Source: Winogradskyella psychrotolerans
GTDB lineage: Bacteria > Bacteroidota > Bacteroidia > Flavobacteriales > Flavobacteriaceae
Length of the DNA: 64,000 bases
Assembly (NCBI RefSeq): GCF_018860565.1
Contig: NZ_JAHKPS010000029.1
Location: 295,411 to 359,410 of the forward strand
Direction of reading: 5' to 3'
In this document: piece after piece, positions 1 through 64,000 of the stretch
Layout of the letters: each line of letters opens with the position of its first letter
Numbering within the stretch: position 1 is the first letter of the stretch
The notes under the pieces: generated by a model
What the model saw: only the letters and a program-made list of their open reading frames with translations
Told to the model about the DNA's origin: nothing
Database searches by the model: none
Translations under genes and position numbers: made by a program

Positions 1-18
1 TTTTTTTTTTTTTTTTTT
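1..18 (+). other. T18 homopolymer at the window edge
   Basis: Eighteen consecutive T residues open the window. This could be the U-tract of a forward-strand terminator whose stem lies outside the window, but no stem is visible here. Bases 19-71 hold nothing else recognisable. Confidence 0.3.
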
Positions 19-71
19 GAATCAACTACGAATAGCATAATTTTCACCATTCTTCAGTTATACTTTTGCCG

Positions 72-926
72 TTAGTAATACGTATAAGTTAGTGTATTTA
101 TTACTTCACCTGTTGCTACATTTGTTATGGTTGCAGATATAGGATAATCATCATCGTTGTAAACATAATTATAGGCTAATGTATTTCCTTGATTATCGGT
201 TTTACTTAACACATTGTTTGGTGACATGTCTACGGTGTTATGGTCATCCATAAAATAGAGTGCTAAATTGTAGCCGTCCATAGATTCTGCTATCGGATTT
301 TTTTTATCGTCATACGTATAGGTGTTGCTGTAATCAACTTCAATGCCATAATTTATTGAGGTATGACTTCCAATGATATTGAAGTTGTTATCATATTCAT
401 AATCTGTTAAATTTTGTACGGAGTTCGCATTATTTATTAAGGTGACTTTTTTTTGCGTTACATACTTTAATTGATCTGAACTAAATGTCCATTGAATATT
501 TAAATCATCTTCTTCTATATCTGAATCCATTTGGTCATTGTAGTTGAGGATGTTATTGTTAATTACAACGTTAGAATCCGTACTATAACCGAATGTTATA
601 TAATGATAATTAGAAATACTTTCATCAGTGTAAGTGAGATTTATAAACGCCTCTTCAGTACCATAAGTGTGGTAAGAACTGTTAAGTTTATTATCGTTTG
701 AGTATTCAAATTCAGATAAAATATAATTATACTCAGGAAGGGCATTAGTATCTGTAATGGAAACTAATCTTCCGTTTAAATCAAAATAAAAATTACGCTC
801 ATTATTTTCTCTAATATCAGTAATGTGTTTAATAATTAATGTGTTAGATGGTTCTGTTTCTTGGCTGTCATCAGAACTACAGGAAAACATAGAGGCAAAT
901 AGGATAATGTAAAAAGTGTATTTCAT
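72..926 (-). CDS. RHS/DUF4595-like repeat lipoprotein
   Basis: A 284-residue protein beginning with a lipoprotein signal peptide (MKYTFYIILFASMFSC); the lipobox Cys is residue 16, followed by Ser/Asp/Glu-rich residues. The mature part has several short beta-hairpin-like units with aromatic-Asp patterns such as YEYDNNFN, YTYDDKKN and YNYVYNDDDYP. These resemble the degenerate RHS/YD-type repeats of DUF4595-like Bacteroidota surface lipoproteins. It starts 2 bp downstream of the miaB stop on the same strand, so the two are probably co-transcribed. Outer-membrane or periplasmic location is inferred; the function is unknown. Confidence 0.75.
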   Translation of the reverse strand: MKYTFYIILFASMFSCSSDDSQETEPSNTLIIKHITDIRENNERNFYFDLNGRLVSITDTNALPEYNYILSEFEYSNDNKLNSSYHTYGTEEAFINLTYTDESISNYHYITFGYSTDSNVVINNNILNYNDQMDSDIEEDDLNIQWTFSSDQLKYVTQKKVTLINNANSVQNLTDYEYDNNFNIIGSHTSINYGIEVDYSNTYTYDDKKNPIAESMDGYNLALYFMDDHNTVDMSPNNVLSKTDNQGNTLAYNYVYNDDDYPISATITNVATGEVINTLTYTYY

Positions 927-928
927 AA

Positions 929-2374
929 TTAATTATTTTTAGAATATCCAATAGCTTTACCTATTAGAGTTGCGCTTGTGCAATCTGTAATTAATACATT
1001 TACTAAATCTCCTACTTTGTAATGTTCTTTAGGAAAAACAGCTACGGTGTTATCAGAAGTTCTTCCAGACCATTGAGAATCCGATTTTTTAGATGCTTTT
1101 TCTATTAAAACTTCAACTGTTTTATTAAGGTGATTTCGAGTGTTAATTTCACTATACTTGCGTTCTAAAGCTATAATTTCACTTAAACGACGTTTTTTTG
1201 TTGCTTCAGGAACATCATCTTCCATTTTGCGTCCAGCTAAAGTTCCTGGCCGTTCAGAATAAGTGAACATATAACCAAAGTTATATTTTACATATTCCAT
1301 TAGCGATAAGGTGTCTTGATGGTCTTCTTCAGTTTCTGTAGGGAAACCAGCAATTAAATCAACACTTATTGAACATTCAGGAATTATACGTTTAATATTA
1401 TCGATAAGCTCAAAATATTCTTCACGCGTATGTAAACGATTCATTTCTTTTAAAATACGATTACTTCCACTTTGTACAGGTAAATGAATGTGTTTACAGA
1501 TATTATCGTATTTGGCCATTGTTTCTATAACATCTAATGTGAAATCCTGAGGATTAGATGTTGAAAAACGAATACGCATTTTAGGCTGTGCTTTAGCACA
1601 TAGCTCTAATAGCTTGGCAAAATTTACGGCTGTTGCTTTTTGAAACTCAGAGGCTTTTTCAAAATCTTTCTTCAAACCGCCTCCATACCATAAATAACTG
1701 TCAACGTTTTGTCCTAACAGTGTTATCTCCTTAAAGCCTTTAGACCATAGGTCGTTAACTTCTTCAATAATACTTTGTGGATCTCTACTGCGCTCTCTTC
1801 CTCGAGTGAAGGGAACAACACAAAACGTACACATGTTATCACAACCACGAGTAATAGAGACAAAAGCTGTTACTCCGTTGCTATTTAATCGTACAGGAGA
1901 AATGTCGCCATATGTTTCCTCTTTAGAAAGGATAACATTAATGGCGTCTCTACCTTCATCAACTTCGGCAAGAAGGTTTGGTAAGTCTTTATAAGCATCA
2001 GGACCTACAACTAAATCTACAATTTTTTCTTCGTCTAAAAATTTGGTTTTTAAACGTTCTGCCATACAGCCTAACACTCCAACTTTCATTTTTGGGTTTA
2101 GTCGTTTTATAGCATTGTACTGTTGTAATCGTTTTCTAACGGTTTGTTCGGCTTTATCTCTAATAGAACAGGTGTTTACCAAAACAAGATCTGCTTCTTC
2201 AAGAGTTTGTGTCGTGTTAAAACCCTGTTCAGAAAGAATAGACGCTACAATTTCGCTATCACTAAAATTCATGGCACAACCATAACTCTCTATAAATAGT
2301 TTGCGTTGGTTACCGTCTTTTTTATCCAAGATTAAGGCCTCACCTTGTTTATTTTCGTCTATAATTTTTTCCAT
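929..2374 (-). CDS. miaB: tRNA-2-methylthio-N6-dimethylallyladenosine synthase MiaB
   Basis: Radical-SAM methylthiotransferase that adds the 2-methylthio group to i6A37 in tRNAs reading UNN codons. The N-terminal UPF0004 domain carries the auxiliary-cluster cysteines C33 ([11 protein letters not shown]), C69 ([11 protein letters not shown]) and C103 (GCMAERLK). The radical-SAM motif CxxxCxxC is at C178, C182 and C185 ([10 protein letters not shown]), and a TRAM domain occupies the last 65 or so residues. The length of 481 residues fits MiaB, and the short charged N-terminal extension is normal in Bacteroidota. It is first in a reverse-strand pair with the downstream lipoprotein gene. All key residues are present. 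Confidence 0.96.
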
Positions 2375-2611
2375 ATTTATTTTCCTCGAAACTCGAAAGC
2401 GGAAAGCTAAATTCTATTTCTATCTCATCTCAATAAGGATGCAAAGATAATATTATTTTATAGATTGTGACAAAGTGGCAGTTATAATTTAGTTAAGATT
2501 TATTTTAAGCCATAGTATTGTGTCTGTGTTTAAAAGGTTTGTTAAGATAATAGTTGAATATCTCTTAAAAATAGCTTTAGTTTGAAAAACTAACTCAGAC
2601 TGCCTTAAAAA

Positions 2612-3400
2612 ATGAACACCACAGATATTAAAAACCGAATAGTAAACGCAAAAGCATTAGACTTTGGTGCTATTTTTAATCAATCTATAGAATTGTTTAA
2701 AAAGGTTTGGGTACAAGGATTGGTTACATTATTACTAAATTTAGTTTTGGCTATACCTGTAATAATGGTTGTTTATATTCCTTTGTTATTTTTTGGTTTT
2801 ATGAATGCGCTTACATTTGAGAATGGTTATGATACTCATGATTCAACAAGTATGGGTGTTGTTTTTGGGCTTGTATTTATTGTAGTTTATATTTTTTTAA
2901 TTGTAGCAATGAGTTCTATAGCGTTTGGTCTTAAAGCTGCTTTTTATAGAATTTGCAAACTGAAAGATTTAGAACAAATAGGTAAAGAAGATTATTTTTA
3001 TTTCTTCAAAAAACCTTACTTAAGTAAAACAATTAAATTAGGTGCCTCATTTGCAGGTATTGCTATTTTGGCGACTATGTTATGTGTGCTTCCTTTAATA
3101 TATGTTATTATTCCTTTGTCTTTTAGTGTGGTTGTATATGCTTTTAATCCAGAATTGTCTGTTTTAGAAATTATTACATTGTCTTTTGAACTTGGTAATA
3201 AAAAGTGGTTGATTTCATTTGGTCTTATTTTTATGACAGGAGTTTTGGCATGGATCGTTGGTTTTCTAATGTGTGGATTTGGAGTGTATGTCACTAAATC
3301 ATTTAGTCATTTGCCTGCCTATTTAATATATAAAGACGTTATTGGTTTTGATGATGAAAGCGATCAAATGAGACGAATTGAGCAATTATCTACATTTTAA
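2612..3400 (+). CDS. multi-pass membrane protein, unknown function
   Basis: 262 residues with a short cytoplasmic-looking N-terminus and about four to five hydrophobic segments (roughly residues 35-65, 85-112, 143-175 and 192-225). No enzymatic motif is visible. Proteins of this shape are common and uncharacterised in Flavobacteriia. It lies divergent to miaB across a 237-bp gap and 8 bp before the next open frame, suggesting a two-gene unit with the small lipoprotein gene. Membrane location is clear; function is not. Confidence 0.75.
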   Translation: MNTTDIKNRIVNAKALDFGAIFNQSIELFKKVWVQGLVTLLLNLVLAIPVIMVVYIPLLFFGFMNALTFENGYDTHDSTSMGVVFGLVFIVVYIFLIVAMSSIAFGLKAAFYRICKLKDLEQIGKEDYFYFFKKPYLSKTIKLGASFAGIAILATMLCVLPLIYVIIPLSFSVVVYAFNPELSVLEIITLSFELGNKKWLISFGLIFMTGVLAWIVGFLMCGFGVYVTKSFSHLPAYLIYKDVIGFDDESDQMRRIEQLSTF

Positions 3401-3444
3401 CGCAACCTTTGAAGGTGTTTTACATCTACAAAGAAATCGATCTT

Positions 3445-3873
3445 ATGAAATTCAGGAAAATTTTAATGCTGTCGTTGTTGTGTTTGTTAGTAATGAATAT
3501 GCAATGTAATGAAGATGATAATGTGGTTGTGCCTTGTGGTTTAGAAGTTGTAATAGATGCTGTTGCGTACCAAGCTGCAGAGTCACATGCAATAGATAGT
3601 GCTATTATTAATGACGACTGCTTGGCTCTTATTGTTTCAGGTAGTGGTTGTGATGCCAGCACTTGGCTTATGTCTTTAATAGATTCGGGAAATGTGGCAG
3701 AGTCGTTTCCTAATCAACGCTATTTAAAATTAACACTTCATAATAATGAAGATTGTTTAGCCGTCTTCAATAAAGAAGAAAATTTTGATTTAACAGCGCT
3801 TAGAATTGAAGGGACAAATGAAGTATTACTAAATATTGAAGGGTTAGAAGAATCAATTTTATATTCATATTAA
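3445..3873 (+). CDS. small lipoprotein, unknown function
   Basis: 142 residues from the ATG at 3445, chosen over an upstream in-frame start at 3409 because it begins exactly at a lipoprotein signal peptide (MKFRKILMLSLLCLLVMNMQC). The lipobox Cys is residue 21, followed by acidic residues. The mature part has several cysteines and a compact mixed composition typical of small flavobacterial lipoproteins. It follows the membrane protein gene and ends just before a terminator. No family recognised. Confidence 0.7.
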   Translation: MKFRKILMLSLLCLLVMNMQCNEDDNVVVPCGLEVVIDAVAYQAAESHAIDSAIINDDCLALIVSGSGCDASTWLMSLIDSGNVAESFPNQRYLKLTLHNNEDCLAVFNKEENFDLTALRIEGTNEVLLNIEGLEESILYSY

Positions 3874-3903
3874 TTAAGACTTATAAATATTTATAAACAC
3901 TAG

Positions 3904-3929
3904 AAGCCTTACAATTTGTAAGGCTTTTT
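3904..3929 (+). terminator. rho-independent terminator
   Basis: Stem AAGCCTTAC / GTAAGGCTT (9 bp, loop AATTT) followed by T residues. It ends the membrane protein/lipoprotein unit upstream of topA. Confidence 0.85.
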
Positions 3930-3988
3930 CTGTACTTAATAATAAATAAATCACGATAAAACGCATCGTATTTACGACCAAATTAGGA

Positions 3989-4015
3989 TTGTATCTTAAT
4001 TTTCATATACATTTG
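3989..4015 (+). promoter_or_regulatory. candidate topA promoter
   Basis: TTG at 3989-3991 and TACATTTG at 4008-4015, which fits the Bacteroidota -7 consensus TAnnTTTG exactly. The 16-bp spacing is slightly short. The topA ATG is 20 bp downstream. Confidence 0.6.
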
Positions 4016-4034
4016 TAAACGCAAAAAATTAAGA

Positions 4035-6563
4035 ATGTCGAAGAATCTAGTTATTGTTGAGTCACCAGCTAAGGCTAAAACCATAGAGAAATTTTTAGGA
4101 AAAGATTATAAAGTAGAGTCCAGTTTTGGACACATTGCAGATTTGCCATCTAAGGAGTTAGGGGTAGATGTAGAAGGAGATTTTATGCCTAAGTATCAGG
4201 TTTCTAAAGACAAAAAAGATGTTGTTAAGAAATTAAAAGAATTAGCAAAGAAAGCAGATGTTGTTTGGCTAGCAAGTGATGAGGATCGAGAAGGGGAAGC
4301 AATTGCGTGGCATTTAGCTGAAACATTAAAATTAGATAAAGATAAAACGAAACGTATCGTTTTTCACGAGATTACAAAAAGTGCAATAAACAAAGCCATT
4401 GAAAATCCAAGGAGTATTGATTATAACTTAGTGGATGCACAACAAGCAAGACGTGTTTTAGATCGTATTGTAGGTTATGAATTATCTCCTGTATTATGGC
4501 GAAAAGTAAAAGGTGGCCTGTCTGCAGGTAGAGTACAATCGGTTTCAGTACGCTTAATTGTAGAACGCGAACGCGATGTGCAAGCTTTTGAACCTAAAGC
4601 TTCGTATAGAGTAGATGCAGAATTTACAAACGAAGACGGAAATTCTTTTAAAGCCAAATTGCCTAAGAATTTCGATTCTGAAAAAGAGGCGTTAGATTTT
4701 CTTAATAATAATTTAGGCGCGACTTATCAGGTTTCAGATTTACAAAAGAAACCAGCAAAGAAATCACCTGCTGCACCGTTTACAACGTCAACACTCCAAC
4801 AAGAAGCGTCACGTAAATTAGGATTTTCTGTGAGTAGAACGATGCAAAATGCACAACGTTTGTACGAAGCAGGTCTTATTACTTATATGAGAACAGATAG
4901 TGTTAATTTATCTGATGAAGCTAAAAAAGGAGCAGAGAACGAAATTATTTCGGCTTACGGTTCAGAATTTAGTAATCCAAAAAATTATAAAGGAAAATCT
5001 AAAGGAGCACAAGAAGCTCACGAAGCGATTAGACCTACAGATTTTTCAAACCATACTGTTAATGCCGAGCGCGACCAAGCAAGATTATATGATTTAATAT
5101 GGAAACGTGCTATTGCTTCGCAAATGAGTGATGCAAGGCTAGAGCGTACGAATCTTAAAATTCAAATTAATTCAAAAAATAAGATAGACGAACAATTCAC
5201 AGCCAATGGTGAAATCATAACATTTGAAGGATTCCTTAAAGTCTATTTAGAAGGAACAGATGATGAAGATACTGAGCAAGATGGTATTTTACCAGATTTA
5301 AAAGTTGGTGAAGCACTTCAAAATAAATATATCACAGCAACCGAACGTTTTACGAGACCTCCTGCAAGATTTACTGAAGCTTCATTAGTAAAGCGATTAG
5401 AAGAATTAGGTATTGGTCGTCCGTCAACGTATGCACCAACCATTTCTACTATTCAAAATAGAAACTATATTGAAAAAGGAACGCATGAAGGAGATGAAAG
5501 AGCTTATAAGCAATTGGTTTTTGAAGATCAAAAGATAAAAGATAATACACTGTCAGAGCAAACAGGTTCTAATAAAGGTAAATTGGTGCCAACAGATATT
5601 GGTATGATTGTTACCGATTTTTTAGTCAATCATTTTGAAAGCATATTAGATTACAACTTTACTGCTAAAGTAGAAGATAAGTTTGATGATATTGCGGAAG
5701 GAAAAGAAGATTGGAGAGAAATGATGAAAGATTTCTATAAAGGCTTTCATCCACAGGTTGAAGATGTGCAAGAAAATGCAGAACGTGAATCAGGAGAACG
5801 TATTTTGGGTACAGATCCAAAGACTGGTCGTCAAGTTAGCGTGCGTCTAGGTAAGTTTGGGCCAATGGTGCAAGTTGGTACCATGGACGATGAAGATAAG
5901 CCTAAGTTTGCAAGCTTATCTCCAGACCAACAGCTTAATTCTATTACCTATGAAGAGGCTATGGATTTATTTAAACTTCCAAAAGCTTTAGGTCACTATA
6001 AAGATGAAGAAGTCGAAGTTAATAATGGACGTTTTGGACCTTACGTAAGATTTGGTAAAAAGTTTGTCTCATTGCCTAAAGGAGTTGATCCTTTAAGTGT
6101 AGAGATGGATGAAGCACTAATATATATAAAGGAGAAAGAATTAGCAGATGCTCCCATATATATGTATAAAGATATGGAAGTTACCAAAGGTAAAGGGCGT
6201 TTTGGACCATTTATCAAATGGAACAACATGTTTATTAATGTAAATAAAAAATACGATTGGGATAATTTATCTGAAGAAGATATCGTTACTTTGATTGAAG
6301 AAAAAATTCAGAAAGAAATTGATAAGGTTATCCATAATTGGGAAGATGCTGGTGTAAGAATAGAGAAGGCAAGATGGGGAAGACACAACATTATAAAAGG
6401 CAAACAAAAAGTTGAGTTAGCCAAAACGGTTGATGTGAGTAAAATGACTTTAGAGAAAGCACAAGAAATTCTCGAAAAAAACGCACCTAAAAAGAAGGCG
6501 ACAAAAAAGAAAGCCACTAAGAAAACAGCAACAAAAAAGAAAGCTACAACTAAAAAGAAATAA
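4035..6563 (+). CDS. topA: DNA topoisomerase I
   Basis: Type IA topoisomerase that relaxes negative supercoils. The TOPRIM domain begins VESPAKAKTIEKFLG (catalytic Glu9), with the acidic DEDREGE motif around residues 82-88. The active-site Tyr is Y284 in GLITYMRTDSV. After the catalytic core, three topoisomerase C-terminal repeats of the type GRFGPYVRFG and GRFGPFIKW replace the cysteine zinc ribbons of the E. coli enzyme. The protein ends in a Lys/Thr-rich tail of about 30 residues, as in other Bacteroidota TopA proteins. Length is 842 residues, with its own promoter upstream and the ureohydrolase-like gene 6 bp downstream. Confidence 0.97.
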   Translation: MSKNLVIVESPAKAKTIEKFLGKDYKVESSFGHIADLPSKELGVDVEGDFMPKYQVSKDKKDVVKKLKELAKKADVVWLASDEDREGEAIAWHLAETLKLDKDKTKRIVFHEITKSAINKAIENPRSIDYNLVDAQQARRVLDRIVGYELSPVLWRKVKGGLSAGRVQSVSVRLIVERERDVQAFEPKASYRVDAEFTNEDGNSFKAKLPKNFDSEKEALDFLNNNLGATYQVSDLQKKPAKKSPAAPFTTSTLQQEASRKLGFSVSRTMQNAQRLYEAGLITYMRTDSVNLSDEAKKGAENEIISAYGSEFSNPKNYKGKSKGAQEAHEAIRPTDFSNHTVNAERDQARLYDLIWKRAIASQMSDARLERTNLKIQINSKNKIDEQFTANGEIITFEGFLKVYLEGTDDEDTEQDGILPDLKVGEALQNKYITATERFTRPPARFTEASLVKRLEELGIGRPSTYAPTISTIQNRNYIEKGTHEGDERAYKQLVFEDQKIKDNTLSEQTGSNKGKLVPTDIGMIVTDFLVNHFESILDYNFTAKVEDKFDDIAEGKEDWREMMKDFYKGFHPQVEDVQENAERESGERILGTDPKTGRQVSVRLGKFGPMVQVGTMDDEDKPKFASLSPDQQLNSITYEEAMDLFKLPKALGHYKDEEVEVNNGRFGPYVRFGKKFVSLPKGVDPLSVEMDEALIYIKEKELADAPIYMYKDMEVTKGKGRFGPFIKWNNMFINVNKKYDWDNLSEEDIVTLIEEKIQKEIDKVIHNWEDAGVRIEKARWGRHNIIKGKQKVELAKTVDVSKMTLEKAQEILEKNAPKKKATKKKATKKTATKKKATTKKK

Positions 6564-6569
6564 TTGAAT

Positions 6570-7736
6570 ATGAATTTTAATTTCCTCACGCCTGTATCAG
6601 ATGCGGTTTTAGCTCATAATGAACTAACAGCGCAACAAGCGCTAGGGAAAAAAATTAAAGTACATTCTCGTCAAAACGGAATACCAGATTTAGAAAACGT
6701 TCAAATGGCAATCATTGGCGTTCAGGAGAATAGAAATGACGTTAATTACATGGGAGCTCATGTAAATTTTGATTCTATCCGTAAAACGTTCTACTCTTTA
6801 TTTCCTGGTAATTGGCATACAACACTAGCTGATTTAGGAGATATAGAACCAGGTGAGACAGTTGAAGATACATATTTTGCTATTCGAACAGCAATATCTG
6901 TTTTAGTAGAGAAGGGAGTGATTCCTATTGTGTTAGGAGGAAGTCAAGATTTAACTTACGCTAATTATCGTGCTTACGATTCACTGTTACCAATGGTAAA
7001 TATTGTAAGTGTGGATACGAATTTCGATTTAGGAGATGCTAACCTTCCGATTAAGAATAATAGTTATGTGGGAAAAGTCATTGTAGAAGAGCCATATAAT
7101 CTGTTTAATTATTCAACAATAGGGTATCAAACATATTTTAACTCCCAAGAAGAAATAGATCTCATAGAAAAGTTATACTTTGAGGCCTACCGTTTAGGTG
7201 AAATTTCTGGAGATATAAATAAAGTTGAGCCTTTAATGCGAGATGCACATATCGTATCTGTCGATTTAAAGTCGATTAGAGCTGCTGAGGTTAGCGATAA
7301 TCAAAAATATTCTCCTAATGGATTTTCAGGAAAAGAGATTTGTGCTATCAGTAGATATGCAGGCATAAGTAATAAAGTATCGTCCTTTGGTATTTATGAA
7401 TACAATGGATCTAAGAATGATAGTGCAACATCAATGCTCGTCGCTCAAATGATATGGTATTTTATTGAAGGAGTTAATTGCCGAGTTAAAGATGATCAGT
7501 TTAATAACGAAAATCATTACCAAAAGTATAATGTGTTGGTAGAGGATGACGAATTGATTTTTTATAAAAGCTTAAAAACAGGACGTTGGTGGATTGAAAT
7601 ACCTTTTTTACCAAATGTTAATAATAAATTAAAAAAGCATACGTTATTACCATGCATGCATTCCGATTATGTGCACGCAACTCAAGGTGAAATACCTGAG
7701 CGTTGGTATAAAGCTTATAGGAAGAATAGCTTCTAA
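6570..7736 (+). CDS. formimidoylglutamase/arginase-fold protein with degraded metal site
   Basis: 388 residues from the ATG at 6570; a TTG at 6564 is also in frame. The fold motifs of the ureohydrolase family are recognisable, but half of the Mn ligands are changed. The GGxH motif reads VLGGSQD (His to Gln), the DAHxD motif reads SVDTNFD (His to Asn), and the SxDxD motif reads VSVDLKS (second Asp to Lys). Normal arginases, agmatinases and formimidoylglutamases keep all six ligands. It therefore looks like a non-catalytic or divergent paralogue. Position directly upstream of gldK suggests a link to gliding/T9SS, by context only. Confidence 0.8.
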   Translation: MNFNFLTPVSDAVLAHNELTAQQALGKKIKVHSRQNGIPDLENVQMAIIGVQENRNDVNYMGAHVNFDSIRKTFYSLFPGNWHTTLADLGDIEPGETVEDTYFAIRTAISVLVEKGVIPIVLGGSQDLTYANYRAYDSLLPMVNIVSVDTNFDLGDANLPIKNNSYVGKVIVEEPYNLFNYSTIGYQTYFNSQEEIDLIEKLYFEAYRLGEISGDINKVEPLMRDAHIVSVDLKSIRAAEVSDNQKYSPNGFSGKEICAISRYAGISNKVSSFGIYEYNGSKNDSATSMLVAQMIWYFIEGVNCRVKDDQFNNENHYQKYNVLVEDDELIFYKSLKTGRWWIEIPFLPNVNNKLKKHTLLPCMHSDYVHATQGEIPERWYKAYRKNSF

Positions 7737-7822
7737 AGCGAACACTTAATCGAATTTTAACATTTTTTTAATCGACGAAATGCTTATTTTAAGGGTGAAA
7801 TGCAAAAAAAACAAAAAAAAAG

Positions 7823-7853
7823 TTGTTTATTCGGAAATATATAAATATGTTTA
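7823..7853 (+). promoter_or_regulatory. candidate gldKLMN promoter
   Basis: TTG at 7823-7825, a 20-bp spacer, and TATGTTTA at 7846-7853 (7 of 8 to TAnnTTTG). It lies in the 160-bp gap before gldK, consistent with a separate promoter for the gld operon. Confidence 0.5.
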
Positions 7854-7895
7854 CGACCTCAAAAATAATAAGGACTAATTTAACCTAGAGTTACT

Positions 7896-9248
7896 ATGAA
7901 TATTAAGAAGTTTATTTTACTAACAGCAGTACTAGTTATGGTCGCCAGTTGTAATTCCGGAGATCGAGGACAATTGGTAGGTGTTAAGGGTAAGAAATGG
8001 CATCCAGAAAAGCCCTATGGGATGACGTTAGTACCTGGCGGAGCTTTTATTATGGGTAAGTCAGATGATGATTTAGCTGGCGTACAAGATGCTCCAACTA
8101 AAACAGCAACTGTTCGTGCGTTCTATATGGACGAGACTGAAATTACAAATAGCGAGTATCGTCAATTTGTAGAATGGGTAAGAGATTCTACACTAAGATT
8201 AAAATTAGCTGAAATGGCTGACTTAGAAGGAAAAACACCAGGAAATGGAGATATTGGAGAGTTTGCTTATGTCGATTCAGATCCAAATAACCTGAATGCT
8301 TATGAAAGCTATATGGTGAATACCTATGGAAACGAGCAAAGAAAAATTAATCGTGATGTAGAATTGTATTTTGATACTGATGATTATCCAGATGAATTGT
8401 ATGCCGAAGTCATGGATGGTATGTATTTACCATTAGAAGAATCATATAACGGTCAACGTACCTGGGATGTAAAGCAATTTAAATTTCAGTATACCTATAT
8501 GGAAATAGCTAAAGCGGCTAAGAATAGAGGATTAAAACGTTCTGAAGTTATAGTTCAGCAAGAAGTTGAAATTTATCCAGATACAACGGCTTGGATTAGA
8601 GATTTCGCTTATTCTTATAACGAACCAATGCATAATGATTATTTCTGGCATGATGCTTATGGAGCATATCCTGTTGTAGGTGTGTCTTGGAAACAAGCAC
8701 AGGCTTTTTGTCAATGGAGAACTTTATATCACAATGCAGACAGAAAGAAAAGAGGAAAGCATGCTGTAAATAAATACAGACTACCATCTGAAGCAGAATG
8801 GGAATATGCAGCACGTGGAGGTTTACAAGGTGCAACTTATCCTTGGGGTGGACCTTATACTAAAAACGATAGAGGTTGTTTCATGGCTAACTTCAAACCA
8901 TTACGTGGAGATTACGCGGCAGATCAAGCATTGTATACTGTAGAAGCGGATGCTTATGATCCTAATGATTTCAACTTATATAATATGGCAGGTAACGTTT
9001 CAGAATGGGTAAACGGTTCTTATGATCCTGCATCGTATGAATATTCGTCAACAATTAATCCTAATGTAAATGATCCTAACAATGCTCGTAAAGTAGTAAG
9101 AGGGGGGTCTTGGAAAGATGTTGCCTATTTCTTGCAAGTAAGTTCAAGAGATTATGAATATGCAGATTCTGCAAGAAGCTATATCGGATTTAGAACAGTT
9201 CAAGATTATATGGGAACTGAGGTCACTAAAAACGCAGCTACAAACTAA
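7896..9248 (+). CDS. gldK: gliding motility/T9SS lipoprotein GldK
   Basis: Outer-membrane lipoprotein that forms the periplasmic ring of the type IX secretion system with GldN. The signal peptide has its lipobox Cys at residue 19 (MVASC). The body is a formylglycine-generating-enzyme-like (FGE-sulfatase) fold: LVPGGAFIMG near the start, YRLPSEAEWEYAARGG in the middle, NMAGNVSEWV and VVRGGSWKD towards the end. These are the standard GldK/SUMF1 landmarks. Length is 450 residues, and it is the first gene of the gldKLMN operon, 83 bp before gldL. Confidence 0.96.
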   Translation: MNIKKFILLTAVLVMVASCNSGDRGQLVGVKGKKWHPEKPYGMTLVPGGAFIMGKSDDDLAGVQDAPTKTATVRAFYMDETEITNSEYRQFVEWVRDSTLRLKLAEMADLEGKTPGNGDIGEFAYVDSDPNNLNAYESYMVNTYGNEQRKINRDVELYFDTDDYPDELYAEVMDGMYLPLEESYNGQRTWDVKQFKFQYTYMEIAKAAKNRGLKRSEVIVQQEVEIYPDTTAWIRDFAYSYNEPMHNDYFWHDAYGAYPVVGVSWKQAQAFCQWRTLYHNADRKKRGKHAVNKYRLPSEAEWEYAARGGLQGATYPWGGPYTKNDRGCFMANFKPLRGDYAADQALYTVEADAYDPNDFNLYNMAGNVSEWVNGSYDPASYEYSSTINPNVNDPNNARKVVRGGSWKDVAYFLQVSSRDYEYADSARSYIGFRTVQDYMGTEVTKNAATN

Positions 9249-9331
9249 AAATTAAACTTAACTTAAACCTAATATTAATCCTAAATGAGTCCTAATTAAC
9301 CAAGCTCATTTGAAAACAAAAATTTAAAATC

Positions 9332-9967
9332 ATGGCACAAAAGAAATTATCAACAATGAATATGGTCTATGGACTAGGAGCTGCAATTGTAATTATTGGA
9401 GCATTATTCAAAATCCAACACTGGCCTTATGGATCCCTTATTCTTACCCTGGGTATGATTGTTGAAGCAATAGTATTTACAATCTCTGCTTTTGAGAAGC
9501 AAGGAGATGACTTAGATTGGTCTTTAGTATATCCTGAATTAGCTGGTGGACAATCATTAGGTAAAAAGAAGAAAGCAATAGAAGAGCCTAAAGATGCAGA
9601 AGGTTTATTATCTAAGAAATTAGATAATTTATTAAAAGAAGCTAAAATCGATGGTGCGCTTATGGCAAGCTTAGGTGATAGCATCAAAAACTTTGAAGGT
9701 GCTGCAAAAGGAATTTCTCCTACAGTAGACTCAATGGCAGCTCAAAAGAAATATAGCGAAGAAATGTCATTAGCTGCTGCTCAAATGGAGTCTTTAAACA
9801 GTCTTTATAAATTACAAGTTGAAAGCGCTAACAGACAAGCTGCTATCAATGAAGAAGCTGTAGAAAATGCGACTAAATTAAAAGAGCAAATGCAATCATT
9901 AGCATCTAACCTTTCATCTTTAAATGGTGTATATGGAGGTATGTTAACTGCAATGAACAAGAACTAA
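9332..9967 (+). CDS. gldL: gliding motility/T9SS inner-membrane motor protein GldL
   Basis: 211 residues with two transmembrane helices near the N-terminus (about 12-28 and 34-52, around the conserved FKIQHWPYGS turn) and a long charged cytoplasmic tail with helical, coiled-coil-like character. GldL forms the stator pentamer of the proton-driven GldLM motor. The membrane region contains the conserved Glu in GMIVEAIVFTISAFE. It sits between gldK and gldM in the canonical order. Confidence 0.96.
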   Translation: MAQKKLSTMNMVYGLGAAIVIIGALFKIQHWPYGSLILTLGMIVEAIVFTISAFEKQGDDLDWSLVYPELAGGQSLGKKKKAIEEPKDAEGLLSKKLDNLLKEAKIDGALMASLGDSIKNFEGAAKGISPTVDSMAAQKKYSEEMSLAAAQMESLNSLYKLQVESANRQAAINEEAVENATKLKEQMQSLASNLSSLNGVYGGMLTAMNKN

Positions 9968-10014
9968 TTGGTTTTTATAATCATATTAATTAATAATTAA
10001 AAAACTAGTTAGAA

Positions 10015-11589
10015 ATGGCAGGAGGAAAACAGTCCGCAAGGCAAAAAATGATTAACTTAATGTATTTGGTATTTATTGCCATGATCGCAATGACCATGTC
10101 AAAAGAAGTACTATCTGCATTTGGGTTAATGAATACTAAATTTGATAATGCTAATGAGTTAGCGGCAGCTTCAAATGAAGGTATCTTAGATCAGTTAGAA
10201 AAAAAGGCTGAAGAAAAACCAGAAGATTTTGCAGTTGTAGCGAGTAAAGCACAACAAATTAGTAAAGTATCTGATGCATTTTACAAATTTATCGAAACTG
10301 TAAAGGAAGAAGATATTGTAAAAAAAGGGGGATACGAAAGAGAAGAGAACGGTGAATTACCTTACGAAGAAATGGATAAGGGAGATAAGCTTGATGAATT
10401 ATGGTTCACAGGTGACCGTTACACTAAGAGAGGTGATGAAATCGTAGCAGCAATAGAAAAGTATAAATCTGATATTAAAGAAATTGTAGGCGACGATGTA
10501 AAATGGTCTAAAGTAATTGAAAGCTTTGAAAAGCGTTTCAGCTTAGAGCCAATCGTTGATAGTGAAGGAGCAAAGAAAAAATGGTTAGATTATCATTTTC
10601 AAGGGTTCCCAGCTATTGCTTCTTACACGAAGTTAACAGCAATGCAAAATGATATTAAAGCGACAGAAACTAATATGTACAACGGTTTCTTAGGAAACTT
10701 AGTAACAGAAGCAGTATCATTAAAGAACTATAAAGCTATCGTTTTAGCTGATAAGTCTGCATTCTTTGCAGGTGAGAAGTTCCAAGGTAGAGTTGTGTTA
10801 GGTAAATACGCTAATGTAACACCAACGAAATTAAATGTGCAAGGTCAAGAAATTGATTTAACAAATGCTATTGATTCTACAGGTGCAGCAAAATTAGACT
10901 TTAACGTAGGTAATGTTGGTGAGCATCAAGTAGAAGGTCAATTTACCTTTATTGAAGATGGTAAGCCATTAGATATTCCAATTATTGGTAACTATGTGGT
11001 TGTTCCAAGACCAAATTCTGCAACAATTTCTGCAGATAAGATGAACGTTGTTTATCGTGGTGTTGCTAACCCAATGACAATATCTTTTGCGGGTGTACCA
11101 GATAATAAAGTAAGTGCTAGCGGAGCAGGTTTATCTAAAGGTTCTGGTACTGGTAAATATGTAATGAATCCAGGAACAGGTAGAGAAGTAACCATTAATG
11201 TTTCTGCTACTTTAGACGATGGTTCTAAGGCTAGCGACAAGAAGACATTTAGAATTAAAGATATACCTAAACCTACAGGTACAATTTCTGGTAAAGATGG
11301 TATTGCAAAATTACCTAAGCGTAACATAGAAATTGGAACAGTTGGTGCTAAATTGGATGATTTCGTATTCGATTTACCAATTAGTGTAACATCGTTTAAA
11401 ATAAAAGTTCCTGGACAACCTACAGTATTGGTTGCTGGTACTAAAATGAATAGCCAAGCAAAATCAGCTATTAATAGAGCTCGTAAAGGTGATGTAATAA
11501 CTATTTTTGAGATTAAAGCTAAGATTACAGGTAATTCTAGTTATAACTTAAAAGGTGTTTCTCCTGTAGCGGTTGAAGTAACAAACTAA
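10015..11589 (+). CDS. gldM: gliding motility/T9SS motor protein GldM
   Basis: 524 residues with a single N-terminal transmembrane helix (MINLMYLVFIAMIAMTMSKE) that enters the GldL pentamer, followed by a long periplasmic region. The first periplasmic part is helical; the C-terminal two-thirds is beta-rich, with repeated Ig-like domains as in solved GldM/PorM structures. It transmits motor motion to the GldK/GldN ring. Length and placement are canonical. Confidence 0.96.
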   Translation: MAGGKQSARQKMINLMYLVFIAMIAMTMSKEVLSAFGLMNTKFDNANELAAASNEGILDQLEKKAEEKPEDFAVVASKAQQISKVSDAFYKFIETVKEEDIVKKGGYEREENGELPYEEMDKGDKLDELWFTGDRYTKRGDEIVAAIEKYKSDIKEIVGDDVKWSKVIESFEKRFSLEPIVDSEGAKKKWLDYHFQGFPAIASYTKLTAMQNDIKATETNMYNGFLGNLVTEAVSLKNYKAIVLADKSAFFAGEKFQGRVVLGKYANVTPTKLNVQGQEIDLTNAIDSTGAAKLDFNVGNVGEHQVEGQFTFIEDGKPLDIPIIGNYVVVPRPNSATISADKMNVVYRGVANPMTISFAGVPDNKVSASGAGLSKGSGTGKYVMNPGTGREVTINVSATLDDGSKASDKKTFRIKDIPKPTGTISGKDGIAKLPKRNIEIGTVGAKLDDFVFDLPISVTSFKIKVPGQPTVLVAGTKMNSQAKSAINRARKGDVITIFEIKAKITGNSSYNLKGVSPVAVEVTN

Positions 11590-11658
11590 TCAATAGTTGA
11601 TTGTGATAATTAACGTTATCATTTGATAAGAAAATCCCAAATTATAATAAAAGATAAG

Positions 11659-12570
11659 ATGAATTTAAAAAGCTTTTTATGTATAGGATTAGGTGTTTTA
11701 GCCGCAAACAGTATGTTTGCTCAAGCTAATATCCTAAATGCAAAAATACCAGAAGAAGTTGGTATGAAAACTGAAGCGCAGTTACTTCTAGATAACGACA
11801 AGCCTTTAGAGTATGGATATGTTGGTGATAGAGATATCTTATTTTCTAAAATGACTTGGGAAAAGATAGTTTTAGATGAACGTGCTAATTTCCCTTTATA
11901 CTTTCCTACTGAAAGCAATTTAGGAGACGATAGAAAATCATTATATATGGTGTTAATGGAAAACATCAATAATGGTACTATACCAAAGGTGTACGCCGAT
12001 TCATATTTTACTGAAGAACGTACTATGGAAGATTTAGCGCCTTCATTAAAAAAGGAAGAAATTCAAGATGAAGGAATCGAATGGATGAATCAAGAAGGTG
12101 TTTCTGATACCTCTCTTGTACCTGAAGAGTATGTTATTCGTCGTGAGATAGGACCTGCAGATATTAATTCTTATCTCGTTAAAGGACTTTGGTACTTTGA
12201 TAAGCGTCAAGGTGAATTAAAATATCGTATCTTAGGTATTGCACCTGCAGCACCAGATGTTAACTTTATTGATTCTGATGATGAAGCTAATAAAGAACCA
12301 ATTGGTTTATTTTGGATCTTTTATCCTGAATTAAGAGATATTCTTCATGAGGCTAAGGCTTTCAATAATAAGAATAGTGCTGTACCACTTTCATTTGATC
12401 ACATATTAAATAGCAGACGTTTTAGTTCAGTTATTTATAAAGAAGAAAATGTTTATGGTGATAGAGAAGTAAAAGATTACGTTGCAGAAAATGCATTAAT
12501 GCAGCTTTTAGAATCAGAACGTATCAAAGATAAGATTAGAAACTTTGAACAAGATATGTGGAGTTACTAG
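11659..12570 (+). CDS. gldN: gliding motility/T9SS periplasmic protein GldN
   Basis: 303 residues from the ATG at 11659, which begins a clean Sec signal peptide (MNLKSFLCIGLGVLAANSMFAQ); an upstream in-frame TTG at 11623 is not credible. GldN binds GldK to form the periplasmic ring required for secretion and gliding. The sequence has the family's acidic, Tyr/Trp-rich composition, with GLFWIFYPELRDILHEA near the C-terminal half. It is the last gene of the operon; the terminator follows within 25 bp. Confidence 0.94.
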   Translation: MNLKSFLCIGLGVLAANSMFAQANILNAKIPEEVGMKTEAQLLLDNDKPLEYGYVGDRDILFSKMTWEKIVLDERANFPLYFPTESNLGDDRKSLYMVLMENINNGTIPKVYADSYFTEERTMEDLAPSLKKEEIQDEGIEWMNQEGVSDTSLVPEEYVIRREIGPADINSYLVKGLWYFDKRQGELKYRILGIAPAAPDVNFIDSDDEANKEPIGLFWIFYPELRDILHEAKAFNNKNSAVPLSFDHILNSRRFSSVIYKEENVYGDREVKDYVAENALMQLLESERIKDKIRNFEQDMWSY

Positions 12571-12592
12571 TTAACTTAACATAAAATAATAT

Positions 12593-12625
12593 AAACGCTC
12601 ACTTTTTAAGTGAGCGTTTTTTTTT
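12593..12625 (+). terminator. rho-independent terminator of gldKLMN
   Basis: Perfect 12-bp stem AAACGCTCACTT / AAGTGAGCGTTT with a TTT loop, followed by a run of nine T. Confidence 0.93.
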
Positions 12626-12689
12626 GCAATCAATATTTTATCTGTCTTCCTAAGGCTTTTAGAGTCTATATTTATTTACTTTTGCTGTA

Positions 12690-13733
12690 ATGAAAGACGT
12701 AGATTATATCATTGTAGGATGCGGATTGGCAAGCATCTCTTTTTGTGAAGAATTAAGAGCCAATAACAAAACATTTATTGTTTTTGACGATGATTCTCAG
12801 CAATCATCTATAGTAGCGGCAGGATTATATAACCCGGTTATCTTGAAACGATTCTCTGAAGTTTGGATGGCTAAAGAACAACTCGCATTAGCATTGCCTT
12901 TATATGCTAAAATTGAAAATGAACTGAATATAAAAGTAGATTATAAACTTCGTATATTAAGACGATTTACTTCCATTGAAGAGCAGAATAAATGGTTTAC
13001 GGCATCAGACAAGCCTTCTTTAGAACCTTACCTTTCGCTTCAGCTTATTAAAAATAATAATTCTGAAATTGATGCTCCTTATGGCTTTGGTGAAGTCTTA
13101 CATGCAGGTCGTTTAGATACAGAAATGCTTATAACGAGTTACAAAAAACTTCTTAGAGAAGCTAATTGCCTAGAAGAACAATCGTTTATTTATGATAACA
13201 TTCAATTTAATAATGAATCTATTGTATACGAAAATGTAAAGGCAAAGCAAATTGTATTTGCAGAAGGCTTTGGTATAAAACAAAACCCATATTTCAGTAC
13301 AATTCCGCTTACAGGTTCTAAAGGGGAAATACTTACTATTAAAGCACCCGATTTAAAAAATGATTACGCTATAAAAGCTTCGGTATTTATCATTCCTTTA
13401 GGCAATGATTTGTATAACGTAGGCTCTACATATAATAATCTTGATAAAACGAATAGACCAACAGCCTTAGCTAAAGAAGAATTAACTTCAAAATTAAAGA
13501 CATTTATTACATGTGATTTTAAAGTTGTTAATCATATTGCAGGAGTAAGACCTACTGTAAAAGATAGACGACCATTGGTTGGTAGACATCCAAAACACAA
13601 TAATATTTATGTGTTAAATGGCTTAGGAACAAGAGGAGTTATGATTGCGCCTTATGTGGCAGGTAAATTATTTCGATTTATAGAAAACGATGAAAAGTTA
13701 GATGACGCTATTAATATTAAGCGTTTTGAGTAA
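12690..13733 (+). CDS. FAD-dependent oxidoreductase (DAO family)
   Basis: 347 residues. The N-terminal Rossmann FAD motif is DYIIVGCGLASISFCEEL (GxGxxx pattern), with an acidic residue ending the second strand (FIVFDDD). The C-terminal part has AGVRPTVKDRRPLVGRHP and NGLGTRGVMIAPYVAGKL, the FAD-closing segment of glycine/D-amino-acid oxidase-type enzymes. The substrate cannot be told from sequence. It stands alone between the gld terminator and a reverse-strand gene whose stop codon abuts its own. Confidence 0.85.
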   Translation: MKDVDYIIVGCGLASISFCEELRANNKTFIVFDDDSQQSSIVAAGLYNPVILKRFSEVWMAKEQLALALPLYAKIENELNIKVDYKLRILRRFTSIEEQNKWFTASDKPSLEPYLSLQLIKNNNSEIDAPYGFGEVLHAGRLDTEMLITSYKKLLREANCLEEQSFIYDNIQFNNESIVYENVKAKQIVFAEGFGIKQNPYFSTIPLTGSKGEILTIKAPDLKNDYAIKASVFIIPLGNDLYNVGSTYNNLDKTNRPTALAKEELTSKLKTFITCDFKVVNHIAGVRPTVKDRRPLVGRHPKHNNIYVLNGLGTRGVMIAPYVAGKLFRFIENDEKLDDAINIKRFE

Positions 13734-14141
13734 TTAATGTTGTTTTGATTCTGTAGTCGATTTTTTTACCAATTCTTTGTCGTAACTCATAAAAAGATTA
13801 ATCCAGATATTACGAGAGAGACGCATAATTACAGGCATAAATGCAATTAGTGTAACAACAATAGCTATAAAAGCAATCGTTAAAGAAAATCCTAATATAT
13901 TATAACTAATAATAAATGCTGCTACGGCAAAAGCAATACCAACAGCATAGCTTACATACATTGAGCCATAGAAAAAAGAGGGCTCTATTTGATATTTAGT
14001 CTTACAATGCGAGCAAGTTTCTCGCATTTTTATAACTTCCGAAAGCACATAAGGGTTTTTATTCTGGTACATGGATTCTTGGTGACATTTTGGACATACA
14101 CCAAAAAGAATACTATAAAGTTTCATTCCTTTTCTAATCAT
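13734..14141 (-). CDS. DUF983 family membrane protein
   Basis: 135 residues from the ATG at 14141, chosen over a longer frame start at 14246 because the family begins with MIRKGMKLYSILFGVCPKC. Two CxxC pairs (CPKC near residue 16 and CSHC near residue 44) form a zinc-ribbon-like N-terminal part, followed by SFFYGSMYVSYAVG and two transmembrane helices. This is the signature of DUF983, common in Bacteroidota and Alphaproteobacteria. Function unknown. It is divergent from the ABC-F gene across 112 bp. Confidence 0.88.
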   Translation of the reverse strand: MIRKGMKLYSILFGVCPKCHQESMYQNKNPYVLSEVIKMRETCSHCKTKYQIEPSFFYGSMYVSYAVGIAFAVAAFIISYNILGFSLTIAFIAIVVTLIAFMPVIMRLSRNIWINLFMSYDKELVKKSTTESKQH

Positions 14142-14253
14142 AACTAAAACCTTTACTTTTGCGTTTTCTAAGACAATGCTAAGATAAAATAATATAACTG
14201 AAGCATTGTAACAATTGTAACTCAAAATCGCAATTGTATTATTCAAAAAACTT

Positions 14254-16164
14254 ATGCTAAATATCCATAATCTTTCTATATCATTTCAAGGAGAATACCT
14301 TTTTGAAGAAATTACATTTAAACTCGGTCTTGGAGATCGTATTGGTTTAATTGGTAAAAATGGAGCAGGTAAATCTACTATGCTTCGAATTTTGTCAAAA
14401 GAACAAGAAGCTGATTCTGGTCAAATTGCAGCAGATAAGGATATGAAAATCGGGTTTTTAAAGCAAGATATTGACTTCGATTTAGGTAAAACAGTATTAG
14501 AAGAATCCTATCAAGCATTTAAAGAGATTAAAAAATGTGAAGCGCAGCTTGAAGAAATTAACACGCAATTAGCTGAGCGCACAGATTACGAAAGTGAATC
14601 CTATCATCAATTAATGGTTGATTTGAATGATGTTCAGCATCAATACGAAATTTTAGGAGGTTACAATTACCAAGGAGAGACAGAGAAAATTCTTCAAGGA
14701 TTAGGTTTTAAACGTGAAGATTTTAATAAACTAACAGATACATTCTCCGGTGGTTGGAGAATGCGAATTGAATTAGCAAAACTTCTACTTCAAAATAATG
14801 ACTTATTACTTTTAGATGAGCCTACTAACCACTTGGATATTGAGTCTATTATTTGGTTAGAAAACTTTTTAAAAGGTTATAGTGGTGCTGTAGTCATTGT
14901 ATCTCACGATAAAATGTTTTTAGACAATGTTACCAATCGTACCATTGAAATTTCATTAGGTAGAATCTACGATTACAATAAGCCTTACACCAAATTTTTA
15001 GCTTTGCGTAAGGAAATGAAGGTTCAGCAATTAGCAGCTCAAAAAAATCAAGAGAAGAAGATTGAACAAACCGAAAAGCTTATTGAAAAGTTTAGAGCTA
15101 AAGCATCTAAGGCGACAATGGCGCAATCGCTGATTAAAAAATTAGATAAGATTGATCGTATTGAAGTTGATGAAGATGATAACAGTGTAATGTCCTTAAA
15201 TTTTCCAGTTTCTATTACACCAGGAAAAGTGGTTGTAGAATTAGAAAATGTGTCTAAACGTTATGGCGATTTACAAGTATTGCATAATGTAAATTTAGCA
15301 GTGCCACGTGATATTAAAACCGCATTTGTTGGGCAAAATGGACAAGGGAAATCAACTTTAGCAAAAATTATTGTTGGAGAACTTGAACACGAAGGTAAAC
15401 TAACTTTAGGGCATAACGTTCAAATTGGTTATTTCGCACAAAATCAAGCAGAGTATTTAGACGGAAATAAAACGGTTTTAGACACCATGATTGATGCGGC
15501 AAATGAAACCAATAGAAGTAAAGTTAGAGATATTTTAGGGTCTTTCTTGTTTAGAGGAGAAGAAGCAGAAAAATATGTAAGAGTCCTTTCTGGTGGAGAG
15601 CGAAATCGCTTGGCTTTAGCTAAGCTATTATTGCAGCCACTAAATGTGCTTATTATGGATGAGCCTACGAATCACTTAGATATTAAATCTAAAAACGTAT
15701 TAAAAGAAGCGTTGACAAAGTTTGAAGGCACCTTAATATTAGTCTCCCACGATAGAGATTTTCTTCAAGGTTTGACGGATACTGTTTACGAATTTAAAGA
15801 TCAAAATATAAAAGAATATCTAGGCGATATTGATTTTTATTTAGAACAACGTAATCTTGAAAACTTAAGAGAAGCTGAAAAGAGAACTGTAGTAGAAGAC
15901 AAACCAAAGGAAAGCAATAAGAAAAGTTACGAAGATCAGAAAAAATTAAAATCGTTAAATAATAGGTTGAGCAATATTGAATCTAAAATCAATCAGCTAG
16001 AAAAAGATATTAAAGCTGATGATGTAAAATTGGCAACAGATTATGATAATACAGCTTCAGATCCTAAATTTTTTGATGAATATCAAGCAAAGAAAAAGGC
16101 TTTAGAGAAATTAATGAGCGACTGGGAAGCGGTTCAGTTTGAGCTCGATGAGATTTCTAGTTAA
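14254..16164 (+). CDS. ABC-F family ATPase (Uup/ABCF3-like)
   Basis: 636 residues with two fused ABC domains and no membrane segment. Walker A motifs are GKNGAGKST (about residue 34) and GQNGQGKST (about 360). Signature motifs are FSGGW and LSGGE. Walker B motifs are LLLLDEPTNHLDIES and VLIMDEPTNHLDIKS. The linker between the domains is the charged P-site-tRNA-interaction helix pair, and the C-terminus is a predicted coiled coil as in Uup. ABC-F proteins act on ribosomes, adjusting translation or resolving stalls. The exact subfamily is not certain. Confidence 0.92.
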   Translation: MLNIHNLSISFQGEYLFEEITFKLGLGDRIGLIGKNGAGKSTMLRILSKEQEADSGQIAADKDMKIGFLKQDIDFDLGKTVLEESYQAFKEIKKCEAQLEEINTQLAERTDYESESYHQLMVDLNDVQHQYEILGGYNYQGETEKILQGLGFKREDFNKLTDTFSGGWRMRIELAKLLLQNNDLLLLDEPTNHLDIESIIWLENFLKGYSGAVVIVSHDKMFLDNVTNRTIEISLGRIYDYNKPYTKFLALRKEMKVQQLAAQKNQEKKIEQTEKLIEKFRAKASKATMAQSLIKKLDKIDRIEVDEDDNSVMSLNFPVSITPGKVVVELENVSKRYGDLQVLHNVNLAVPRDIKTAFVGQNGQGKSTLAKIIVGELEHEGKLTLGHNVQIGYFAQNQAEYLDGNKTVLDTMIDAANETNRSKVRDILGSFLFRGEEAEKYVRVLSGGERNRLALAKLLLQPLNVLIMDEPTNHLDIKSKNVLKEALTKFEGTLILVSHDRDFLQGLTDTVYEFKDQNIKEYLGDIDFYLEQRNLENLREAEKRTVVEDKPKESNKKSYEDQKKLKSLNNRLSNIESKINQLEKDIKADDVKLATDYDNTASDPKFFDEYQAKKKALEKLMSDWEAVQFELDEISS

Positions 16165-16204
16165 TAATTAAGATTTTTTTAACGGCTTCACTTAGCTATA
16201 AAGT

Positions 16205-16212
16205 TAGCTTTG
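16205..16212 (+). promoter_or_regulatory. -7 element of the RND operon
   Basis: TAGCTTTG matches TAnnTTTG exactly, 25 bp before the adaptor ATG at 16238. No good TTG -33 element is visible at the right distance. Confidence 0.45.
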
Positions 16213-16237
16213 TAAATTATTGACGACCAACGAGCTT

Positions 16238-17377
16238 ATGTTAAGAAAAATTATTTTATCCGTTTTAGGAGTTGCATTAATAATAGGTGCAATTATTTAT
16301 GCTAATTATCTTATAGATAACAAACACAAACCAAAACCTGTTATACCTAAAGTGGTTAAAACGGTTCTTGTAGACACTGTTAAAAATACAACAGTACCTA
16401 TTGTGATTACAGCGAATGGAAATCTTACTGCTTTGCAACGTGTTGAGTTGTATTCTGAAGTTCAAGGATTATTTAAAATAGGTTCAAAGCTTTTTAAACC
16501 AGGTCAGAAATTCAATAAAGGAGAAACATTAATTCGTATAGATGCCTCAGAATACTACGCGAGTGTTCAATCTGCTAAAAGTACTTTATATAATAGTATT
16601 GCTGCTATAATGCCAGATTTGCGTTTAGATTTTTCAGATGTATTTCAAAAATGGCAAACGTATTTAAATAGCTTTGATTTAAATAAAACAACACCAAAAC
16701 TTCCAGAAATCTCTAACGAAAAAGAAAATTACTTTATAACAGGTAGAGGTATTGTGAGTGCGTATTATAATGTTAAAAACCTAGAACAGCGTTTAACAAA
16801 ATACAGAATTACAGCACCATTTTCAGGGATATTAACCGAAGCCTTAGTTACTGAAGGTACCTTAGTGCGAAATGGCCAGAAATTAGGAGAATTTATTAAC
16901 CCTTCAGTTTACGAAATGGAAGTGGCTATTAGTAAATCTTTTGCCGATGTTTTAAAAGAAGGCGAAGACGTTACACTTACCAGTTTAGATAATAGTAAAA
17001 CTTATAAAGGTAAAGTTTCTAGAGTTAATGGAAGTATAGATGCAACTACACAAACTATAACGGCTTATATCGAAGTTAAACATTCAGACCTTAAAGAAGG
17101 TATGTATCTTGAAGCAAATTTGAATGCTGAAAAGGTTGAGAATGCTATAGAAATTGACAGAAACTTGTTGTTAGATAGTCAAGAAATATATGTGGTTAAC
17201 GATAGTTTACTTGATGTAATAGCAGTGAAACCAGTACACTTTTCTAATGCAAAAGTTATTTTAAAGGATGTGCCAAATGGGACTATAATTTTAAGAAAAC
17301 CTGTGCCTGGTGCTTATGCCGGAATGCATGTTAAAGCAGCAAAAGGCAATACTGTAACTTCTGATTCTATTCAATAA
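16238..17377 (+). CDS. RND efflux periplasmic adaptor subunit
   Basis: 379 residues from the ATG at 16238, giving an N-terminal membrane anchor (MLRKIILSVLGVALIIGAIIY) before the periplasmic part; an in-frame TTG at 16220 is less likely. Domain order is that of HlyD/AcrA membrane-fusion proteins: barrel-sandwich (VELYSEVQGLF), hairpin, second half of the lipoyl domain (YRITAPFSGILTEALV), then beta-barrel and membrane-proximal domains. Its stop codon overlaps the next start by 1 bp (TAATG), so translation is coupled to the pump gene. Confidence 0.92.
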   Translation: MLRKIILSVLGVALIIGAIIYANYLIDNKHKPKPVIPKVVKTVLVDTVKNTTVPIVITANGNLTALQRVELYSEVQGLFKIGSKLFKPGQKFNKGETLIRIDASEYYASVQSAKSTLYNSIAAIMPDLRLDFSDVFQKWQTYLNSFDLNKTTPKLPEISNEKENYFITGRGIVSAYYNVKNLEQRLTKYRITAPFSGILTEALVTEGTLVRNGQKLGEFINPSVYEMEVAISKSFADVLKEGEDVTLTSLDNSKTYKGKVSRVNGSIDATTQTITAYIEVKHSDLKEGMYLEANLNAEKVENAIEIDRNLLLDSQEIYVVNDSLLDVIAVKPVHFSNAKVILKDVPNGTIILRKPVPGAYAGMHVKAAKGNTVTSDSIQ

Positions 17378-20300
17378 TGAGAAAATTAATTGAATATTTT
17401 ATAAGGTATCATGTTGCAGTAAATATTTTTATTATAGCATTTATTGTCTTTGGTACTATTGGCGCTTTATCTTTAAAATCGTCATTCTTTCCGCTTACAG
17501 AGTCTAAAATTATCAATATTAATATTGCTTACCCCGGTGCTTCGCCTCAAGAAATTGAAGAAGGCATTGTACTTCAAATTGAGGATAACCTAAAAGGACT
17601 TAAAGGGGTTGATTGCGTAACGTCAACATCGCGTGAAAATAGTGGAAGTATTACGGTAGAAATTGAAAAAGGAGAGAGTTTAGACTTTATGCTTCTTGAA
17701 GTGAAGAATGCAGTAGACCGTGTACCATCGTTTCCAACGGGTATGGAGCCGTTAGTAGTTTCTAAGCAAGAAGCAGTGCGAGAAACGATTTCTTTTGCAA
17801 TTAGTGGAAAAGACATTCCTTTAGTAACACTCAATCAATTAGCACGCCAAGTAGAAACAGATTTACGAGCAATTGATGGTATTTCTCAAATTGAAATCTC
17901 AGGATTTCCCGAGGAAGAAATTGAAATAGCCGTTAATGAACTCGATTTATTAGCTTATAACCTTACGTTTAATGAGGTGGCAGCAGCTGTCACTAATGCC
18001 AATATTTTAGTTACTGGTGGTAATGTAAAAACGGTTGCAGAGGAGTATTTAATCAGAGCGAATAACAAACAATATTACGGTAGCGAGCTCTCTAATATTA
18101 TTGTAAGAGCGTCTTCGGACGGAAAAGTAATTCGTTTAAAAGACATTGCGGTCATTAGAGATCGTTTTTCTGAAACACCAAATGCGACCTATTTTAATCA
18201 AGAGTTGGCTGTTAACATTTCGATTACAAGTACTAATAATGAAGATTTAATTACATCAGCAGATAAAATAAATGCCTATATAGAAGAGTACAATCAAAAG
18301 TATACTAATATAAGGTTAGATGTGGTTCGAGATTTATCTGTGACCTTAAAACAAAGAACCCAATTATTAGCGGAAAATGCTATTGTTGGTATGATTCTGG
18401 TTTTAGTGTTTTTATCGATATTTCTAAATACACGTTTGGCATTATGGGTGGCTTTTGGTCTGCCTATTTCATTTTTAGGGATGTTTATATTTGCCGCTCA
18501 ATTTGACGTCACTATTAATGTATTGTCGCTTTTTGGAATGATTATCGTTATTGGTATTTTGGTGGATGATGGTATTGTAATTGCTGAGAACATCTATCAG
18601 CATTACGAAAAAGGAAAAAGTCCAATTCAAGCGGCTATCGATGGTACTATGGAAGTTATTCCGCCTGTGGTATCTGCAATTATTACGACGCTTTTAGCCT
18701 TTTCTTTGTTTTTCTTTTTAGATAGTAGAATCGGTGAGTTTTTTAGTGAAGTTGCCGTTATTGTAATCTTAACATTAGTGGTGTCTTTAGTAGAAGCGCT
18801 AATTATCTTACCAGCTCACTTAGCACATTCTAAAGCGCTAAGAGCTCAGAAGGTTGATGAAAATCCTTCAAAAATAAAACAGTTTTTCTCATTTATGAGA
18901 GCTATTAATAACGGTGGAGATCGGCTAATGTCTTTTTTACGAGATAGGGTGTATACACCTATTTTAAATCGTGTGTTAAAATTTAAATTATTCTCATTAG
19001 GTGTTTTTGTTGCTTTGCTAGTATTAACACTTGGGTCGCTTGGTGGAGGTGTGATAGGTGTTACGATGTTTCCGAGAGTCGCTAGTGATGCTGCCAATAT
19101 AGAACTAGTAATGCCTGCAGGAACGAATGTAAAAATTACTGATTCTATTATTTCTATGATAGAAGAGAAAGCATTTATTGTAAATGAAGAACTAACAGAG
19201 AAATTTCTTAAAGGTACTGGTAAACAATTATTTGAAAATACGATAGTAGAAATTAGTAGTAGTTCTAGTGCGAGATTAAGAATTAATTTATTACCAGGAG
19301 AAGAACGTCCAGACGACATAAAATCAGATTTAGTTACTAATAGATTAGAAGAATTAGTAGGCCCTGTAATAGGTACAGAACGATTAATTTATGGTTCAGG
19401 AGGAAACTTTGGTGGTAGTCCTGTATCAGTTTCTTTATTAAGTAATAATATTGAAGAATTAAAAGCGTCCAAATTAGAGCTTAAAAAGTATCTGGAATCA
19501 AATCCATTACTTAAGGATATTGGTGATAATGATCCTGCTGGTATAAAGGAAATCCGATTAGAGTTAAAAGAAAGTGCCTATTTATTGGGACTTGATTTAA
19601 GAACCGTAATGGCTCAGGTGCGTTCAGGATTTTTTGGTGCGCAAGCACAGCGTTTTCAGCGTGGACAAGATGAAATTAAAGTTTGGGTGCGTTACGATAG
19701 AGAAAATAGAAGTTCTATTAACGATTTAGACGCTATGCGTATTGTAACACCAACAGGCGAACGTGTAACATTAAAAGATATTGCAAGTTACAGTATTGCT
19801 AGAGGTGATGTTGCTATAAATCACCTTGAAGGTAAACGAGAAATACAAGTGTATGCAGATCTAAAAGATCCGAGTACAAGTGCCACAGATATCATGGATG
19901 ATATTAAAACTGTTTTTATACCACAGTTACAATCTAAGCATCCAACTATAAATGCTTCTTATGAGGGACAGAATAGAGAAAAAGATAAATTAGTTGGTTC
20001 TTTAGGTGTAGCAGGTCCTATTATTTTAATATTAATTTATATCACGATTGCATTTACATTTAGAAGTTACTCACAACCGTTTTTACTTCTTTTATTAATT
20101 CCGTTTAGTTTAACAGCTGTAGCTTGGGGACATTGGTTGTTAGATTTTCAAGTTAATATTTTATCCCTTTTAGGGATTATAGCTTTAATTGGTATTATGG
20201 TGAATGATGGTTTAGTTTTAATAGGTAAATTCAATAGCAATCTTAGAGAAGGTATGGCTTTTGACTTGGCATTGTCTGAAGCAGGGAAGTCACGGTTTAG

Positions 20301-20574
20301 AGCTATTTTCTTAACTTCATTAACAACTATTGCTGGTTTAGCACCATTGTTATTAGAGAAAAGTAGACAAGCACAATTTTTAAAGCCTATGGCTATTTCT
20401 ATTTCTTTCGGAATTGCGTATGCAACGGTTTTAACCTTATTGGTTTTGCCATTATTTTTATCATTTAGCAATAGTATTAAACAAGGAGGTAAATGGTTAG
20501 CTACAGGAAATAAGGTGACTAAAGAAGAAGTAGAACGTGCTATAAAAGAACAAAATGAAGCAAATGAACATTAA
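17377..20574 (+). CDS. RND efflux pump, inner-membrane permease
   Basis: 1065 residues, the full length for an AcrB-type pump. It starts with the first transmembrane helix, has a large periplasmic porter domain, and the central helices with the proton-relay pair in VIGILVDDGIVIAENI (TM4). The second repeat has the counterpart LIGIMVNDGLVLIGKFN. Substrate cannot be predicted: export of drugs, bile-like compounds or metabolites are all possible. It overlaps the adaptor gene by 1 bp and the TolC-like gene by about 11-20 bp, forming a tight tripartite operon. Confidence 0.95.
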   Translation: MRKLIEYFIRYHVAVNIFIIAFIVFGTIGALSLKSSFFPLTESKIININIAYPGASPQEIEEGIVLQIEDNLKGLKGVDCVTSTSRENSGSITVEIEKGESLDFMLLEVKNAVDRVPSFPTGMEPLVVSKQEAVRETISFAISGKDIPLVTLNQLARQVETDLRAIDGISQIEISGFPEEEIEIAVNELDLLAYNLTFNEVAAAVTNANILVTGGNVKTVAEEYLIRANNKQYYGSELSNIIVRASSDGKVIRLKDIAVIRDRFSETPNATYFNQELAVNISITSTNNEDLITSADKINAYIEEYNQKYTNIRLDVVRDLSVTLKQRTQLLAENAIVGMILVLVFLSIFLNTRLALWVAFGLPISFLGMFIFAAQFDVTINVLSLFGMIIVIGILVDDGIVIAENIYQHYEKGKSPIQAAIDGTMEVIPPVVSAIITTLLAFSLFFFLDSRIGEFFSEVAVIVILTLVVSLVEALIILPAHLAHSKALRAQKVDENPSKIKQFFSFMRAINNGGDRLMSFLRDRVYTPILNRVLKFKLFSLGVFVALLVLTLGSLGGGVIGVTMFPRVASDAANIELVMPAGTNVKITDSIISMIEEKAFIVNEELTEKFLKGTGKQLFENTIVEISSSSSARLRINLLPGEERPDDIKSDLVTNRLEELVGPVIGTERLIYGSGGNFGGSPVSVSLLSNNIEELKASKLELKKYLESNPLLKDIGDNDPAGIKEIRLELKESAYLLGLDLRTVMAQVRSGFFGAQAQRFQRGQDEIKVWVRYDRENRSSINDLDAMRIVTPTGERVTLKDIASYSIARGDVAINHLEGKREIQVYADLKDPSTSATDIMDDIKTVFIPQLQSKHPTINASYEGQNREKDKLVGSLGVAGPIILILIYITIAFTFRSYSQPFLLLLLIPFSLTAVAWGHWLLDFQVNILSLLGIIALIGIMVNDGLVLIGKFNSNLREGMAFDLALSEAGKSRFRAIFLTSLTTIAGLAPLLLEKSRQAQFLKPMAISISFGIAYATVLTLLVLPLFLSFSNSIKQGGKWLATGNKVTKEEVERAIKEQNEANEH

Positions 20575-21883
20575 AAATATACTTGCATTTCTGTTTTTTG
20601 CTTACTGTATTGGTTTGCAAGCACAAGAAGTTTTAACTAAAGAGCAGGCCGTTTCTTTAGCTTTAGAAAATAATTATGGTGTAAAAATTGCTAAAAATGC
20701 AGTTGCAGTTGCAGAGAATAATACCAATATTCTTAATACAGGTTTTTTGCCTACACTTACAGGTAATGCAGGTGCAAACTATAATTTAGACAATACTGAA
20801 GCCGAATTTTCTGATGGTAGGCCAGATGCCGTTTTAAATGGTGCAGAAAGTTCTAATTATAATGCCAGTTTGAGTTTGAATTACACCCTTTTTGATGGTT
20901 TAGGCAGACGTTATAATTATAAACGGTTAAAAGAGCAATATCAATTGTCAGAACTACAAGCTAGAGAGACTATAGAAACAACTATACTTCAACTATTTTC
21001 AGTGTATTATAATGTGGCTCAGCTTTCAGATAATCTAAATGCATTAGAAGAAACTTTGAATAATACTAAAGATAGATTAATAAGAGCAGAATATCAGTTT
21101 GAATACGGTCAGAGTACCAAGTTAGAGGTGTTAAATGCAGAGGTGGATATTAACACAGATAGTATTAATATTATTAATATCAAACAAGATTTAAAAATTG
21201 CTAAGCGTGATTTAAAATTAGTTTTGGGAGATGTTTATTCCAATGATTTTAATGTTGAAACAGACGTTGAGTTTGCGCTTCAATTTCATAAAGATAGTTT
21301 ATTTGAAAAAGCAAAGTCTCGAAATATAGCATTGCTTCAAACAGAAAAAAATATTTTAATTAGTCAACTTGATATTAGTTCTGGTAAATCTGCTTATCTA
21401 CCAACAGTTGGGTTGTCGGGAACTTATGGCTGGAACAAAAATAATAATAATGCAGTGGCACTTTTAGCGGTTTCTACAAACACAGGTTTGTCTGCGGGTT
21501 TAAATTTAAGTTGGAATCTGTTTGATGGAGGGGCAACCATAACACGTGTAAAAAACGCTAAGATAAATCTTGAAACCCAAAAGCTTCAAAAAGAAAATAT
21601 TTTACTTAATATAGAACGAGACTTCAATAATGCTTGGGATAATTACCAGAATAAGCTTAAAATTTATAATATTCAAGAAAAGAATATTGTAACGGCTCAA
21701 AATAACTTTGATCGTACACAAGAAAAATTCAAAATAGGACAAGTTAATTCTATTGAATTTAGACAAGCACAAGTAAATTTACTTAATGCCGAATTAAGTC
21801 GAAATCAGGCAAAATTTGCTGCCAAATTATCTGAGTTAGAGGTGCTACAAATTAGTGGAGAATTATTGAATATTCAGTTTTAA
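20564..21883 (+). CDS. TolC-family outer-membrane efflux protein
   Basis: About 439 residues from the ATG at 20564 (an ATG at 20555 is also possible). Sec signal peptide MNIKNILAFLFFAYCIGLQAQ. The mature protein has the duplicated outer-membrane-efflux domain with alternating beta segments and long helices (for example KTQEKFKIGQVNSIEFRQAQ-like helices near the C-terminus). It forms the outer-membrane channel for the adaptor and pump encoded immediately upstream. Confidence 0.92.
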   Translation: MNIKNILAFLFFAYCIGLQAQEVLTKEQAVSLALENNYGVKIAKNAVAVAENNTNILNTGFLPTLTGNAGANYNLDNTEAEFSDGRPDAVLNGAESSNYNASLSLNYTLFDGLGRRYNYKRLKEQYQLSELQARETIETTILQLFSVYYNVAQLSDNLNALEETLNNTKDRLIRAEYQFEYGQSTKLEVLNAEVDINTDSINIINIKQDLKIAKRDLKLVLGDVYSNDFNVETDVEFALQFHKDSLFEKAKSRNIALLQTEKNILISQLDISSGKSAYLPTVGLSGTYGWNKNNNNAVALLAVSTNTGLSAGLNLSWNLFDGGATITRVKNAKINLETQKLQKENILLNIERDFNNAWDNYQNKLKIYNIQEKNIVTAQNNFDRTQEKFKIGQVNSIEFRQAQVNLLNAELSRNQAKFAAKLSELEVLQISGELLNIQF

Positions 21884-21894
21884 ATTGAAATACA

Positions 21895-22077
21895 ATGCAT
21901 GAACATTTTTTTCAATGTCCTTATTGTTGGGAGCAAATTTCAATGCTAATCGATGTCTCTCAAAAGCATCAAAAATATATTGAAGATTGTGAAATTTGTT
22001 GTAACCCAATCCAAGTTTCAGTTGTTGTTGAAAGACAGGATATTATAAGTTTTTTAGCTGAAAATATAGAACAGTGA
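21895..22077 (+). CDS. CPXCG-motif cysteine-rich zinc-ribbon protein
   Basis: 60 residues with two cysteine pairs, CPYC at residues 8-11 and CEIC near residue 32, and the family core QCPYCWEQISMLID...QKYIEDCEIC. This matches the small CPXCG motif-containing proteins of Bacteroidota and Proteobacteria, thought to bind Zn. Function unknown. It lies 11 bp after the TolC-like gene and may be carried on the same transcript. Confidence 0.85.
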   Translation: MHEHFFQCPYCWEQISMLIDVSQKHQKYIEDCEICCNPIQVSVVVERQDIISFLAENIEQ

Positions 22078-22211
22078 AAATAGTTATAGTGCACGTTTTT
22101 AGGAGTTTATGTATTTTGAACATGTAGTTCATCGAAAAAAGTTGCAGTTTGTAGTCATAGTTACTATATTCGTACTGTTATTGTGTCCCTCCACAAAAAA
22201 CTCTACTAGCC

Positions 22212-23060
22212 ATGAAGACACTAAAAATAACACTATTATTCTGCTTAATATCAGTACTCTCGTATGCCAATGTTTCTCAGGATCAAAAAACAGCATTGGT
22301 AGATTTATATACTGCAACCAATGGTGATTCTTGGAATCATTCATGGGATTTAAAACAACCCGTTTCAAAATGGTACGGACTTACTTTAGAAGGCGATAAT
22401 GTTGTTGGAATAAACTTAAGTTTTAATAACTTAATAGGAAATCTTCCAGAGTCAATTTCAAACTTAACACATTTAAAAGTTCTTAATTTATCATTCAATA
22501 AATTAGAAGGAGAATTACCAGTAACTATAGTAAACATGATTAGTTTAGAAGAGTTAAAGTTATTCTCAAATAAATTTAATGGTGCTATACCTTCAGATAT
22601 AGGAGCTTTAACTAATTTAAAATCTTTAGAACTATTTAATAATGATTTTTTTGGAGAGATTCCGTCATCTATAGGAAATCTAACTAAATTAGAAAGCTTA
22701 ATTTTAAGTAGTAATTTACTTATGGGTAGATTACCTAGCACCATATCTAAGTTAAAATCTTTAAAAGTATTAAGTGTTTTTGATAATAATCTATTAGGAA
22801 CAATTCCAAAGTCAATAGGTGAATTAACCCAATTAGAAGAATTGGTACTATCAAATAATGGATTTTATGGAAACCTGCCAGGAGTATTAGTAGAATTAAA
22901 AAGCTTGAAAACTTTATTATTAAGTAACAATAAATTTGAAGGTAATTATGCTGTTTTAAAAGAGAAATTACCAAACATTGTAGATTTTGATTTAGACGAA
23001 TCAAATTTAAATGAAGGAGTCTTGGCGACTTTAGATGACGAAGAAAACGATGATGATTAA
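22212..23060 (+). CDS. secreted leucine-rich-repeat protein
   Basis: 282 residues: Sec signal peptide (MKTLKITLLFCLISVLSYA), an N-terminal cap resembling plant LRR proteins (DLYTATNGDSWNHSWDL), then about eight LRRs of the plant-specific type with pattern LxxLxLxxNxLxGxIPxxIxxLxxL, ending in an acidic tail. Such proteins are common in flavobacteria and likely mediate protein binding outside the inner membrane; the partner is unknown. It has no C-terminal T9SS sorting domain. A terminator follows. Confidence 0.88.
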   Translation: MKTLKITLLFCLISVLSYANVSQDQKTALVDLYTATNGDSWNHSWDLKQPVSKWYGLTLEGDNVVGINLSFNNLIGNLPESISNLTHLKVLNLSFNKLEGELPVTIVNMISLEELKLFSNKFNGAIPSDIGALTNLKSLELFNNDFFGEIPSSIGNLTKLESLILSSNLLMGRLPSTISKLKSLKVLSVFDNNLLGTIPKSIGELTQLEELVLSNNGFYGNLPGVLVELKSLKTLLLSNNKFEGNYAVLKEKLPNIVDFDLDESNLNEGVLATLDDEENDDD

Positions 23061-23084
23061 TCATTATCAGGATTAAAATAATAG

Positions 23085-23114
23085 CGCTCAAAATAAATTT
23101 GAGCGTTTTTTTTT
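23085..23114 (+). terminator. rho-independent terminator after the LRR gene
   Basis: Stem CGCTCAAA / TTTGAGCG with loop ATAAA, followed by nine T (23106-23114). Confidence 0.88.
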
Positions 23115-23144
23115 GTTTAGTCTTTCATAGTTTAAAAAAAGTAT

Positions 23145-23152
23145 TATCTTTG
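23145..23152 (+). promoter_or_regulatory. tRNA promoter -7 element
   Basis: TATCTTTG, an exact TAnnTTTG match of the type seen upstream of flavobacterial stable-RNA genes. The tRNA follows after a 72-nt leader that contains a 10-bp inverted repeat (23159-23168 with 23206-23215), possibly a processing stem. Confidence 0.6.
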
Positions 23153-23224
23153 CAGTCCTAAAATGATTGAGTCGGCATTATGAACCGAAAGTTAAAAGCT
23201 AAGAAAATCATTTTAAGATTAAAT

Positions 23225-23297
<73 letters not shown>

Positions 23298-23320
23298 CTA
23301 AGTAGAATTGCTTAAAACAG

Positions 23321-23351
23321 ACGGTTTAGTTCACGCTAAGCCGTTTTTTTT
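23321..23351 (+). terminator. tRNA terminator abutting the integrase start
   Basis: Stem ACGGTTTAG / CTAAGCCGT (one G-U pair) with a short loop and a T run that ends at the base before the integrase ATG at 23352. Confidence 0.8.
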
Positions 23352-24656
23352 ATGTCTAATTTGAACAGAATTCTTACATTTGAACACGAAAGTGAACACG
23401 ATTTAGAACACAATCTCCCATTGAAGAATTTATTTTCCATACCAAAAATTTATACAGGCAAAGGTGATTTGAGCAAACGCTGGTATGTCTATTTTTCTTA
23501 TCGCAATCCTAAAACAGGAAAATTGCAACGTATGCAAAATGTTTATGGAAAAGCGAATAAATATACCACTAAAGAAGATCGTCTTTTTGTATTAACGGTA
23601 TATAAACGAACCTTACTCAAACTACTAAAAGAAGGATTTAATCCCTTTGAAGATAATACAGCCTTGTTAGCCAAACGAAAAGGCGATTTTAAACCATCTA
23701 AGGCATCACAATATTCAGGAGTTGATACTACTAAAGAAAAGGAAGCGAGTGTGCCTATTATGTCTATAAAGGAAGCCTTTGACTTTGGATTAAAGCTCAA
23801 AGAAAAGTTATTAAGCAAAACCACTAAGCGAGCCTATGAGAATAGAATCAAGAATTTTTTAAAATGGGTTGAAGATGTGCATCCAGAAATAAGCACGATA
23901 GATAAAGTTGATAGAAAACTTGTTACACAGTTTTTAAACCATGTACTTGTAAATACAAGTGCGCGAAACCGCAACAATTTTAGAGTTGATTTAAGTAGCT
24001 TAATACAAGTTTTGGAAGATAATGATATCGTGGCTACGAATTTCATGAAACGGATTCCAGTATTAAAAAGCATACCACAACGAAATAAAACGTATAGTAA
24101 TGAAAAGCAAGAAGAAATCTATACATTTCTTGAAAAACAAGATGCCTTGTTACTGTTGTACATTAAATTTATCTCTTATAATTTTTTGAGACCTATCGAA
24201 GTTTGTCGATTAAAAGTAGGTGATATTGACCTAAAAAATAAGTTAATAAAGTTTAAAGCTAAAAACAGTCCTTTAAAAACAAAAATTATTCCAGATTTAC
24301 TAATTAATGATTTGCCTGATCTATCTAAAATGGACAAGTCGTTATGTTTATTTACCCCAGAGCAGATAGGAGGCAAGTGGGAAACCGATGTAGATAATAA
24401 ACGAGATTACTTTTCTAAGCGTTTTAAAAAAGTGGTTAAAGATCCTTTTGGACTTGGTAAAGATTATGGTTTATATAGTTTCAGACATACCTATATTACA
24501 AAACTGTACCGCGCTTTGGTAAAAGGTTCTTCACCGTTTGAAGCTAAAAGTAAACTTATGTTAATCACAGGTCATTCATCGATGTCAGCCCTTCAAAAAT
24601 ATCTTAGAGATATTGACGCGGAGTTACCCGAAGATTATTCAGAACACATAAAATAG
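23352..24656 (+). CDS. tyrosine recombinase/integrase
   Basis: 434 residues. The N-terminal part (about 30-130) is an arm-type/AP2-like region, residues 135-240 form the SAM-like core-binding domain, and the catalytic domain follows. Catalytic residues: R280 (FLRPIEV), R378 in YSFRHTYIT, H408 (TGHSS) and the nucleophile Y417 (LQKYLRD). The usual first His of HxxR is replaced by Tyr375. It begins directly after the tRNA-fMet terminator, the classic place for an integrative element's recombinase. It is outside the Mu-like prophage inferred downstream, so it belongs to a different element. The start is uncertain because no leader separates it from the terminator. Confidence 0.9.
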   Translation: MSNLNRILTFEHESEHDLEHNLPLKNLFSIPKIYTGKGDLSKRWYVYFSYRNPKTGKLQRMQNVYGKANKYTTKEDRLFVLTVYKRTLLKLLKEGFNPFEDNTALLAKRKGDFKPSKASQYSGVDTTKEKEASVPIMSIKEAFDFGLKLKEKLLSKTTKRAYENRIKNFLKWVEDVHPEISTIDKVDRKLVTQFLNHVLVNTSARNRNNFRVDLSSLIQVLEDNDIVATNFMKRIPVLKSIPQRNKTYSNEKQEEIYTFLEKQDALLLLYIKFISYNFLRPIEVCRLKVGDIDLKNKLIKFKAKNSPLKTKIIPDLLINDLPDLSKMDKSLCLFTPEQIGGKWETDVDNKRDYFSKRFKKVVKDPFGLGKDYGLYSFRHTYITKLYRALVKGSSPFEAKSKLMLITGHSSMSALQKYLRDIDAELPEDYSEHIK

Positions 24657-24660
24657 AGCT

Positions 24661-24990
24661 ATGGAGCTGGACAAATTATTTACCGAGCTATGGAAGAATC
24701 TATATAAATCTTTTGTGTTTTATATACCATCACGATTGTTGCCAGATTTAGAGCATAACAAGGCCTTAAATACAGTTGTTTTAATTGATAGCAAAGGGTT
24801 TGATAGCGAATTATTAAATGATGAGTCCTCTCATTATCAGATATTGGGTAAAGCGATGATTTTAAATGATAACATCTTTAAGCTTATCGATCAAAGTGAA
24901 CGCTTACCAAAGCATAAGTTTGATTTTTTTTTAGAGAAGTATTTAGAACATGTACGGGGGATAAAACAAATAGTACACACAAACAAATAA
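24661..24990 (+). CDS. hypothetical protein next to integrase
   Basis: 109 residues, 4 bp after the integrase stop, so probably co-transcribed. Charged and aromatic, no signal peptide, no transmembrane segment, no recognised motif. It may be an accessory gene of the tRNA-associated element. It is the last gene before the inferred left end of the Mu-like prophage. Confidence 0.6.
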   Translation: MELDKLFTELWKNLYKSFVFYIPSRLLPDLEHNKALNTVVLIDSKGFDSELLNDESSHYQILGKAMILNDNIFKLIDQSERLPKHKFDFFLEKYLEHVRGIKQIVHTNK

Positions 24991-25042
24991 TAAAAAGGTT
25001 CAAAAAAGGTCGGTTTTAAAAGGGGTTCGAGCGTTTTTATCT

Positions 25043-25047
25043 ATTTT
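25043..25047 (+). repeat. target-site duplication, left copy (ATTTT)
   Basis: ATTTT directly precedes the inferred prophage left end (TG at 25048). The same 5 bp directly follow the inferred right end at 63892. Five-bp duplications are normal for Mu-type transposition. The sequence is low complexity, so the match alone is weak evidence. Confidence 0.55.
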
Positions 25048-25054
25048 TGGTATA

Positions 25055-25070
25055 AAAAACAAAATGTACA
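25055..25070 (-). repeat. putative left-end transposase site
   Basis: Read on the reverse strand it is TGTACATTTTGTTTTT, matching the right-end repeats TGTACAATTTGATTT at 13 of 15 positions and in inverted orientation, as expected for transposase binding sites at the two ends of a Mu-type element. Confidence 0.5.
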
Positions 25071-25080
25071 AAAGTATAAT

Positions 25081-25093
25081 TTGTCCATCATTG
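25081..25093 (-). repeat. inverted copy of the GATGGACAA motif
   Basis: The reverse complement is CAATGATGGACAA, nearly the same as the tandem unit CAATAGGATGGA(CAA) at 25261-25300. It may be a further binding site for the same left-end protein. Confidence 0.4.
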
Positions 25094-25148
25094 CTCTATC
25101 ATTAATTTAAAAGCAAATATAGCCATTATAAACATAACTATCATTATT

Positions 25149-25188
25149 AGCCTTAAATAGCGTTATAACTACTATTTAAGGCTTTTTT
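25149..25188 (+). terminator. terminator inside the prophage left end
   Basis: 12-bp stem AGCCTTAAATAG / CTATTTAAGGCT followed by TTTTTT. It would stop rightward transcription entering from the host element. The surrounding 24991-25489 gap otherwise holds the prophage end, repeats and no credible gene. Confidence 0.8.
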
Positions 25189-25260
25189 AATGCGTCCATA
25201 TAAGGTTTAAATTAGTTTAATTTAAGTCAGCAGATCAAAACTATAAAAATAAACAAAAAT

Positions 25261-25296
25261 CAATAGGATGGACAATAGGATGGACAATAGGATGGA
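25261..25296 (+). repeat. three tandem 12-bp repeats CAATAGGATGGA
   Basis: Three perfect contiguous copies, about 215 bp inside the prophage left end, followed by CAAAAACAC. With the inverted near-copy at 25081-25093 they make four occurrences of a GATGGACAA-type motif. They could be operator or enhancer sites bound by repressor, Ner-like protein or transposase. They are too short and regular to be CRISPR. Confidence 0.75.
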
Positions 25297-25489
25297 CAAA
25301 AACACAAATCAAATAATGTTTTATACTTGTTATAAATGACAGAAAAAAGGGTAAAACGACAAAATTATAGTTTAAGGCATAGGGATAATGCATGTAAAAA
25401 ATAATAACACACAAACGTATATGTTTGATTTACTGCGATTTAACACGTAATCATTTGCTTTTATGCTTAAATAACGATGTATGTTTTGT

Positions 25490-26197
25490 TTAATGCATTG
25501 AATTAATTCGAATGCTAGCCTTTATGAGAGCCATAGCTCTTACCTTTTTTAACTTGACATCTTTAGGTTGATGATGCTGGTTTTGAGAAACCAATTTAAT
25601 ATAGTCGTCACCTTTATCAGATTTCTGCACATACTTCACGCTAACATACTCTTCACCAGCAACCTCTACGGATACGAGGTACATTTCTCCCCAGAAGACA
25701 TCATTTTGAAAGTCTTGTATTTTTTTATAGGCCACAATATCACCACTCTTTAATAACGGATACATACTATCTCCAGTTACATATAGTGCACCATCACATT
25801 TAGGTAGGTTCGGAATACTAATGGTATCAATAGGCCTTTGATCTGAATTGTTTTGAAATAAATTAACCAAACCTGCTGTTGCTTCAATATTATACAAAGG
25901 AATAGACTGCTCTTCGTAGTTTTTGTCAGTCCTTAGTTTATATACAGTTGTGTTTTCGTTTAACTGTTTGTTATTCGGGCTGTTCTTCATCTGTAAGTCT
26001 AAATCATCGTTAAAAACCGTGTTTAAATCAAAGTCTTTTGCTATTAAAAAATCAATATACTTATTTGGTATAAATTTTTTATTACCAGATTCTAATAACG
26101 AAACATCCTTCTGAGTAACGCCCACAGCCTTTGCAAACTGGGACTGATTAAGCCTCAGGCGCTCTCTACTTTGCTTTATTTTTTCAAACGATTTCAT
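25490..26197 (-). CDS. prophage repressor, LexA/S24-type HTH protein
   Basis: 235 residues from the ATG at 26197 (a TTG at 26203 is also in frame). An N-terminal HTH of the XRE type (LNQSQFAKAVGVTQKDVSLLESG, about 16-38) is followed by a linker and a C-terminal S24 peptidase domain. Catalytic Ser144 lies in TGDSMYPLLKSGD and Lys188 in YVSVKYVQK. An Ala-Gly cleavage site is seen at A108-G109 (ATAGL). The layout predicts RecA-stimulated self-cleavage and induction by DNA damage. It is divergent from the Ner-like gene, with operators between them. Confidence 0.9.
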   Translation of the reverse strand: MKSFEKIKQSRERLRLNQSQFAKAVGVTQKDVSLLESGNKKFIPNKYIDFLIAKDFDLNTVFNDDLDLQMKNSPNNKQLNENTTVYKLRTDKNYEEQSIPLYNIEATAGLVNLFQNNSDQRPIDTISIPNLPKCDGALYVTGDSMYPLLKSGDIVAYKKIQDFQNDVFWGEMYLVSVEVAGEEYVSVKYVQKSDKGDDYIKLVSQNQHHQPKDVKLKKVRAMALIKASIRINSMH

Positions 26198-26215
26198 CTG
26201 CAATATTCAAAAAAG

Positions 26216-26239
26216 GTATAATTTTATTTTGTATTATAC
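26216..26239. promoter_or_regulatory. operator-like inverted repeat
   Basis: GTATAAT (26216-26222) and ATTATAC (26233-26239) form a perfect 7-bp inverted repeat in the repressor/Ner-like intergenic region. It overlaps the -33 element of the rightward promoter. A related half-site (GTATAAT) is near the left end at 25074-25080. Confidence 0.65.
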
Positions 26240-26257
26240 TTTTTTGGTATATATTTG
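26229..26257 (+). promoter_or_regulatory. rightward early promoter of the prophage
   Basis: TTG at 26229-26231, an 18-bp spacer, and TATATTTG at 26250-26257: a full match to the flavobacterial promoter consensus, oriented to the Ner-like and transposase genes. The repressor operator overlaps it, so repression by occlusion is likely. Confidence 0.72.
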
Positions 26258-26275
26258 TTTAAATATTTGAACCAA

Positions 26276-26479
26276 ATGTACACAAAAAAATTTATAGCCC
26301 TCACTGTAGATCAAATAAAACGAGTAAATGCTAGTGCTCTAGCTAAAACTTTCGATTGTTCATCTTCATACGTATCTAGAATTCTAAAATCTACAGAATT
26401 GCCTTCTAATGAAAAGGCACAAAAAATATTAAAAGCAGCTAAAGAGATAGTTGATCATTACGAATCTATTAATTCATAA
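26276..26479 (+). CDS. Ner/Cro-like HTH regulator
   Basis: 67 residues from the ATG at 26276. A single HTH (VNASALAKTFDCSSSYVSRILK) occupies the centre. Its position, first gene rightward from the divergent repressor and before the transposase, is that of Mu ner, which represses early transcription and the repressor promoter. An upstream in-frame TTG at 26255 overlaps the promoter and was not used. The next gene starts 10 bp after its stop. Confidence 0.75.
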   Translation: MYTKKFIALTVDQIKRVNASALAKTFDCSSSYVSRILKSTELPSNEKAQKILKAAKEIVDHYESINS

Positions 26480-26489
26480 TACAATCATT

Positions 26490-28478
26490 ATGTACGAAAA
26501 CTATTTAAATACTATAGGTATTGATCAAGAGGTTTTTTACGAACACTTGTCAATTCTAAGTTATGACAATTTCCAGAAATGGGTGCAACGCGGTAAACTA
26601 AAGCGTATTCGTACTAAAGGTCGTGGCCGCACTGGTCTAATAGACTTCGCCTCAATTCCAGAAGACCTAAAGAATCTTATAATTAGAACCTTTGGTAATC
26701 CTTATCTTAAAGATGATCGCCAAACCTTCACTAACCAACTTACTACAGATCATGCTGCTATCGAATTTTATAAACAATACCAATACGAAGATGGCAGAGG
26801 CATAGCCAATAACAAGCAAGCCCAATATATCTGCGAAGCCGAAATACTAAACCTATACAACGAAATCATTTCAAACTACGAGGTTAAAGTACAAGAGCAA
26901 CGCAGAAAATCGAACAAAGGCAGCCTGAAAAAGAAACTCTCAAGCATCATTAACGATCTTAAATCAGAATGCTACCCTAACACACAAACCAAACGCTATC
27001 CTCATAAGCTACCTTCTAACGTGCGTGCGCTAGACAGAAAAGCAGCAGGTTACAGCGAAGAGGGCTACGACTTCCTAGTTCACAAAAACGCAGGAAACAA
27101 AGCCGCTCAAAAAATCAAAGGCGACGTAGCTAAGTGGCTATTAGCGCAATATTCAATGCCAAATAAAATAGTGGTACCAGTACTACACTCTTTATACAAC
27201 CGTGAAGCTCAAATAAAAGGATGGCCAGAGCTTTCTGAGTCTGCCATCTACAAATGGTTATACGAGCCACAGCAGGAAAAAGTATGGTTAGTCTCTAGAG
27301 ACATTACAGCCTACAAAAACAAATACGGCCATAAACTAGTAAGAGACAAAGAGCAATGGTTCCCTAATGCATACTGGGCAATTGATGGCTCTAAAATTGA
27401 CTGGATGCACTATTACGACAACCAACTTGGTGCAGCAGCTAAATTTAAAATAGATCCTGTAATAGATGTCTATTCCGAAAAGATCATAGGCTGGTCTTTC
27501 TCAGAAACTGAAAACCACATAGACCATTTTAATGCCGTTAAAATGGCGTTTAACACCGCGCAATCAAGACCGTATTTATTTACATACGATGGCCAGTCTG
27601 GACACACTTCAAAACGTATGCAAGAACTATACGGCAAAATGGTAGCCAAAAAAGGTGGTGCACACTACAGACACGCAGCATACGAGCACAGCTCACCTGT
27701 AGAAGGCATCTTTAACAGACTACAACAGCAAGTGGTAAACTACTGGTGGTTCTCAGATAAACAATCTGTAACTGTCAGAATGGAAAAGAATAAGCCAAAT
27801 ATGGACTTCATTCTAGATAATAAAGACAAACTACCAACCCAAGACAAACTATTAAAAGCATGGGAGCTTTGTGTAGAAGAATGGAACGCCGCTAAGCACC
27901 CTAAATACAACAAATCTCGTAACGAGGTGTACGCAGAGGAGCAACTAATGAAAGAAGAGGTTAACTACCTAGACATGATAGATATGTTCTGGGTGTACAC
28001 ACCAGACACTGTTACTTATAAAGCAGATGGTATAAAAGTGCAAATCGCAAACGAAAAATACCACTTCGAGGTGTACAACGTCAATAACGAAATAGATCTA
28101 AGATTCCGTGAGCGTTGGGTAAACAAAAAATTCTTTGTTAAGTACGATCCAGACAACCTAGACAACTACGTGTCGCTTTATCTAAAATTACCAAATGGCG
28201 ATAAGCAATTTGTAGCAGATGCACAGCCAGTACGTAAGCAACAGCAAGTACCAATCTTAATGCAACCAGGCGATAAAGAGCAATGGCAAAAAGATTATCA
28301 AGTACGTAAAGTCGAAGAAACCGCTGCTAAAAAGCAAATAGAACAAATCCAAAGAGAAACTGGTATCACACCAGAGCAATTAATAGCAGATCAAGAACTA
28401 AAAATAAAGTTCGGTGGCAAACTACCAAAGCAACAACGCAGCGATGTAGAAGCCGACTCTTTTTATCACAGAATGTAA
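26490..28478 (+). CDS. Mu-type DDE transposase (MuA-like)
   Basis: 662 residues from the ATG at 26490. The N-terminal DNA-binding part (SYDNFQKWVQRGKLKRIRTK) resembles the Mu-type winged HTH. A second DNA-binding region follows, then the rve/RNase H catalytic core with the DDE triad D299 (WAIDGSK), D367 (FTYDGQSG) and E405 (SPVEGIFNRL). A beta-barrel Mu-C domain follows, and the tail is rich in Gln/Lys and may contact the MuB-like ATPase. It catalyses integration and replicative transposition, acting on the end sites at about 25055 and 63839-63875. All catalytic residues are intact. Confidence 0.95.
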   Translation: MYENYLNTIGIDQEVFYEHLSILSYDNFQKWVQRGKLKRIRTKGRGRTGLIDFASIPEDLKNLIIRTFGNPYLKDDRQTFTNQLTTDHAAIEFYKQYQYEDGRGIANNKQAQYICEAEILNLYNEIISNYEVKVQEQRRKSNKGSLKKKLSSIINDLKSECYPNTQTKRYPHKLPSNVRALDRKAAGYSEEGYDFLVHKNAGNKAAQKIKGDVAKWLLAQYSMPNKIVVPVLHSLYNREAQIKGWPELSESAIYKWLYEPQQEKVWLVSRDITAYKNKYGHKLVRDKEQWFPNAYWAIDGSKIDWMHYYDNQLGAAAKFKIDPVIDVYSEKIIGWSFSETENHIDHFNAVKMAFNTAQSRPYLFTYDGQSGHTSKRMQELYGKMVAKKGGAHYRHAAYEHSSPVEGIFNRLQQQVVNYWWFSDKQSVTVRMEKNKPNMDFILDNKDKLPTQDKLLKAWELCVEEWNAAKHPKYNKSRNEVYAEEQLMKEEVNYLDMIDMFWVYTPDTVTYKADGIKVQIANEKYHFEVYNVNNEIDLRFRERWVNKKFFVKYDPDNLDNYVSLYLKLPNGDKQFVADAQPVRKQQQVPILMQPGDKEQWQKDYQVRKVEETAAKKQIEQIQRETGITPEQLIADQELKIKFGGKLPKQQRSDVEADSFYHRM

Positions 28479-28500
28479 TAACCCTTTAATCCATTAAAGT

Positions 28501-29343
28501 ATGAAAGCAGAATTTAAACTACAAGTAGCAAACGAGCTCACAGCACTTTGCCAAGCATCAAGCCAAGCGCACATGGCTAAATTACTAGAAGTCTCAACAG
28601 CAATAGTAAGTCAAGTCATTAATAATAACTGGAAGCTTATCAGTAACGAAATGTGGCGCATTATTCAAAAACGCCTATTTATAGATTTCGAGTGGAAAAC
28701 AGTGGCTATTAATAACTTCAAACTGGTAACACATTTTTTAAACACAGCAAAAAGCCAAGGTATAAGTGTTGCGATTTCAGATACTGCAGGTAAATCTAAA
28801 AGCGAAACTTTCAAATACTTCTGGAAGCAAAACATAAACAACACCATATATGTGCAATGTAAAACTAGCTGGACGAAAAAGACATACCTAAAGGCATTAC
28901 TTACTGCAGCAGGACAAGAAAATTATGGTAAAACCGAAGAGCTGCTAAACCGTTTCATTAAACACCTCATGTCGTTGGAACATCCAATGGTAATACTAGA
29001 CCAGGCAGATAAGCTAAAAGATCCACAATTAGACCTCTTTATGGACTTCTACAACGATTTAAACGGACACTGTGGCTTTATGATCTCTGGAGTAAAAGCC
29101 TTAGAAAAACGAATATTAAAAGGTGTACAGCACAAAAGAGTGGGTTACGAAGAGTTTTATAGCCGTATAGGTCGCAAGTTCATAGAGCTAGACCACATCA
29201 CATTAAACGATGTAACGCTTATATGTAGAGCTAACGGTGTTGAAGACGAAGCCGAAATAACCTACATATACAACAATTGCGAGGACGATTTAAGACGTGT
29301 AAGACGAGACATAGACATATATAAACTAAAACAAACAGCATAA
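28501..29343 (+). CDS. MuB-like AAA ATPase, transposition target protein
   Basis: 280 residues. An N-terminal HTH (QAHMAKLLEVSTAIVSQVINNNW, about 22-44) is followed by an AAA ATPase domain with a P-loop-like SDTAGKSKS (93-101) and Walker B MVILDQADK (163-171). Length and architecture match Mu B, which selects target DNA, stimulates MuA and gives target immunity. It lies 22 bp after the transposase gene in the canonical A-B order. The P-loop departs from the GxxGxGKT consensus, as is common in these phages. Confidence 0.88.
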   Translation: MKAEFKLQVANELTALCQASSQAHMAKLLEVSTAIVSQVINNNWKLISNEMWRIIQKRLFIDFEWKTVAINNFKLVTHFLNTAKSQGISVAISDTAGKSKSETFKYFWKQNINNTIYVQCKTSWTKKTYLKALLTAAGQENYGKTEELLNRFIKHLMSLEHPMVILDQADKLKDPQLDLFMDFYNDLNGHCGFMISGVKALEKRILKGVQHKRVGYEEFYSRIGRKFIELDHITLNDVTLICRANGVEDEAEITYIYNNCEDDLRRVRRDIDIYKLKQTA

Positions 29344-29365
29344 CACATTTTAAAATCCCTCAAAA

Positions 29366-30007
29366 TTGGCAAAATTAAGAAAAGCAATATCAGTAGATCA
29401 GCTGCTTTCTACCAAGTTCATTGAAATACCTCTAACAGGTCGGTTTAGAGAATTATTAGGAAGACCAGAGGAAGGTGGTACCATCTTCATCAAAGGAAAA
29501 TCTGGTCACGGTAAAACAACCTTTATCCTGCAGCTCTGCAAAGAGTTTTCAAAATTTGGCAAAGTCCTTTACAACTCACTAGAGGAAGGAGCCCGAAAAT
29601 CTATGCAAGAGGCAGTATTAGAGCAAAACCTTACCAAAGACGAAGCCAAGCGCATCAACTTTCTGCACAGAGAACCAATGCCAGAAATGAGAAGGCGACT
29701 TAAAAAGTCTAGAGGTTTGCGATTTGTAGTCATAGATTCTGTGCAATACGCATTTATGACAGCCAAAGACTATAAAGAAATGCAAGCCGAAAACCCTAAA
29801 ATAAAATTCATCATTAACAGTCATGTACTCGGCAAAAATGCAGTAGGCTCGTTAGCCAGATACATTGAGTATGATGCCGATCAGAAAATAGACGTCGAAG
29901 GCTTCAAAGCATTTTCCAGAAGCCGAGCATCTAGAGGTAAACTAACAACACCTTATGTCATTTGGCACGAAGGAGCTGAAAATTATTGGAACGATTTAAA
30001 ACTTTAA
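29366..30007 (+). CDS. RecA/RadA-like P-loop ATPase
   Basis: 213 residues beginning at a TTG (29366); no ATG precedes the P-loop in frame. Walker A is FIKGKSGHGKTT (about 41-52) and a Walker B-like strand is LRFVVIDSVQYAF. The single compact domain resembles RadA/KaiC-type RecA-fold ATPases seen in Bacteroidota Mu-like phages just after the MuB-like gene. A role in replication or recombination during transposition is inferred from position only. Confidence 0.8.
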   Translation: MAKLRKAISVDQLLSTKFIEIPLTGRFRELLGRPEEGGTIFIKGKSGHGKTTFILQLCKEFSKFGKVLYNSLEEGARKSMQEAVLEQNLTKDEAKRINFLHREPMPEMRRRLKKSRGLRFVVIDSVQYAFMTAKDYKEMQAENPKIKFIINSHVLGKNAVGSLARYIEYDADQKIDVEGFKAFSRSRASRGKLTTPYVIWHEGAENYWNDLKL

Positions 30008-30011
30008 AACA

Positions 30012-30359
30012 ATGAAAAATCCATTGACACAATTACTACAATGCACCACGCATCAAATAGAAATGCTAATGTTTACACATTACATGTACTGGTGTGAAAT
30101 ACACTGCACCAACGACGACGAGCTACAGTTACTCTTAGCCAACACCATGCTCTTTAATTGGTGGTATAAGGAATATTATAAGCTACAGCAAAACTTCGTC
30201 AATATAGCAGAACCATTTAACTCAGTAGCCTCAAAACGAGAAATGGAAAACCTCTATAAAGCCGAAACCATTAAAATAAGAGACATATACCCTAAGCCCT
30301 TATTAACGCTGGTAAAAAAACAAAAACAACACATTATAGGTAACGCTCAATTTAACTAA
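30012..30359 (+). CDS. hypothetical early phage protein
   Basis: 115 residues, starting 4 bp after the ATPase gene. Rich in Trp, Tyr, Met and His (FTHYMYWCEIHC, LFNWWYKEYYKL), with no signal peptide and no recognised motif. It is part of a tightly packed early operon. Confidence 0.6.
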   Translation: MKNPLTQLLQCTTHQIEMLMFTHYMYWCEIHCTNDDELQLLLANTMLFNWWYKEYYKLQQNFVNIAEPFNSVASKREMENLYKAETIKIRDIYPKPLLTLVKKQKQHIIGNAQFN

Positions 30360-30363
30360 TACC

Positions 30364-30660
30364 ATGACTAAAGGCACTTACATAAATCACCTGTTAAACA
30401 TCCTCGCTTACGATAGCATTATAGAACTACTAAGCATCGCAGAGCGTTATTGGTTGCATAGAGAGATTATCACTAATTACGGTACCATCACCACAGAAGC
30501 GCGTGTAAGTAAAACGCCAGAAGGTAGCATTCTAAGAGTTAGCGAGAAAATAATAGACAGAAACTGGCAACGCCCAGAGCTACGTTACAACAGCTTTAGA
30601 GAATTAGAAGAGTATAAAGATTATCACTGGCAACCATTTAACATCCTAGACCATGTGTAG
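30364..30660 (+). CDS. hypothetical early phage protein
   Basis: 98 residues, 4 bp after the previous gene and overlapping the next by 8 bp. No recognised motif; mixed alpha/beta composition with a Tyr/Glu/Trp-rich C-terminus (ELEEYKDYHWQPFN). Confidence 0.6.
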   Translation: MTKGTYINHLLNILAYDSIIELLSIAERYWLHREIITNYGTITTEARVSKTPEGSILRVSEKIIDRNWQRPELRYNSFRELEEYKDYHWQPFNILDHV

Positions 30661-30949
30661 CATTTATCATATAGAAGTCATAGATCCAATAACAATAAAA
30701 CCAAAAAGCATGTCAACAATAGCATTTCACGCCCTCTCAGAATGTCTCATAAATCTATTTCCAAACACAAAACCAAAAATCTTAACAGATCCCGATGGTA
30801 ATATAGAAGAGGCAAAAGTATTTGTTACCGAAAAAATAACATATACCGATTGCGAATCACTGCTAAAAATAGCAGCAGACCACGAGTTAGACTTCGCCAT
30901 AAAGTCAACAGGAGCAACACACGGAATACTAGTAAAATTTAATAAATAA
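30653..30949 (+). CDS. hypothetical early phage protein
   Basis: 98 residues with an 8-bp overlap to the gene before it. No family recognised. The central segment reads like an acidic alpha/beta protein (VTEKITYTDCESLLKIAADHELDF). Confidence 0.6.
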   Translation: MCSIYHIEVIDPITIKPKSMSTIAFHALSECLINLFPNTKPKILTDPDGNIEEAKVFVTEKITYTDCESLLKIAADHELDFAIKSTGATHGILVKFNK

Positions 30950-30957
30950 TAGGAACA

Positions 30958-31152
30958 ATGAGTATTAAGCAGAAAAACGTTCAACAACTCGGATTTGAAA
31001 TAGCTGTTTTATTAGCTAACGTAGGAGTCACTGACTTTGAAATGAGTGTAAAAGAAGAAAAAGTAAATGTTGTATTCAATGAAGACGAAGTGCTCTTAGA
31101 GCAAATTGAAAATGTAACTGAAGATATAAAATTAATAACAGAACAACTTTAA
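30958..31152 (+). CDS. small acidic hypothetical phage protein
   Basis: 64 residues, very acidic (VKEEKVNVVFNEDEVLLEQIE). No cysteine clusters, no HTH. It sits in the early operon between an unknown gene and the DUF3164 gene. Confidence 0.55.
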   Translation: MSIKQKNVQQLGFEIAVLLANVGVTDFEMSVKEEKVNVVFNEDEVLLEQIENVTEDIKLITEQL

Positions 31153-31162
31153 AACAAATCCA

Positions 31163-31819
31163 ATGAACACACAAACAGAAACATTAGACCTCTCAAAACT
31201 ATCAGCTAAAGACTTAAAAGCCGAGTTAGACCGCAGAGAAAAAGCCGAAAAAGTAAAAGCAGCCAAAGAGCGTACAGACTACGAGGCAGACAATGAGCAT
31301 TTTTTAATGCAAACTGTTGGCAAATTCCAACAATTAAAGTCAGAGTTAAAACAACTAAAATACTACACCATTAAAGAAGCAAACAAGCTGTACCACCGCA
31401 TGTATGCTATTAACGAAAAAGAAGCACCAGAGGTTAACACCTTCTCGCGTATCAATAAAGCGCAAACCATTAAAATCACGGTAGACCGCCAGGACAAAAT
31501 GAAGTTTACAGACGAAGCTTCAGTACACATCAACGCCATTAAAGACATCTTTAAATCAAAGTTTGAAGACCGTAACAAAGGCATGTACAAAATTATGGAT
31601 GGTCTGCTCATTAAAGGCTCTAAAGGGGAGTATGATCCTAAGCTACTAGCCAAAGCACGCAGACAAGTAAGAGAACTTGGCTACGAAGATCTAATTGTTG
31701 AGTTCGATAAGTTAGACGAATGCCAAATTGTAGAAGGCACGTCACTTTACTGTAGAGCTTACATTAAAAACGATGCTGGCAAATGGGAAGATGTATCACT
31801 TAATTTTTCAAGTCTTTAA
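31163..31819 (+). CDS. DUF3164-like Mu-phage protein
   Basis: 218 residues. The N-terminal third is a charged helical region (DLKAELDRREKAEKVKAAKE); the central and C-terminal parts resemble DUF3164, a family found in Mu-like phages directly after the transposition genes, with NRKAQTIK-like and VEFDKLDECQIVEGTSLYCRAY segments near the end. The function of the family is not known. Assignment rests on these segments and position. Confidence 0.6.
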   Translation: MNTQTETLDLSKLSAKDLKAELDRREKAEKVKAAKERTDYEADNEHFLMQTVGKFQQLKSELKQLKYYTIKEANKLYHRMYAINEKEAPEVNTFSRINKAQTIKITVDRQDKMKFTDEASVHINAIKDIFKSKFEDRNKGMYKIMDGLLIKGSKGEYDPKLLAKARRQVRELGYEDLIVEFDKLDECQIVEGTSLYCRAYIKNDAGKWEDVSLNFSSL

Positions 31820-31821
31820 TC

Positions 31822-32004
31822 ATGGCCATACACATCCAACAAACCAAAGACAACGAAGTGCTAGTAAACAATAAACTAGTTCAAAAGGACATGAACGACA
31901 ACTGGGTAGAGAAAATAGAACTCACCACAAACGAGCGTAAAGCATTTTATAACCACATTAACGCAAATAACCTCAAGGATGTAACCGATAACAAAAAGCC
32001 GTAG
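31822..32004 (+). CDS. small hypothetical phage protein
   Basis: 60 residues beginning 2 bp after the DUF3164-like gene. It reads as a compact beta-hairpin followed by a helix (IHIQQTKDNEVLVNNKLVQK). Unknown function. Its stop codon is followed directly by the candidate structured RNA. Confidence 0.55.
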   Translation: MAIHIQQTKDNEVLVNNKLVQKDMNDNWVEKIELTTNERKAFYNHINANNLKDVTDNKKP

Positions 32005-32018
32005 TCGCGGTTGATGCG

Positions 32019-32130
32019 GTCTGCATGTAACTACTACACGTCCTAGAGGGCCATGATAGTTGGTAATTATATAGCGTGTAGTAAATTATAAAGCGGAGGT
32101 TACACTAAGCCATAAGCCGTAAATGCAGAC
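32019..32130 (+). ncRNA. candidate structured RNA with three nested helices
   Basis: No gene is seen in 32005-32210. Three complementary pairs nest in order: GTCTGCAT (32019-32026) with ATGCAGAC (32123-32130), GTAAC (32027-32031) with GTTAC (32099-32103), and TACTACACG (32032-32040) with CGTGTAGTA (32075-32083). The first two and second/third 5' strands are contiguous, giving one long stacked 22-bp 5' side. A terminator-like hairpin follows at 32139-32190. No known RNA family is recognised. It could be a phage regulatory RNA or a cis-acting leader of the following genes. Confidence 0.5.
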
Positions 32131-32138
32131 AAAGACAC

Positions 32139-32190
32139 AACAGGCTGGTTTTTAAAACTAGTGAACGAGATTTTTTACCAGCCTGTTTTT
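32139..32190 (+). terminator. terminator-like hairpin after the candidate RNA
   Basis: 11-bp perfect stem AACAGGCTGGT / ACCAGCCTGTT with a long (27-nt) loop, followed by a short T run. The large loop makes termination less certain than at the other sites. Confidence 0.55.
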
Positions 32191-32210
32191 AATTCTAAAA
32201 CCCCAAACCT

Positions 32211-32300
32211 ATGTCACAATTTCACCTCTCATTAATTCTAGCTGCAGTTATGGTTATAAGCATGCTGCTTATAGGCTACAAACTATTAAAGCATAAGTAA
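32211..32300 (+). CDS. 29-residue single-pass membrane peptide
   Basis: A short frame from ATG 32211 to TAA 32298-32300: MSQFHLSLILAAVMVISMLL then a basic end (YKLLKHK). One hydrophobic helix fills most of it, and positive charges follow, suggesting an inner-membrane peptide. The next gene begins 1 bp after its stop, as is typical within this operon, which supports it being real. Confidence 0.5.
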   Translation: MSQFHLSLILAAVMVISMLLIGYKLLKHK

Positions 32301-32301
32301 A

Positions 32302-32712
32302 ATGACACAATCCACATCACAACAACGTAGAGACCTCTACAAGCTATTTGGCTATTGCAAAGATGCCGAGACCATGCACGTACAACACATTACCAATGGT
32401 AAATTCAAAACAGCCAAAGATCTTACAATTGCACAAGCCAATGCATTAAAAAAGAAACTGGTTACCAATTGGGCTTATTTTAATAAAGACAACCAACAAC
32501 ACAAGTATATTCTAAGTCTTATGCTGCAATTAGGTTGGTCAAATATTCATCCAACATGCGGAGAAGTCGCAGATATGTATCGTCTTTCCAGTTTTCTAAA
32601 ATCTAAACGCTCACCAGTACCAAAACCACTGCAAGAAATGACACCTGCAGAAACAAGCAAACTAATAAGCTGCTTAGAATCAATGGTAACTAAATCGTAT
32701 AGTAAGCCATGA
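32302..32712 (+). CDS. GemA/DUF1018-like Mu gp16-type protein
   Basis: 136 residues. The layout resembles Mu GemA (gp16): an N-terminal helical region, a middle YILSLMLQLGWS segment, then DMYRLSSFLKSKRSP and a C-terminal MTPAETSKLISCLESM. These match the family's LGW and LTxxEAxxxIxxL signatures only loosely. GemA modulates host gene expression in Mu. The call is tentative; it could also be an unrelated early protein. Confidence 0.45.
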   Translation: MTQSTSQQRRDLYKLFGYCKDAETMHVQHITNGKFKTAKDLTIAQANALKKKLVTNWAYFNKDNQQHKYILSLMLQLGWSNIHPTCGEVADMYRLSSFLKSKRSPVPKPLQEMTPAETSKLISCLESMVTKSYSKP

Positions 32713-32960
32713 CACAGACAATTATAATAATAGCGTTACTTCTATTTTTTACAGGTATAGCAATCATTGGCTTTATAGCGCATTTCTGTTTCGATGATAC
32801 AGATGCAGATCTCTACTGGGAAGATAACTACAGCACCATAGATTGCCCACACCTACACATTACAGATGTTGTAGAAGAGGCATTTGCCAACTACGAGCTT
32901 ATTGGTACCTATTGTATGGACTGTGGCGAACGAGTAAGCCAACGCCAAGACGGATTTTAA
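32709..32960 (+). CDS. membrane-anchored zinc-ribbon-like protein
   Basis: 83 residues overlapping the previous gene by 4 bp (ATGA). One N-terminal transmembrane helix (IIIIALLLFFTGIAIIGFIA) is followed by an acidic segment and cysteines: a Cys-His pair (CPHLH) and CMDC, which could bind Zn. Unknown function. Confidence 0.6.
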   Translation: MTQTIIIIALLLFFTGIAIIGFIAHFCFDDTDADLYWEDNYSTIDCPHLHITDVVEEAFANYELIGTYCMDCGERVSQRQDGF

Positions 32961-32985
32961 AAACAAACCACTTAATTTTTAAGTT

Positions 32986-33300
32986 ATGATAATTCCAAAG
33001 ATTGAAATAAAAATCACTGCCAATGAACTCAAAGAAGCCTATGCAGCACTAGATTATGAAATGCCAAACATTCCATACACAGGCGAAAAAGCACAAACCA
33101 TGAAATCGTACTACAGCTTGTTAGAAGCAGTACGTATAAAACTGGCTAAAAAAGTACTATCTCACAAAGACAAGCAAAAACCATTTAAGCTGTCTCTGCA
33201 TTTTTTTGAAGCCAACTGTATTCACAAAACAATGTTAGTAATAGAGCTATCACATTATGCTCAGAACTTCTTTAATAAACTAGATCAAAAAATAGTATAG
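32986..33300 (+). CDS. hypothetical phage protein
   Basis: 104 residues, soluble, Lys-rich, no recognised motif. Ends 1 bp before the next gene start. Confidence 0.58.
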   Translation: MIIPKIEIKITANELKEAYAALDYEMPNIPYTGEKAQTMKSYYSLLEAVRIKLAKKVLSHKDKQKPFKLSLHFFEANCIHKTMLVIELSHYAQNFFNKLDQKIV

Positions 33301-33301
33301 C

Positions 33302-33748
33302 ATGCAAGCATTAACAACATACACAGTAACAGGAACCAACACCAATATTGTATGGGTTTTTAAATACCATTTAAACGGCCTTTTAGCAGAGTTTAAACTA
33401 CTAGAAGGCGAGCTAGACGATAAGCAAGTAAGATGGCTCTTTATCCTTGGTAAATTTCCATACAGAGAAGACCAAATAAAAGGCTGGAAAGCCATTAAGA
33501 ACTTTAAAATAGAAATAGGTGAGCCAGATCTAAGCTTCGAGATGTTTTACAACGCCTACAATCACAAAATAAAGAAAATAGACACTCAGAAGTTCTGGGA
33601 AAACATGTCCATTAAAGACAAAAAAGCAGCTATCCAGTACATACCAACCTACAACAAGTACCTACAACGCAAACATGTAGAAAAAGCAAATCCGCATCGC
33701 TATCTCAACAAACGCTATTGGGAAGATAACCATGCTAGTATTCATTAA
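33302..33748 (+). CDS. hypothetical phage protein
   Basis: 148 residues, basic and aromatic-rich. The N-terminal half reads as beta structure (YTVTGTNTNIVWVFKYHLNG); the C-terminal half is helical and Lys-rich (KKAAIQYIPTYNKYLQRKHV). No family recognised. Tightly packed between neighbours (1 and 2 bp gaps). Confidence 0.58.
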   Translation: MQALTTYTVTGTNTNIVWVFKYHLNGLLAEFKLLEGELDDKQVRWLFILGKFPYREDQIKGWKAIKNFKIEIGEPDLSFEMFYNAYNHKIKKIDTQKFWENMSIKDKKAAIQYIPTYNKYLQRKHVEKANPHRYLNKRYWEDNHASIH

Positions 33749-33750
33749 TT

Positions 33751-34488
33751 ATGGCAACAAAAGGAAAATATAATAAAATCATCTTTTCACCAGAAGACAT
33801 TGCCTATTTAAAAGCCAATTTTAAAACAAAGACCAACAGGCAAATTTCAGATGCACTAGGTTTAAAAATGACAAGAGTAAGAACCAAAGCCTACGAGCTT
33901 GGTTTAAAACGTATGGAATTACAACGTTGGACACCAGAGCAGGTGCAATTTCTTAAAGACAACTATAAAACCATTGGTGATACCGAACTAGCAGAAATAT
34001 TTACTACTAAATGGGAAAAGCCTAAAGGATGGACTAAAAAGCATATTGAAAAAAAGAGACGTTACCTAAAGCTAAAGCGTACAAAAACCGAACTGCAAAA
34101 CATACACAATCGTAATGTGAAGAAAGGTAGGTTTAGTATGTGTGCAGCTCACATGTGGAAAACTATAGGTCAAGCACCAATCGGTGAAATAAGAATATGG
34201 CACACTGAGCATAATACACCATTTCTGGTAATTAAACAAAAAAACGGATTTGTGCATTATAACCGATGGTTATGGAAAAAGCACAAAGGCAGCATACCAA
34301 AAAACATGAATGTTGTAGTAAAAGAGAACGCAGACCGCACTAATTACGCTATCAAAGATTTAGAGCTTTTAACTAACGCTCAATTAGCCTTAAGAAACTC
34401 AAAAAACCGAGTACCACCAGAATTTAAAGAAACACAAAAACTATTAAAAGAATTAAATAAAATCATTAATAAATCCAAAAGAAAATGA
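33751..34488 (+). CDS. HTH-HNH-like phage protein with degenerate nuclease motif
   Basis: 245 residues. Two N-terminal SANT/GcrA-like HTH repeats (FSPEDIAYLKANFKTKTNRQ and WTPEQVQFLKDNYKTIGDTE, each followed by an HTH) precede a C-terminal region that follows the layout of phage HNH endonucleases: VHYNRWLWKKHKGSIPKNMN, then ENADRTNYAIKDLELLTNAQ. The usual central His-Ile-Asp (H/D-H) of the HNH core is replaced by VVVKEN, so cleavage activity is doubtful. It may serve as a DNA-binding protein. Overlaps the next gene by 4 bp. Confidence 0.68.
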   Translation: MATKGKYNKIIFSPEDIAYLKANFKTKTNRQISDALGLKMTRVRTKAYELGLKRMELQRWTPEQVQFLKDNYKTIGDTELAEIFTTKWEKPKGWTKKHIEKKRRYLKLKRTKTELQNIHNRNVKKGRFSMCAAHMWKTIGQAPIGEIRIWHTEHNTPFLVIKQKNGFVHYNRWLWKKHKGSIPKNMNVVVKENADRTNYAIKDLELLTNAQLALRNSKNRVPPEFKETQKLLKELNKIINKSKRK

Positions 34489-34916
34489 ATACAGAACACC
34501 AAATACAGTTAGAAGCTTTAGTTAACAACACTTACAACTACAAAGGAAAAACACTCAATATCAAATCATTTAAACAAGTTAGTGGTACATACGTTATATT
34601 AACCTCTGGCCAAACGCTAACCTGCTATCCTTCAGAATTAGAATCACTAATCAAGCAATTAGTGTTGGTAGAGTCATATCAAGCAGTAGCACCACCATCG
34701 CAAACAGGTAAGGTTCCAGAAGTCCCTGTGCAATTCACTTATCAAAAATCTAATACGCACATAAAGTTAGAAAACGCATTGTCTACAGTATTAGACGAAG
34801 TGCAAAAAGAAGAAAAAGCCATTCCTAAAGCCAAAGCCCTCTGTGAAATTGCTAATGCAATGATAAATGTCGAAAAACAACAATTAGCCTTCTTAAAAGC
34901 TACAAAGCAGATATAA
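34485..34916 (+). CDS. hypothetical phage protein
   Basis: 143 residues. The N-terminal part looks like a small beta-barrel (YNYKGKTLNIKSFKQVSGTY), followed by a linker rich in Pro and a C-terminal helix (AKALCEIANAMINVEKQQLAF). The helix resembles C-terminal segments of Bacteroidota phage proteins of unknown function. 4-bp overlap upstream and 1-bp overlap downstream. Confidence 0.58.
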   Translation: MNTEHQIQLEALVNNTYNYKGKTLNIKSFKQVSGTYVILTSGQTLTCYPSELESLIKQLVLVESYQAVAPPSQTGKVPEVPVQFTYQKSNTHIKLENALSTVLDEVQKEEKAIPKAKALCEIANAMINVEKQQLAFLKATKQI

Positions 34917-35164
34917 TGGCAGCACCAGACACCTTAAAAACAGCTTCAGAGATAGCCGCAATCTTAGTTAATGCTAACTGCTCATGGAAAGAAGCACAAG
35001 ATATCGTAAAGAGTATAAACTACGAGTTTAAAAAGCAAACCATTATTCCTTTAGTAAAAAAAGGATTAAACGACTGGAATATCTCTCAAAAAACAGGAAT
35101 AGCTCCAGCCTCAGTTGGCTATATAACCACTGAGTATTGGAAACAAAAACAACAGAACAAATGA
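34916..35164 (+). CDS. small helical phage protein, HTH-like
   Basis: 82 residues. The C-terminal half carries an HTH-like helix pair (VKKGLNDWNISQKTGIAPASVGYITTEYWK) that could bind DNA. No family assigned. It overlaps both neighbours by a few bases. Confidence 0.55.
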   Translation: MAAPDTLKTASEIAAILVNANCSWKEAQDIVKSINYEFKKQTIIPLVKKGLNDWNISQKTGIAPASVGYITTEYWKQKQQNK

Positions 35165-35505
35165 GCCAATCCAAAAAACAATCCTTCACAGAAGCTCTAA
35201 GTAATACAGCTGTAGGCTTTATAGTAAGTTACATCAGTACCTTTTTAATATTTCCTGCAGTAGGTTTTGAAAGTAGTCCTGGTAAAAATCTTATCATCAC
35301 CATTTACTTCACCATAGTAAGCATATTACGAGGTTATGTAATCCGTAGATGGTTTAATAACAAAGATGTGGAACCAAAAGACGAGTATGTAAAAAAAACA
35401 GATGGTACACTAATCGAAAGGTATTGTTATGACTGTGAAATAGAAATGCCAATTAAATGTGATGGAATAATAACATACTGTAGTAATTGCGGTTTAAAAC
35501 ATTAA
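35161..35505 (+). CDS. DUF7220-like membrane protein with zinc ribbon
   Basis: 114 residues from the ATG at 35161. Two transmembrane helices (about 11-32 and 42-62) are preceded by SKKQSFTEALSNTAVGFIVS and followed by YVIRRWFN, the pattern of the small phage family DUF7220. A C-terminal CxxC-type ribbon (CYDCEI and CSNC) is added. An in-frame ATG at 35137 would overlap the previous gene more. Unknown function. Confidence 0.7.
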   Translation: MSQSKKQSFTEALSNTAVGFIVSYISTFLIFPAVGFESSPGKNLIITIYFTIVSILRGYVIRRWFNNKDVEPKDEYVKKTDGTLIERYCYDCEIEMPIKCDGIITYCSNCGLKH

Positions 35506-35508
35506 TAC

Positions 35509-35631
35509 ATGAAAAATACAACCCACATAATTAAGGAAGTAAATCGAGATTACAAACCTAAAAAAACTAGGCTACAAAAACGCAAAGAATTAAGAGCTAA
35601 AACAAAATCTAAAAAAAACAAAAAGCGATAA
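35509..35631 (+). CDS. 40-residue highly basic phage peptide
   Basis: ATG 35509 to TAA 35629-35631, 3 bp after the DUF7220-like gene. About half of the residues are Lys or Arg (RLQKRKELRAKTKSKKNKKR). It could bind nucleic acid. Small basic peptides can be chance frames in AT-rich DNA, but the spacing fits the operon. Confidence 0.45.
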   Translation: MKNTTHIIKEVNRDYKPKKTRLQKRKELRAKTKSKKNKKR

Positions 35632-35658
35632 TCATGACACTAAGATTTAGCAATTATC

Positions 35659-35709
35659 TACAACGGTTTGGCTATGAAATCGTTTTAATGTTTTATAGCC
35701 TTTGTTATA
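35659..35709 (+). repeat. attC-like hairpin, copy 1
   Basis: Outer arms TACAAC (35659-35664) and GTTATA (35704-35709), 5 of 6 paired; inner arms GGCTAT (35670-35675) and ATAGCC (35695-35700), all paired; 5-nt and 3-nt spacers; 19-nt loop. The same architecture recurs at 35990-36050. It resembles the R/L-box layout of integron attC sites, though the core is GTTATAT rather than strict GTTRRRY. A 29-codon frame (35634-35723) over it is probably not a gene. Confidence 0.45.
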
Positions 35710-35737
35710 TATCTGGCACTTAAATACACAAAATATT

Positions 35738-35980
35738 ATGATACACACGACAATTGGATTATACGCAAACGGTAGCTTTAAAATTAATGGCGTGCTACCT
35801 GAACACTTAACAGACCATATACAATACAATTTAGATATGCGACCAGGTCGTAGCTTCTTTGTAGATGGCAAATGCAAAAACAAAGGATACCATACTGACC
35901 AAGAAATAAAGGAATTTGAAGAAAGGATTAAAAACGACATTAAATTTAAAGCGGTTAAATGCACAGCACCTTACGTTTAA
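35738..35980 (+). CDS. hypothetical protein on an attC-like cassette
   Basis: 80 residues from the ATG at 35738; no signal peptide. Mixed alpha/beta with conserved-looking YANGSFKINGVLPEHL and RPGRSFFVDGKC segments. It is bracketed by two hairpin repeats of the same design, as a gene cassette is by attC sites, and it lies outside the tight overlapping arrangement of its neighbours. No function assigned. Confidence 0.6.
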   Translation: MIHTTIGLYANGSFKINGVLPEHLTDHIQYNLDMRPGRSFFVDGKCKNKGYHTDQEIKEFEERIKNDIKFKAVKCTAPYV

Positions 35981-35989
35981 GTGCTTGTA

Positions 35990-36050
35990 TATAACACCAA
36001 GCTATGAAGCTGTTGTGAGGCACGAGCAATAGTTTATAGCGACTGTTGTA
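35990..36050 (+). repeat. attC-like hairpin, copy 2
   Basis: Outer arms TATAACA (35990-35996) and TGTTGTA (36044-36050), all paired with one G-U; inner arms GCTAT (36001-36005) and ATAGC (36036-36040); 4-nt and 3-nt spacers; 30-nt loop. Same plan as copy 1 upstream of gene 35738-35980. Confidence 0.45.
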
Positions 36051-36141
36051 AATAGTTGTTTTTTAATACTTCACAACGGATAATTAACCTTATGCCGTTA
36101 TTAAAGCATATCATATCAATAAATTTTATATATTTGCTAAC

Positions 36142-36271
36142 GAGAACACGAAACAAGAGCAATCTTGATTCAATTTTATTAACGATAGCGAAAGCCACAC
36201 CAAGGTTCACCCCATGAAAAGCGGGTAATCCGATTCTTGTAATCGTGTTCTCAAACCTAAAGTGTGGCTTT
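36142..36271 (+). ncRNA. candidate pseudoknotted RNA upstream of antirepressor gene
   Basis: Two perfect 10-bp pairings cross each other: GAGAACACGA (36142-36151) with TCGTGTTCTC (36243-36252), and AAAGCCACAC (36191-36200) with GTGTGGCTTT (36262-36271). Between them lie a 5-bp hairpin with a GCAA tetraloop (36154-36167) and smaller pairs AGGTT/AACCT (36203-36207 with 36254-36258), ACCC/GGGT (36209-36212 with 36223-36226) and CGATT/AATCG (36231-36235 with 36241-36245). The last competes with the first long helix, so a two-state switch is possible. The RNA ends 21 nt before the next ATG. No known family recognised. Confidence 0.5.
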
Positions 36272-36292
36272 TGTGTATAATAACTTTTCGAT

Positions 36293-36811
36293 ATGAGAAC
36301 AGAAAAGAACGCTGGCAAGCTTAATATGCAAGTTACAGAAGGTTTGGCTGTAGCAGTCTATCCAAACCATGAACATGAGTTTTTATTACCTACTAAAGAA
36401 GTCGCTTTGGGTTATGGTTCAAGTGCGTATTCAATAAGAATGGCAAAAAAAAGACATTCAGATGAATTGATTGAGGGAAAACATTTTTTGAGCAACGTAA
36501 CAATTTGTCACGGTGCCTCAAAAGGTTCATCAAGAGCGACAATGTGGACCAAAAGAGGTATTGTTCGTTTAGGCTTTTTTATAAAAAGTGAGCGTGCTAA
36601 ACTATTTAGAGATTGGGCAGAGGATTTAATTATTAAAGTAGACGAACATAAAGATTTGTTTGGCCAAATTGCGTCTACACCACCAAAATTACCTCAAAAA
36701 CGTAATCATAACCGTTTAACGCAGGCAAGACTTGTAGATTTAATGGCAGATGTAGTGCGTATAGAAAACGCAGACCTTCGTCTTAGTATCACTAAAAAAC
36801 TAGGACTATGA
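36293..36811 (+). CDS. phage antirepressor/BRO-N-like protein
   Basis: 172 residues. The middle part (about 20-125) has the layout of P22AR-N/BRO-N-type antirepressor domains: YPNHEHEFLLPTKEVALGYG, an HTH-like stretch, EGKHFLSNVTICHG, and TMWTKRGIVRLGFFIKSERA followed by KLFRDWAEDLI. The C-terminal part is helical and charged. Such proteins counter phage repressors or regulate phage genes. An unusual structured leader precedes it. Overlaps the next gene by 4 bp. Confidence 0.72.
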   Translation: MRTEKNAGKLNMQVTEGLAVAVYPNHEHEFLLPTKEVALGYGSSAYSIRMAKKRHSDELIEGKHFLSNVTICHGASKGSSRATMWTKRGIVRLGFFIKSERAKLFRDWAEDLIIKVDEHKDLFGQIASTPPKLPQKRNHNRLTQARLVDLMADVVRIENADLRLSITKKLGL

Positions 36812-37038
36812 AACCAACAAATTATTACCACAGTAAAGCTGCACTTACAAAAGCAGCGCAATTACATAGTGCAATAAGTAGTAAACATTGGTTTATACGC
36901 ACTAAGCTACCATGTAACCACGATGTATTTGCTAATAAAAAAGCAGTATTGCTATTAGAAGGCAATACCTTAGTACAACGCTTGGTGCAGTGCAACACAT
37001 GTAACCAATATTATAAGGAAGGAGGCTCTAATGGATAA
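36808..37038 (+). CDS. small zinc-binding-like phage protein
   Basis: 76 residues with CNHD in the middle and CNTC near the C-terminus, a possible zinc site. The N-terminal half is basic and helical. It overlaps its neighbours by 4 and 8 bp. Unknown function. Confidence 0.6.
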   Translation: MKPTNYYHSKAALTKAAQLHSAISSKHWFIRTKLPCNHDVFANKKAVLLLEGNTLVQRLVQCNTCNQYYKEGGSNG

Positions 37039-37291
37039 TTACAGAAACCCAATTGGCTTTAAGGTTACAGACAATAAACTAAGCCCAGAAAGCACCACGC
37101 AGAAAGCCAATCAAGAACTTCGTAATGATGCTAAAACTATGGCGCTCTTAAAAATTGCAGGTCTTATAGATAAGAAAATGAATGAGATGTCTACAGGTGG
37201 TTTAAAGCATCAAGAATTCTCTAAGTATTATTCTACCGATATTTTGCAACAGCTCAACAAAGTTTATATAAAACATTACGAGCCTATTTAA
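37031..37291 (+). CDS. hypothetical phage protein
   Basis: 86 residues, soluble and charged, no recognised motif. It overlaps the previous gene by 8 bp. Confidence 0.58.
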   Translation: MDNYRNPIGFKVTDNKLSPESTTQKANQELRNDAKTMALLKIAGLIDKKMNEMSTGGLKHQEFSKYYSTDILQQLNKVYIKHYEPI

Positions 37292-37328
37292 TTATTTTGT
37301 AAGTTTAATTTTTAAAAATCAATATATT

Positions 37329-37574
37329 ATGAAAAAACTATTATTAATTGCCTTGTTATTTGCATTTTCATGTTCCGGTAAATCTGCATCTAATGTAGAA
37401 GTAGGAATGTCACCAGAAAAAGTTATTGAAGTAGCTGGTGAGCCCAAAAACAAAAGTAAGATGTTTGGTGCCGAAATGTATTTCTATGAAGACCATGTTA
37501 TTGTTATAGAAAAAGACAAGGTTAAATCTATAAAAACAATGGAAGAGTATGGCAAAGCCCTCGAAAATTTATAG
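37329..37574 (+). CDS. prophage-encoded BamE/SmpA-like lipoprotein
   Basis: 81 residues with a lipoprotein signal peptide whose Cys is residue 15 (MKKLLLIALLFAFSC). The mature part reads VEVGMSPEKVIEVAGEPKNK, the start of the BamE/SmpA/OmlA-like fold (GMSxxxVxxxxGxP), then a beta-hairpin. A lipoprotein expressed from a prophage could act in superinfection exclusion or envelope change, by analogy only. A strong terminator follows. Confidence 0.7.
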   Translation: MKKLLLIALLFAFSCSGKSASNVEVGMSPEKVIEVAGEPKNKSKMFGAEMYFYEDHVIVIEKDKVKSIKTMEEYGKALENL

Positions 37575-37581
37575 TGAACTT

Positions 37582-37608
37582 AAAAAGCCTCTTAATTGAG
37601 GCTTTTTT
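37582..37608 (+). terminator. rho-independent terminator after the lipoprotein gene
   Basis: 10-bp stem AAAAAGCCTC / GAGGCTTTTT with loop TTAATT and a T run. Confidence 0.9.
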
Positions 37609-37658
37609 GTGTTAAAACTGCTTTTGGAAAAATAAGAAATTTCTATTTTCTTTGTACT

Positions 37659-37841
37659 ATGGCTGTTAAACCTAGAACAAACGAATTTTACGAAGCAATA
37701 AGATCTGAGCACGAGCGTCTCATTAATGTAAAAGAGTATGGCGTTCAAAAGTTCTCAGACCATTGGATTAAACAAAAACTAGCCTCTAAGTTTTTTAGAG
37801 AAGTTAGAACCATTGAAGATGTAATATTTTATAGAGTATAA
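37659..37841 (+). CDS. small hypothetical phage protein
   Basis: 60 residues from the ATG at 37659; an upstream in-frame start at 37596 would lie within the preceding terminator. Charged, helical, with FSDHWIKQKLASKFFREVRT resembling an HTH-like or helix-bundle segment. Unknown. Confidence 0.55.
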   Translation: MAVKPRTNEFYEAIRSEHERLINVKEYGVQKFSDHWIKQKLASKFFREVRTIEDVIFYRV

Positions 37842-37857
37842 AATTCTAAAATAAATA

Positions 37858-38103
37858 ATGGGAATCGTAAAATACACTAACACCAGACAATTCAGCATTA
37901 CCCAAGCATTAAAGGATGGATGGGGAAAAGAATTTAAAGAGCATGACGAATTTATTGGTTTGAAATTGCAAGATCGTAAAAAACCAAAACATATAGTTAC
38001 CATTGAAAAAACGGACTGGTATATGGGCATCTTTAGAGTCCATTTTAGTGAAGGCGGTTGGCTTTGCTTTGATCATGCTGTAGAACAATTTAAATGTATT
38101 TAA
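37858..38103 (+). CDS. small hypothetical phage protein
   Basis: 81 residues. Beta-rich C-terminal half (HIVTIEKTDWYMGIFRVHFS). Last forward gene before the reverse-strand head block. Confidence 0.55.
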   Translation: MGIVKYTNTRQFSITQALKDGWGKEFKEHDEFIGLKLQDRKKPKHIVTIEKTDWYMGIFRVHFSEGGWLCFDHAVEQFKCI

Positions 38104-38127
38104 AAGCCTCGTAATTGAGGCTTTTTT
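38102..38127. terminator. bidirectional terminator between converging blocks
   Basis: 9-bp stem AAAAGCCTC / GAGGCTTTT with loop GTAATT. T6 follows on the forward side and A4 precedes it, which gives U on the reverse transcript. It separates the forward early genes from the reverse head genes. Confidence 0.8.
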
Positions 38128-38640
38128 CTAATCCAATAAATAAGGCTGTTCAGACTTCTCAATCTTAATCTCATCTAACTCATGCTCATCATAATCTTTA
38201 GTAGCTGAGTAATCCATTAACTGACAAGTGTAAGTCATACGATACAAATTACCTGCATTACCAGTGTCCATTGGTGCAAAGCCTGTGCGTCTCATACTAC
38301 TAAAGTTTTCACCTGCAGAACCATGAAACACACTATTTATCACATCCATTAAATCGATAAATACTAAGGCACTTTCTTGGTTAAAACTATCCTTATACGT
38401 ATCTGCAAATGTTTCGTAAAAGAGGTAAACATCAACCTGCAGGTTTACATTTTGCACCTTTTGGCCAACATCATTAGTCTGCAATGTTCGGTAACTTAAA
38501 AAAGCTGCAGGTGTTGGAAATGGGTGTTCGGTTTCTAAAAAATTAACCTGGTTATGCCACAAATCTATCCACTCTATAGCATCGGTTTTTGCGCTAATCA
38601 TGTTAGCATGTTCTAAGTATAAGTCTTTCCAGTTTTGCAT
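38128..38640 (-). CDS. putative tail terminator/neck protein (Mu gp37-like)
   Basis: 170 residues. It is the last gene of the reverse head block, after the virion morphogenesis gene. The central segment VQNVNLQVDVYLFYETFADTY and the following helix fit small neck/tail-terminator proteins in size and secondary structure. No diagnostic motif; the call rests on position in the Mu-type gene order. Confidence 0.5.
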   Translation of the reverse strand: MQNWKDLYLEHANMISAKTDAIEWIDLWHNQVNFLETEHPFPTPAAFLSYRTLQTNDVGQKVQNVNLQVDVYLFYETFADTYKDSFNQESALVFIDLMDVINSVFHGSAGENFSSMRRTGFAPMDTGNAGNLYRMTYTCQLMDYSATKDYDEHELDEIKIEKSEQPYLLD

Positions 38641-38655
38641 GGTTTAAATGGTATT

Positions 38656-39153
38656 TTAAAGCTGTTTAAATCGTGTTATAATTTCATTACTCACATGGTC
38701 GTTCCATTGTTTATCAAACATATCGGACTCACCCATAAATTGGCGTTTAGTCATTTTATAATTAATTCTTCTTAAGTGTGCTTTTATTTCAACAGATTTA
38801 CCTTTTCCCATAAAATTCCTGTTGATGTATTTTTCAACTCTTGCAGTTGCATTCACAGAAAGTCCTTCATTATGCACAGCGGCATAAGGTGATTCAGCTG
38901 TAAAAACAACTTGCTCAAGAGAACTGCTTTCTACTCCAATAGAATTAAACATACTATTTGAAATTATTAGCAATAAATATTGCAAAGGATGTTTTCGTGG
39001 TTCCCAAGCTTCAAACGTAGAACCGTGCCAACCTTGGTCATAAAAATTCTGATGTATAAAGTCCATACCTTGTATTTCGGCATCCTTTTGCAGTTTCCGC
39101 TTTAAGACTTCAGCCATTCCAAGAAAATCTGGTGTTTTATTTATTTTACTCAT
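38656..39153 (-). CDS. phage virion morphogenesis protein (Mu gpG-like)
   Basis: 165 residues. The order portal-MuF-this gene is that of Mu 29-30(F)-31(G). Motif-like segments fit the family: WHGSTFEAWEPRKHPLQYLL and YAAVHNEGLSVNATARVEKY, the AxxHNxG pattern seen in gpG-type tail-completion/HK97 gp10-like proteins. It overlaps the MuF stop by 1 bp (TAATG), indicating translational coupling. Confidence 0.78.
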   Translation of the reverse strand: MSKINKTPDFLGMAEVLKRKLQKDAEIQGMDFIHQNFYDQGWHGSTFEAWEPRKHPLQYLLLIISNSMFNSIGVESSSLEQVVFTAESPYAAVHNEGLSVNATARVEKYINRNFMGKGKSVEIKAHLRRINYKMTKRQFMGESDMFDKQWNDHVSNEIITRFKQL

Positions 39154-40307
39154 TAGTTACGCTTTATACGTTCTACTTGCTTTCTGTCTTTAGAAATTAC
39201 AATCACTTCTGTAATGCTCGGATAGGCTTTTTTGTCTTCTAAAGCTTTGTTAACTTCGGTCACCACTTTGGTAATGCTGTTTTTATTATCAATTAAATCT
39301 ATAATAACAATGGCTACTCCTTGTTTTTCTGCAGTAGTAAATGTGTCTTTAAAATCTAGCTTAAAACGTGTAACACGTTCTGCTGTTTTCTTACCAATGA
39401 GATAAGTGCTTTTAGTGTCTTTAGGTAAAATGGTAGCATCAATCTTAGGTTGAATTTTTAAGGTCATACCCTTGTCTGCTAATGTCTTGGCAACCGTGTA
39501 ATTGCTATATAGCGTTTCTGCCTCTGCAAAATCACTTACAAATACTTTACCACCACTTTTACTATTGTACTTGGCTTTACCGTAATTAGATTGCAGTTTA
39601 AAACTCTCAAAAGCAACTTTTACAGCTTTTTCGTCACGCTTTGGCATTATATAATATGGATGAGAATTTTCGTTAAATACAGATCCTGTTTTACCGACAT
39701 TAATGCTAAAGTCAGGTTTCATAAAGTCTGTATTAGGTGTGAAGCTAGATGCAGGACTGTCTGTTTGTACAACATAGCAACGACATCTCCAGTCGTTAGG
39801 TGGGTAAATTCTATCCCAAATCTTATCGTCTATTGCAGCAACAAATCCATCAAGGTCTTTGTGATCATCTCTTACGTGCTCATCGCCTACAGTTTTATAT
39901 CTTAGATTAGGATATCGGTCTTTATTACGCTGAAACTGCTGCCACTTAGCTGCCATTTGTGCCGATGCTTTTGCGGTTTGATATTCTGCCTGCAGGTAAT
40001 TGACGTTGTACGTCGGATGCTTATCTAATACCAACTTTTTAAAGTCGTTAAAACTGCGCTCTTTGCCATCTTTATCGGTTAAATAGGTGTTGAACTTTTG
40101 AAGCTCTTGATACGTCTTAGCTGCAGAAAAACGGTAAATGTTTTGTTTGAGTTGCTGTACGGTTTTGGTATTAGCAGCATCAAACTTGGTAAACCTTGCG
40201 CCATAACCTTCAGAAATGCCTTTATTAAGTTCTTTGTAAGTGGTGGTTAATAGTTCCTGGTCTAAATCGGTTGGCTTTAGTTGTCCAGAATGCAGCTCTT
40301 TTGCCAC
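39153..40307 (-). CDS. MuF-like minor head protein with C-terminal nuclease-like domain
   Basis: 384 residues if it starts at the GTG at 40307. The MuF head-morphogenesis core is at about 100-180 with the diagnostic HVRDDHKDLDGF and PPNDWRCRCYVV. The C-terminal domain (about 251-384, nucleotides 39557-39156) is separate: VFVSDFAEAETLYSNYTVAK, then ADKGMTLKIQPKID and a Rossmann-like end. This layout resembles CdiA-type tRNA-nuclease domains often fused to MuF proteins, but the acidic catalytic residues are not clearly kept. The frame stays open upstream for about 41 more codons, up to an A10 run inside the portal gene, with no other start codon, so the true N-terminus may come from frameshifting. 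Confidence 0.86.
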   Translation of the reverse strand: MAKELHSGQLKPTDLDQELLTTTYKELNKGISEGYGARFTKFDAANTKTVQQLKQNIYRFSAAKTYQELQKFNTYLTDKDGKERSFNDFKKLVLDKHPTYNVNYLQAEYQTAKASAQMAAKWQQFQRNKDRYPNLRYKTVGDEHVRDDHKDLDGFVAAIDDKIWDRIYPPNDWRCRCYVVQTDSPASSFTPNTDFMKPDFSINVGKTGSVFNENSHPYYIMPKRDEKAVKVAFESFKLQSNYGKAKYNSKSGGKVFVSDFAEAETLYSNYTVAKTLADKGMTLKIQPKIDATILPKDTKSTYLIGKKTAERVTRFKLDFKDTFTTAEKQGVAIVIIDLIDNKNSITKVVTEVNKALEDKKAYPSITEVIVISKDRKQVERIKRN

Positions 40308-40405
40308 ACGCTCTATTACTTTGTTCCAGGCGTTTAAACTTACAGCATTAAGCTCTATGTTTTCATGGCCACAACAGTTAGAGTTATAATGCGCTGCTAG
40401 ATGGT

Positions 40406-41689
40406 TTACACCACTTTTTTTAGACTTTTTTTTTTAGTAGGTGGTGCTGGTGGATTTTCCATTGTTGGTACACCTGTTGTCTTCACACCTGTAATTGGTA
40501 AGCCTGTACGGTTTTCGAGCTCTTTAATATCAAACTCGTAGTATTGGCTTAGGTCTTTTATGGTGTCTAAAAGTTCTTTTAAGGTTAAAGATTCTGTATC
40601 ATCCCATTCAAATCGTAAGCGTTCTAGAGGTGCATATACAGGACTCAATTTAACAAGCCTTGGTATAAGCTGATCGTTTATAATAACCTTTACAAAAAAC
40701 TTATCTAGTTTGTGCTTAGTTGCTAAAATTTCGGCATGCACATTTGCAGCACCTGTATAACTCTTCTCATCTGTGGTACCAGTAGCACCATTTACACGTT
40801 TAGAAAGCTCTGAGTTGTAACGATCAATAAGCTTGTCAAAAATGTCCACATTACCACCGCTAGAGTCTTTTCCAACTTCAAAGGTTTCCTGTCCTCTACC
40901 AACCATAAAGTTGTTAGATTTAAAGTTGAGTAAAGCCTCATAGAGTTGATCCATACGGACTTGATCTTCTCTATCTGTTATGGCAAATATTGGTGGTATG
41001 CCGTATTTTTCAATATAATCTAACCAAGAGCCAAAGCCTAGTTTTTTACCTAACACCAAAGGTGCTAATTGTGCTAGTAAACCTAAGAAATCATCTTTAC
41101 CAATCTGTATGTAATTGTCGGCAAAAGCACCTTCTTTGTAGCTCCAGCCTTCTGTACCACCTTCCTCTTTGGTTATGATGCCTTTAGAAGGTATAATGTA
41201 ACCCATTGGTATCTCTTCAATGTCTTTAAGATACAGCTCTTCGTCTAGCTCATAAAGCTCAATGACTTTAGTACCTTCCCATTTAGAATTCATACACATG
41301 CCAATGAAATCGATAAACCACATGGCTTCTAATAACTGCTTAGCCTCTTCATCTTCATTACCAGACTCATCTACTAATCGAAATGGTGCACCTTGTACAG
41401 GCTCGGTTCTGTTTTCAAACAAAGCCACTAAATGACTGTCTAGCTTTAAGTTTTTGTAAAGCCTATCTAGTAGCATGCGATTTGGATCGTCTGGATCTGT
41501 AGCCAGTTGTATGGCTTGCTTCCAATCTTTTAAACTTTTGGCAGCCATAGTTTCGGCTTCTCTGGTGATTTTACCAGAAGCATAATTGTTGCCTGCTTTT
41601 GTAGCTGCTACAACTCTTAATGTGCTCTCGTTTGTATTATTAAATACGTATTTTGAGACTAAATTATGTAATGGCTTAGGTAATTTCAT
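40406..41689 (-). CDS. portal protein (DUF935, Mu gp29-like)
   Basis: 427 residues, DUF935 family. Recognisable parts: the N-terminal region with LLDRLYKNLKLDSHLVALFE, a middle PPIFAITDREDQVRMDQLYE, and SYTGAANVHAEILATKHKLD before the crown region. It forms the dodecameric DNA entry ring of the head. The C-terminal tail ends in Pro- and Lys-rich codons with A10 and A7 runs just before the stop. A -1 slip on A10 would continue directly into the MuF frame. Confidence 0.9.
   Translation of the reverse strand: MKLPKPLHNLVSKYVFNNTNESTLRVVAATKAGNNYASGKITREAETMAAKSLKDWKQAIQLATDPDDPNRMLLDRLYKNLKLDSHLVALFENRTEPVQGAPFRLVDESGNEDEEAKQLLEAMWFIDFIGMCMNSKWEGTKVIELYELDEELYLKDIEEIPMGYIIPSKGIITKEEGGTEGWSYKEGAFADNYIQIGKDDFLGLLAQLAPLVLGKKLGFGSWLDYIEKYGIPPIFAITDREDQVRMDQLYEALLNFKSNNFMVGRGQETFEVGKDSSGGNVDIFDKLIDRYNSELSKRVNGATGTTDEKSYTGAANVHAEILATKHKLDKFFVKVIINDQLIPRLVKLSPVYAPLERLRFEWDDTESLTLKELLDTIKDLSQYYEFDIKELENRTGLPITGVKTTGVPTMENPPAPPTKKKSLKKVV
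40426..40435 (-). other. A10 slippage run linking portal and MuF frames
   Basis: On the coding (reverse) strand this is ten consecutive A. Read in portal frame it is followed by a stop 18-20 bases on; read in the -1 frame it enters the open MuF frame. The -1 frame has a stop just before the run, so the crossover can only be here. Alternatives are a programmed slip, RNA polymerase slippage, or a missing base in the assembly. Confidence 0.55.
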
Positions 41690-42108
41690 TAGATGTAAAA
41701 GTCTTTATTAGTGTTATTGCCAAACATTGGCTTAAGTGTAGAGTTGCCATCTTCATCGGTTGGATAAGGCAAATCGAGAGATACCTTACCTGCGTTAATT
41801 TTCTCAAGCTGACTCATAGCCCAATCAAAATCGGTTTTTAAATCCGTTGGTACTTTACGCGCTGCGTTTCTACCAATGATTTTATACATGGTAAGTTTTA
41901 CAATGATTTCTGCTAAGAACTCATCGCGTATAGGTTCGGTTTCATCAAAGATTAAAGCCACATCATAACGGCCTTTAAGTAGCGTTTTAGTAATGCCAAT
42001 AGCAATCAGTTCTGACCGATCTATAACACCAGGATCATCTGCTGTGCTTTCGTCTATAAAACGTTGGTAGCTATCTGTTTTTAAATCATCTGCATTTATA
42101 TAAATCAT
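41689..42108 (-). CDS. DUF1320/Mu gp36-like head completion protein
   Basis: 139 residues. It has the family's layout: N-terminal MIYINADDLKTDSYQRFIDE, a helical DRSELIAIGITKTLLKGRYD segment, then IRDEFLAEIIVKLTMYKIIG and a Pro-rich C-terminus. In Mu, gp36 is thought to be a head-tail connector component. It overlaps the portal start by 1 bp and the terminase gene by 4 bp. Confidence 0.85.
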   Translation of the reverse strand: MIYINADDLKTDSYQRFIDESTADDPGVIDRSELIAIGITKTLLKGRYDVALIFDETEPIRDEFLAEIIVKLTMYKIIGRNAARKVPTDLKTDFDWAMSQLEKINAGKVSLDLPYPTDEDGNSTLKPMFGNNTNKDFYI

Positions 42109-43619
42109 ATACGCTCGTTTTTAGGTCGCATTTTGCCTTGTCTGTAATTAAGGCCGTCATTCTGCGTGTTATAAGGCTCTAGCAATGCAATACCCGTTTG
42201 CTGTGTGTCTGGGTAATCGTCATTTGTTTTATAATTTGGCTCAATAGATAAGAGCTGTGCAATACCTACTTGAGTATCGTTGTGACTCTTTAGCTTTTCG
42301 TTGTAGAAAATCCGGCCATTTTGGTAGTAAGGATGCAAGGTTAGAATCCTGTCCATCTTCTTAATCTTTGGCACTTGTATTTTAAGGATATTGAGCTTAA
42401 TGCCATATTGGCGTTCGGTTTCGCGTATAACACGCTCTACTTCATCATTCCAAAACTGGGCTTCAAAACGCCAATGAACTACAACGGTTTTAGGCAGTCG
42501 CTTCTGAAAATCGCACATATAAGACACTGCAGTAACCATTTTGCAGCGTTTAACAAAAGTGTCTATGACCCAAAAGTTCTTATCGTGAAGGCCTTTGACA
42601 TCAATGGCGTTATAATCTGATGTCGCACTACCTGCATAAGCCACATCCCAAGTACCAATGATAATTTTAAACTGGTTGAGCTTTGGCATTTTGCCGTATT
42701 GTATATGCTCTGGTTTAAAGTAATACCCTTCTACCTGTGGATTTTGTAAATACTCTGCTTCGAGTGCAAGTGTACCAATGTCTTTTTCTAACTCACGGTA
42801 ATAGTTATCGTGGTATTTTTGATGCCATGTTGGTTTGTAGGTAACAGGATCATAAGCTTTAATATGATTTACAACCCATTCTGGATGCTTCTCTTGCAGT
42901 TTGGTCTGTATCATTACAGGCGCAAAACGGTTATTGGCATACACAAAGCGTCTAATATCTCCATCCATTGTTGGTATAAGATCGCGCTCAATCCACTTTA
43001 CATATTCATCCTGTCGTTTCGGATTCTTAATGAGTTCTTTAGTCTCTAAATCATCGACAACAATATAATCTGGTCTTCGAGATTTTACACGCAAACCACG
43101 CACAGACTGCCCTGCACCAAGAGCTTTTGCAACAAAGCCACTTTTGGTAATAAAGAAACCTTTCTCCCATTGGCCGTGACCGTGTTGCTCACCAAAATCG
43201 TGTATAATTTTTGGGTTGCCTTCAAACTCGGCACGTAAATCTTCTAGCAGTTCTGAAGCTCTGTCTTTAGATACCGTTACCAGAACCATATAATGTGCCT
43301 GGTCATTTATCCATAGCCAAAACGGAATAAGAATATCATCCATTACCGACTTACCAAATCCACGAGGCATCTCATCAAACTTCTTTATAGTCGGATTTTT
43401 CATAGTTTGCTTGGCTGCCTTTAAATGGCAATCAGCAGGCTCAGAAGTCGCATAATGCGGAAAGTATTCCTTACACATATAGGCATAATCCTTCTTAGCA
43501 CGTTCTATTCTAGCTTTTTGTTCTGCCTTGGTTTCAAAGGCATTCACTTCACCAGAACTGCGAGCAAACTCTAAACGCTTTCTATAGCGTTCTAATGCTA
43601 TTTTATCCTTCCTGTTCAA
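42105..43619 (-). CDS. terminase large subunit (Mu gp28-like)
   Basis: 504 residues. ATPase domain: Walker A-like PRGFGKS (85-91) and Walker B PDYIVVDDLE (183-192). The RNase H-like nuclease domain follows, with acidic residues in GTWDVAYAGSATSDYNAIDV. It drives DNA packaging into proheads. The gene sits between a small unknown gene (17-bp overlap) and gp36. Confidence 0.92.
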   Translation of the reverse strand: MNRKDKIALERYRKRLEFARSSGEVNAFETKAEQKARIERAKKDYAYMCKEYFPHYATSEPADCHLKAAKQTMKNPTIKKFDEMPRGFGKSVMDDILIPFWLWINDQAHYMVLVTVSKDRASELLEDLRAEFEGNPKIIHDFGEQHGHGQWEKGFFITKSGFVAKALGAGQSVRGLRVKSRRPDYIVVDDLETKELIKNPKRQDEYVKWIERDLIPTMDGDIRRFVYANNRFAPVMIQTKLQEKHPEWVVNHIKAYDPVTYKPTWHQKYHDNYYRELEKDIGTLALEAEYLQNPQVEGYYFKPEHIQYGKMPKLNQFKIIIGTWDVAYAGSATSDYNAIDVKGLHDKNFWVIDTFVKRCKMVTAVSYMCDFQKRLPKTVVVHWRFEAQFWNDEVERVIRETERQYGIKLNILKIQVPKIKKMDRILTLHPYYQNGRIFYNEKLKSHNDTQVGIAQLLSIEPNYKTNDDYPDTQQTGIALLEPYNTQNDGLNYRQGKMRPKNERI

Positions 43620-43875
43620 CGCGGTTTAAATCTGGATTTGTGGTTAACTTATAAGTGATCTTGTTTTGCCTAAAATTGAAATACAAGTTTTTTATAAAGA
43701 ATTGCTTTTTGCAAATTTTAGGGGCATCCTTTTTTCGGCTGACTTGGCTAAACTCAAAAGGCTGGCCTACAACATAACCTGTACCTTTTCTTATAAAATA
43801 AGAGCCTAGTTCTAAATAATACTGCTCTTTTGGTGCGCCTTGTTTTATAAGGCTTACTAATCTTTTAAAATTCAT
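43603..43875 (-). CDS. hypothetical protein between terminase subunits
   Basis: 90 residues, basic and aromatic-rich, overlapping the large terminase start by 17 bp and following the small subunit by 1 bp. No recognised motif. Overlap and position argue that it is real. Confidence 0.6.
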   Translation of the reverse strand: MNFKRLVSLIKQGAPKEQYYLELGSYFIRKGTGYVVGQPFEFSQVSRKKDAPKICKKQFFIKNLYFNFRQNKITYKLTTNPDLNRVEQEG

Positions 43876-43876
43876 C

Positions 43877-44416
43877 TTATCCTAATTGTATAGATACTTT
43901 AGTTATGTGCTGCTCTTGAAAATCTAAACTTTGTAAGTAAAGCTCTGGATGCGAACCTTGCATGTCTTTAAACACTTCATCCATTACATGCAGGTAATTA
44001 GAGAGTGATACGGTGTGCTCTTTATCAAAGTTTTCTAAGGTTTTATTCCACTTAGAAATGGCATCATCGTAACCCACTAATTCTTTACGCAGGTCAGAGA
44101 TCATGTCTTTGGTTAAAGCTACCATGTCCATATCTTTTTGGTCTTGGTACTGTTTTAACTCTACTTTAAGCTCGTTTAAACGTGTACGTGTCGCAGAACG
44201 GTCTTCGGTAATGCCATCAATAACATTCTTAATGTTGTCTATGCGCTGGTCTTTAGAGTTGTGTTTAGCGTCTCTCTGCGCTTTCCACCCATATTTCTCT
44301 ACCCAGTCGCCAAAGGTTTTCTCGGTAACATTTACCAATCTTGCACACTCTTTAGCGGTTTTGCCCTGCTCTACATAAAGCACTCTACCAGCCGCACGTT
44401 CTCGTTTCTTAGCCAT
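43877..44416 (-). CDS. terminase small subunit-like protein (DUF1804 type)
   Basis: 179 residues. N-terminal HTH (GKTAKECARLVNVTEKTFGD followed by WVEKYGW) for DNA recognition, then a long coiled-coil-like region (about 55-130). This is the layout of DUF1804/Mu gp27-type small terminases. First gene of the reverse head block, divergent from the protease/scaffold gene across 115 bp. Confidence 0.78.
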   Translation of the reverse strand: MAKKRERAAGRVLYVEQGKTAKECARLVNVTEKTFGDWVEKYGWKAQRDAKHNSKDQRIDNIKNVIDGITEDRSATRTRLNELKVELKQYQDQKDMDMVALTKDMISDLRKELVGYDDAISKWNKTLENFDKEHTVSLSNYLHVMDEVFKDMQGSHPELYLQSLDFQEQHITKVSIQLG

Positions 44417-44474
44417 ATTTACTACTTAATTACACAGCAAATATCATAAGGATTGCCATCTAAAAGAATTTGCA

Positions 44475-44489
44475 ATACGGAATCCGTAT
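44475..44489. promoter_or_regulatory. palindromic operator-like site between divergent late operons
   Basis: A 15-bp palindrome ATACGGA-A-TCCGTAT in the 115-bp gap between the reverse head block and the forward block. A further half-site ATTCCGTAT lies at 44525-44533, and GTAGG/CCTAC (44508-44522) also pair. A late-gene activator could bind here and control both directions; the binding protein is unknown. Confidence 0.5.
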
Positions 44490-44531
44490 CTAAAACCACG
44501 TAAAAACGTAGGAAATACCTACAGATTCCGT

Positions 44532-45761
44532 ATGTGCTTTTTTTTAAGCCTTAAAGAGCTTGCATTTTTGTGCTTTCAAAACGAACCAAATAAACAGGTT
44601 AAGGTGAAGTACAAACAACTTATAGCATTTAGCGAAAACAAAAAAGAAGTAGGTAGCATTTCTGCAGCCATAGATAATGGTACAGCCTATTTTAAAATTG
44701 TTGGACGTATCTGGTCGTGGTCTGCTGAAGATGGTAGCAAACTAAGAACACAAATAGATGAAGCTATTAAAGCAGGAATTAAAAACGCAATTATAGAAGG
44801 TAGTTCTGAAGGTGGTTCTGTATTTGCTACTAACGATCTGTTAGCCTTGTTTCAGCAATTTGATGATGTTAAGATAAAAGTTCATGCGCTTATGGCATCG
44901 GCTTTTACTTATCTAACGAGTCATTTTCACACAACTATTAAAAAGAACACCCAAGGTATGATTCACATGCCAATGCTTGGTGCTCGTGGCAATGTAAAAG
45001 AGATTAAAAGCTCGTTAAAATTAGCTGAAAACATCACAAAAGATTACAAAAAAGCCTACGCCAAAAAGACTGGTAAAACCGAAGACAAAATAGAAGCTTT
45101 ATGGGCAGATGGAGACTACTGGATGGATGCCGACGAGTTACTAGCTGAAGGTTTCGTAGATGCCATTGAAGGCGAAGTGGAAGCCTTTACAGATTTTGAT
45201 GTAGATGCACTAGCCGCATGTGGTGCACCTATAATACCAGAAGCAAAGAAAACACAAAAACCGAACACAAAAACAAAAACGAACATAATGGACAGAGAAG
45301 AGTTAATTGCCTTTTTAGGCTTAGATGCTAATGCAACTGATGATCAGATTGCAGAGGCAAAATCTGCAATGAAAATTGATGCTTTAAAAAAGCGTGAGTT
45401 AGATGCACAAGCAGCAGCTGGTAAAAAAACACCAGAAGCTGGAGCTGAAGATGAAGAGGTTACTGCTGAAGCTAAAACCTTAGTCGAAGCTGCTTTAAAA
45501 GCAAAGAAAATTACAGCTAAAGAAGTAGCGGCTTATGAGAAGTTAGCAACTGCTGATTTTGATTCTGCAAAGATTGCTTTAGATGCTATGGTAGCAAAAC
45601 CAAAACTAAGTAGAGAATTAGATCCTCAAGGAAAAGGTGATAAATCAGTAGGACACGCATCTTGGACTTTTGATGATTACCTAGAAAAAGATCCTGATGC
45701 ATTAGAAGCTTTATTGGCTGAAGACCCAGAAGCTTATGCAGAATTAGAAGCTGCTAGATAA
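44532..45761 (+). CDS. head maturation protease fused to scaffold (Mu gpI-like)
   Basis: 409 residues from the ATG at 44532; a GTG at 44604 (MKYKQLIAFSENKKEVGSIS) is an equally likely start because the first 24 residues look unlike a protease N-terminus. Residues to about 240 have the ClpP/crotonase fold: a glycine-rich turn GSSEGGSVFA, the nucleophile region HALMASAFTYLTS, and the His strand MIHMPMLGARGN. The rest is acidic and helical, typical of scaffolding protein. As in Mu I/Z, an in-frame ATG at 45288 would give the scaffold alone. Located directly before the capsid gene. Confidence 0.85.
   Translation: MCFFLSLKELAFLCFQNEPNKQVKVKYKQLIAFSENKKEVGSISAAIDNGTAYFKIVGRIWSWSAEDGSKLRTQIDEAIKAGIKNAIIEGSSEGGSVFATNDLLALFQQFDDVKIKVHALMASAFTYLTSHFHTTIKKNTQGMIHMPMLGARGNVKEIKSSLKLAENITKDYKKAYAKKTGKTEDKIEALWADGDYWMDADELLAEGFVDAIEGEVEAFTDFDVDALAACGAPIIPEAKKTQKPNTKTKTNIMDREELIAFLGLDANATDDQIAEAKSAMKIDALKKRELDAQAAAGKKTPEAGAEDEEVTAEAKTLVEAALKAKKITAKEVAAYEKLATADFDSAKIALDAMVAKPKLSRELDPQGKGDKSVGHASWTFDDYLEKDPDALEALLAEDPEAYAELEAAR
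45288..45761 (+). CDS. nested scaffold protein (Mu gpZ-like internal start)
   Basis: In-frame ATG at 45288 inside the protease gene, after a spacer rich in Lys, Thr and Asn (residues about 235-252), gives a 157-residue acidic helical product beginning MDREELIAFLGLDANATDDQ. Separate scaffold expression from the 3' part of the protease gene is known for Mu Z and lambda Nu3. Here it is inferred. Confidence 0.5.
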   Translation: MDREELIAFLGLDANATDDQIAEAKSAMKIDALKKRELDAQAAAGKKTPEAGAEDEEVTAEAKTLVEAALKAKKITAKEVAAYEKLATADFDSAKIALDAMVAKPKLSRELDPQGKGDKSVGHASWTFDDYLEKDPDALEALLAEDPEAYAELEAAR

Positions 45762-45845
45762 ATACAAATTTACTGATAAGAAGAAATCCCAAATCTATTA
45801 TCATAACCACTTATAAACACACAAACAACAAAAACAAAAACAACG

Positions 45846-46850
45846 ATGAAAAACTTTTTTAAATGCTTACTTGCAATCTTAATGATTGCTGTAGTTACAA
45901 CTGTAGGGCATGCCTTTGGCGCATCTACTGGCGAAACTGTATCAATGGCAGTTACAACCGTAGCCTTACCTATAAAGAATGAACTTGCCGAACGTGAAAT
46001 GATTAAACAATTACGTCACGAGCATACGTGGGTTTCAGAAATTAGATCTAAGCAAAGCTGGGTTAATAACGATGTTATTAAGATACCTAAGCGAGGTGCA
46101 GCACCAAAGGTCTTAATTGATAACACCAACTACCCTATTGTGTCTAATAACAGAGATGATAGTCATGTCATTGTAGCCTTGCATAAGTTTGATACTGAGA
46201 ACACCACTGTTACCGATGACGAATTGTACGCTTTGCCTTATGAGAAAGTATCTGATGTGCAAATGCAGCACAGAGAGACTTTAGAGGATGAGACGATGGA
46301 ATATGGTCTTTGGGGATTAGCACCACAAGAAAATGAAGAAGCCGAAAACCAGTTTGTATTAGAATCTACTGGAGACAATGATGGTACTGGTCGTTTAAAA
46401 CTACAAACTAAAGATCTTAGAACTTTACAAGCTAAGATGAATAAAAAAGGCATCAGCAAAAAAGGTAGAATTTTAATTCTTTGTGATGATCATGTGAGTG
46501 ACTTACTAGAAGAGGATAGAAAATTTTATACGCAATACCATAACCAAACTAATGGTGTGGTAAGCAACATGTACTACGGGTTTAAAATCTATGAAGATTC
46601 AACAACACCAGAGTATGATGATACTACTTTAGAGAAGATCGCTTATGGTAGTGCTACAACTGGACGTAAGAGTTCTGTAGTATTTCATAAAGGTTCTACG
46701 GCAAAAGCTGCAGGTACAGTAAAACGTTATGCTAAAGATGCAAAGGACAATCCAGAAATGAGAGAAAACACAGTAGGTTTTAGACTACACCACATCATCG
46801 TGGCGTACGGAATTGAAGGATCTGCTGCAATCATCTCTGGAAAAGCCTAA
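45846..46850 (+). CDS. major capsid protein with signal-peptide-like N-terminus
   Basis: 334 residues, directly after the protease/scaffold gene. The body has the HK97-type layout: N-terminal arm, long E-loop-like region, spine helix KDLRTLQAKMNKKGISKKGR and an A-domain end (RENTVGFRLHHIIVAYGIEG). The first 27 residues (MKNFFKCLLAILMIAVVTTV then GHAFGAS) look exactly like a Sec signal peptide with an A-x-G/A cleavage site, which is unusual for a capsid protein. It may instead be a prohead delta domain removed by the phage protease. Confidence 0.85.
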   Translation: MKNFFKCLLAILMIAVVTTVGHAFGASTGETVSMAVTTVALPIKNELAEREMIKQLRHEHTWVSEIRSKQSWVNNDVIKIPKRGAAPKVLIDNTNYPIVSNNRDDSHVIVALHKFDTENTTVTDDELYALPYEKVSDVQMQHRETLEDETMEYGLWGLAPQENEEAENQFVLESTGDNDGTGRLKLQTKDLRTLQAKMNKKGISKKGRILILCDDHVSDLLEEDRKFYTQYHNQTNGVVSNMYYGFKIYEDSTTPEYDDTTLEKIAYGSATTGRKSSVVFHKGSTAKAAGTVKRYAKDAKDNPEMRENTVGFRLHHIIVAYGIEGSAAIISGKA

Positions 46851-46906
46851 TAAACTATAAATACAGCCTAAGCATAGGTTTAGGCTGTCTTTTAAAATCC
46901 CATTAC

Positions 46907-47368
46907 ATGTCAACGCTTAAATATTTAGTCATTCATTGTACCGACACACCAGAAGGTAGAGAGGTCACAAAAGCAGACATAGAACGCTGGCATATTAAAG
47001 AGCGTGGATGGTCTAGAGTTGGTTATTCTGACATGATACATATAGATGGCTGCTTAGAAAATCTAATCGCTTTTAACCAAGATAATACTGTAGATAACTG
47101 GGAAATATCTAACGGTGCAAAAGGCTTTAACGGTGTTGCAAGACATGTGGTGTATGTTGGTGGTTGTGATAAAAACTTCAACCCAAAAGACACCAGAACA
47201 CCAGAGCAAATAAATGCTTTAGAAGTGTATGTAAGGTACATGATCTTAAGGCATCCAGATATAAAAGTTGTAGGACATAACGAGCTATCGAGCAAAGCAT
47301 GTCCAAGCTTTAATGTAGGCGATTGGCTTAGAAGTCTATGTATTCCTTGTAAACATATTGGAAGATGA
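46907..47368 (+). CDS. N-acetylmuramoyl-L-alanine amidase (endolysin)
   Basis: 153 residues, Amidase_2/T7 lysozyme-like. Zinc ligands: H10 (YLVIHCTDTPEG), H124 (VVGHNELS) and C132 (KACPSF). It cleaves the amide bond between MurNAc and the stem peptide. No signal peptide, so a holin is needed for release. Overlaps the spanin-like gene by 4 bp, forming a lysis pair between capsid and tail genes. Confidence 0.93.
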   Translation: MSTLKYLVIHCTDTPEGREVTKADIERWHIKERGWSRVGYSDMIHIDGCLENLIAFNQDNTVDNWEISNGAKGFNGVARHVVYVGGCDKNFNPKDTRTPEQINALEVYVRYMILRHPDIKVVGHNELSSKACPSFNVGDWLRSLCIPCKHIGR

Positions 47369-47712
47369 ATTTTAGAAACCTAGCAGAAAACTTAATCATT
47401 GTACTTATTTCAGTATCAGTAGGTGGTTATGTTGGGTACACAGCGTCTACAGCTTCTAATAAGCAAACCATAGAATTACTAAGACCAACCATTGAGGAAG
47501 CCATCCGTAAGGAAACCACTTCAATTAGTAATGAGTTTAAAACCGAGATTAAAAAGCTAAAAAACCGAAAAGGCGAGCTTACTCTCGATGTTAAACCAAT
47601 TATAGAAAATCAAATTGAGCAACACGGAGACACTATCACCGTAACGCCAAAAAAAGAATCAAAAGACCGACCAGGCTTTTTTAAGCGACTGTTTGGTAAA
47701 AAACAAAACTAA
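47365..47712 (+). CDS. spanin-like membrane protein
   Basis: 115 residues: one N-terminal transmembrane helix (about 9-29), a coiled-coil-like charged region (residues 35-70) and a basic C-terminus (FFKRLFGKKQN). This is the layout of inner-membrane spanins, which disrupt the outer membrane after the amidase acts. The 4-bp overlap with the amidase gene supports a lysis role. No separate outer-membrane spanin lipoprotein is visible nearby. Confidence 0.6.
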   Translation: MNFRNLAENLIIVLISVSVGGYVGYTASTASNKQTIELLRPTIEEAIRKETTSISNEFKTEIKKLKNRKGELTLDVKPIIENQIEQHGDTITVTPKKESKDRPGFFKRLFGKKQN

Positions 47713-47723
47713 ATCCATAAGCG

Positions 47724-48104
47724 ATGAGCAAAATATTAAGCAAGTCTCAGCTTCAAGAGAAAGCAGACAAATTATTTAAGGATTACCCAGAGGCAACAGA
47801 AGGATTTGTAACCAATGATGGTAATGCCTTTTTAGACCAGAATCGTGCAGATCTTCATGCTAAGTCTAATGATAAATTAAAGGTTATCACATTTGAAAAT
47901 GAAGGTTTAGGTGAAGCTACTCCAGAAACAGAAAAGGTAGACCCTATTAAACCAGCATCTGCAGATCAGTTAATTGAATTAGCTAAAACAGCAACTATTG
48001 ATGTAGCTACTATCAATTTAGATATTGAAAAAGAAGGCAAAGCTCGTAAAACAGTAATTGCAGCTTTTGAAGCTAGAATTGAAGAACTAAACACTGCAGG
48101 ATAA
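47724..48104 (+). CDS. hypothetical phage protein upstream of sheath
   Basis: 126 residues. N-terminal half beginning KADKLFKDYPEATEGFVTND is helix-turn with a likely conserved Phe; the middle is an acidic Pro-rich linker; the C-terminus is a helix (EKEGKARKTVIAAFEARIEEL). Between lysis and sheath genes; overlaps the sheath start by 1 bp. It may be a head-tail connection or decoration protein, by position only. Confidence 0.6.
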   Translation: MSKILSKSQLQEKADKLFKDYPEATEGFVTNDGNAFLDQNRADLHAKSNDKLKVITFENEGLGEATPETEKVDPIKPASADQLIELAKTATIDVATINLDIEKEGKARKTVIAAFEARIEELNTAG

Positions 48105-49336
48105 TGAGTTTTAGAGGTGTAACTATAAATAAATTAAACGGTGGTTTAGGGCGTAGAAACGCTACTGACGACAATAAGGCTATCCTTATTGTAGGGATGC
48201 CATTAACAGGCACAACAGCCGCCGTGAACACAGCATACAAATTGTTGCAAACCACCGATGCTGAGGCGTTAGGTGTAGATGCTGCTTTTGATGCTAACGA
48301 AAATGTACTGGTACATCATACTATAGATCGTTTCTTTGGTATATGCCCAGATGGTGAATTGCATTTAATTCCTGTAGCAGTAGATCAAGCACCAACAGCA
48401 ATTGTGGCCGCTGAAGATCTTATTGCTGCTGTACGTGACATTCCAGAAGCTAATGTTATTGGCATTATGCATCATAATGTAGAAGTACCAGATCTTGATG
48501 GACATGTCAATAAGGTTCAAGAGTTTGTAGATGCTTTTGCTGTGGAAAACAGATACATAGATGCTGTTATTTTAGAAGGTATAGGTGAAGCAGACACTTT
48601 AACTCCAGTTGCTAATTATCCAGACTTAAGAGCACAAGATGCGCCTAACGTCTCGGTAAGCATTGCACAAGATCCTGCAGTTGCGTCTCAAGCTGCAGCG
48701 TATGCAAAATATGCTGATGTTGGTACAGTGTTAGGTGGTGTTTGTGTAAGACAGGTTAACGAAAATTTAGGCTCTGTTGATATTTTAAACAAGCCATCTA
48801 GTGCAAAAGGAAGAGAAGACTATCCATTAAGCCTTGCAGGTACAGGTACATGGGCATCCGCTAACCTATCTGATGGTAGAGACTTTAGCCAATTATCTAA
48901 AGCAGATCAGAAATCGTTAACCGATTCTGGTTATATCTATGCTGGAAGCTTCAACGGTTATGGTGGTGTGTTTTTTAACAGCTCACCTACTTGTGTAGAG
49001 AAAGCCGATGATTTTGCCTACATAGAAAATAACCGTGTGTGGAACAAAGCCGTGCGTTATATACGCCAAACGCTTATACCACGCGTTAGAGGTGTTGTAA
49101 AGAAAGATCCACAAACTGGCTTTATTAGATCTTCTACTATTGCCGACTGGAATTCTCGTCTAAACAAAGCTTTAGAGGTAATGATTGCCGACAACGAGAT
49201 TTCTGGATTTGATTTTTACATCAATCCAGCGCAAACATTGAGTGAGGATGATCCGCTTTTAATAAAAGGTCAGATCGTTGTAGATGGTATTGTCTTTGAG
49301 TTTGAAGTAGATTTAGGTTTAACCGATAAATTATAG
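48104..49336 (+). CDS. contractile tail sheath protein (DUF2586-like)
   Basis: 410 residues. The core and C-terminal half fit the DUF2586 sheath family of Bacteroidota Mu-like phages: GLGRRNATDDNKAILIVGMP at the start, YAKYADVGTVLGGVCVRQVN in the middle, and VWNKAVRYIRQTLIPRVRGV with a beta-rich end. Forms the contractile sheath around the tube encoded next. Confidence 0.87.
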   Translation: MSFRGVTINKLNGGLGRRNATDDNKAILIVGMPLTGTTAAVNTAYKLLQTTDAEALGVDAAFDANENVLVHHTIDRFFGICPDGELHLIPVAVDQAPTAIVAAEDLIAAVRDIPEANVIGIMHHNVEVPDLDGHVNKVQEFVDAFAVENRYIDAVILEGIGEADTLTPVANYPDLRAQDAPNVSVSIAQDPAVASQAAAYAKYADVGTVLGGVCVRQVNENLGSVDILNKPSSAKGREDYPLSLAGTGTWASANLSDGRDFSQLSKADQKSLTDSGYIYAGSFNGYGGVFFNSSPTCVEKADDFAYIENNRVWNKAVRYIRQTLIPRVRGVVKKDPQTGFIRSSTIADWNSRLNKALEVMIADNEISGFDFYINPAQTLSEDDPLLIKGQIVVDGIVFEFEVDLGLTDKL

Positions 49337-49338
49337 AC

Positions 49339-49779
49339 ATGACGACAGATACAACAATAATTAACAAGTTTGGCACAATGACAGGATGGAACGACATCAC
49401 TGTTAATTTGCTATCCAGAGACGTAGAAGGTATTCTTAAGATTGCTTACGATGACACCGTACAAAAGGAAAATGTACCTGGTGCAGGTATGTACCCTGTT
49501 GGCCGTTCTAAAGGTAACTATGAGGCTAATGCTTCAATAACACTATATAAAGAAGAGGCAGACGCTATTAAAGCGGCATTAGCAACTGGTAGTCGTTTGC
49601 AAGACATTTTGCCATTTGATATTAATGTGCAATACCAGAAAGTTGATGGTTCTATTGTAAAAGATCGCATCAGAAATTGTGAGTTTACAAACGATGGTGT
49701 AGATGTTAGTAATGGTGATGGTACCATCTCTACAGAATTTACATTAATTGTCTCTCATATTGAGTGGAATGTAATCTAA
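49339..49779 (+). CDS. tail tube protein
   Basis: 146 residues directly after the sheath gene. Beta-rich throughout (IINKFGTMTGWNDITVNLLS; DGTISTEFTLIVSHIEWN) with the GxYxxxxSITLYxEE-like strand typical of Mu-type tube proteins. Position sheath-tube-chaperone is canonical. Confidence 0.82.
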   Translation: MTTDTTIINKFGTMTGWNDITVNLLSRDVEGILKIAYDDTVQKENVPGAGMYPVGRSKGNYEANASITLYKEEADAIKAALATGSRLQDILPFDINVQYQKVDGSIVKDRIRNCEFTNDGVDVSNGDGTISTEFTLIVSHIEWNVI

Positions 49780-49783
49780 GCCC

Positions 49784-50373
49784 ATGGACAAAGTATATAC
49801 AACATTTGCAGATATTACACCAGAGCTTAACGCACAATGGGAAGCTAAATATGGTAAGCATCGCATCATAGATTTAGAGATTGAAGTCGATGGCCATACG
49901 TACAACTACGTACTTCGCAAACCAGATAGAGCTGTGTTAGAAGCTATGGGCAAACATGCTGTGGCTAAAAACGTTGAGCTCACCAACAAATCACTGATTA
50001 AAAACTGTGTTTTGGGTGGTGATATGGAAGCTCTAGATAAAGATGGCTCTGTGTACGTGGAAGTATTAGAGCAGCTTCAGAAACTTAAATCAGAAGCCAA
50101 GAGTACCATAAAAAAGCGTTAGACCTCTTCAAGCTTGAGGTTGATGAAGAGGACAGCAGCCAATTTATAACTAAAGTCAATGCGCTTTTACGTAGCCATT
50201 ATAAGTTAGATCCAGAAAGCCTAAGTGATGAGGACTGGTCTAAGTATTATCAAGAATATAGCTACGTAAAAGCGATTGAATATAAGAACCTCGCAGCTAT
50301 CATTGAGGTAGCAAGTAAAAAATCATTGATTGATGTAACCAATCAAATTTTCAAAAGCATTAATGGCAACTAA
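49784..50373 (+). CDS. tail assembly chaperone, G and G-T forms by -1 frameshift
   Basis: The zero frame (49784-50122) encodes 112 residues. At A AAA AAG (50110-50116), a -1 slip gives a second frame of 85 codons that stays open to TAA 50371-50373, for a 196-residue fusion. The second part is gene-like (YKLDPESLSDEDWSKYYQEY). An 8-bp stem CCTCTTCA / TGAAGAGG (50124-50131 with 50145-50152) starts 7 nt after the slippery site. Tail chaperones of long-tailed phages generally use such a G/G-T arrangement just before the tape measure gene, as here. Confidence 0.86.
50110..50152 (+). promoter_or_regulatory. programmed -1 ribosomal frameshift signal
   Basis: Slippery heptamer A AAA AAG in the right frame, a 7-nt spacer, and a perfect 8-bp stimulatory hairpin with a 13-nt loop. 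The heptamer is the same as in E. coli dnaX. A TAG stop in zero frame lies 4 nt after the heptamer. Confidence 0.85.
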
Positions 50374-52372
50374 CACAAAGACATCATGGATTTTAGAGCT
50401 GATAGATAAGGTCACAGCTCCTATGAAAAGCGTTGATAAAAACGCTAAGTCTTTTGATGCGACCATTAGAAAAGTTACAGCTTCACTAGATGGCATGGAT
50501 GACACGGCAAAAGCAGCAGCCAACCAAGCCTTAAAGAGCTTTAATGATTTAGGCTCTGAAATTGCCCAGGAACAAAAGAAAATTGATAGTCTAAAAAAAC
50601 GCCTTCACGATTTAGGCGATGCCATAGATCCTTTGCTAAAGGCAAAGCTAGATTTTGATATAAAAGCTGGTGAAACTAAAGTAAGACGCTATAAAGAGCA
50701 ACTTGTAGAAGTACAACACGAGCTAGAAGAAATTGAAAAAGCACCAGACCCAGCAAAGTTAAAAGCTAACTGGGGTGCTGCTGTTGTAATAGCCAACCAA
50801 ACCGTTGAGTTAGTCAATAAAGCGATTAGTGGTATGGCTTTTACAACGCAGATAGAAGATTTGCGTGTTAACATACAGCGTATGTCTAATACCAGTGGCA
50901 AAGCTTTAGATGATCTTACGTCTAAAGCTTATAAACTTGGACAGGTCTTTAATGAGTCTCCAGATGAAATTGCTAAGGCTGCTAATGCTATGACAAAATT
51001 AGTTGGTGGTACCTATGAAGAAAATATGGCTCTTATTGAAGCTGGATTTGAAAAAGGTGCTAACATCAATGGCGATTTTATAGACCAATTAAAAGAATAT
51101 CCAACGTTTATAAACCAATTAGGTTTATCTCAATCTCAAGCTATTGCCCTAATGGCACAAGCAGGTAAGGATGGTATTTTTAGTGATAAGGCGATGGATT
51201 CCATAAAGGAAGCTGATCTCTCACTTAGAGAAATAGGTCAACCACAAATAGATGCTTTAAAAGGTATTGGTTTAGCAGCTGAAGATTTAGCTGGTAAAAC
51301 CACCTTTGAAGCGGTGCGTATGATTAGCGAATCAATGGAAGGTGCAAGCACACAAGCCAAGCAGTTAGTTTTAGCGGATATTTTTAAGGGTGCAGGCGAA
51401 GACGCTGGGATGGCATGGATTGAAGGTTTAGGTAGTATCGATTTAGATATTAATAAAATACCATCTATTGAGCAGGCCAACGCAGGTATTAAAGGTTGGT
51501 TAGCCGATTTACAGACAAGTTTTAGCAATACGTTTGGCTCAATAGCCTCTGGTGTTGTAGAGTTGTCTCCAGTTGTTACTGGTGTGGCTTCAATGATTCC
51601 TATTATATCTCAACTCACAAAAGTAAGTTGGTTGCAAACTGCAGCAACGCAAGCAACCACAGCAGCACAATGGTTGTGGAATGCTGCACTTACAGCAAAT
51701 CCTATTGGTATTGTTATTGTAGGCGTTGCAGCCTTAGTTGGTGCAATAGTCTGGCTTACTACTTCTGTTGAAGGTTGGGGTGAAGCCTGGACACATACAT
51801 GGAATGGTGCAAAGCTGTTATTTCAAGCATTTGTGGCCACAGCACAAGCCAATTTTAATTTAATGATACAAGGCATCATGTTAGGTATCAATAAAATTAA
51901 ATTAGGCTGGTACGAGTTTAAAGAAGCTATGGGCATAGGTGATAGTACCGAAAATCAGAAAATGATTGATGGTATTAATGCCGATACCGAAGCGCGTAAA
52001 CAATCTATCATCGATGGCTATAAAAAAGCTGCAGGTTTAGCCTTAGAAGCTACAGGCGAGTTTGTAAAAGGTGCAGGATCTCTTAAGTTAAAAGAAGACG
52101 AAGAAACCGAGAGCGAAGATTTAGGTGCTATGGCTTCACCTGGTAATTATGCCAGCACTTTAGATGGTAAAACCAACGCTAATACTGGTGGCTCTAAAAC
52201 AGGTGGTTTGCAAGGCTCTGCAAAAGGCATTGCTAAGAGTGTTACCATGACGTTAAATATTACCAACAACTTTAGTGTTGCAGATGCTGCAGCTTCTAAA
52301 ATAGATAAAATTGCCGATATGGTCACAGGCAAAATTAACGACCGCTTAAGAGATGCTATGTTATCCGTATGA
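50363..52372 (+). CDS. tail tape measure protein
   Basis: 669 residues. N-terminal coiled-coil region (about 10-130), a TP901-type core (about 180-330 with LTSKAYKLGQVFNESPDEIA and LSQSQAIALMAQAGKDGIF), a hydrophobic helical stretch near 420-500 (WLWNAALTANPIGIVIVGVA) and a Gly/Ser-rich C-terminus. It sets tail length and may open the membrane for DNA entry. Its start overlaps the end of the chaperone fusion frame. Confidence 0.93.
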   Translation: MATNTKTSWILELIDKVTAPMKSVDKNAKSFDATIRKVTASLDGMDDTAKAAANQALKSFNDLGSEIAQEQKKIDSLKKRLHDLGDAIDPLLKAKLDFDIKAGETKVRRYKEQLVEVQHELEEIEKAPDPAKLKANWGAAVVIANQTVELVNKAISGMAFTTQIEDLRVNIQRMSNTSGKALDDLTSKAYKLGQVFNESPDEIAKAANAMTKLVGGTYEENMALIEAGFEKGANINGDFIDQLKEYPTFINQLGLSQSQAIALMAQAGKDGIFSDKAMDSIKEADLSLREIGQPQIDALKGIGLAAEDLAGKTTFEAVRMISESMEGASTQAKQLVLADIFKGAGEDAGMAWIEGLGSIDLDINKIPSIEQANAGIKGWLADLQTSFSNTFGSIASGVVELSPVVTGVASMIPIISQLTKVSWLQTAATQATTAAQWLWNAALTANPIGIVIVGVAALVGAIVWLTTSVEGWGEAWTHTWNGAKLLFQAFVATAQANFNLMIQGIMLGINKIKLGWYEFKEAMGIGDSTENQKMIDGINADTEARKQSIIDGYKKAAGLALEATGEFVKGAGSLKLKEDEETESEDLGAMASPGNYASTLDGKTNANTGGSKTGGLQGSAKGIAKSVTMTLNITNNFSVADAAASKIDKIADMVTGKINDRLRDAMLSV

Positions 52373-52995
52373 GTACTTATAAGCCAGACATATCGCAACT
52401 ATTTAATGCCGCTTTTGGGTTTATCCCGATTACGTATAAGCCACAAATAGGTTTACAGCCCGTGGGTAAAGCCGTGTATGCTTCTGTACCAACAGAAGAG
52501 TATGAAGCGGCAAAGAAAATGAGTTGGATGGGAACGCCAATCATGTTTCCTGTGTCTTTCATTTCATCTGGCAACAAGTATTTACAATACAATGGTCGCG
52601 GTGAACTTGTAGAGGTAGAGGATTTAGCAGATTTTGATTTACCACCAACCACTGTTGTAGATTTTAGACGCGCTAAGAATGTTACTAAAACTAATGTATT
52701 AGGTAGTAATGGTACCGTTAAAGAAATTTACGGTTTTGATGATTGGCAAATTAGAATTAGAGGCCTGTGTTTAGATACGCCAACAGTTAAGGCCTACGAC
52801 CTGCAAAGTGAGTTATTAAAGTGGGATAATTTGGCAGATGCTATAGAGGTTCAAGGTGATTTGTTTGTGGATAAAGACATTTATAGAATTACCATTGAAG
52901 AGATAAATTTTACACAGCCACAAGGCAGACATAATGTAATTCCTTTTGAAATTACAGCCAGTAGTGATCAACCTATAGAACTCGCTTCAATATGA
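52369..52995 (+). CDS. DUF6046 tail protein
   Basis: 208 residues, 4-bp overlap with the tape measure gene. Family DUF6046 of Bacteroidota Mu-like phages: MSWMGTPIMFPVSF, IYGFDDWQIRIRGLC and an all-beta C-terminus. It takes the position of Mu gpN (DNA circulation/baseplate protein). Confidence 0.8.
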   Translation: MSTYKPDISQLFNAAFGFIPITYKPQIGLQPVGKAVYASVPTEEYEAAKKMSWMGTPIMFPVSFISSGNKYLQYNGRGELVEVEDLADFDLPPTTVVDFRRAKNVTKTNVLGSNGTVKEIYGFDDWQIRIRGLCLDTPTVKAYDLQSELLKWDNLADAIEVQGDLFVDKDIYRITIEEINFTQPQGRHNVIPFEITASSDQPIELASI

Positions 52996-53972
52996 CTTTA
53001 GCAATGAATGCTCTCATAACATTTGAAGCTTACAAGGGAAGCAAAGAGCTTGTTATTAAAATTGTTAATTCAATTGAGGTAGAGAGCAGCTTTAAATTGT
53101 TAACAGATAAAGCAACGATACGTTTACCTAGAAATATAAAAATACAAGGTCAAAATGTATATGACAATGTGAAAACAATTTTTAGACGTGGCCGTCCTGT
53201 AAAGATTGAGTTTGGTTATAACCAGGAATATATTACCGAGTTTGAAGGTTATGTAACACAGGTATCTGCTAACATTCCTATTGAGATTCATTGTGAAGAT
53301 GAAATGTGGAACTTAAAGCAATTACCAGTAAATGTAAGTTACAGATCTGTGCAGCTCAAAACCTTACTAAATGAAATTGCACCAGGTTATGATGTAGATG
53401 CTTTAGAAGGTGTAACGCTTGGTGGTGTTAGGTTTAGTAAAACCAATGTTGCAGAGGTATTAAACGAACTGCGAAAAGAGCCTTACAAGCTCTTTAGTTA
53501 CATGAAAGGTAAGCAGCTAGTTTGTGGTAAGTACTATGCAGATGATACCGAAACGGAAACCTTAAAGTTTCACTTAGAACGAAATGCGGTGAGTAATGAT
53601 CTTAATTACAGAAGTGCTGAAGACATCTTATTACGATTAAAAGGCATTTCGGTACTGTCTAACGGTTCTAAGATTGAAGCGATAATTGGCGATGAAGGTG
53701 GTGATGATTTTCAGCTCACGTATTACAACATTGAATTAAAAGCCGAGCTAGAACGCTTAATGCAAAAAGATTATGAGTTAAGAAAGCGTGGTGGTTTTGA
53801 TGGCAGTTTTACAAGTTTTGGCATTCCATCCGTTAGGCATGGTCTCAAAGTAGCCTTAGAAAGCTCGCTTTATCCAGAGCGTTCTGGTATCTATTATGTA
53901 GAAGCTGTAAAAAAGCGTTTTGAAAACGCAAGTATAAGACAAGAGATAACATTAGGTGGTGCTGTAGCATGA
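52992..53972 (+). CDS. baseplate hub protein (Mu gp44/gpD-like)
   Basis: 326 residues. The first half is a beta-barrel layout (VEVESSFKLLTDKATIRLPR; FGYNQEYITEFEGYVTQVSA) typical of the tail hub (gp27/gpD) domains; the second half continues with beta strands ending IYYVEAVKKRFENASIRQEI. Position after the DUF6046 gene equals Mu gpP. Overlaps neighbours by 4 bp each. Confidence 0.82.
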   Translation: MTLAMNALITFEAYKGSKELVIKIVNSIEVESSFKLLTDKATIRLPRNIKIQGQNVYDNVKTIFRRGRPVKIEFGYNQEYITEFEGYVTQVSANIPIEIHCEDEMWNLKQLPVNVSYRSVQLKTLLNEIAPGYDVDALEGVTLGGVRFSKTNVAEVLNELRKEPYKLFSYMKGKQLVCGKYYADDTETETLKFHLERNAVSNDLNYRSAEDILLRLKGISVLSNGSKIEAIIGDEGGDDFQLTYYNIELKAELERLMQKDYELRKRGGFDGSFTSFGIPSVRHGLKVALESSLYPERSGIYYVEAVKKRFENASIRQEITLGGAVA

Positions 53973-54541
53973 AAAGTAAAGGAAGAGAAATAGAAGCTTT
54001 TGGTGGTTTGTTAGAAAACCTAATGAAAGGTAATGCTAAGATACAAACGCATTACGCTTATGTTACTGATGTAGATTGGGAAGCCAAGACAGCAACGGTT
54101 AAAGGTTTGCTAGACGATTTAGAGTTTTATGATGTGCTTTTAGGTTTGGGATCTTCTTTTATAAAGCCATCTATTGACAGTAAATGTCTCATTGGTGTCA
54201 TTCTAAATAACGACGCGCAAACCTTTTTAATTTCAGCTGAAGAAATAGAGGCTTTTGAAATGGTTGATAAAACAGGATTTAAATGCCATTTAAACAACGG
54301 TAAACTCACATTAAACGGTGAGAGTTTTCAAGGTTTGGTAAAAGCACCAGAGCTGAAGACACAGCTAGATAAAAACACTTTGATTTTACAAAAAATACAA
54401 GAGATTTTTAACAGCTGGACACCAGTACCAAATGATGGTGGTGCAGCATTAAAAACATTAGTAACAGCATTTACGAGTTTGCCAAGAGCAGATTTAAGCA
54501 ACATAAAAAACGACACTATTAAGCATGGTAACGGCAACTGA
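53969..54541 (+). CDS. baseplate spike-like protein (Mu gp45/gpV-like)
   Basis: 190 residues. N-terminal OB-fold-like region (THYAYVTDVDWEAKTATVKG) and an extended C-terminal part. Size and position match the Mu gp45 membrane-piercing spike; the expected triple-helix tip repeats are not obvious, so the assignment depends on context. It overlaps the next gene by 17 bp. Confidence 0.65.
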   Translation: MKSKGREIEAFGGLLENLMKGNAKIQTHYAYVTDVDWEAKTATVKGLLDDLEFYDVLLGLGSSFIKPSIDSKCLIGVILNNDAQTFLISAEEIEAFEMVDKTGFKCHLNNGKLTLNGESFQGLVKAPELKTQLDKNTLILQKIQEIFNSWTPVPNDGGAALKTLVTAFTSLPRADLSNIKNDTIKHGNGN

Positions 54542-54812
54542 TATAGTATTAGATGATAACGATGATATCACTTTTGTAAACGGTGATTTTGCTGTAGGTG
54601 AAAGCTTAACACAAGAGGTCTCTTTAATACTTAGAGCCAGTCAAGGTGAGTGGAAAAGCGATCCTTTAATTGGTGCCAACCTTATACAGTTAATTAACAG
54701 CAATGTTGATGATACAAAATTAAAGACTAGAGTAAAGTTGCATTTGCAACGTGATGGTAAAGATTATAATGCTATTAAAGATTTTATAAATCTAAAACGA
54801 GTAACACAATGA
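54525..54812 (+). CDS. baseplate protein, gp25/W-like (Mu gp46-like)
   Basis: 95 residues. IVLDDNDDITFVNGDFAVGE then QEVSLILRASQGEWKSDPLI followed by GANL is the pattern of Mu gp46/gpW-type baseplate wedge proteins. It is joined by overlaps to the genes on both sides (17 and 4 bp). Confidence 0.75.
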   Translation: MVTATDIVLDDNDDITFVNGDFAVGESLTQEVSLILRASQGEWKSDPLIGANLIQLINSNVDDTKLKTRVKLHLQRDGKDYNAIKDFINLKRVTQ

Positions 54813-55081
54813 TTATACAAAACCAGAGCGTATTAGACTTGTCTATTCAAGAGTTTGGTAATATAGAAGGCCTTATGGCTTTAGCTATAGTTAATGATTA
54901 TAGTATTACTCAAGATTTAGTACCAGGAACAAATTTTGAAGTGCCAGATTATGATACTGACACGCCAGATATACAACGCTATTATAGCACAAGAGATAAA
55001 CATCCTGCCACAGCATTACAAGCATTTATATATAACACCTTATTTGCTGAAGGTTTATTTGCTAACGGATTATTTGATTAG
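54809..55081 (+). CDS. LysM-like tail protein (gpX type)
   Basis: 90 residues. The first half reads NQSVLDLSIQEFGNIEGLMA then LVPGTNFEVPDYD, a LysM-like phage tail-protein pattern with the PGT turn. The C-terminus ends in a short repeated Phe-Ala-rich segment. 4-bp overlap with the gene before it. A role in joining hub and sheath is inferred. Confidence 0.68.
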   Translation: MIIQNQSVLDLSIQEFGNIEGLMALAIVNDYSITQDLVPGTNFEVPDYDTDTPDIQRYYSTRDKHPATALQAFIYNTLFAEGLFANGLFD

Positions 55082-55083
55082 AC

Positions 55084-57126
55084 ATGAATCAGAACGACAT
55101 TAGAGATTTTAACAACGAGACTTACACTGTACCAGAAGGTGCAGCCATTGTAAAAGAATTAAATGATAGAACCAAGCATGATGAAGATGGTTATAACTCC
55201 ATGGCCGAGATTGGCAGTAAAGTAAAACAGCTCTACGAATATGAAAGCAGAACTGTAGAGCAACCTTACTATGCCAACGAAGCTGCAATGATAGCCGATC
55301 AAGGCAGCCAAACGGAAGGTTTAATCTATAGATATAATGCTCCAGAGATTTCGCATTTTGTTTATCTCGGCACTACTACTGGCACTATTGCAGATTATGA
55401 TCCTATATCTCAAGAAGAAATTGATGCATTTTTAAATTCAGCCAATTTCCAAATAAAAGAATTAAAGTCTAAAGTAATAGACGAAAATGTAGACATACCA
55501 GCAGGAGAAATTAATGATTTTGCAGACACTTCATTTGTTATAGAAGTTGATAACGACATTGTAAATGCTATTTATTATGACCAAGGCTATTCTGCTTTAT
55601 TAGCCAAGTACAGAGAATTGAAGCATAACGGAGAGCGTATATTTCTTAATATGTATAACAGTTCTCAAAATAAGAGTGTTGTAGCAGAGGTAGATAGTTA
55701 TGAGATGGTGTTAAATAATACTATTTGTAAAGCTAATTTAGTAGCTACAGGCAACTTTGCTATTAATGAAGCAGACATGAATGTGACAGATGTGTTTCAT
55801 TTGTTTTTACCTTATGTTGGTGGTTATGAAAGTGGTGGACCTAACACAATATCTGTAGCATCAGAAATAACAGAAAATACAACAATATCAGGTGCACAAA
55901 AAGGCTTAAATAGCTTGTATCCAATTAATAGCAGCTCAGATGTAAAAATTACTGTAAATAAAGGAACGTACGTTATAGGTGATGTTATAAATTTTAAAAG
56001 ACGTGGTTCTGGTGAAGTAGCCTTTCATAGAGGTGAAAATGTGCGATTAGAAGGATATAGAAGTTTAGATAATATACACCGTTTGCAGCATAAAGGAAAT
56101 TTAGCCTCTGTTGTATTTGATCGTTTAGATGGAGATGTATTAGTTGGAACAGTTATAGGCGATATAAGCAAAGGTTATACAGGTCCTGTAACAACTTCAT
56201 TTTACGGTAATTTGAGAGAAGATGAAGTAGGAAAAAGCGTGACTGTAATAGGAATGGGATTTAGCGAGAATATACTTATTTCGGTTAGTGAAAATGCTAT
56301 TTTGAATTCATGGACATTCGTAAGCGATACGGAAATAACATTAAACTTAGATGCTGTTGGCGATGAAGGTGATACTTTTGATATTCTTTATGATAACGGT
56401 GATTTAAGTACAGATACAGTAACTATAATAGGTAGCTTAGATGTGCCTACAGCTAACATAAAAAGATATTTCAAATTTAACTCCAACACTACAGATGCTG
56501 CAGGAGTTGAAAATGGAACAGCGACAAATGTAACTTACGGAACTGGTAAGGTAAACAACTGCATTGAGTTAACTGGAAATCAAAGTTATGTTATATTACC
56601 AAATCATACTGATCTTAATTTCGGAAATGGAACTACAGATTCTCCTTTTTCTTTTGATTTTTGGGTTAAAAGAAAAATAGGTACAGGTCGTTTTCTTTTG
56701 TCTAAAAGACTTTCAGGCCCATCAGGGCATCAGTATCAAATACGTACAGATAATAGTGGTAAATTGATAGTAGAACTATTTGATGACAGCACGGGAGGTC
56801 AAATATCTGTTACAACGGTACCAACTTTGAACCAAGACGAGTGGCTACATATAGCAATAACTTATGACGGACAATCTTTAGCTTCTGGAATATTAGTATA
56901 CATAAACGGGGTATCAGTAAGTGTTACTACAAGTAGTCAGGGAAGCTATGTGGCAATGGAAGCATTTTCAGGAGACTTAGCTCTTGGAACACAGTCGTGG
57001 AACTTAACTACGTCAAGTTCTTGGGATGGCGATTTTGACGAGTTTAGAGTGTGGAATATAGCTTTAACACTTGGTCAAATTCAAAGCATACTTGATTTAA
57101 ATAATAACGGAACAGAATTGTTATGA
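55084..57126 (+). CDS. LamG-domain tail fibre or adhesin
   Basis: 680 residues. N-terminal phage region (about 1-130), a beta-rich middle that includes an IPT/TIG-like stretch (about 375-455: SVTVIGMGFSENILISVSEN), and a C-terminal LamG/concanavalin-like domain (about 460-675: YFKFNSNTTDAAG, WVKRKIGTGRFLLSKRLSGP, WLHIAITYDGQS, FDEFRVWNIALTLGQI). This points to glycan binding, so probably receptor recognition by the virion. No signal peptide. Overlaps the next gene by 4 bp. Confidence 0.82.
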   Translation: MNQNDIRDFNNETYTVPEGAAIVKELNDRTKHDEDGYNSMAEIGSKVKQLYEYESRTVEQPYYANEAAMIADQGSQTEGLIYRYNAPEISHFVYLGTTTGTIADYDPISQEEIDAFLNSANFQIKELKSKVIDENVDIPAGEINDFADTSFVIEVDNDIVNAIYYDQGYSALLAKYRELKHNGERIFLNMYNSSQNKSVVAEVDSYEMVLNNTICKANLVATGNFAINEADMNVTDVFHLFLPYVGGYESGGPNTISVASEITENTTISGAQKGLNSLYPINSSSDVKITVNKGTYVIGDVINFKRRGSGEVAFHRGENVRLEGYRSLDNIHRLQHKGNLASVVFDRLDGDVLVGTVIGDISKGYTGPVTTSFYGNLREDEVGKSVTVIGMGFSENILISVSENAILNSWTFVSDTEITLNLDAVGDEGDTFDILYDNGDLSTDTVTIIGSLDVPTANIKRYFKFNSNTTDAAGVENGTATNVTYGTGKVNNCIELTGNQSYVILPNHTDLNFGNGTTDSPFSFDFWVKRKIGTGRFLLSKRLSGPSGHQYQIRTDNSGKLIVELFDDSTGGQISVTTVPTLNQDEWLHIAITYDGQSLASGILVYINGVSVSVTTSSQGSYVAMEAFSGDLALGTQSWNLTTSSSWDGDFDEFRVWNIALTLGQIQSILDLNNNGTELL

Positions 57127-58079
57127 TGTTAAATAGTATCATGTCTCAAGGACACAGTTTCTCTGGATTAAAATTTCCTCCCTTGGTAGAGGTTATTTCT
57201 AAAGACAATATAATGCAAGGTTTTGACACTGTGTATTGGTTTATGCCTTACAAGTCGTCAGATTTTCCTGAGATTATTTGTGATAAGAACTACTTTTTTA
57301 TATACTCGACTGACCATCATAACGGCGATGGTGGTATTTTTTGGGGTAAAGGAAACAATTTAGATTGTTCCGACTTTGTCGAAGTTGGTAAAATCATAGA
57401 CGGATACCAAGCCGAAACTCCACATTTATATAGATTTCCGAACGAGACTAGAACAATAGCATTGTACTACCATACATCAGAGGCTAACCCTTTAAATGTG
57501 CATGTGGGTCAAGAAACTAATGTTATGACTACGAGCGGAGGTGTCTTAAATGAAAATATATGGACTCATGAACAAAACCCTTTAGGTTATGAAGCTCTAG
57601 ATCATCATTTAGGTTATTTTAAATTTTGGAATATTGACGGCATATTGCAGGGTATGCATTTAAAGAGAGGTGCACCGACAGAGTTAAATGAGTTTCTTCT
57701 GTGGCAAAGATCTGTTTATAATGGGTCGGGTTATGGATTTACCAGAAGCAATATATATGATTCAGAGGGTGATTATTTATCTGTTGTAAATAGAGCTTTA
57801 AAACCTACATATGGAACATTTTTCAAAAGAGGGTTTACTATATACTATCTAGGTACAACGTCTTACGATTATGTAGGAGCGCCCGAACCAAACAAACAAC
57901 TTGTTTTATTAGAGTGCAATTCTGACTTAAGCATAATAAAAGAGATACAATTAGTAAATCCTACAATGACAGGAAATGCTGGACATTATCAAATTTATAT
58001 AGAAGGAGATTATGCTCATTGCTATATGCAAAGTTTAGGTGCTGTACATTACTCAAAAATAGATATATCAGAGCTTTAA
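57123..58079 (+). CDS. putative beta-propeller fibre protein
   Basis: 318 residues with repeated beta motifs and aromatic residues (FFIYSTDHHNGDGGIFWGKG; IALYYHTSEANPLNVHVGQE; YGTFFKRGFTIYYLG). The layout suggests a five-bladed propeller of the GH43/32 kind, but catalytic acids cannot be assigned. It starts within the stop of the LamG fibre gene and probably forms part of the same receptor-binding apparatus. Confidence 0.6.
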   Translation: MMLNSIMSQGHSFSGLKFPPLVEVISKDNIMQGFDTVYWFMPYKSSDFPEIICDKNYFFIYSTDHHNGDGGIFWGKGNNLDCSDFVEVGKIIDGYQAETPHLYRFPNETRTIALYYHTSEANPLNVHVGQETNVMTTSGGVLNENIWTHEQNPLGYEALDHHLGYFKFWNIDGILQGMHLKRGAPTELNEFLLWQRSVYNGSGYGFTRSNIYDSEGDYLSVVNRALKPTYGTFFKRGFTIYYLGTTSYDYVGAPEPNKQLVLLECNSDLSIIKEIQLVNPTMTGNAGHYQIYIEGDYAHCYMQSLGAVHYSKIDISEL

Positions 58080-58093
58080 AACCTTAAATAGAT

Positions 58094-58411
<318 letters not shown>

Positions 58412-58415
58412 AGCT

Positions 58416-59483
58416 ATGAAAAAACTATTCACAATTTTAGCCATAGCGTTATGCTTAACAACGCAAGCACAAAACAACAAACCAGACGAGTTAGTTAATT
58501 TAGCTTTAACAGAAGATGCAAACGTAACAGGAAGTGTTTCAGAAGGTCGTGGTTTACCTGCAGATATCTTGTATGATCCTGCAACGCAGAATTACGCAGT
58601 AACTTCTAAACACTCGGAATACGGTGTAAAATGGGGTGAAAAAACAGATTTGTTTTTTTGGAAGGTATCGTGGAAAAGCCCTAAAACTATCAATTATATA
58701 ACTGTTGGCGGTGCTTACGGAAACCAGCCACAAGCAGATGCATCTTGGCAAATTTCATACATAAAAGCCGATAAAAAAACAGTCATTGAAAGCGGTGTTG
58801 GCGATTGGCTTGATGCAGGAATCTTTGAAAAAAAGTTAGTAAAACCAATAGTAGCAGATGAGTTAATTGTAGAAGTCATCAACTCAAAATCTATACATCT
58901 AAGAGCACGAGGTGGTGTTAATGATTTTTTAGATGATTCAAGCACGAGTCCTAAAGCAACATTAATTCAGTATTTGCCAGTAGAAAATCAAGAGCCAGCC
59001 GTAAGCACGTTAGCCCATGGAAAGTATCAACTGTTTAAAGACAATGAATTAATTTTTCAGCATGTTAATGCTGTAAAAGTTTTAGATTCTGCAGATAACA
59101 CCAAGGCTATGTTTAAAGAGGCAGAAGTTATAGTAAAGCAGCCAGACATCGAATACCTAATAGGTAAAGGAGGTAACACTATTGCAAGCATAAGAGCTAC
59201 TACATTTAAAAACAAATTACCATTACTGGTTAATGAGATGACTAATCTAATATCAGAATATCATTTTGGTTCAGAGATACCTTGTGACTCCGAAAATTCG
59301 TTATACGTTATTTCAGACGAGCCTTTCGATTTTAGAGACCATCCGTTAAACTTATATAATGTGGTGTGGTTTTTTAAAAATGGATTGCTTAATAATGGCA
59401 AACCAATAACAGAAGTCGAGGCTTTATCTAAAGGTTTAATCTTGAGTCATTGTGATAATTTTCAATTAATAGTAGGGAGATGA
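58416..59483 (+). CDS. secreted discoidin-like protein of the prophage
   Basis: 355 residues with a clear Sec signal peptide (MKKLFTILAIALCLTTQAQ). Residues about 27-165 resemble an F5/8-type C (discoidin) domain: NLALTEDANVTGS at the start and FFWKVSWKSPKTINYITVGG in the core. The C-terminal half has no recognised fold. Phage virion proteins rarely carry Sec signals, so it may be a lysogeny factor, surface-exclusion protein, or lysis-related protein. It overlaps the next gene by 4 bp. Confidence 0.7.
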   Translation: MKKLFTILAIALCLTTQAQNNKPDELVNLALTEDANVTGSVSEGRGLPADILYDPATQNYAVTSKHSEYGVKWGEKTDLFFWKVSWKSPKTINYITVGGAYGNQPQADASWQISYIKADKKTVIESGVGDWLDAGIFEKKLVKPIVADELIVEVINSKSIHLRARGGVNDFLDDSSTSPKATLIQYLPVENQEPAVSTLAHGKYQLFKDNELIFQHVNAVKVLDSADNTKAMFKEAEVIVKQPDIEYLIGKGGNTIASIRATTFKNKLPLLVNEMTNLISEYHFGSEIPCDSENSLYVISDEPFDFRDHPLNLYNVVWFFKNGLLNNGKPITEVEALSKGLILSHCDNFQLIVGR

Positions 59484-59671
59484 AACTGCCAGAAAAAAAC
59501 ACGAAAATTGCACGGTATGCTAATAAGATTTCGATGTTGTTTTTCAATAGAAATTTTAGGACAAAGCCGAAAGCCGAAAGCATTTTAAATTTTGCTAAGA
59601 CTTATCCATCGGAATCTCACATTTTACGATTTCTAAGTGATGTGTCTGAGCAAGTAAAGTATATCAATTAA
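59480..59671 (+). CDS. small basic hypothetical phage protein
   Basis: 63 residues, basic, with repeated KxxKxxRYANK-like segments. ATGA overlap with the secreted-protein gene. Unknown function; a folded element follows its stop. Confidence 0.55.
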   Translation: MKLPEKNTKIARYANKISMLFFNRNFRTKPKAESILNFAKTYPSESHILRFLSDVSEQVKYIN

Positions 59672-59729
59672 AACGGCTGCATTTAGGCAGTTAGAGCGTC
59701 TAATTGTTTAGTAGGGGGTGTGGCCGTTT
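59671..59729 (+). other. possible small folded RNA element
   Basis: Outer pairing AAACGG (59671-59676) with CCGTTT (59724-59729) encloses hairpins CTGC/GCAG (59677-59680 with 59687-59690) and TTAGA/TCTAA (59691-59695 with 59699-59703). It lies between the small basic gene and the holin-like gene at 59762. Confidence 0.35.
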
Positions 59730-59761
59730 ATTTTAATAATAACTATAAAATTAATAATCGT

Positions 59762-59992
59762 ATGAGTTTCGTAGAGAAATATAAGAGAGGTTTGGCAATT
59801 ATAGCAGGTACATTGTTCTTATTTATAGCATTGTATTTGCCAGCTAGATATGCGCTAGGTTTAACAGAAAGAGAGGATGTGTGGACATCTATTAATTGGA
59901 TATTTTTAGGCTTGGCTCTTATTTTTCTATGGGGAGAGGTAGCGAAGCTCGCACAAATGGTTCAGAATTTCATTAAAAAGAAAACAGAGTAA
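59762..59992 (+). CDS. small two-helix membrane protein, holin-like
   Basis: 76 residues from the ATG at 59762 (an upstream in-frame start at 59720 lies in the folded element and was not used). Two transmembrane helices (about 12-29 and 43-58) joined by an ALGLTEREDVWT loop; charged ends. Typical holin size. 1-bp overlap with the next gene (TAATG). Confidence 0.62.
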   Translation: MSFVEKYKRGLAIIAGTLFLFIALYLPARYALGLTEREDVWTSINWIFLGLALIFLWGEVAKLAQMVQNFIKKKTE

Positions 59993-60198
59993 TGACGCAT
60001 AAATATTTAGACATCCTGTTGACATTTCTTTTTACCTTATTTCTTAACATAACGCCTGCTTCGTTTTTTAGCATTTTAGCGTCATTTGTAGTAATAGTTA
60101 GAGGTGTTTATTTGATAATTAAGGATGTTACCAATGATTTTGATGGTAATTACAAAGCTTGGTTAAAATTTATAATAACACGTAAACGCGATGAGTAG
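59992..60198 (+). CDS. small membrane protein
   Basis: 68 residues with one or two hydrophobic helices (about 8-45) and a basic C-terminus. Coupled by 1 bp to the holin-like gene and by 8 bp to the baseplate J gene. A holin/antiholin pair with its neighbour is possible. Confidence 0.58.
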   Translation: MTHKYLDILLTFLFTLFLNITPASFFSILASFVVIVRGVYLIIKDVTNDFDGNYKAWLKFIITRKRDE

Positions 60199-61102
60199 AA
60201 GTATAAACGAGATACAAGATGAAATGCTTAATGCTGTGTCGGATGCAGATGAGCTATCTACATTAGAGGTGCTTACAGATGCTGAGGAAACCCAACTGCA
60301 AAATAGCTTAACTAGCACCAGTAAGGTTTCAATATGGCGTTTATATCTGTGGGTAGTGGCATTTGGGCAGTGGGTACAAGAGCAGCTCTTAGATGCGCTT
60401 TATAATAAAATTTCAACATTGATTTCTGAGAACACCTACGGTACCAAGCTGTGGTACACTAAGATGGCATTGCAGTATCAGCATGGTTATAATTTGCCAG
60501 AGACTGGTATTTATCCTACACCTGTAACATCTGCCGAAATACAGGCTGTAAATGCCTCTAAAATAGTTGCTAAAGTCTCTATACAACGTGTGGTGCTTAA
60601 CGGTGTTGGTTCTTTGCGTATAAAAGTGGCAAAGTCTAATAACGGTGTTTTATCTGCATTTACAGAACCAGAGCTGGCAGGTTTTCAAACGTATATAGAT
60701 CTTAAAGATACAGCAGGCGTTTACAAGGTTGCTACAACAGGAAATGGTGATGATTTAAAGGTGAGTTACAAAATCTATTATAACGGTCTTATTTTAGATA
60801 ATGAAGGCAAACGTTTAGATGGCACAAATGACACACCAGTGCAAGATGCTGTTAAAGCATTTTTAGCTAGCAGTGAGTTTGATGGTCGTTTAGATGTTAA
60901 TGCTTTAACTGATGCTTTGCAACAGGTAGAAGGTGTGGTATCGCCACATAAAGTATTAGTGGCTTCAAAATTTGGCGATTTTGAATATAACTCTACGAGC
61001 AATATTGCAGGTGTGGTTACTGATTTTAGACAACCAGATTCTGGTTATTTTGTGTTAGACGAAATTAACAGCGAATTTGAATTTGTAGAGAGCTATGAGT
61101 AA
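60191..61102 (+). CDS. baseplate J-like protein (Mu gp47-like)
   Basis: 303 residues. N-terminal helical part with FGQWVQEQLLDALYNKISTL, then the middle domain (TGIYPTPVTSAEIQAVNASK) and a C-terminal domain with NALTDALQQVEGVVSPHKVL. This follows the layout of baseplate J proteins of Bacteroidota Mu-like phages. In Mu this gene follows gp46 directly; here about 5.1 kb of fibre and membrane genes lie between. Confidence 0.78.
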   Translation: MSRSINEIQDEMLNAVSDADELSTLEVLTDAEETQLQNSLTSTSKVSIWRLYLWVVAFGQWVQEQLLDALYNKISTLISENTYGTKLWYTKMALQYQHGYNLPETGIYPTPVTSAEIQAVNASKIVAKVSIQRVVLNGVGSLRIKVAKSNNGVLSAFTEPELAGFQTYIDLKDTAGVYKVATTGNGDDLKVSYKIYYNGLILDNEGKRLDGTNDTPVQDAVKAFLASSEFDGRLDVNALTDALQQVEGVVSPHKVLVASKFGDFEYNSTSNIAGVVTDFRQPDSGYFVLDEINSEFEFVESYE

Positions 61103-61604
61103 TTATTTGAACGTTGACATAGAGAAATTAATAAAGCTGAGTCTGCCTATAGATTTGCGTAAGCCTAAAACAATTGCGTTTCTCAATGCTTTGTTTGCAC
61201 CTATAAAGGCAAATTATGCGCGGTTTACAGCATTTAAAGAGTCGGTATTTTACATTGTAAGTCATAATAGTTCTATAGTACTGCTGCAGAAAATGCTGAA
61301 TGATAAGTTTGATCCTTCAGCACGAAGGATCTATATAAGTAACATACAGCGAACAGATATCAATAGATTTTATTACTGGAATGAAAATAAAGAGTTTGGA
61401 TTTTATGGTGAAGGCGATGTGCAGAAAGGATTTTATTATGCGTTTCAAAACGAAGCTCAGAGTCCTGATTATATAGTTCATATTCCGATAGAATATCAGC
61501 CAAACACTGAACTAGAATTAGATAAATACTTAGTGAAAGTACGCTCTGAAATAAATAGATACAATCACTACTCTAAATCATACATAATAGAATGGATAAA
61601 CTAA
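61095..61604 (+). CDS. tail protein, gpI/gp48-like by position
   Basis: 169 residues, overlapping J by 8 bp and the fibre gene by 13 bp. Helical N-terminal half (LPIDLRKPKTIAFLNALFAP), aromatic-rich C-terminal half. It takes the place of Mu gp48/P2 gpI between baseplate J and tail fibre. Confidence 0.68.
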   Translation: MSNYLNVDIEKLIKLSLPIDLRKPKTIAFLNALFAPIKANYARFTAFKESVFYIVSHNSSIVLLQKMLNDKFDPSARRIYISNIQRTDINRFYYWNENKEFGFYGEGDVQKGFYYAFQNEAQSPDYIVHIPIEYQPNTELELDKYLVKVRSEINRYNHYSKSYIIEWIN

Positions 61605-62527
61605 TAATTTCGAGCACTGGTGTTCCTGGTGCAATAGAATTGCTAGAGTTTTTGGAATCTGCATCTCACGATCAGATAAATGCTTTAGTTAAAGCAATAG
61701 GTAATAATGTTATTTTCGATGGTATAGAAGATGATAATGGTCAAACCAGCGCAGGATGGCTTATATATAACAATGAAATTTTACCATTTAAAGCCTCTGC
61801 AACTGACGAAACTGTAGTTATTAAGCAAATTATAACTACAGCTGCTTATGATGATACGCAGACTGGTAGTTTTGATCAGATACAGCCAATTTGGAAAAAG
61901 AGACATTGTGAGTTTGGCGATCCTGGTGATGCAGATATTGTTGCTTCATTTTCTTTTGATACATTAACTAGAGTTAGAACCTTGCAGGTCTTAAATGGCC
62001 TGCTCACACAAGCTACTGAAGAAAAGCTGGGTTTAGTTGAAATAGCTACACAGGCAGAGGCTAATACCAATGACAATGATACACATGCTATAACACCTAA
62101 GAAGCTAAATGAAAGAAAAGCAACTGCAGACAGACGTGGTGTTATTGAATTAGCTAATCTTAGCGAGATACAGTTAGGAAATGATGAAGAGCGAGCGTTA
62201 ACTATAAAACTGCTAAGAGATGCAGGATATAGAGTTACAAAGGTGACTTACGGAAGTGCTGTGACAGAGAATAGAGATGGTGGTGAGCTACAGAATGATT
62301 ATACGAAGAATTTTAAGGACATCTACCCACCTACAGGATACACCATGGCAAACTTAGTCGGTTTTGAAGCTAGTATCGCGGAAATTTACTTTAGCGGAAA
62401 TGTGGATGACAATGACATTCTATGGTGTAATTATGATGTTTTATCAGATAAAATAAGAGTGATTTGTAATAACCGAGAGAACGATGGAAACTCGAAAATT
62501 AACTATATAGCGATATGGCAAAAATAA
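61592..62527 (+). CDS. tail fibre protein
   Basis: 311 residues. The central stretch has the typical phage tail-fibre repeat ATEEKLGLVEIATQAEANTN then DTHAITPKKLNERKATADRR and GVIELANLSEIQLG. The C-terminal 80 residues likely form the tip. It overlaps the assembly gene by 13 bp. Confidence 0.85.
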   Translation: MDKLIISSTGVPGAIELLEFLESASHDQINALVKAIGNNVIFDGIEDDNGQTSAGWLIYNNEILPFKASATDETVVIKQIITTAAYDDTQTGSFDQIQPIWKKRHCEFGDPGDADIVASFSFDTLTRVRTLQVLNGLLTQATEEKLGLVEIATQAEANTNDNDTHAITPKKLNERKATADRRGVIELANLSEIQLGNDEERALTIKLLRDAGYRVTKVTYGSAVTENRDGGELQNDYTKNFKDIYPPTGYTMANLVGFEASIAEIYFSGNVDDNDILWCNYDVLSDKIRVICNNRENDGNSKINYIAIWQK

Positions 62528-62853
62528 AATATGCAGAGATAAATGATTCTAATTTGATAATTGGGGTTCATTCAGATGATATACCTGCTGCATTACTACC
62601 AACAGGTTACAGCACAGTAAGATTAGATGATGATATTGAAGATCCTAGTGGATTGGTTGGCCAAACGGTAGACAAAATCACCGAGCCTAAAAGTAAGCGT
62701 GAGGTTTTGAATGAGTTGAGTGAATCGGATTCCTTGAGACTTCAATTAAAGCAGTTATCTATTGAGCTTGATTTGCAGAATAGAATGGGCGAAGATACAA
62801 CTGCTACACAGGCAGATTTCGATGCTTTAAAATTGCAGTACGAGAGTTTATAA
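62515..62853 (+). CDS. tail fibre assembly-like protein
   Basis: 112 residues directly after the fibre gene with overlap. N-terminal beta part (KIKYAEINDSNLIIGVHSDD) and a C-terminal helix with alternating charges (ESDSLRLQLKQLSIELDLQN). Position matches fibre-assembly chaperones such as Mu U; the sequence match is weak. Confidence 0.55.
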   Translation: MAKIKYAEINDSNLIIGVHSDDIPAALLPTGYSTVRLDDDIEDPSGLVGQTVDKITEPKSKREVLNELSESDSLRLQLKQLSIELDLQNRMGEDTTATQADFDALKLQYESL

Positions 62854-62876
62854 AAACCTCGACTTTGCTGTCGTAG

Positions 62877-62979
62877 TTTCTCAGGCATACGACGAACAAT
62901 AAAGGTGCCAATACACCAAGCCGAGGAAGTATATTCCTTGCTTAAATGGTGTATTGGCACCTTTATTTTACCTGAGAAA
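62877..62979. repeat. long nested inverted repeat (hairpin)
   Basis: A perfect 21-bp inverted repeat (62898-62918 with 62947-62967) is bracketed by a second 9-bp pair TTTCTCAGG (62877-62885) and CCTGAGAAA (62971-62979). Its interior also pairs (GGAA/TTCC at 62925-62928 and 62934-62937). It could be a terminator, an RNA-stability element or a remnant of an invertible or mobile segment. It separates fibre genes from the methylase gene. Confidence 0.75.
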
Positions 62980-62990
62980 TACAAAGATAT

Positions 62991-63815
62991 ATGAATTTAA
63001 AAACACCTACAAGCTATTATGGTGGTAAGCAGAATTTAGTAAGCACTATAATACCACTAATTCCTAAACACACAACTTATACCGAAACCTTTGTCGGAGG
63101 AGGTGCTATATTTTGGGCGAAACCTAAGAGTGAGGTTGAAGTTATCAATGACTACAACCGTGAGCTTATCAATTTTTATGAGTGCGTCCAGAATGATTTT
63201 GTAGAACTTGAGAAAATGGTTAGGATTAGTTTGCATAGTAGATCCTTACATAGTGATGCATCAGTAATATACAACAATCCACATATGTTTAGCCGCTTAA
63301 AACGAGCTTGGGCTGTTTGGGTGCTGGCAGCACAAAGCTTTAGTTCTATGCTTGATGGCTCATTTGGTTATGATAAACTGAGAGGTACAACTAGCCAGAA
63401 GATATCTAATAAGCGTAGGGATTTTACAGTTGATTTATCTATCCGTATGCAAAATGTACAAGTAGAGAATACTGATGCTTTACGAGTTATCCGCTCAAGG
63501 GATTATAAAGATGCTTTTCATTATTGCGATCCACCGTATTTTAATAGCGATTGTGGGCATTATGATGGATATAGTCGTGAAGACTTCGAAGATCTCTTAA
63601 AAACGCTCTCAAAAGTTGAAGGTAAGTTTTTAATGAGTAGTTATCCTAGTGATATACTTACCGAATATACTACGAGTAATGGGTGGTATGTTAAGAAGTT
63701 AGAGCAAACAGTTAGTGTTGCTAATGGTACTGGTAAGCCTGCTAAAAAGAAAATTGAAGTATTGACAGCTAATTATGATTTAAGCAATCCTCACGACAAC
63801 TTAAAGTTGTTTTAA
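62991..63815 (+). CDS. Dam-type DNA adenine N6-methyltransferase
   Basis: 274 residues. SAM-binding motif FVGGGA (34-39) preceded by the family's YYGGK (9-13), and the catalytic DPPY at 180-183 (HYCDPPYFNSD). D12-class methylase; transfers methyl to N6 of adenine. At the right end of the prophage, beyond the fibre genes, it occupies the place of Mu com/mom and may protect phage DNA from restriction. Target sequence unknown. Confidence 0.93.
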   Translation: MNLKTPTSYYGGKQNLVSTIIPLIPKHTTYTETFVGGGAIFWAKPKSEVEVINDYNRELINFYECVQNDFVELEKMVRISLHSRSLHSDASVIYNNPHMFSRLKRAWAVWVLAAQSFSSMLDGSFGYDKLRGTTSQKISNKRRDFTVDLSIRMQNVQVENTDALRVIRSRDYKDAFHYCDPPYFNSDCGHYDGYSREDFEDLLKTLSKVEGKFLMSSYPSDILTEYTTSNGWYVKKLEQTVSVANGTGKPAKKKIEVLTANYDLSNPHDNLKLF

Positions 63816-63838
63816 ATAGTGTTTAAACTGGATTTTAA

Positions 63839-63853
63839 TGTACAATTTGATTT
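63839..63853 (+). repeat. right-end transposase site, copy 1
   Basis: TGTACAATTTGATTT, first of two identical copies 22 bp apart. Mu A sites are also about 22 bp and adjacent at the right end. Confidence 0.6.
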
Positions 63854-63860
63854 AAATTTG

Positions 63861-63875
63861 TGTACAATTTGATTT
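63861..63875 (+). repeat. right-end transposase site, copy 2
   Basis: Second TGTACAATTTGATTT, nearest to the inferred end at 63892 and inverted relative to the left-end site at 25055-25070. Confidence 0.6.
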
Positions 63876-63892
63876 CACGATTATACATGTCA

Positions 63893-63897
63893 ATTTT
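63893..63897 (+). repeat. target-site duplication, right copy (ATTTT)
   Basis: ATTTT directly after the terminal CA at 63891-63892, matching the left copy at 25043-25047. Confidence 0.55.
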
Positions 63898-63918
63898 GTA
63901 TTATATGTATCGAATTGG

Positions 63919-64000
63919 ATGGAAAATAATATAGAAATTGATATATCTGATTTAAGGGAAGAAACCAAAAAATCATTTAAATCACAGACCCAAGTTTTTT
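63919..64000 (+). CDS. partial gene of the flanking element, unknown
   Basis: A frame from the ATG at 63919 that runs off the window after 27 codons (MENNIEIDISDLREETKKSF and on). Charged, soluble start, no recognised motif. By position it belongs to the element that the Mu-like prophage interrupted rather than to the prophage. Confidence 0.5.
   Translation, partial: MENNIEIDISDLREETKKSFKSQTQVF

Follow-up and report, generated by a model that had tools for sequence, protein, structure and literature searches.

The window analysed here, a 64,000-nt stretch of Winogradskyella psychrotolerans DNA taken at its full length, lies in a Mu-like prophage that is close to Winogradskyella phage Peternella_1 (Winoviridae). 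Its genes follow the same order as in Peternella: an S24-type repressor gene (25490-26203, minus strand; Pfam), a gene in the transposase place with a weak integrase-core match (26451-28478; Pfam 21.3 bits, below the cut-off), a gene for an AAA protein where transposase B would stand (28501-29343; Pfam), and a gene for a Mu F-like head protein (39153-40307, minus strand; Pfam). The RNA element described below sits at the end of the early region, before a plus-strand gene of 172 amino acids (36293-36811). When the protein of this gene was compared with PHROGs, the top match was phrog_23341 (E 8.3e-16), a family whose function is unassigned there, and the next six families were anti-repressor (best E 5.6e-5); in Pfam, a Bro-N match was below the cut-off. 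Judged by these matches, it is probably an antirepressor-like gene (ant), one that may help to decide between dormancy and killing. The S24-type repressor is its likely partner.

Two perfect 10-bp pairings that cross each other had been reported for this region by the first-pass annotation, and their letters were verified. In helix P1, the 5' strand a1 (36142-36151, GAGAACACGA) is fully complementary to 36243-36252 (UCGUGUUCUC). In helix P2, 36191-36200 pairs with 36262-36271, and the helix grows to 13 bp with one G-U pair (36188-36200/36262-36274). The crossing of P1 and P2 makes the RNA pseudoknot-capable. Under fixed spacing limits the crossing pair scored 54.2, which none of 1000 dinucleotide shuffles equalled (maximum 46.4, mean 15.1); helix P1 alone is less notable: when the leader was shuffled by mononucleotides, 15 of 5000 versions equalled its score. 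The interior contains helix P3 (AGGUU, 36203-36207, with AACCU, 36254-36258), hairpin 1 (36209-36226, pairing 36209-36212 with 36223-36226, from a helix check) and hairpin 2 (36231-36245, CGAUU-CUUGU-AAUCG, pairing 36231-36235 with 36241-36245). The minimum free energy (MFE) of the 88-nt core was -30.8 kcal/mol (z -5.09; none of 200 shuffles as good). Its MFE fold includes both P2 and P3 and prefers another interior, without hairpins 1 and 2; P2, P3 and the two hairpins together gave -29.2 kcal/mol. The segment b1 (36153-36159) adds 7 bp to helix P1 by pairing with 36234-36240 (one G-U), and the resulting 17-bp duplex a1b1:b'a' was calculated at -23.2 kcal/mol. Alternatively, 36154-36158 can form with 36163-36167 the GCAA-loop hairpin that had also been annotated (-6.9 kcal/mol). 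Hairpin 2 shares bases with helix P1, so the two are mutually exclusive and hairpin 2 becomes possible once a1b1 is gone; the competition between the small hairpin and the long arm, and hence the two conformations seen in the first pass, was thus confirmed. As annotated, the ATG at 36293 follows 36271 after a gap of 21 nt. No run of U directly follows P2 in the window. Four features came in addition to what had been annotated: P3, the full 13 bp of P2, the recurrence of the long arm at the start of the gene, and a promoter box that lies 5 nt ahead of 36142.

The promoter box, TATATTTG (36129-36136, plus strand), follows the -7 consensus TAnnTTTG given for Bacteroidota in the available portions of PMC2483708 and PMC7366714. 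In 38 of 54 loci, the window included, such a box was found 3-5 nt ahead of a1 (nine CCTAA-class loci counted as box-less only because a1 was misplaced), against 11 of 11718 background positions in the same upstream regions. With the box at this distance, the transcript should begin with a1 itself. The transcription start is predicted at about 36140-36143, rather than downstream of 36142, a position that the first-pass annotation had considered incompatible with the element. No TAnnTTTG box for a separate ant promoter was seen by eye between P2 and the ATG. The non-coding stretch 35985-36137 has one full copy in the genome. Its 153 nt are 97.4% identical in Peternella, in contrast to the diverged RNA that follows, and it is a putative promoter and perhaps also an operator. 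Furthermore, in five loci of one leader class (L006, L014, L015, L076 and L083, by eye) an inverted repeat like TTTGCCCC...GGGGCAAA flanks a1 and overlaps the box, and may be an operator or an RNA hairpin.

The sequence of a1 recurs at the gene start, and its pairing partner is therefore antisense to the gene start. In the window this address, a' (36246-36253, plus strand, UGUUCUCA), comprises the 8 nt that separate hairpin 2 from P3 and is the exact complement of a2 (36294-36301, plus strand, UGAGAACA), which is made up of the UG of the start codon and the six bases that follow; the 8 nt that hairpin 2 leaves free are thus the 8 nt complementary to the target. The protein search yielded 65 homologous loci (36 on viral contigs and 29 in genomes), and the leaders of 60 (34 and 26, respectively) were inspected. 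After exclusion of duplicates, of loci from other phyla and of those in which no such RNA was seen by eye, 31 loci were used; together with the window and Peternella they made a set of 33, or 29 after removal of near-duplicates. The free search, the swap test on helix P1 and the in-register test described next all used fixed gene starts. When each leader was searched freely against the gene starts of the 29 loci, the mean antisense score was 22.25 for the own gene and 15.90 for others, and the mean copy score 18.59 and 14.66; neither difference was reached in 10000 permutations. However, the window's own start (score 19) ranked only third of 29 in this search. Seven comparison loci without such an RNA gave antisense scores of 13.8-20.6 and copy scores of 12-20, and three of them (19.2-20.6) were level with the window. 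Single 8-nt matches are not rare, and the case rests on the whole set rather than on one locus. The swap test on helix P1 also separated the pairs (own 30.54, other 15.02; 0 of 10000 permutations), with the own partner ranked first in 25 of 29 loci and a score of at least 20 in 28 of the 29, the exception being L010 (15.8).

For the in-register test, a' was set from the promoter box and helix P1 alone, and the gene was not consulted; four of the 33 loci were box-less and unusable. The mean complementary run was 7.38 nt for own and 2.75 nt for other genes (29 loci, 0 of 10000 permutations; 8 nt in the window). Runs of at least 7 nt were found in 19 of 29 own pairs against 22 of 812 other pairs, and 10 of the 29 loci were below 7; in L009, L012, L025 and L069 helix P1 lies one base beyond the register and the match was lost. 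An earlier register test had given 9.15 against 2.87, with 23 of 26 own against 20 of 650 other pairs, but it was biased, because a' was chosen by its fit to the own gene and L005, L008, L010, L011, L015, L018 and L086 were left out; the unbiased test bears it out. In those seven loci the anchors of a' were placed by hand (one base off in L005 and L018), and six of them (L005, L008, L010, L011, L015 and L086) do not show the register that starts one base into the AUG. As for the automatic scan for crossing pairs, its choice of helix was wrong in L002, L003, L004, L019, L025 and others, and no pair was found in L069 and L071, where the start was miscalled. In 15 of 33 loci, as counted by reading rows, the free a' and the target run differed in length by at most one base, chiefly in the window's class and the GGCAGG and CTAGGA classes; another leader class has a longer free stretch of 12-16 nt, usually matched only in part. 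In L086 (Dysgonomonas, at about 1400-1500), a leader of a different class has a 19-nt complementarity to ATG-15..+3, which is not the start-codon register.

Covariation across homologues, the check proposed in the first pass, was found both in P2, which carries compensatory changes, and in the joint variation of a1, a' and the gene start. The a':a2 pairing was followed in alignment A4, 20 sequences picked from the window's own class, where 94.4% of cells were paired (covariation score 0.484, 28 double changes, 0 of 500 shuffles) and slid versions reached at most 54.4%. P2, whose covariation was seen in A4 and in alignment A2 without the window, was paired in 89.2% of A4 cells and P3 in 83.0%. 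The columns of helix P1 were paired in only 50%, which we read as misalignment of the 5' end. A hairpin around the target (CUUUUC/GAAAAG, 36284-36307, plus strand), whose 12-nt loop would hold the AUG and a2, is possible: the swap test favoured it (own 14.48, other 12.57, n=28, 0 of 10000), but its covariation in A4 was weak (65% paired, against 80.8% when slid by -1). Just 5' of P2, a motif like UUAACRAUARCGAA is conserved (36176-36191 in the window, A4 columns 50-67) and is a candidate processing signal.

The bodies of the leaders differ in sequence between homologous loci. When the leader was used as a DNA query against phage records, the sole convincing match was the promoter part of Peternella (query 1-38, 100%); the body was not found by DNA similarity because it evolves too fast. 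In 397 genomes at E 1, matches occurred in 347 including the own genome, the others being short and probably due to chance. At gathering thresholds, the sole Rfam match in the window was a tRNA, and 20 IMG/VR loci gave none. The nearest Rfam family to the element was c4-2 (RF02944), with 21.9 bits and E 0.031 over 301 nt, below the gathering score of 41; when 55.6 kb were searched, the element (L039) was not listed at E 10. Homologous leaders in the same place matched c4-2 in five of 18 sources (53.5, 41.8, 39.3, 33.4 and 32.2 bits), of which only L073 (53.5) and L084 (41.8) exceeded the cut-off, and the other 13 had no match at E 10. The c4-2 layout, with an outer helix, an inner helix of GGUG/CACC type (P3 in the window) and two hairpins in order, is present in the window. 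Its putative membership of c4-2 fails on score, yet is supported by structure and homology. A covariance model, R1, was built from 16 relatives with the window left out (11 of 14 consensus pairs with compensatory changes), and it matched 36191-36271 (E 9.4e-8) as its sole match in the 64 kb up to E 10. Among 15 further leader-bearing loci it matched only L003, and missed Peternella, L069 and the C4 RNA of phage P1, which speaks for a diverse family and a narrow model.

C4 (RF01695) belongs to the same clan (CL00128) as c4-2, with which the window shares the core of P2, P3 and two hairpins. No C4 match was obtained in the window, and phage P1, the positive control, scored 68.8 bits. The arrangement is that of phages P1 and P7: a promoter, a leader with copies of the target, a structured RNA and then the antirepressor operon. 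The phage P1 record annotates the same order a1-b1-c4-a2-b2-icd-ant, and cmscan found both C4 and c4-a1b1 (RF03163) there; the a1b1 leader of phage P1 (L100 131-212) also matches Rfam isrK at 35.1 bits, below the cut-off of 50. As in C4, an outer stem encloses two inner hairpins with the address adjoining hairpin 2 (by eye), and a loop segment is complementary to part of the 5' leader as well as to the region where the gene downstream starts. According to the available portions of PMC5320573, RNase P removes the leader of the phage P1 precursor by cutting at the base of the outer stem, and these together with those of PMC12197685 describe C4 as a processed RNA of 77 nt that acts in trans. The window differs from phage P1 in promoter type and in its address. 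In phage P1 two split addresses (a' and b') pair upstream of icd, whereas the window has one 8-nt address that lies over the start of ant itself, from the U of the AUG into the first codons; the b1:b' pairing is present, but no b2 was seen. Both a' and b' appear to be present, by eye, in L104, L105, L111, L112, L116-L119 and L121. Within the known C4 kind, the element would thus be new in form, with one contiguous address aimed at the start codon. The c4-2 model of 79 positions covers neither a1 nor the target, both of which are proposed here for the window, and Rfam types c4-2 as 'sRNA' and C4 as 'antisense'. The C4-like sRNAs of Acinetobacter baumannii are reported in the available parts of PMC5320573 to have the C4 fold, a variable a' and many bacterial copies and to be apparently processed from longer transcripts; those parts give no targets for them, whereas the adjacent downstream gene is proposed for the window. 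The sar RNA of phage P22 likewise blocks translation of an antirepressor by antisense pairing, and the C4 fold is not mentioned for it in the available portions of PMC12197685.

Computation gave the helices, the family relationship, the covariation that links a1, a' and the start of the gene, and the placement of the promoter box. From these we infer that the RNA is processed, that it represses and that it takes part in lysogeny or immunity. In all likelihood 36142-36274 is the precursor of a c4-2-like antisense RNA of C4 type that is co-transcribed with, and represses, the antirepressor-like gene, by the following steps. Transcription would begin at a1. In the unprocessed transcript, a1b1 would pair with b'a' over 17 bp, closing the address and opening hairpin 2. 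RNase P would then take off the 5' leader at the base of P2, as it does in phage P1 C4; this step is carried over from phage P1 by analogy and makes the region of 36188 the probable cut site and 5' end of the mature RNA. Once the leader is gone, hairpin 2 would form and leave a' single-stranded, and the free a' would pair with the UG of the AUG and six further bases of the ant mRNA, so that initiation would be blocked. The pairing of a' with its target was calculated at -9.1 to -10.9 kcal/mol; the extended helix P1 (-23.2 kcal/mol) is stronger, and therefore the leader should need removal before a' acts. Since hairpin 2 shares bases with helix P1, the precursor and the active form should exclude each other.

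The same covariation would arise if the RNA were never released and the leader worked as a switch in cis, with a' pairing either to a1, which turns the gene on, or to the gene start of the same transcript, which turns it off. The distance of about 40 nt between a' and a2 in one transcript and the missing U run directly after P2 in the window suit such a switch. However, the close analogy with C4, a processed trans-acting RNA of 77 nt in the available portions of PMC5320573 and PMC12197685, and the stability of the core on its own (z -5.09) argue against it, and we consider it unlikely, though worth keeping in mind. The first-pass annotation stood in reading a structured, pseudoknot-capable RNA with two conformations upstream of an antirepressor-like gene, which it probably controls, but its proposals of a riboswitch-like, protein-binding or ribozyme-type element were not supported, as none of them explains why an arm covaries with the start-codon region, which an antisense RNA does. 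A leader that senses a metabolite or a protein would fit the pseudoknot and the two conformations, but its central strand is variable and tracks the downstream gene start, also in loci with other genes, and no Rfam riboswitch was matched in the window at gathering or over 301 nt at E 5, so that this reading is very improbable. The order of the crossing helices resembles that of HDV-like ribozymes. A self-cleaving ribozyme is nevertheless barely credible, given that the sequence of helix P1 varies freely among homologues and that no Rfam ribozyme matched at gathering (window and 20 loci) or at E 5 over 301 nt. Ribozyme and riboswitch were both dropped on the grounds that no family matched and helix P1 follows the gene start. 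Chance, or inverted repeats at the DNA level without RNA function, can draw on the AT-rich leader, in which short complementary runs are common (as in the comparison loci and the shuffles of helix P1 alone), but is next to impossible in view of the shuffles of the crossing pair, the compensatory changes in P2 and the swap tests, which gave 0 of 10000 in protein-found and RNA-found sets alike.

The RNA-found sets matter because the protein-found set was selected by hand. R1 was run on whole genomes under strict filters and gave matches in at least 3 of 397, at least 9 of 395 and at least 23 of 121 genomes (overlapping sets); the counts are lower bounds, as the first two runs miss the window's own element (no match in its genome, G000). 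Most of these matches lie before genes other than ant, chiefly of two families of 77 and about 91 aa. The resulting sets were not chosen by protein or gene start, and include close relatives, nearly all of one genus. In the first, 21 of 22 loci were usable (L102 has no gene), and the score was 17.37 for own and 13.66 for other genes (0 of 10000). In the second, 24 of 27 were usable (two without the motif, one without a gene), with 16.95 and 14.20 (0 of 10000), and L138, L148 and L149 break the address rule. L104 and L105, which lie 8 kb apart in one genome, have near-identical genes, and the leader copy, the hairpin-2 loop and the target differ together between them, which reads as a natural compensatory change.

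Downstream of their shared promoter part, the window and Peternella differ through the RNA and the N-terminal domain of the protein (weak Bro-N in the window, KilA-N in Peternella), and the proteins converge in the last 42 codons (76%). L069 has 83% protein identity with the window and a different address: in the earlier register test, where a' was placed by its fit to the own gene, the a' of window and L069 matched their own genes over 8 and 9 nt and each other's over 2 nt. For phages P1 and P7, a difference of 4 nt is reported to be enough for heteroimmunity (PMC5320573, available portions). By analogy, phages of the window, Peternella and L069 types should be heteroimmune, which is a prediction. 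In a wider reading, to which we give about an even chance, the c4-2-type RNAs of Bacteroidota would work as a programmable device, an antisense 'lock and address', in which a self-masking precursor carries an address that is rewritten together with its 5' decoy and the downstream gene start. The device would serve phage immunity by swapping cassettes of address and DNA-binding domain, as between the window and Peternella, and would also control chromosomal genes that stand alone and encode small proteins (mostly 77 and about 91 aa), with several copies per genome.

With the antisense reading, c4-2, which Rfam types only as an sRNA, gains a concrete proposed target and mechanism, and C4-style antisense immunity is extended to Mu-like phages of Bacteroidota. 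The address rule, by which a' is the complement of the UG of the AUG and the following bases, makes targets predictable from sequence and may perhaps predict immunity groups. Among the papers listed in the literature searches, which lacked the original description of c4-2, none was found to name a c4-2 target, and priority is not established; in one of these searches RF02944 was mentioned, among the papers listed, only in the Rfam 15 paper.

Outside the ant loci, the RNA of L102 is c4-2-like and has no adjacent downstream gene by the rule of the script; it is perhaps a relic. In L101, L104, L105, L106-L122 and L127-L153, RNAs of c4-2 type precede small-protein genes (mostly 77 and about 91 aa). 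Three downstream proteins from the RNA-found sets (L103, L104 and L106) were scanned against Pfam and PHROGs, and none had a Pfam family above the cut-off. By eye, the open reading frames flanking L101 and L104 were without sign of a prophage, and a genome contains up to four copies of such RNAs (G590). These small-protein loci are possibly stand-alone modules under antisense control.
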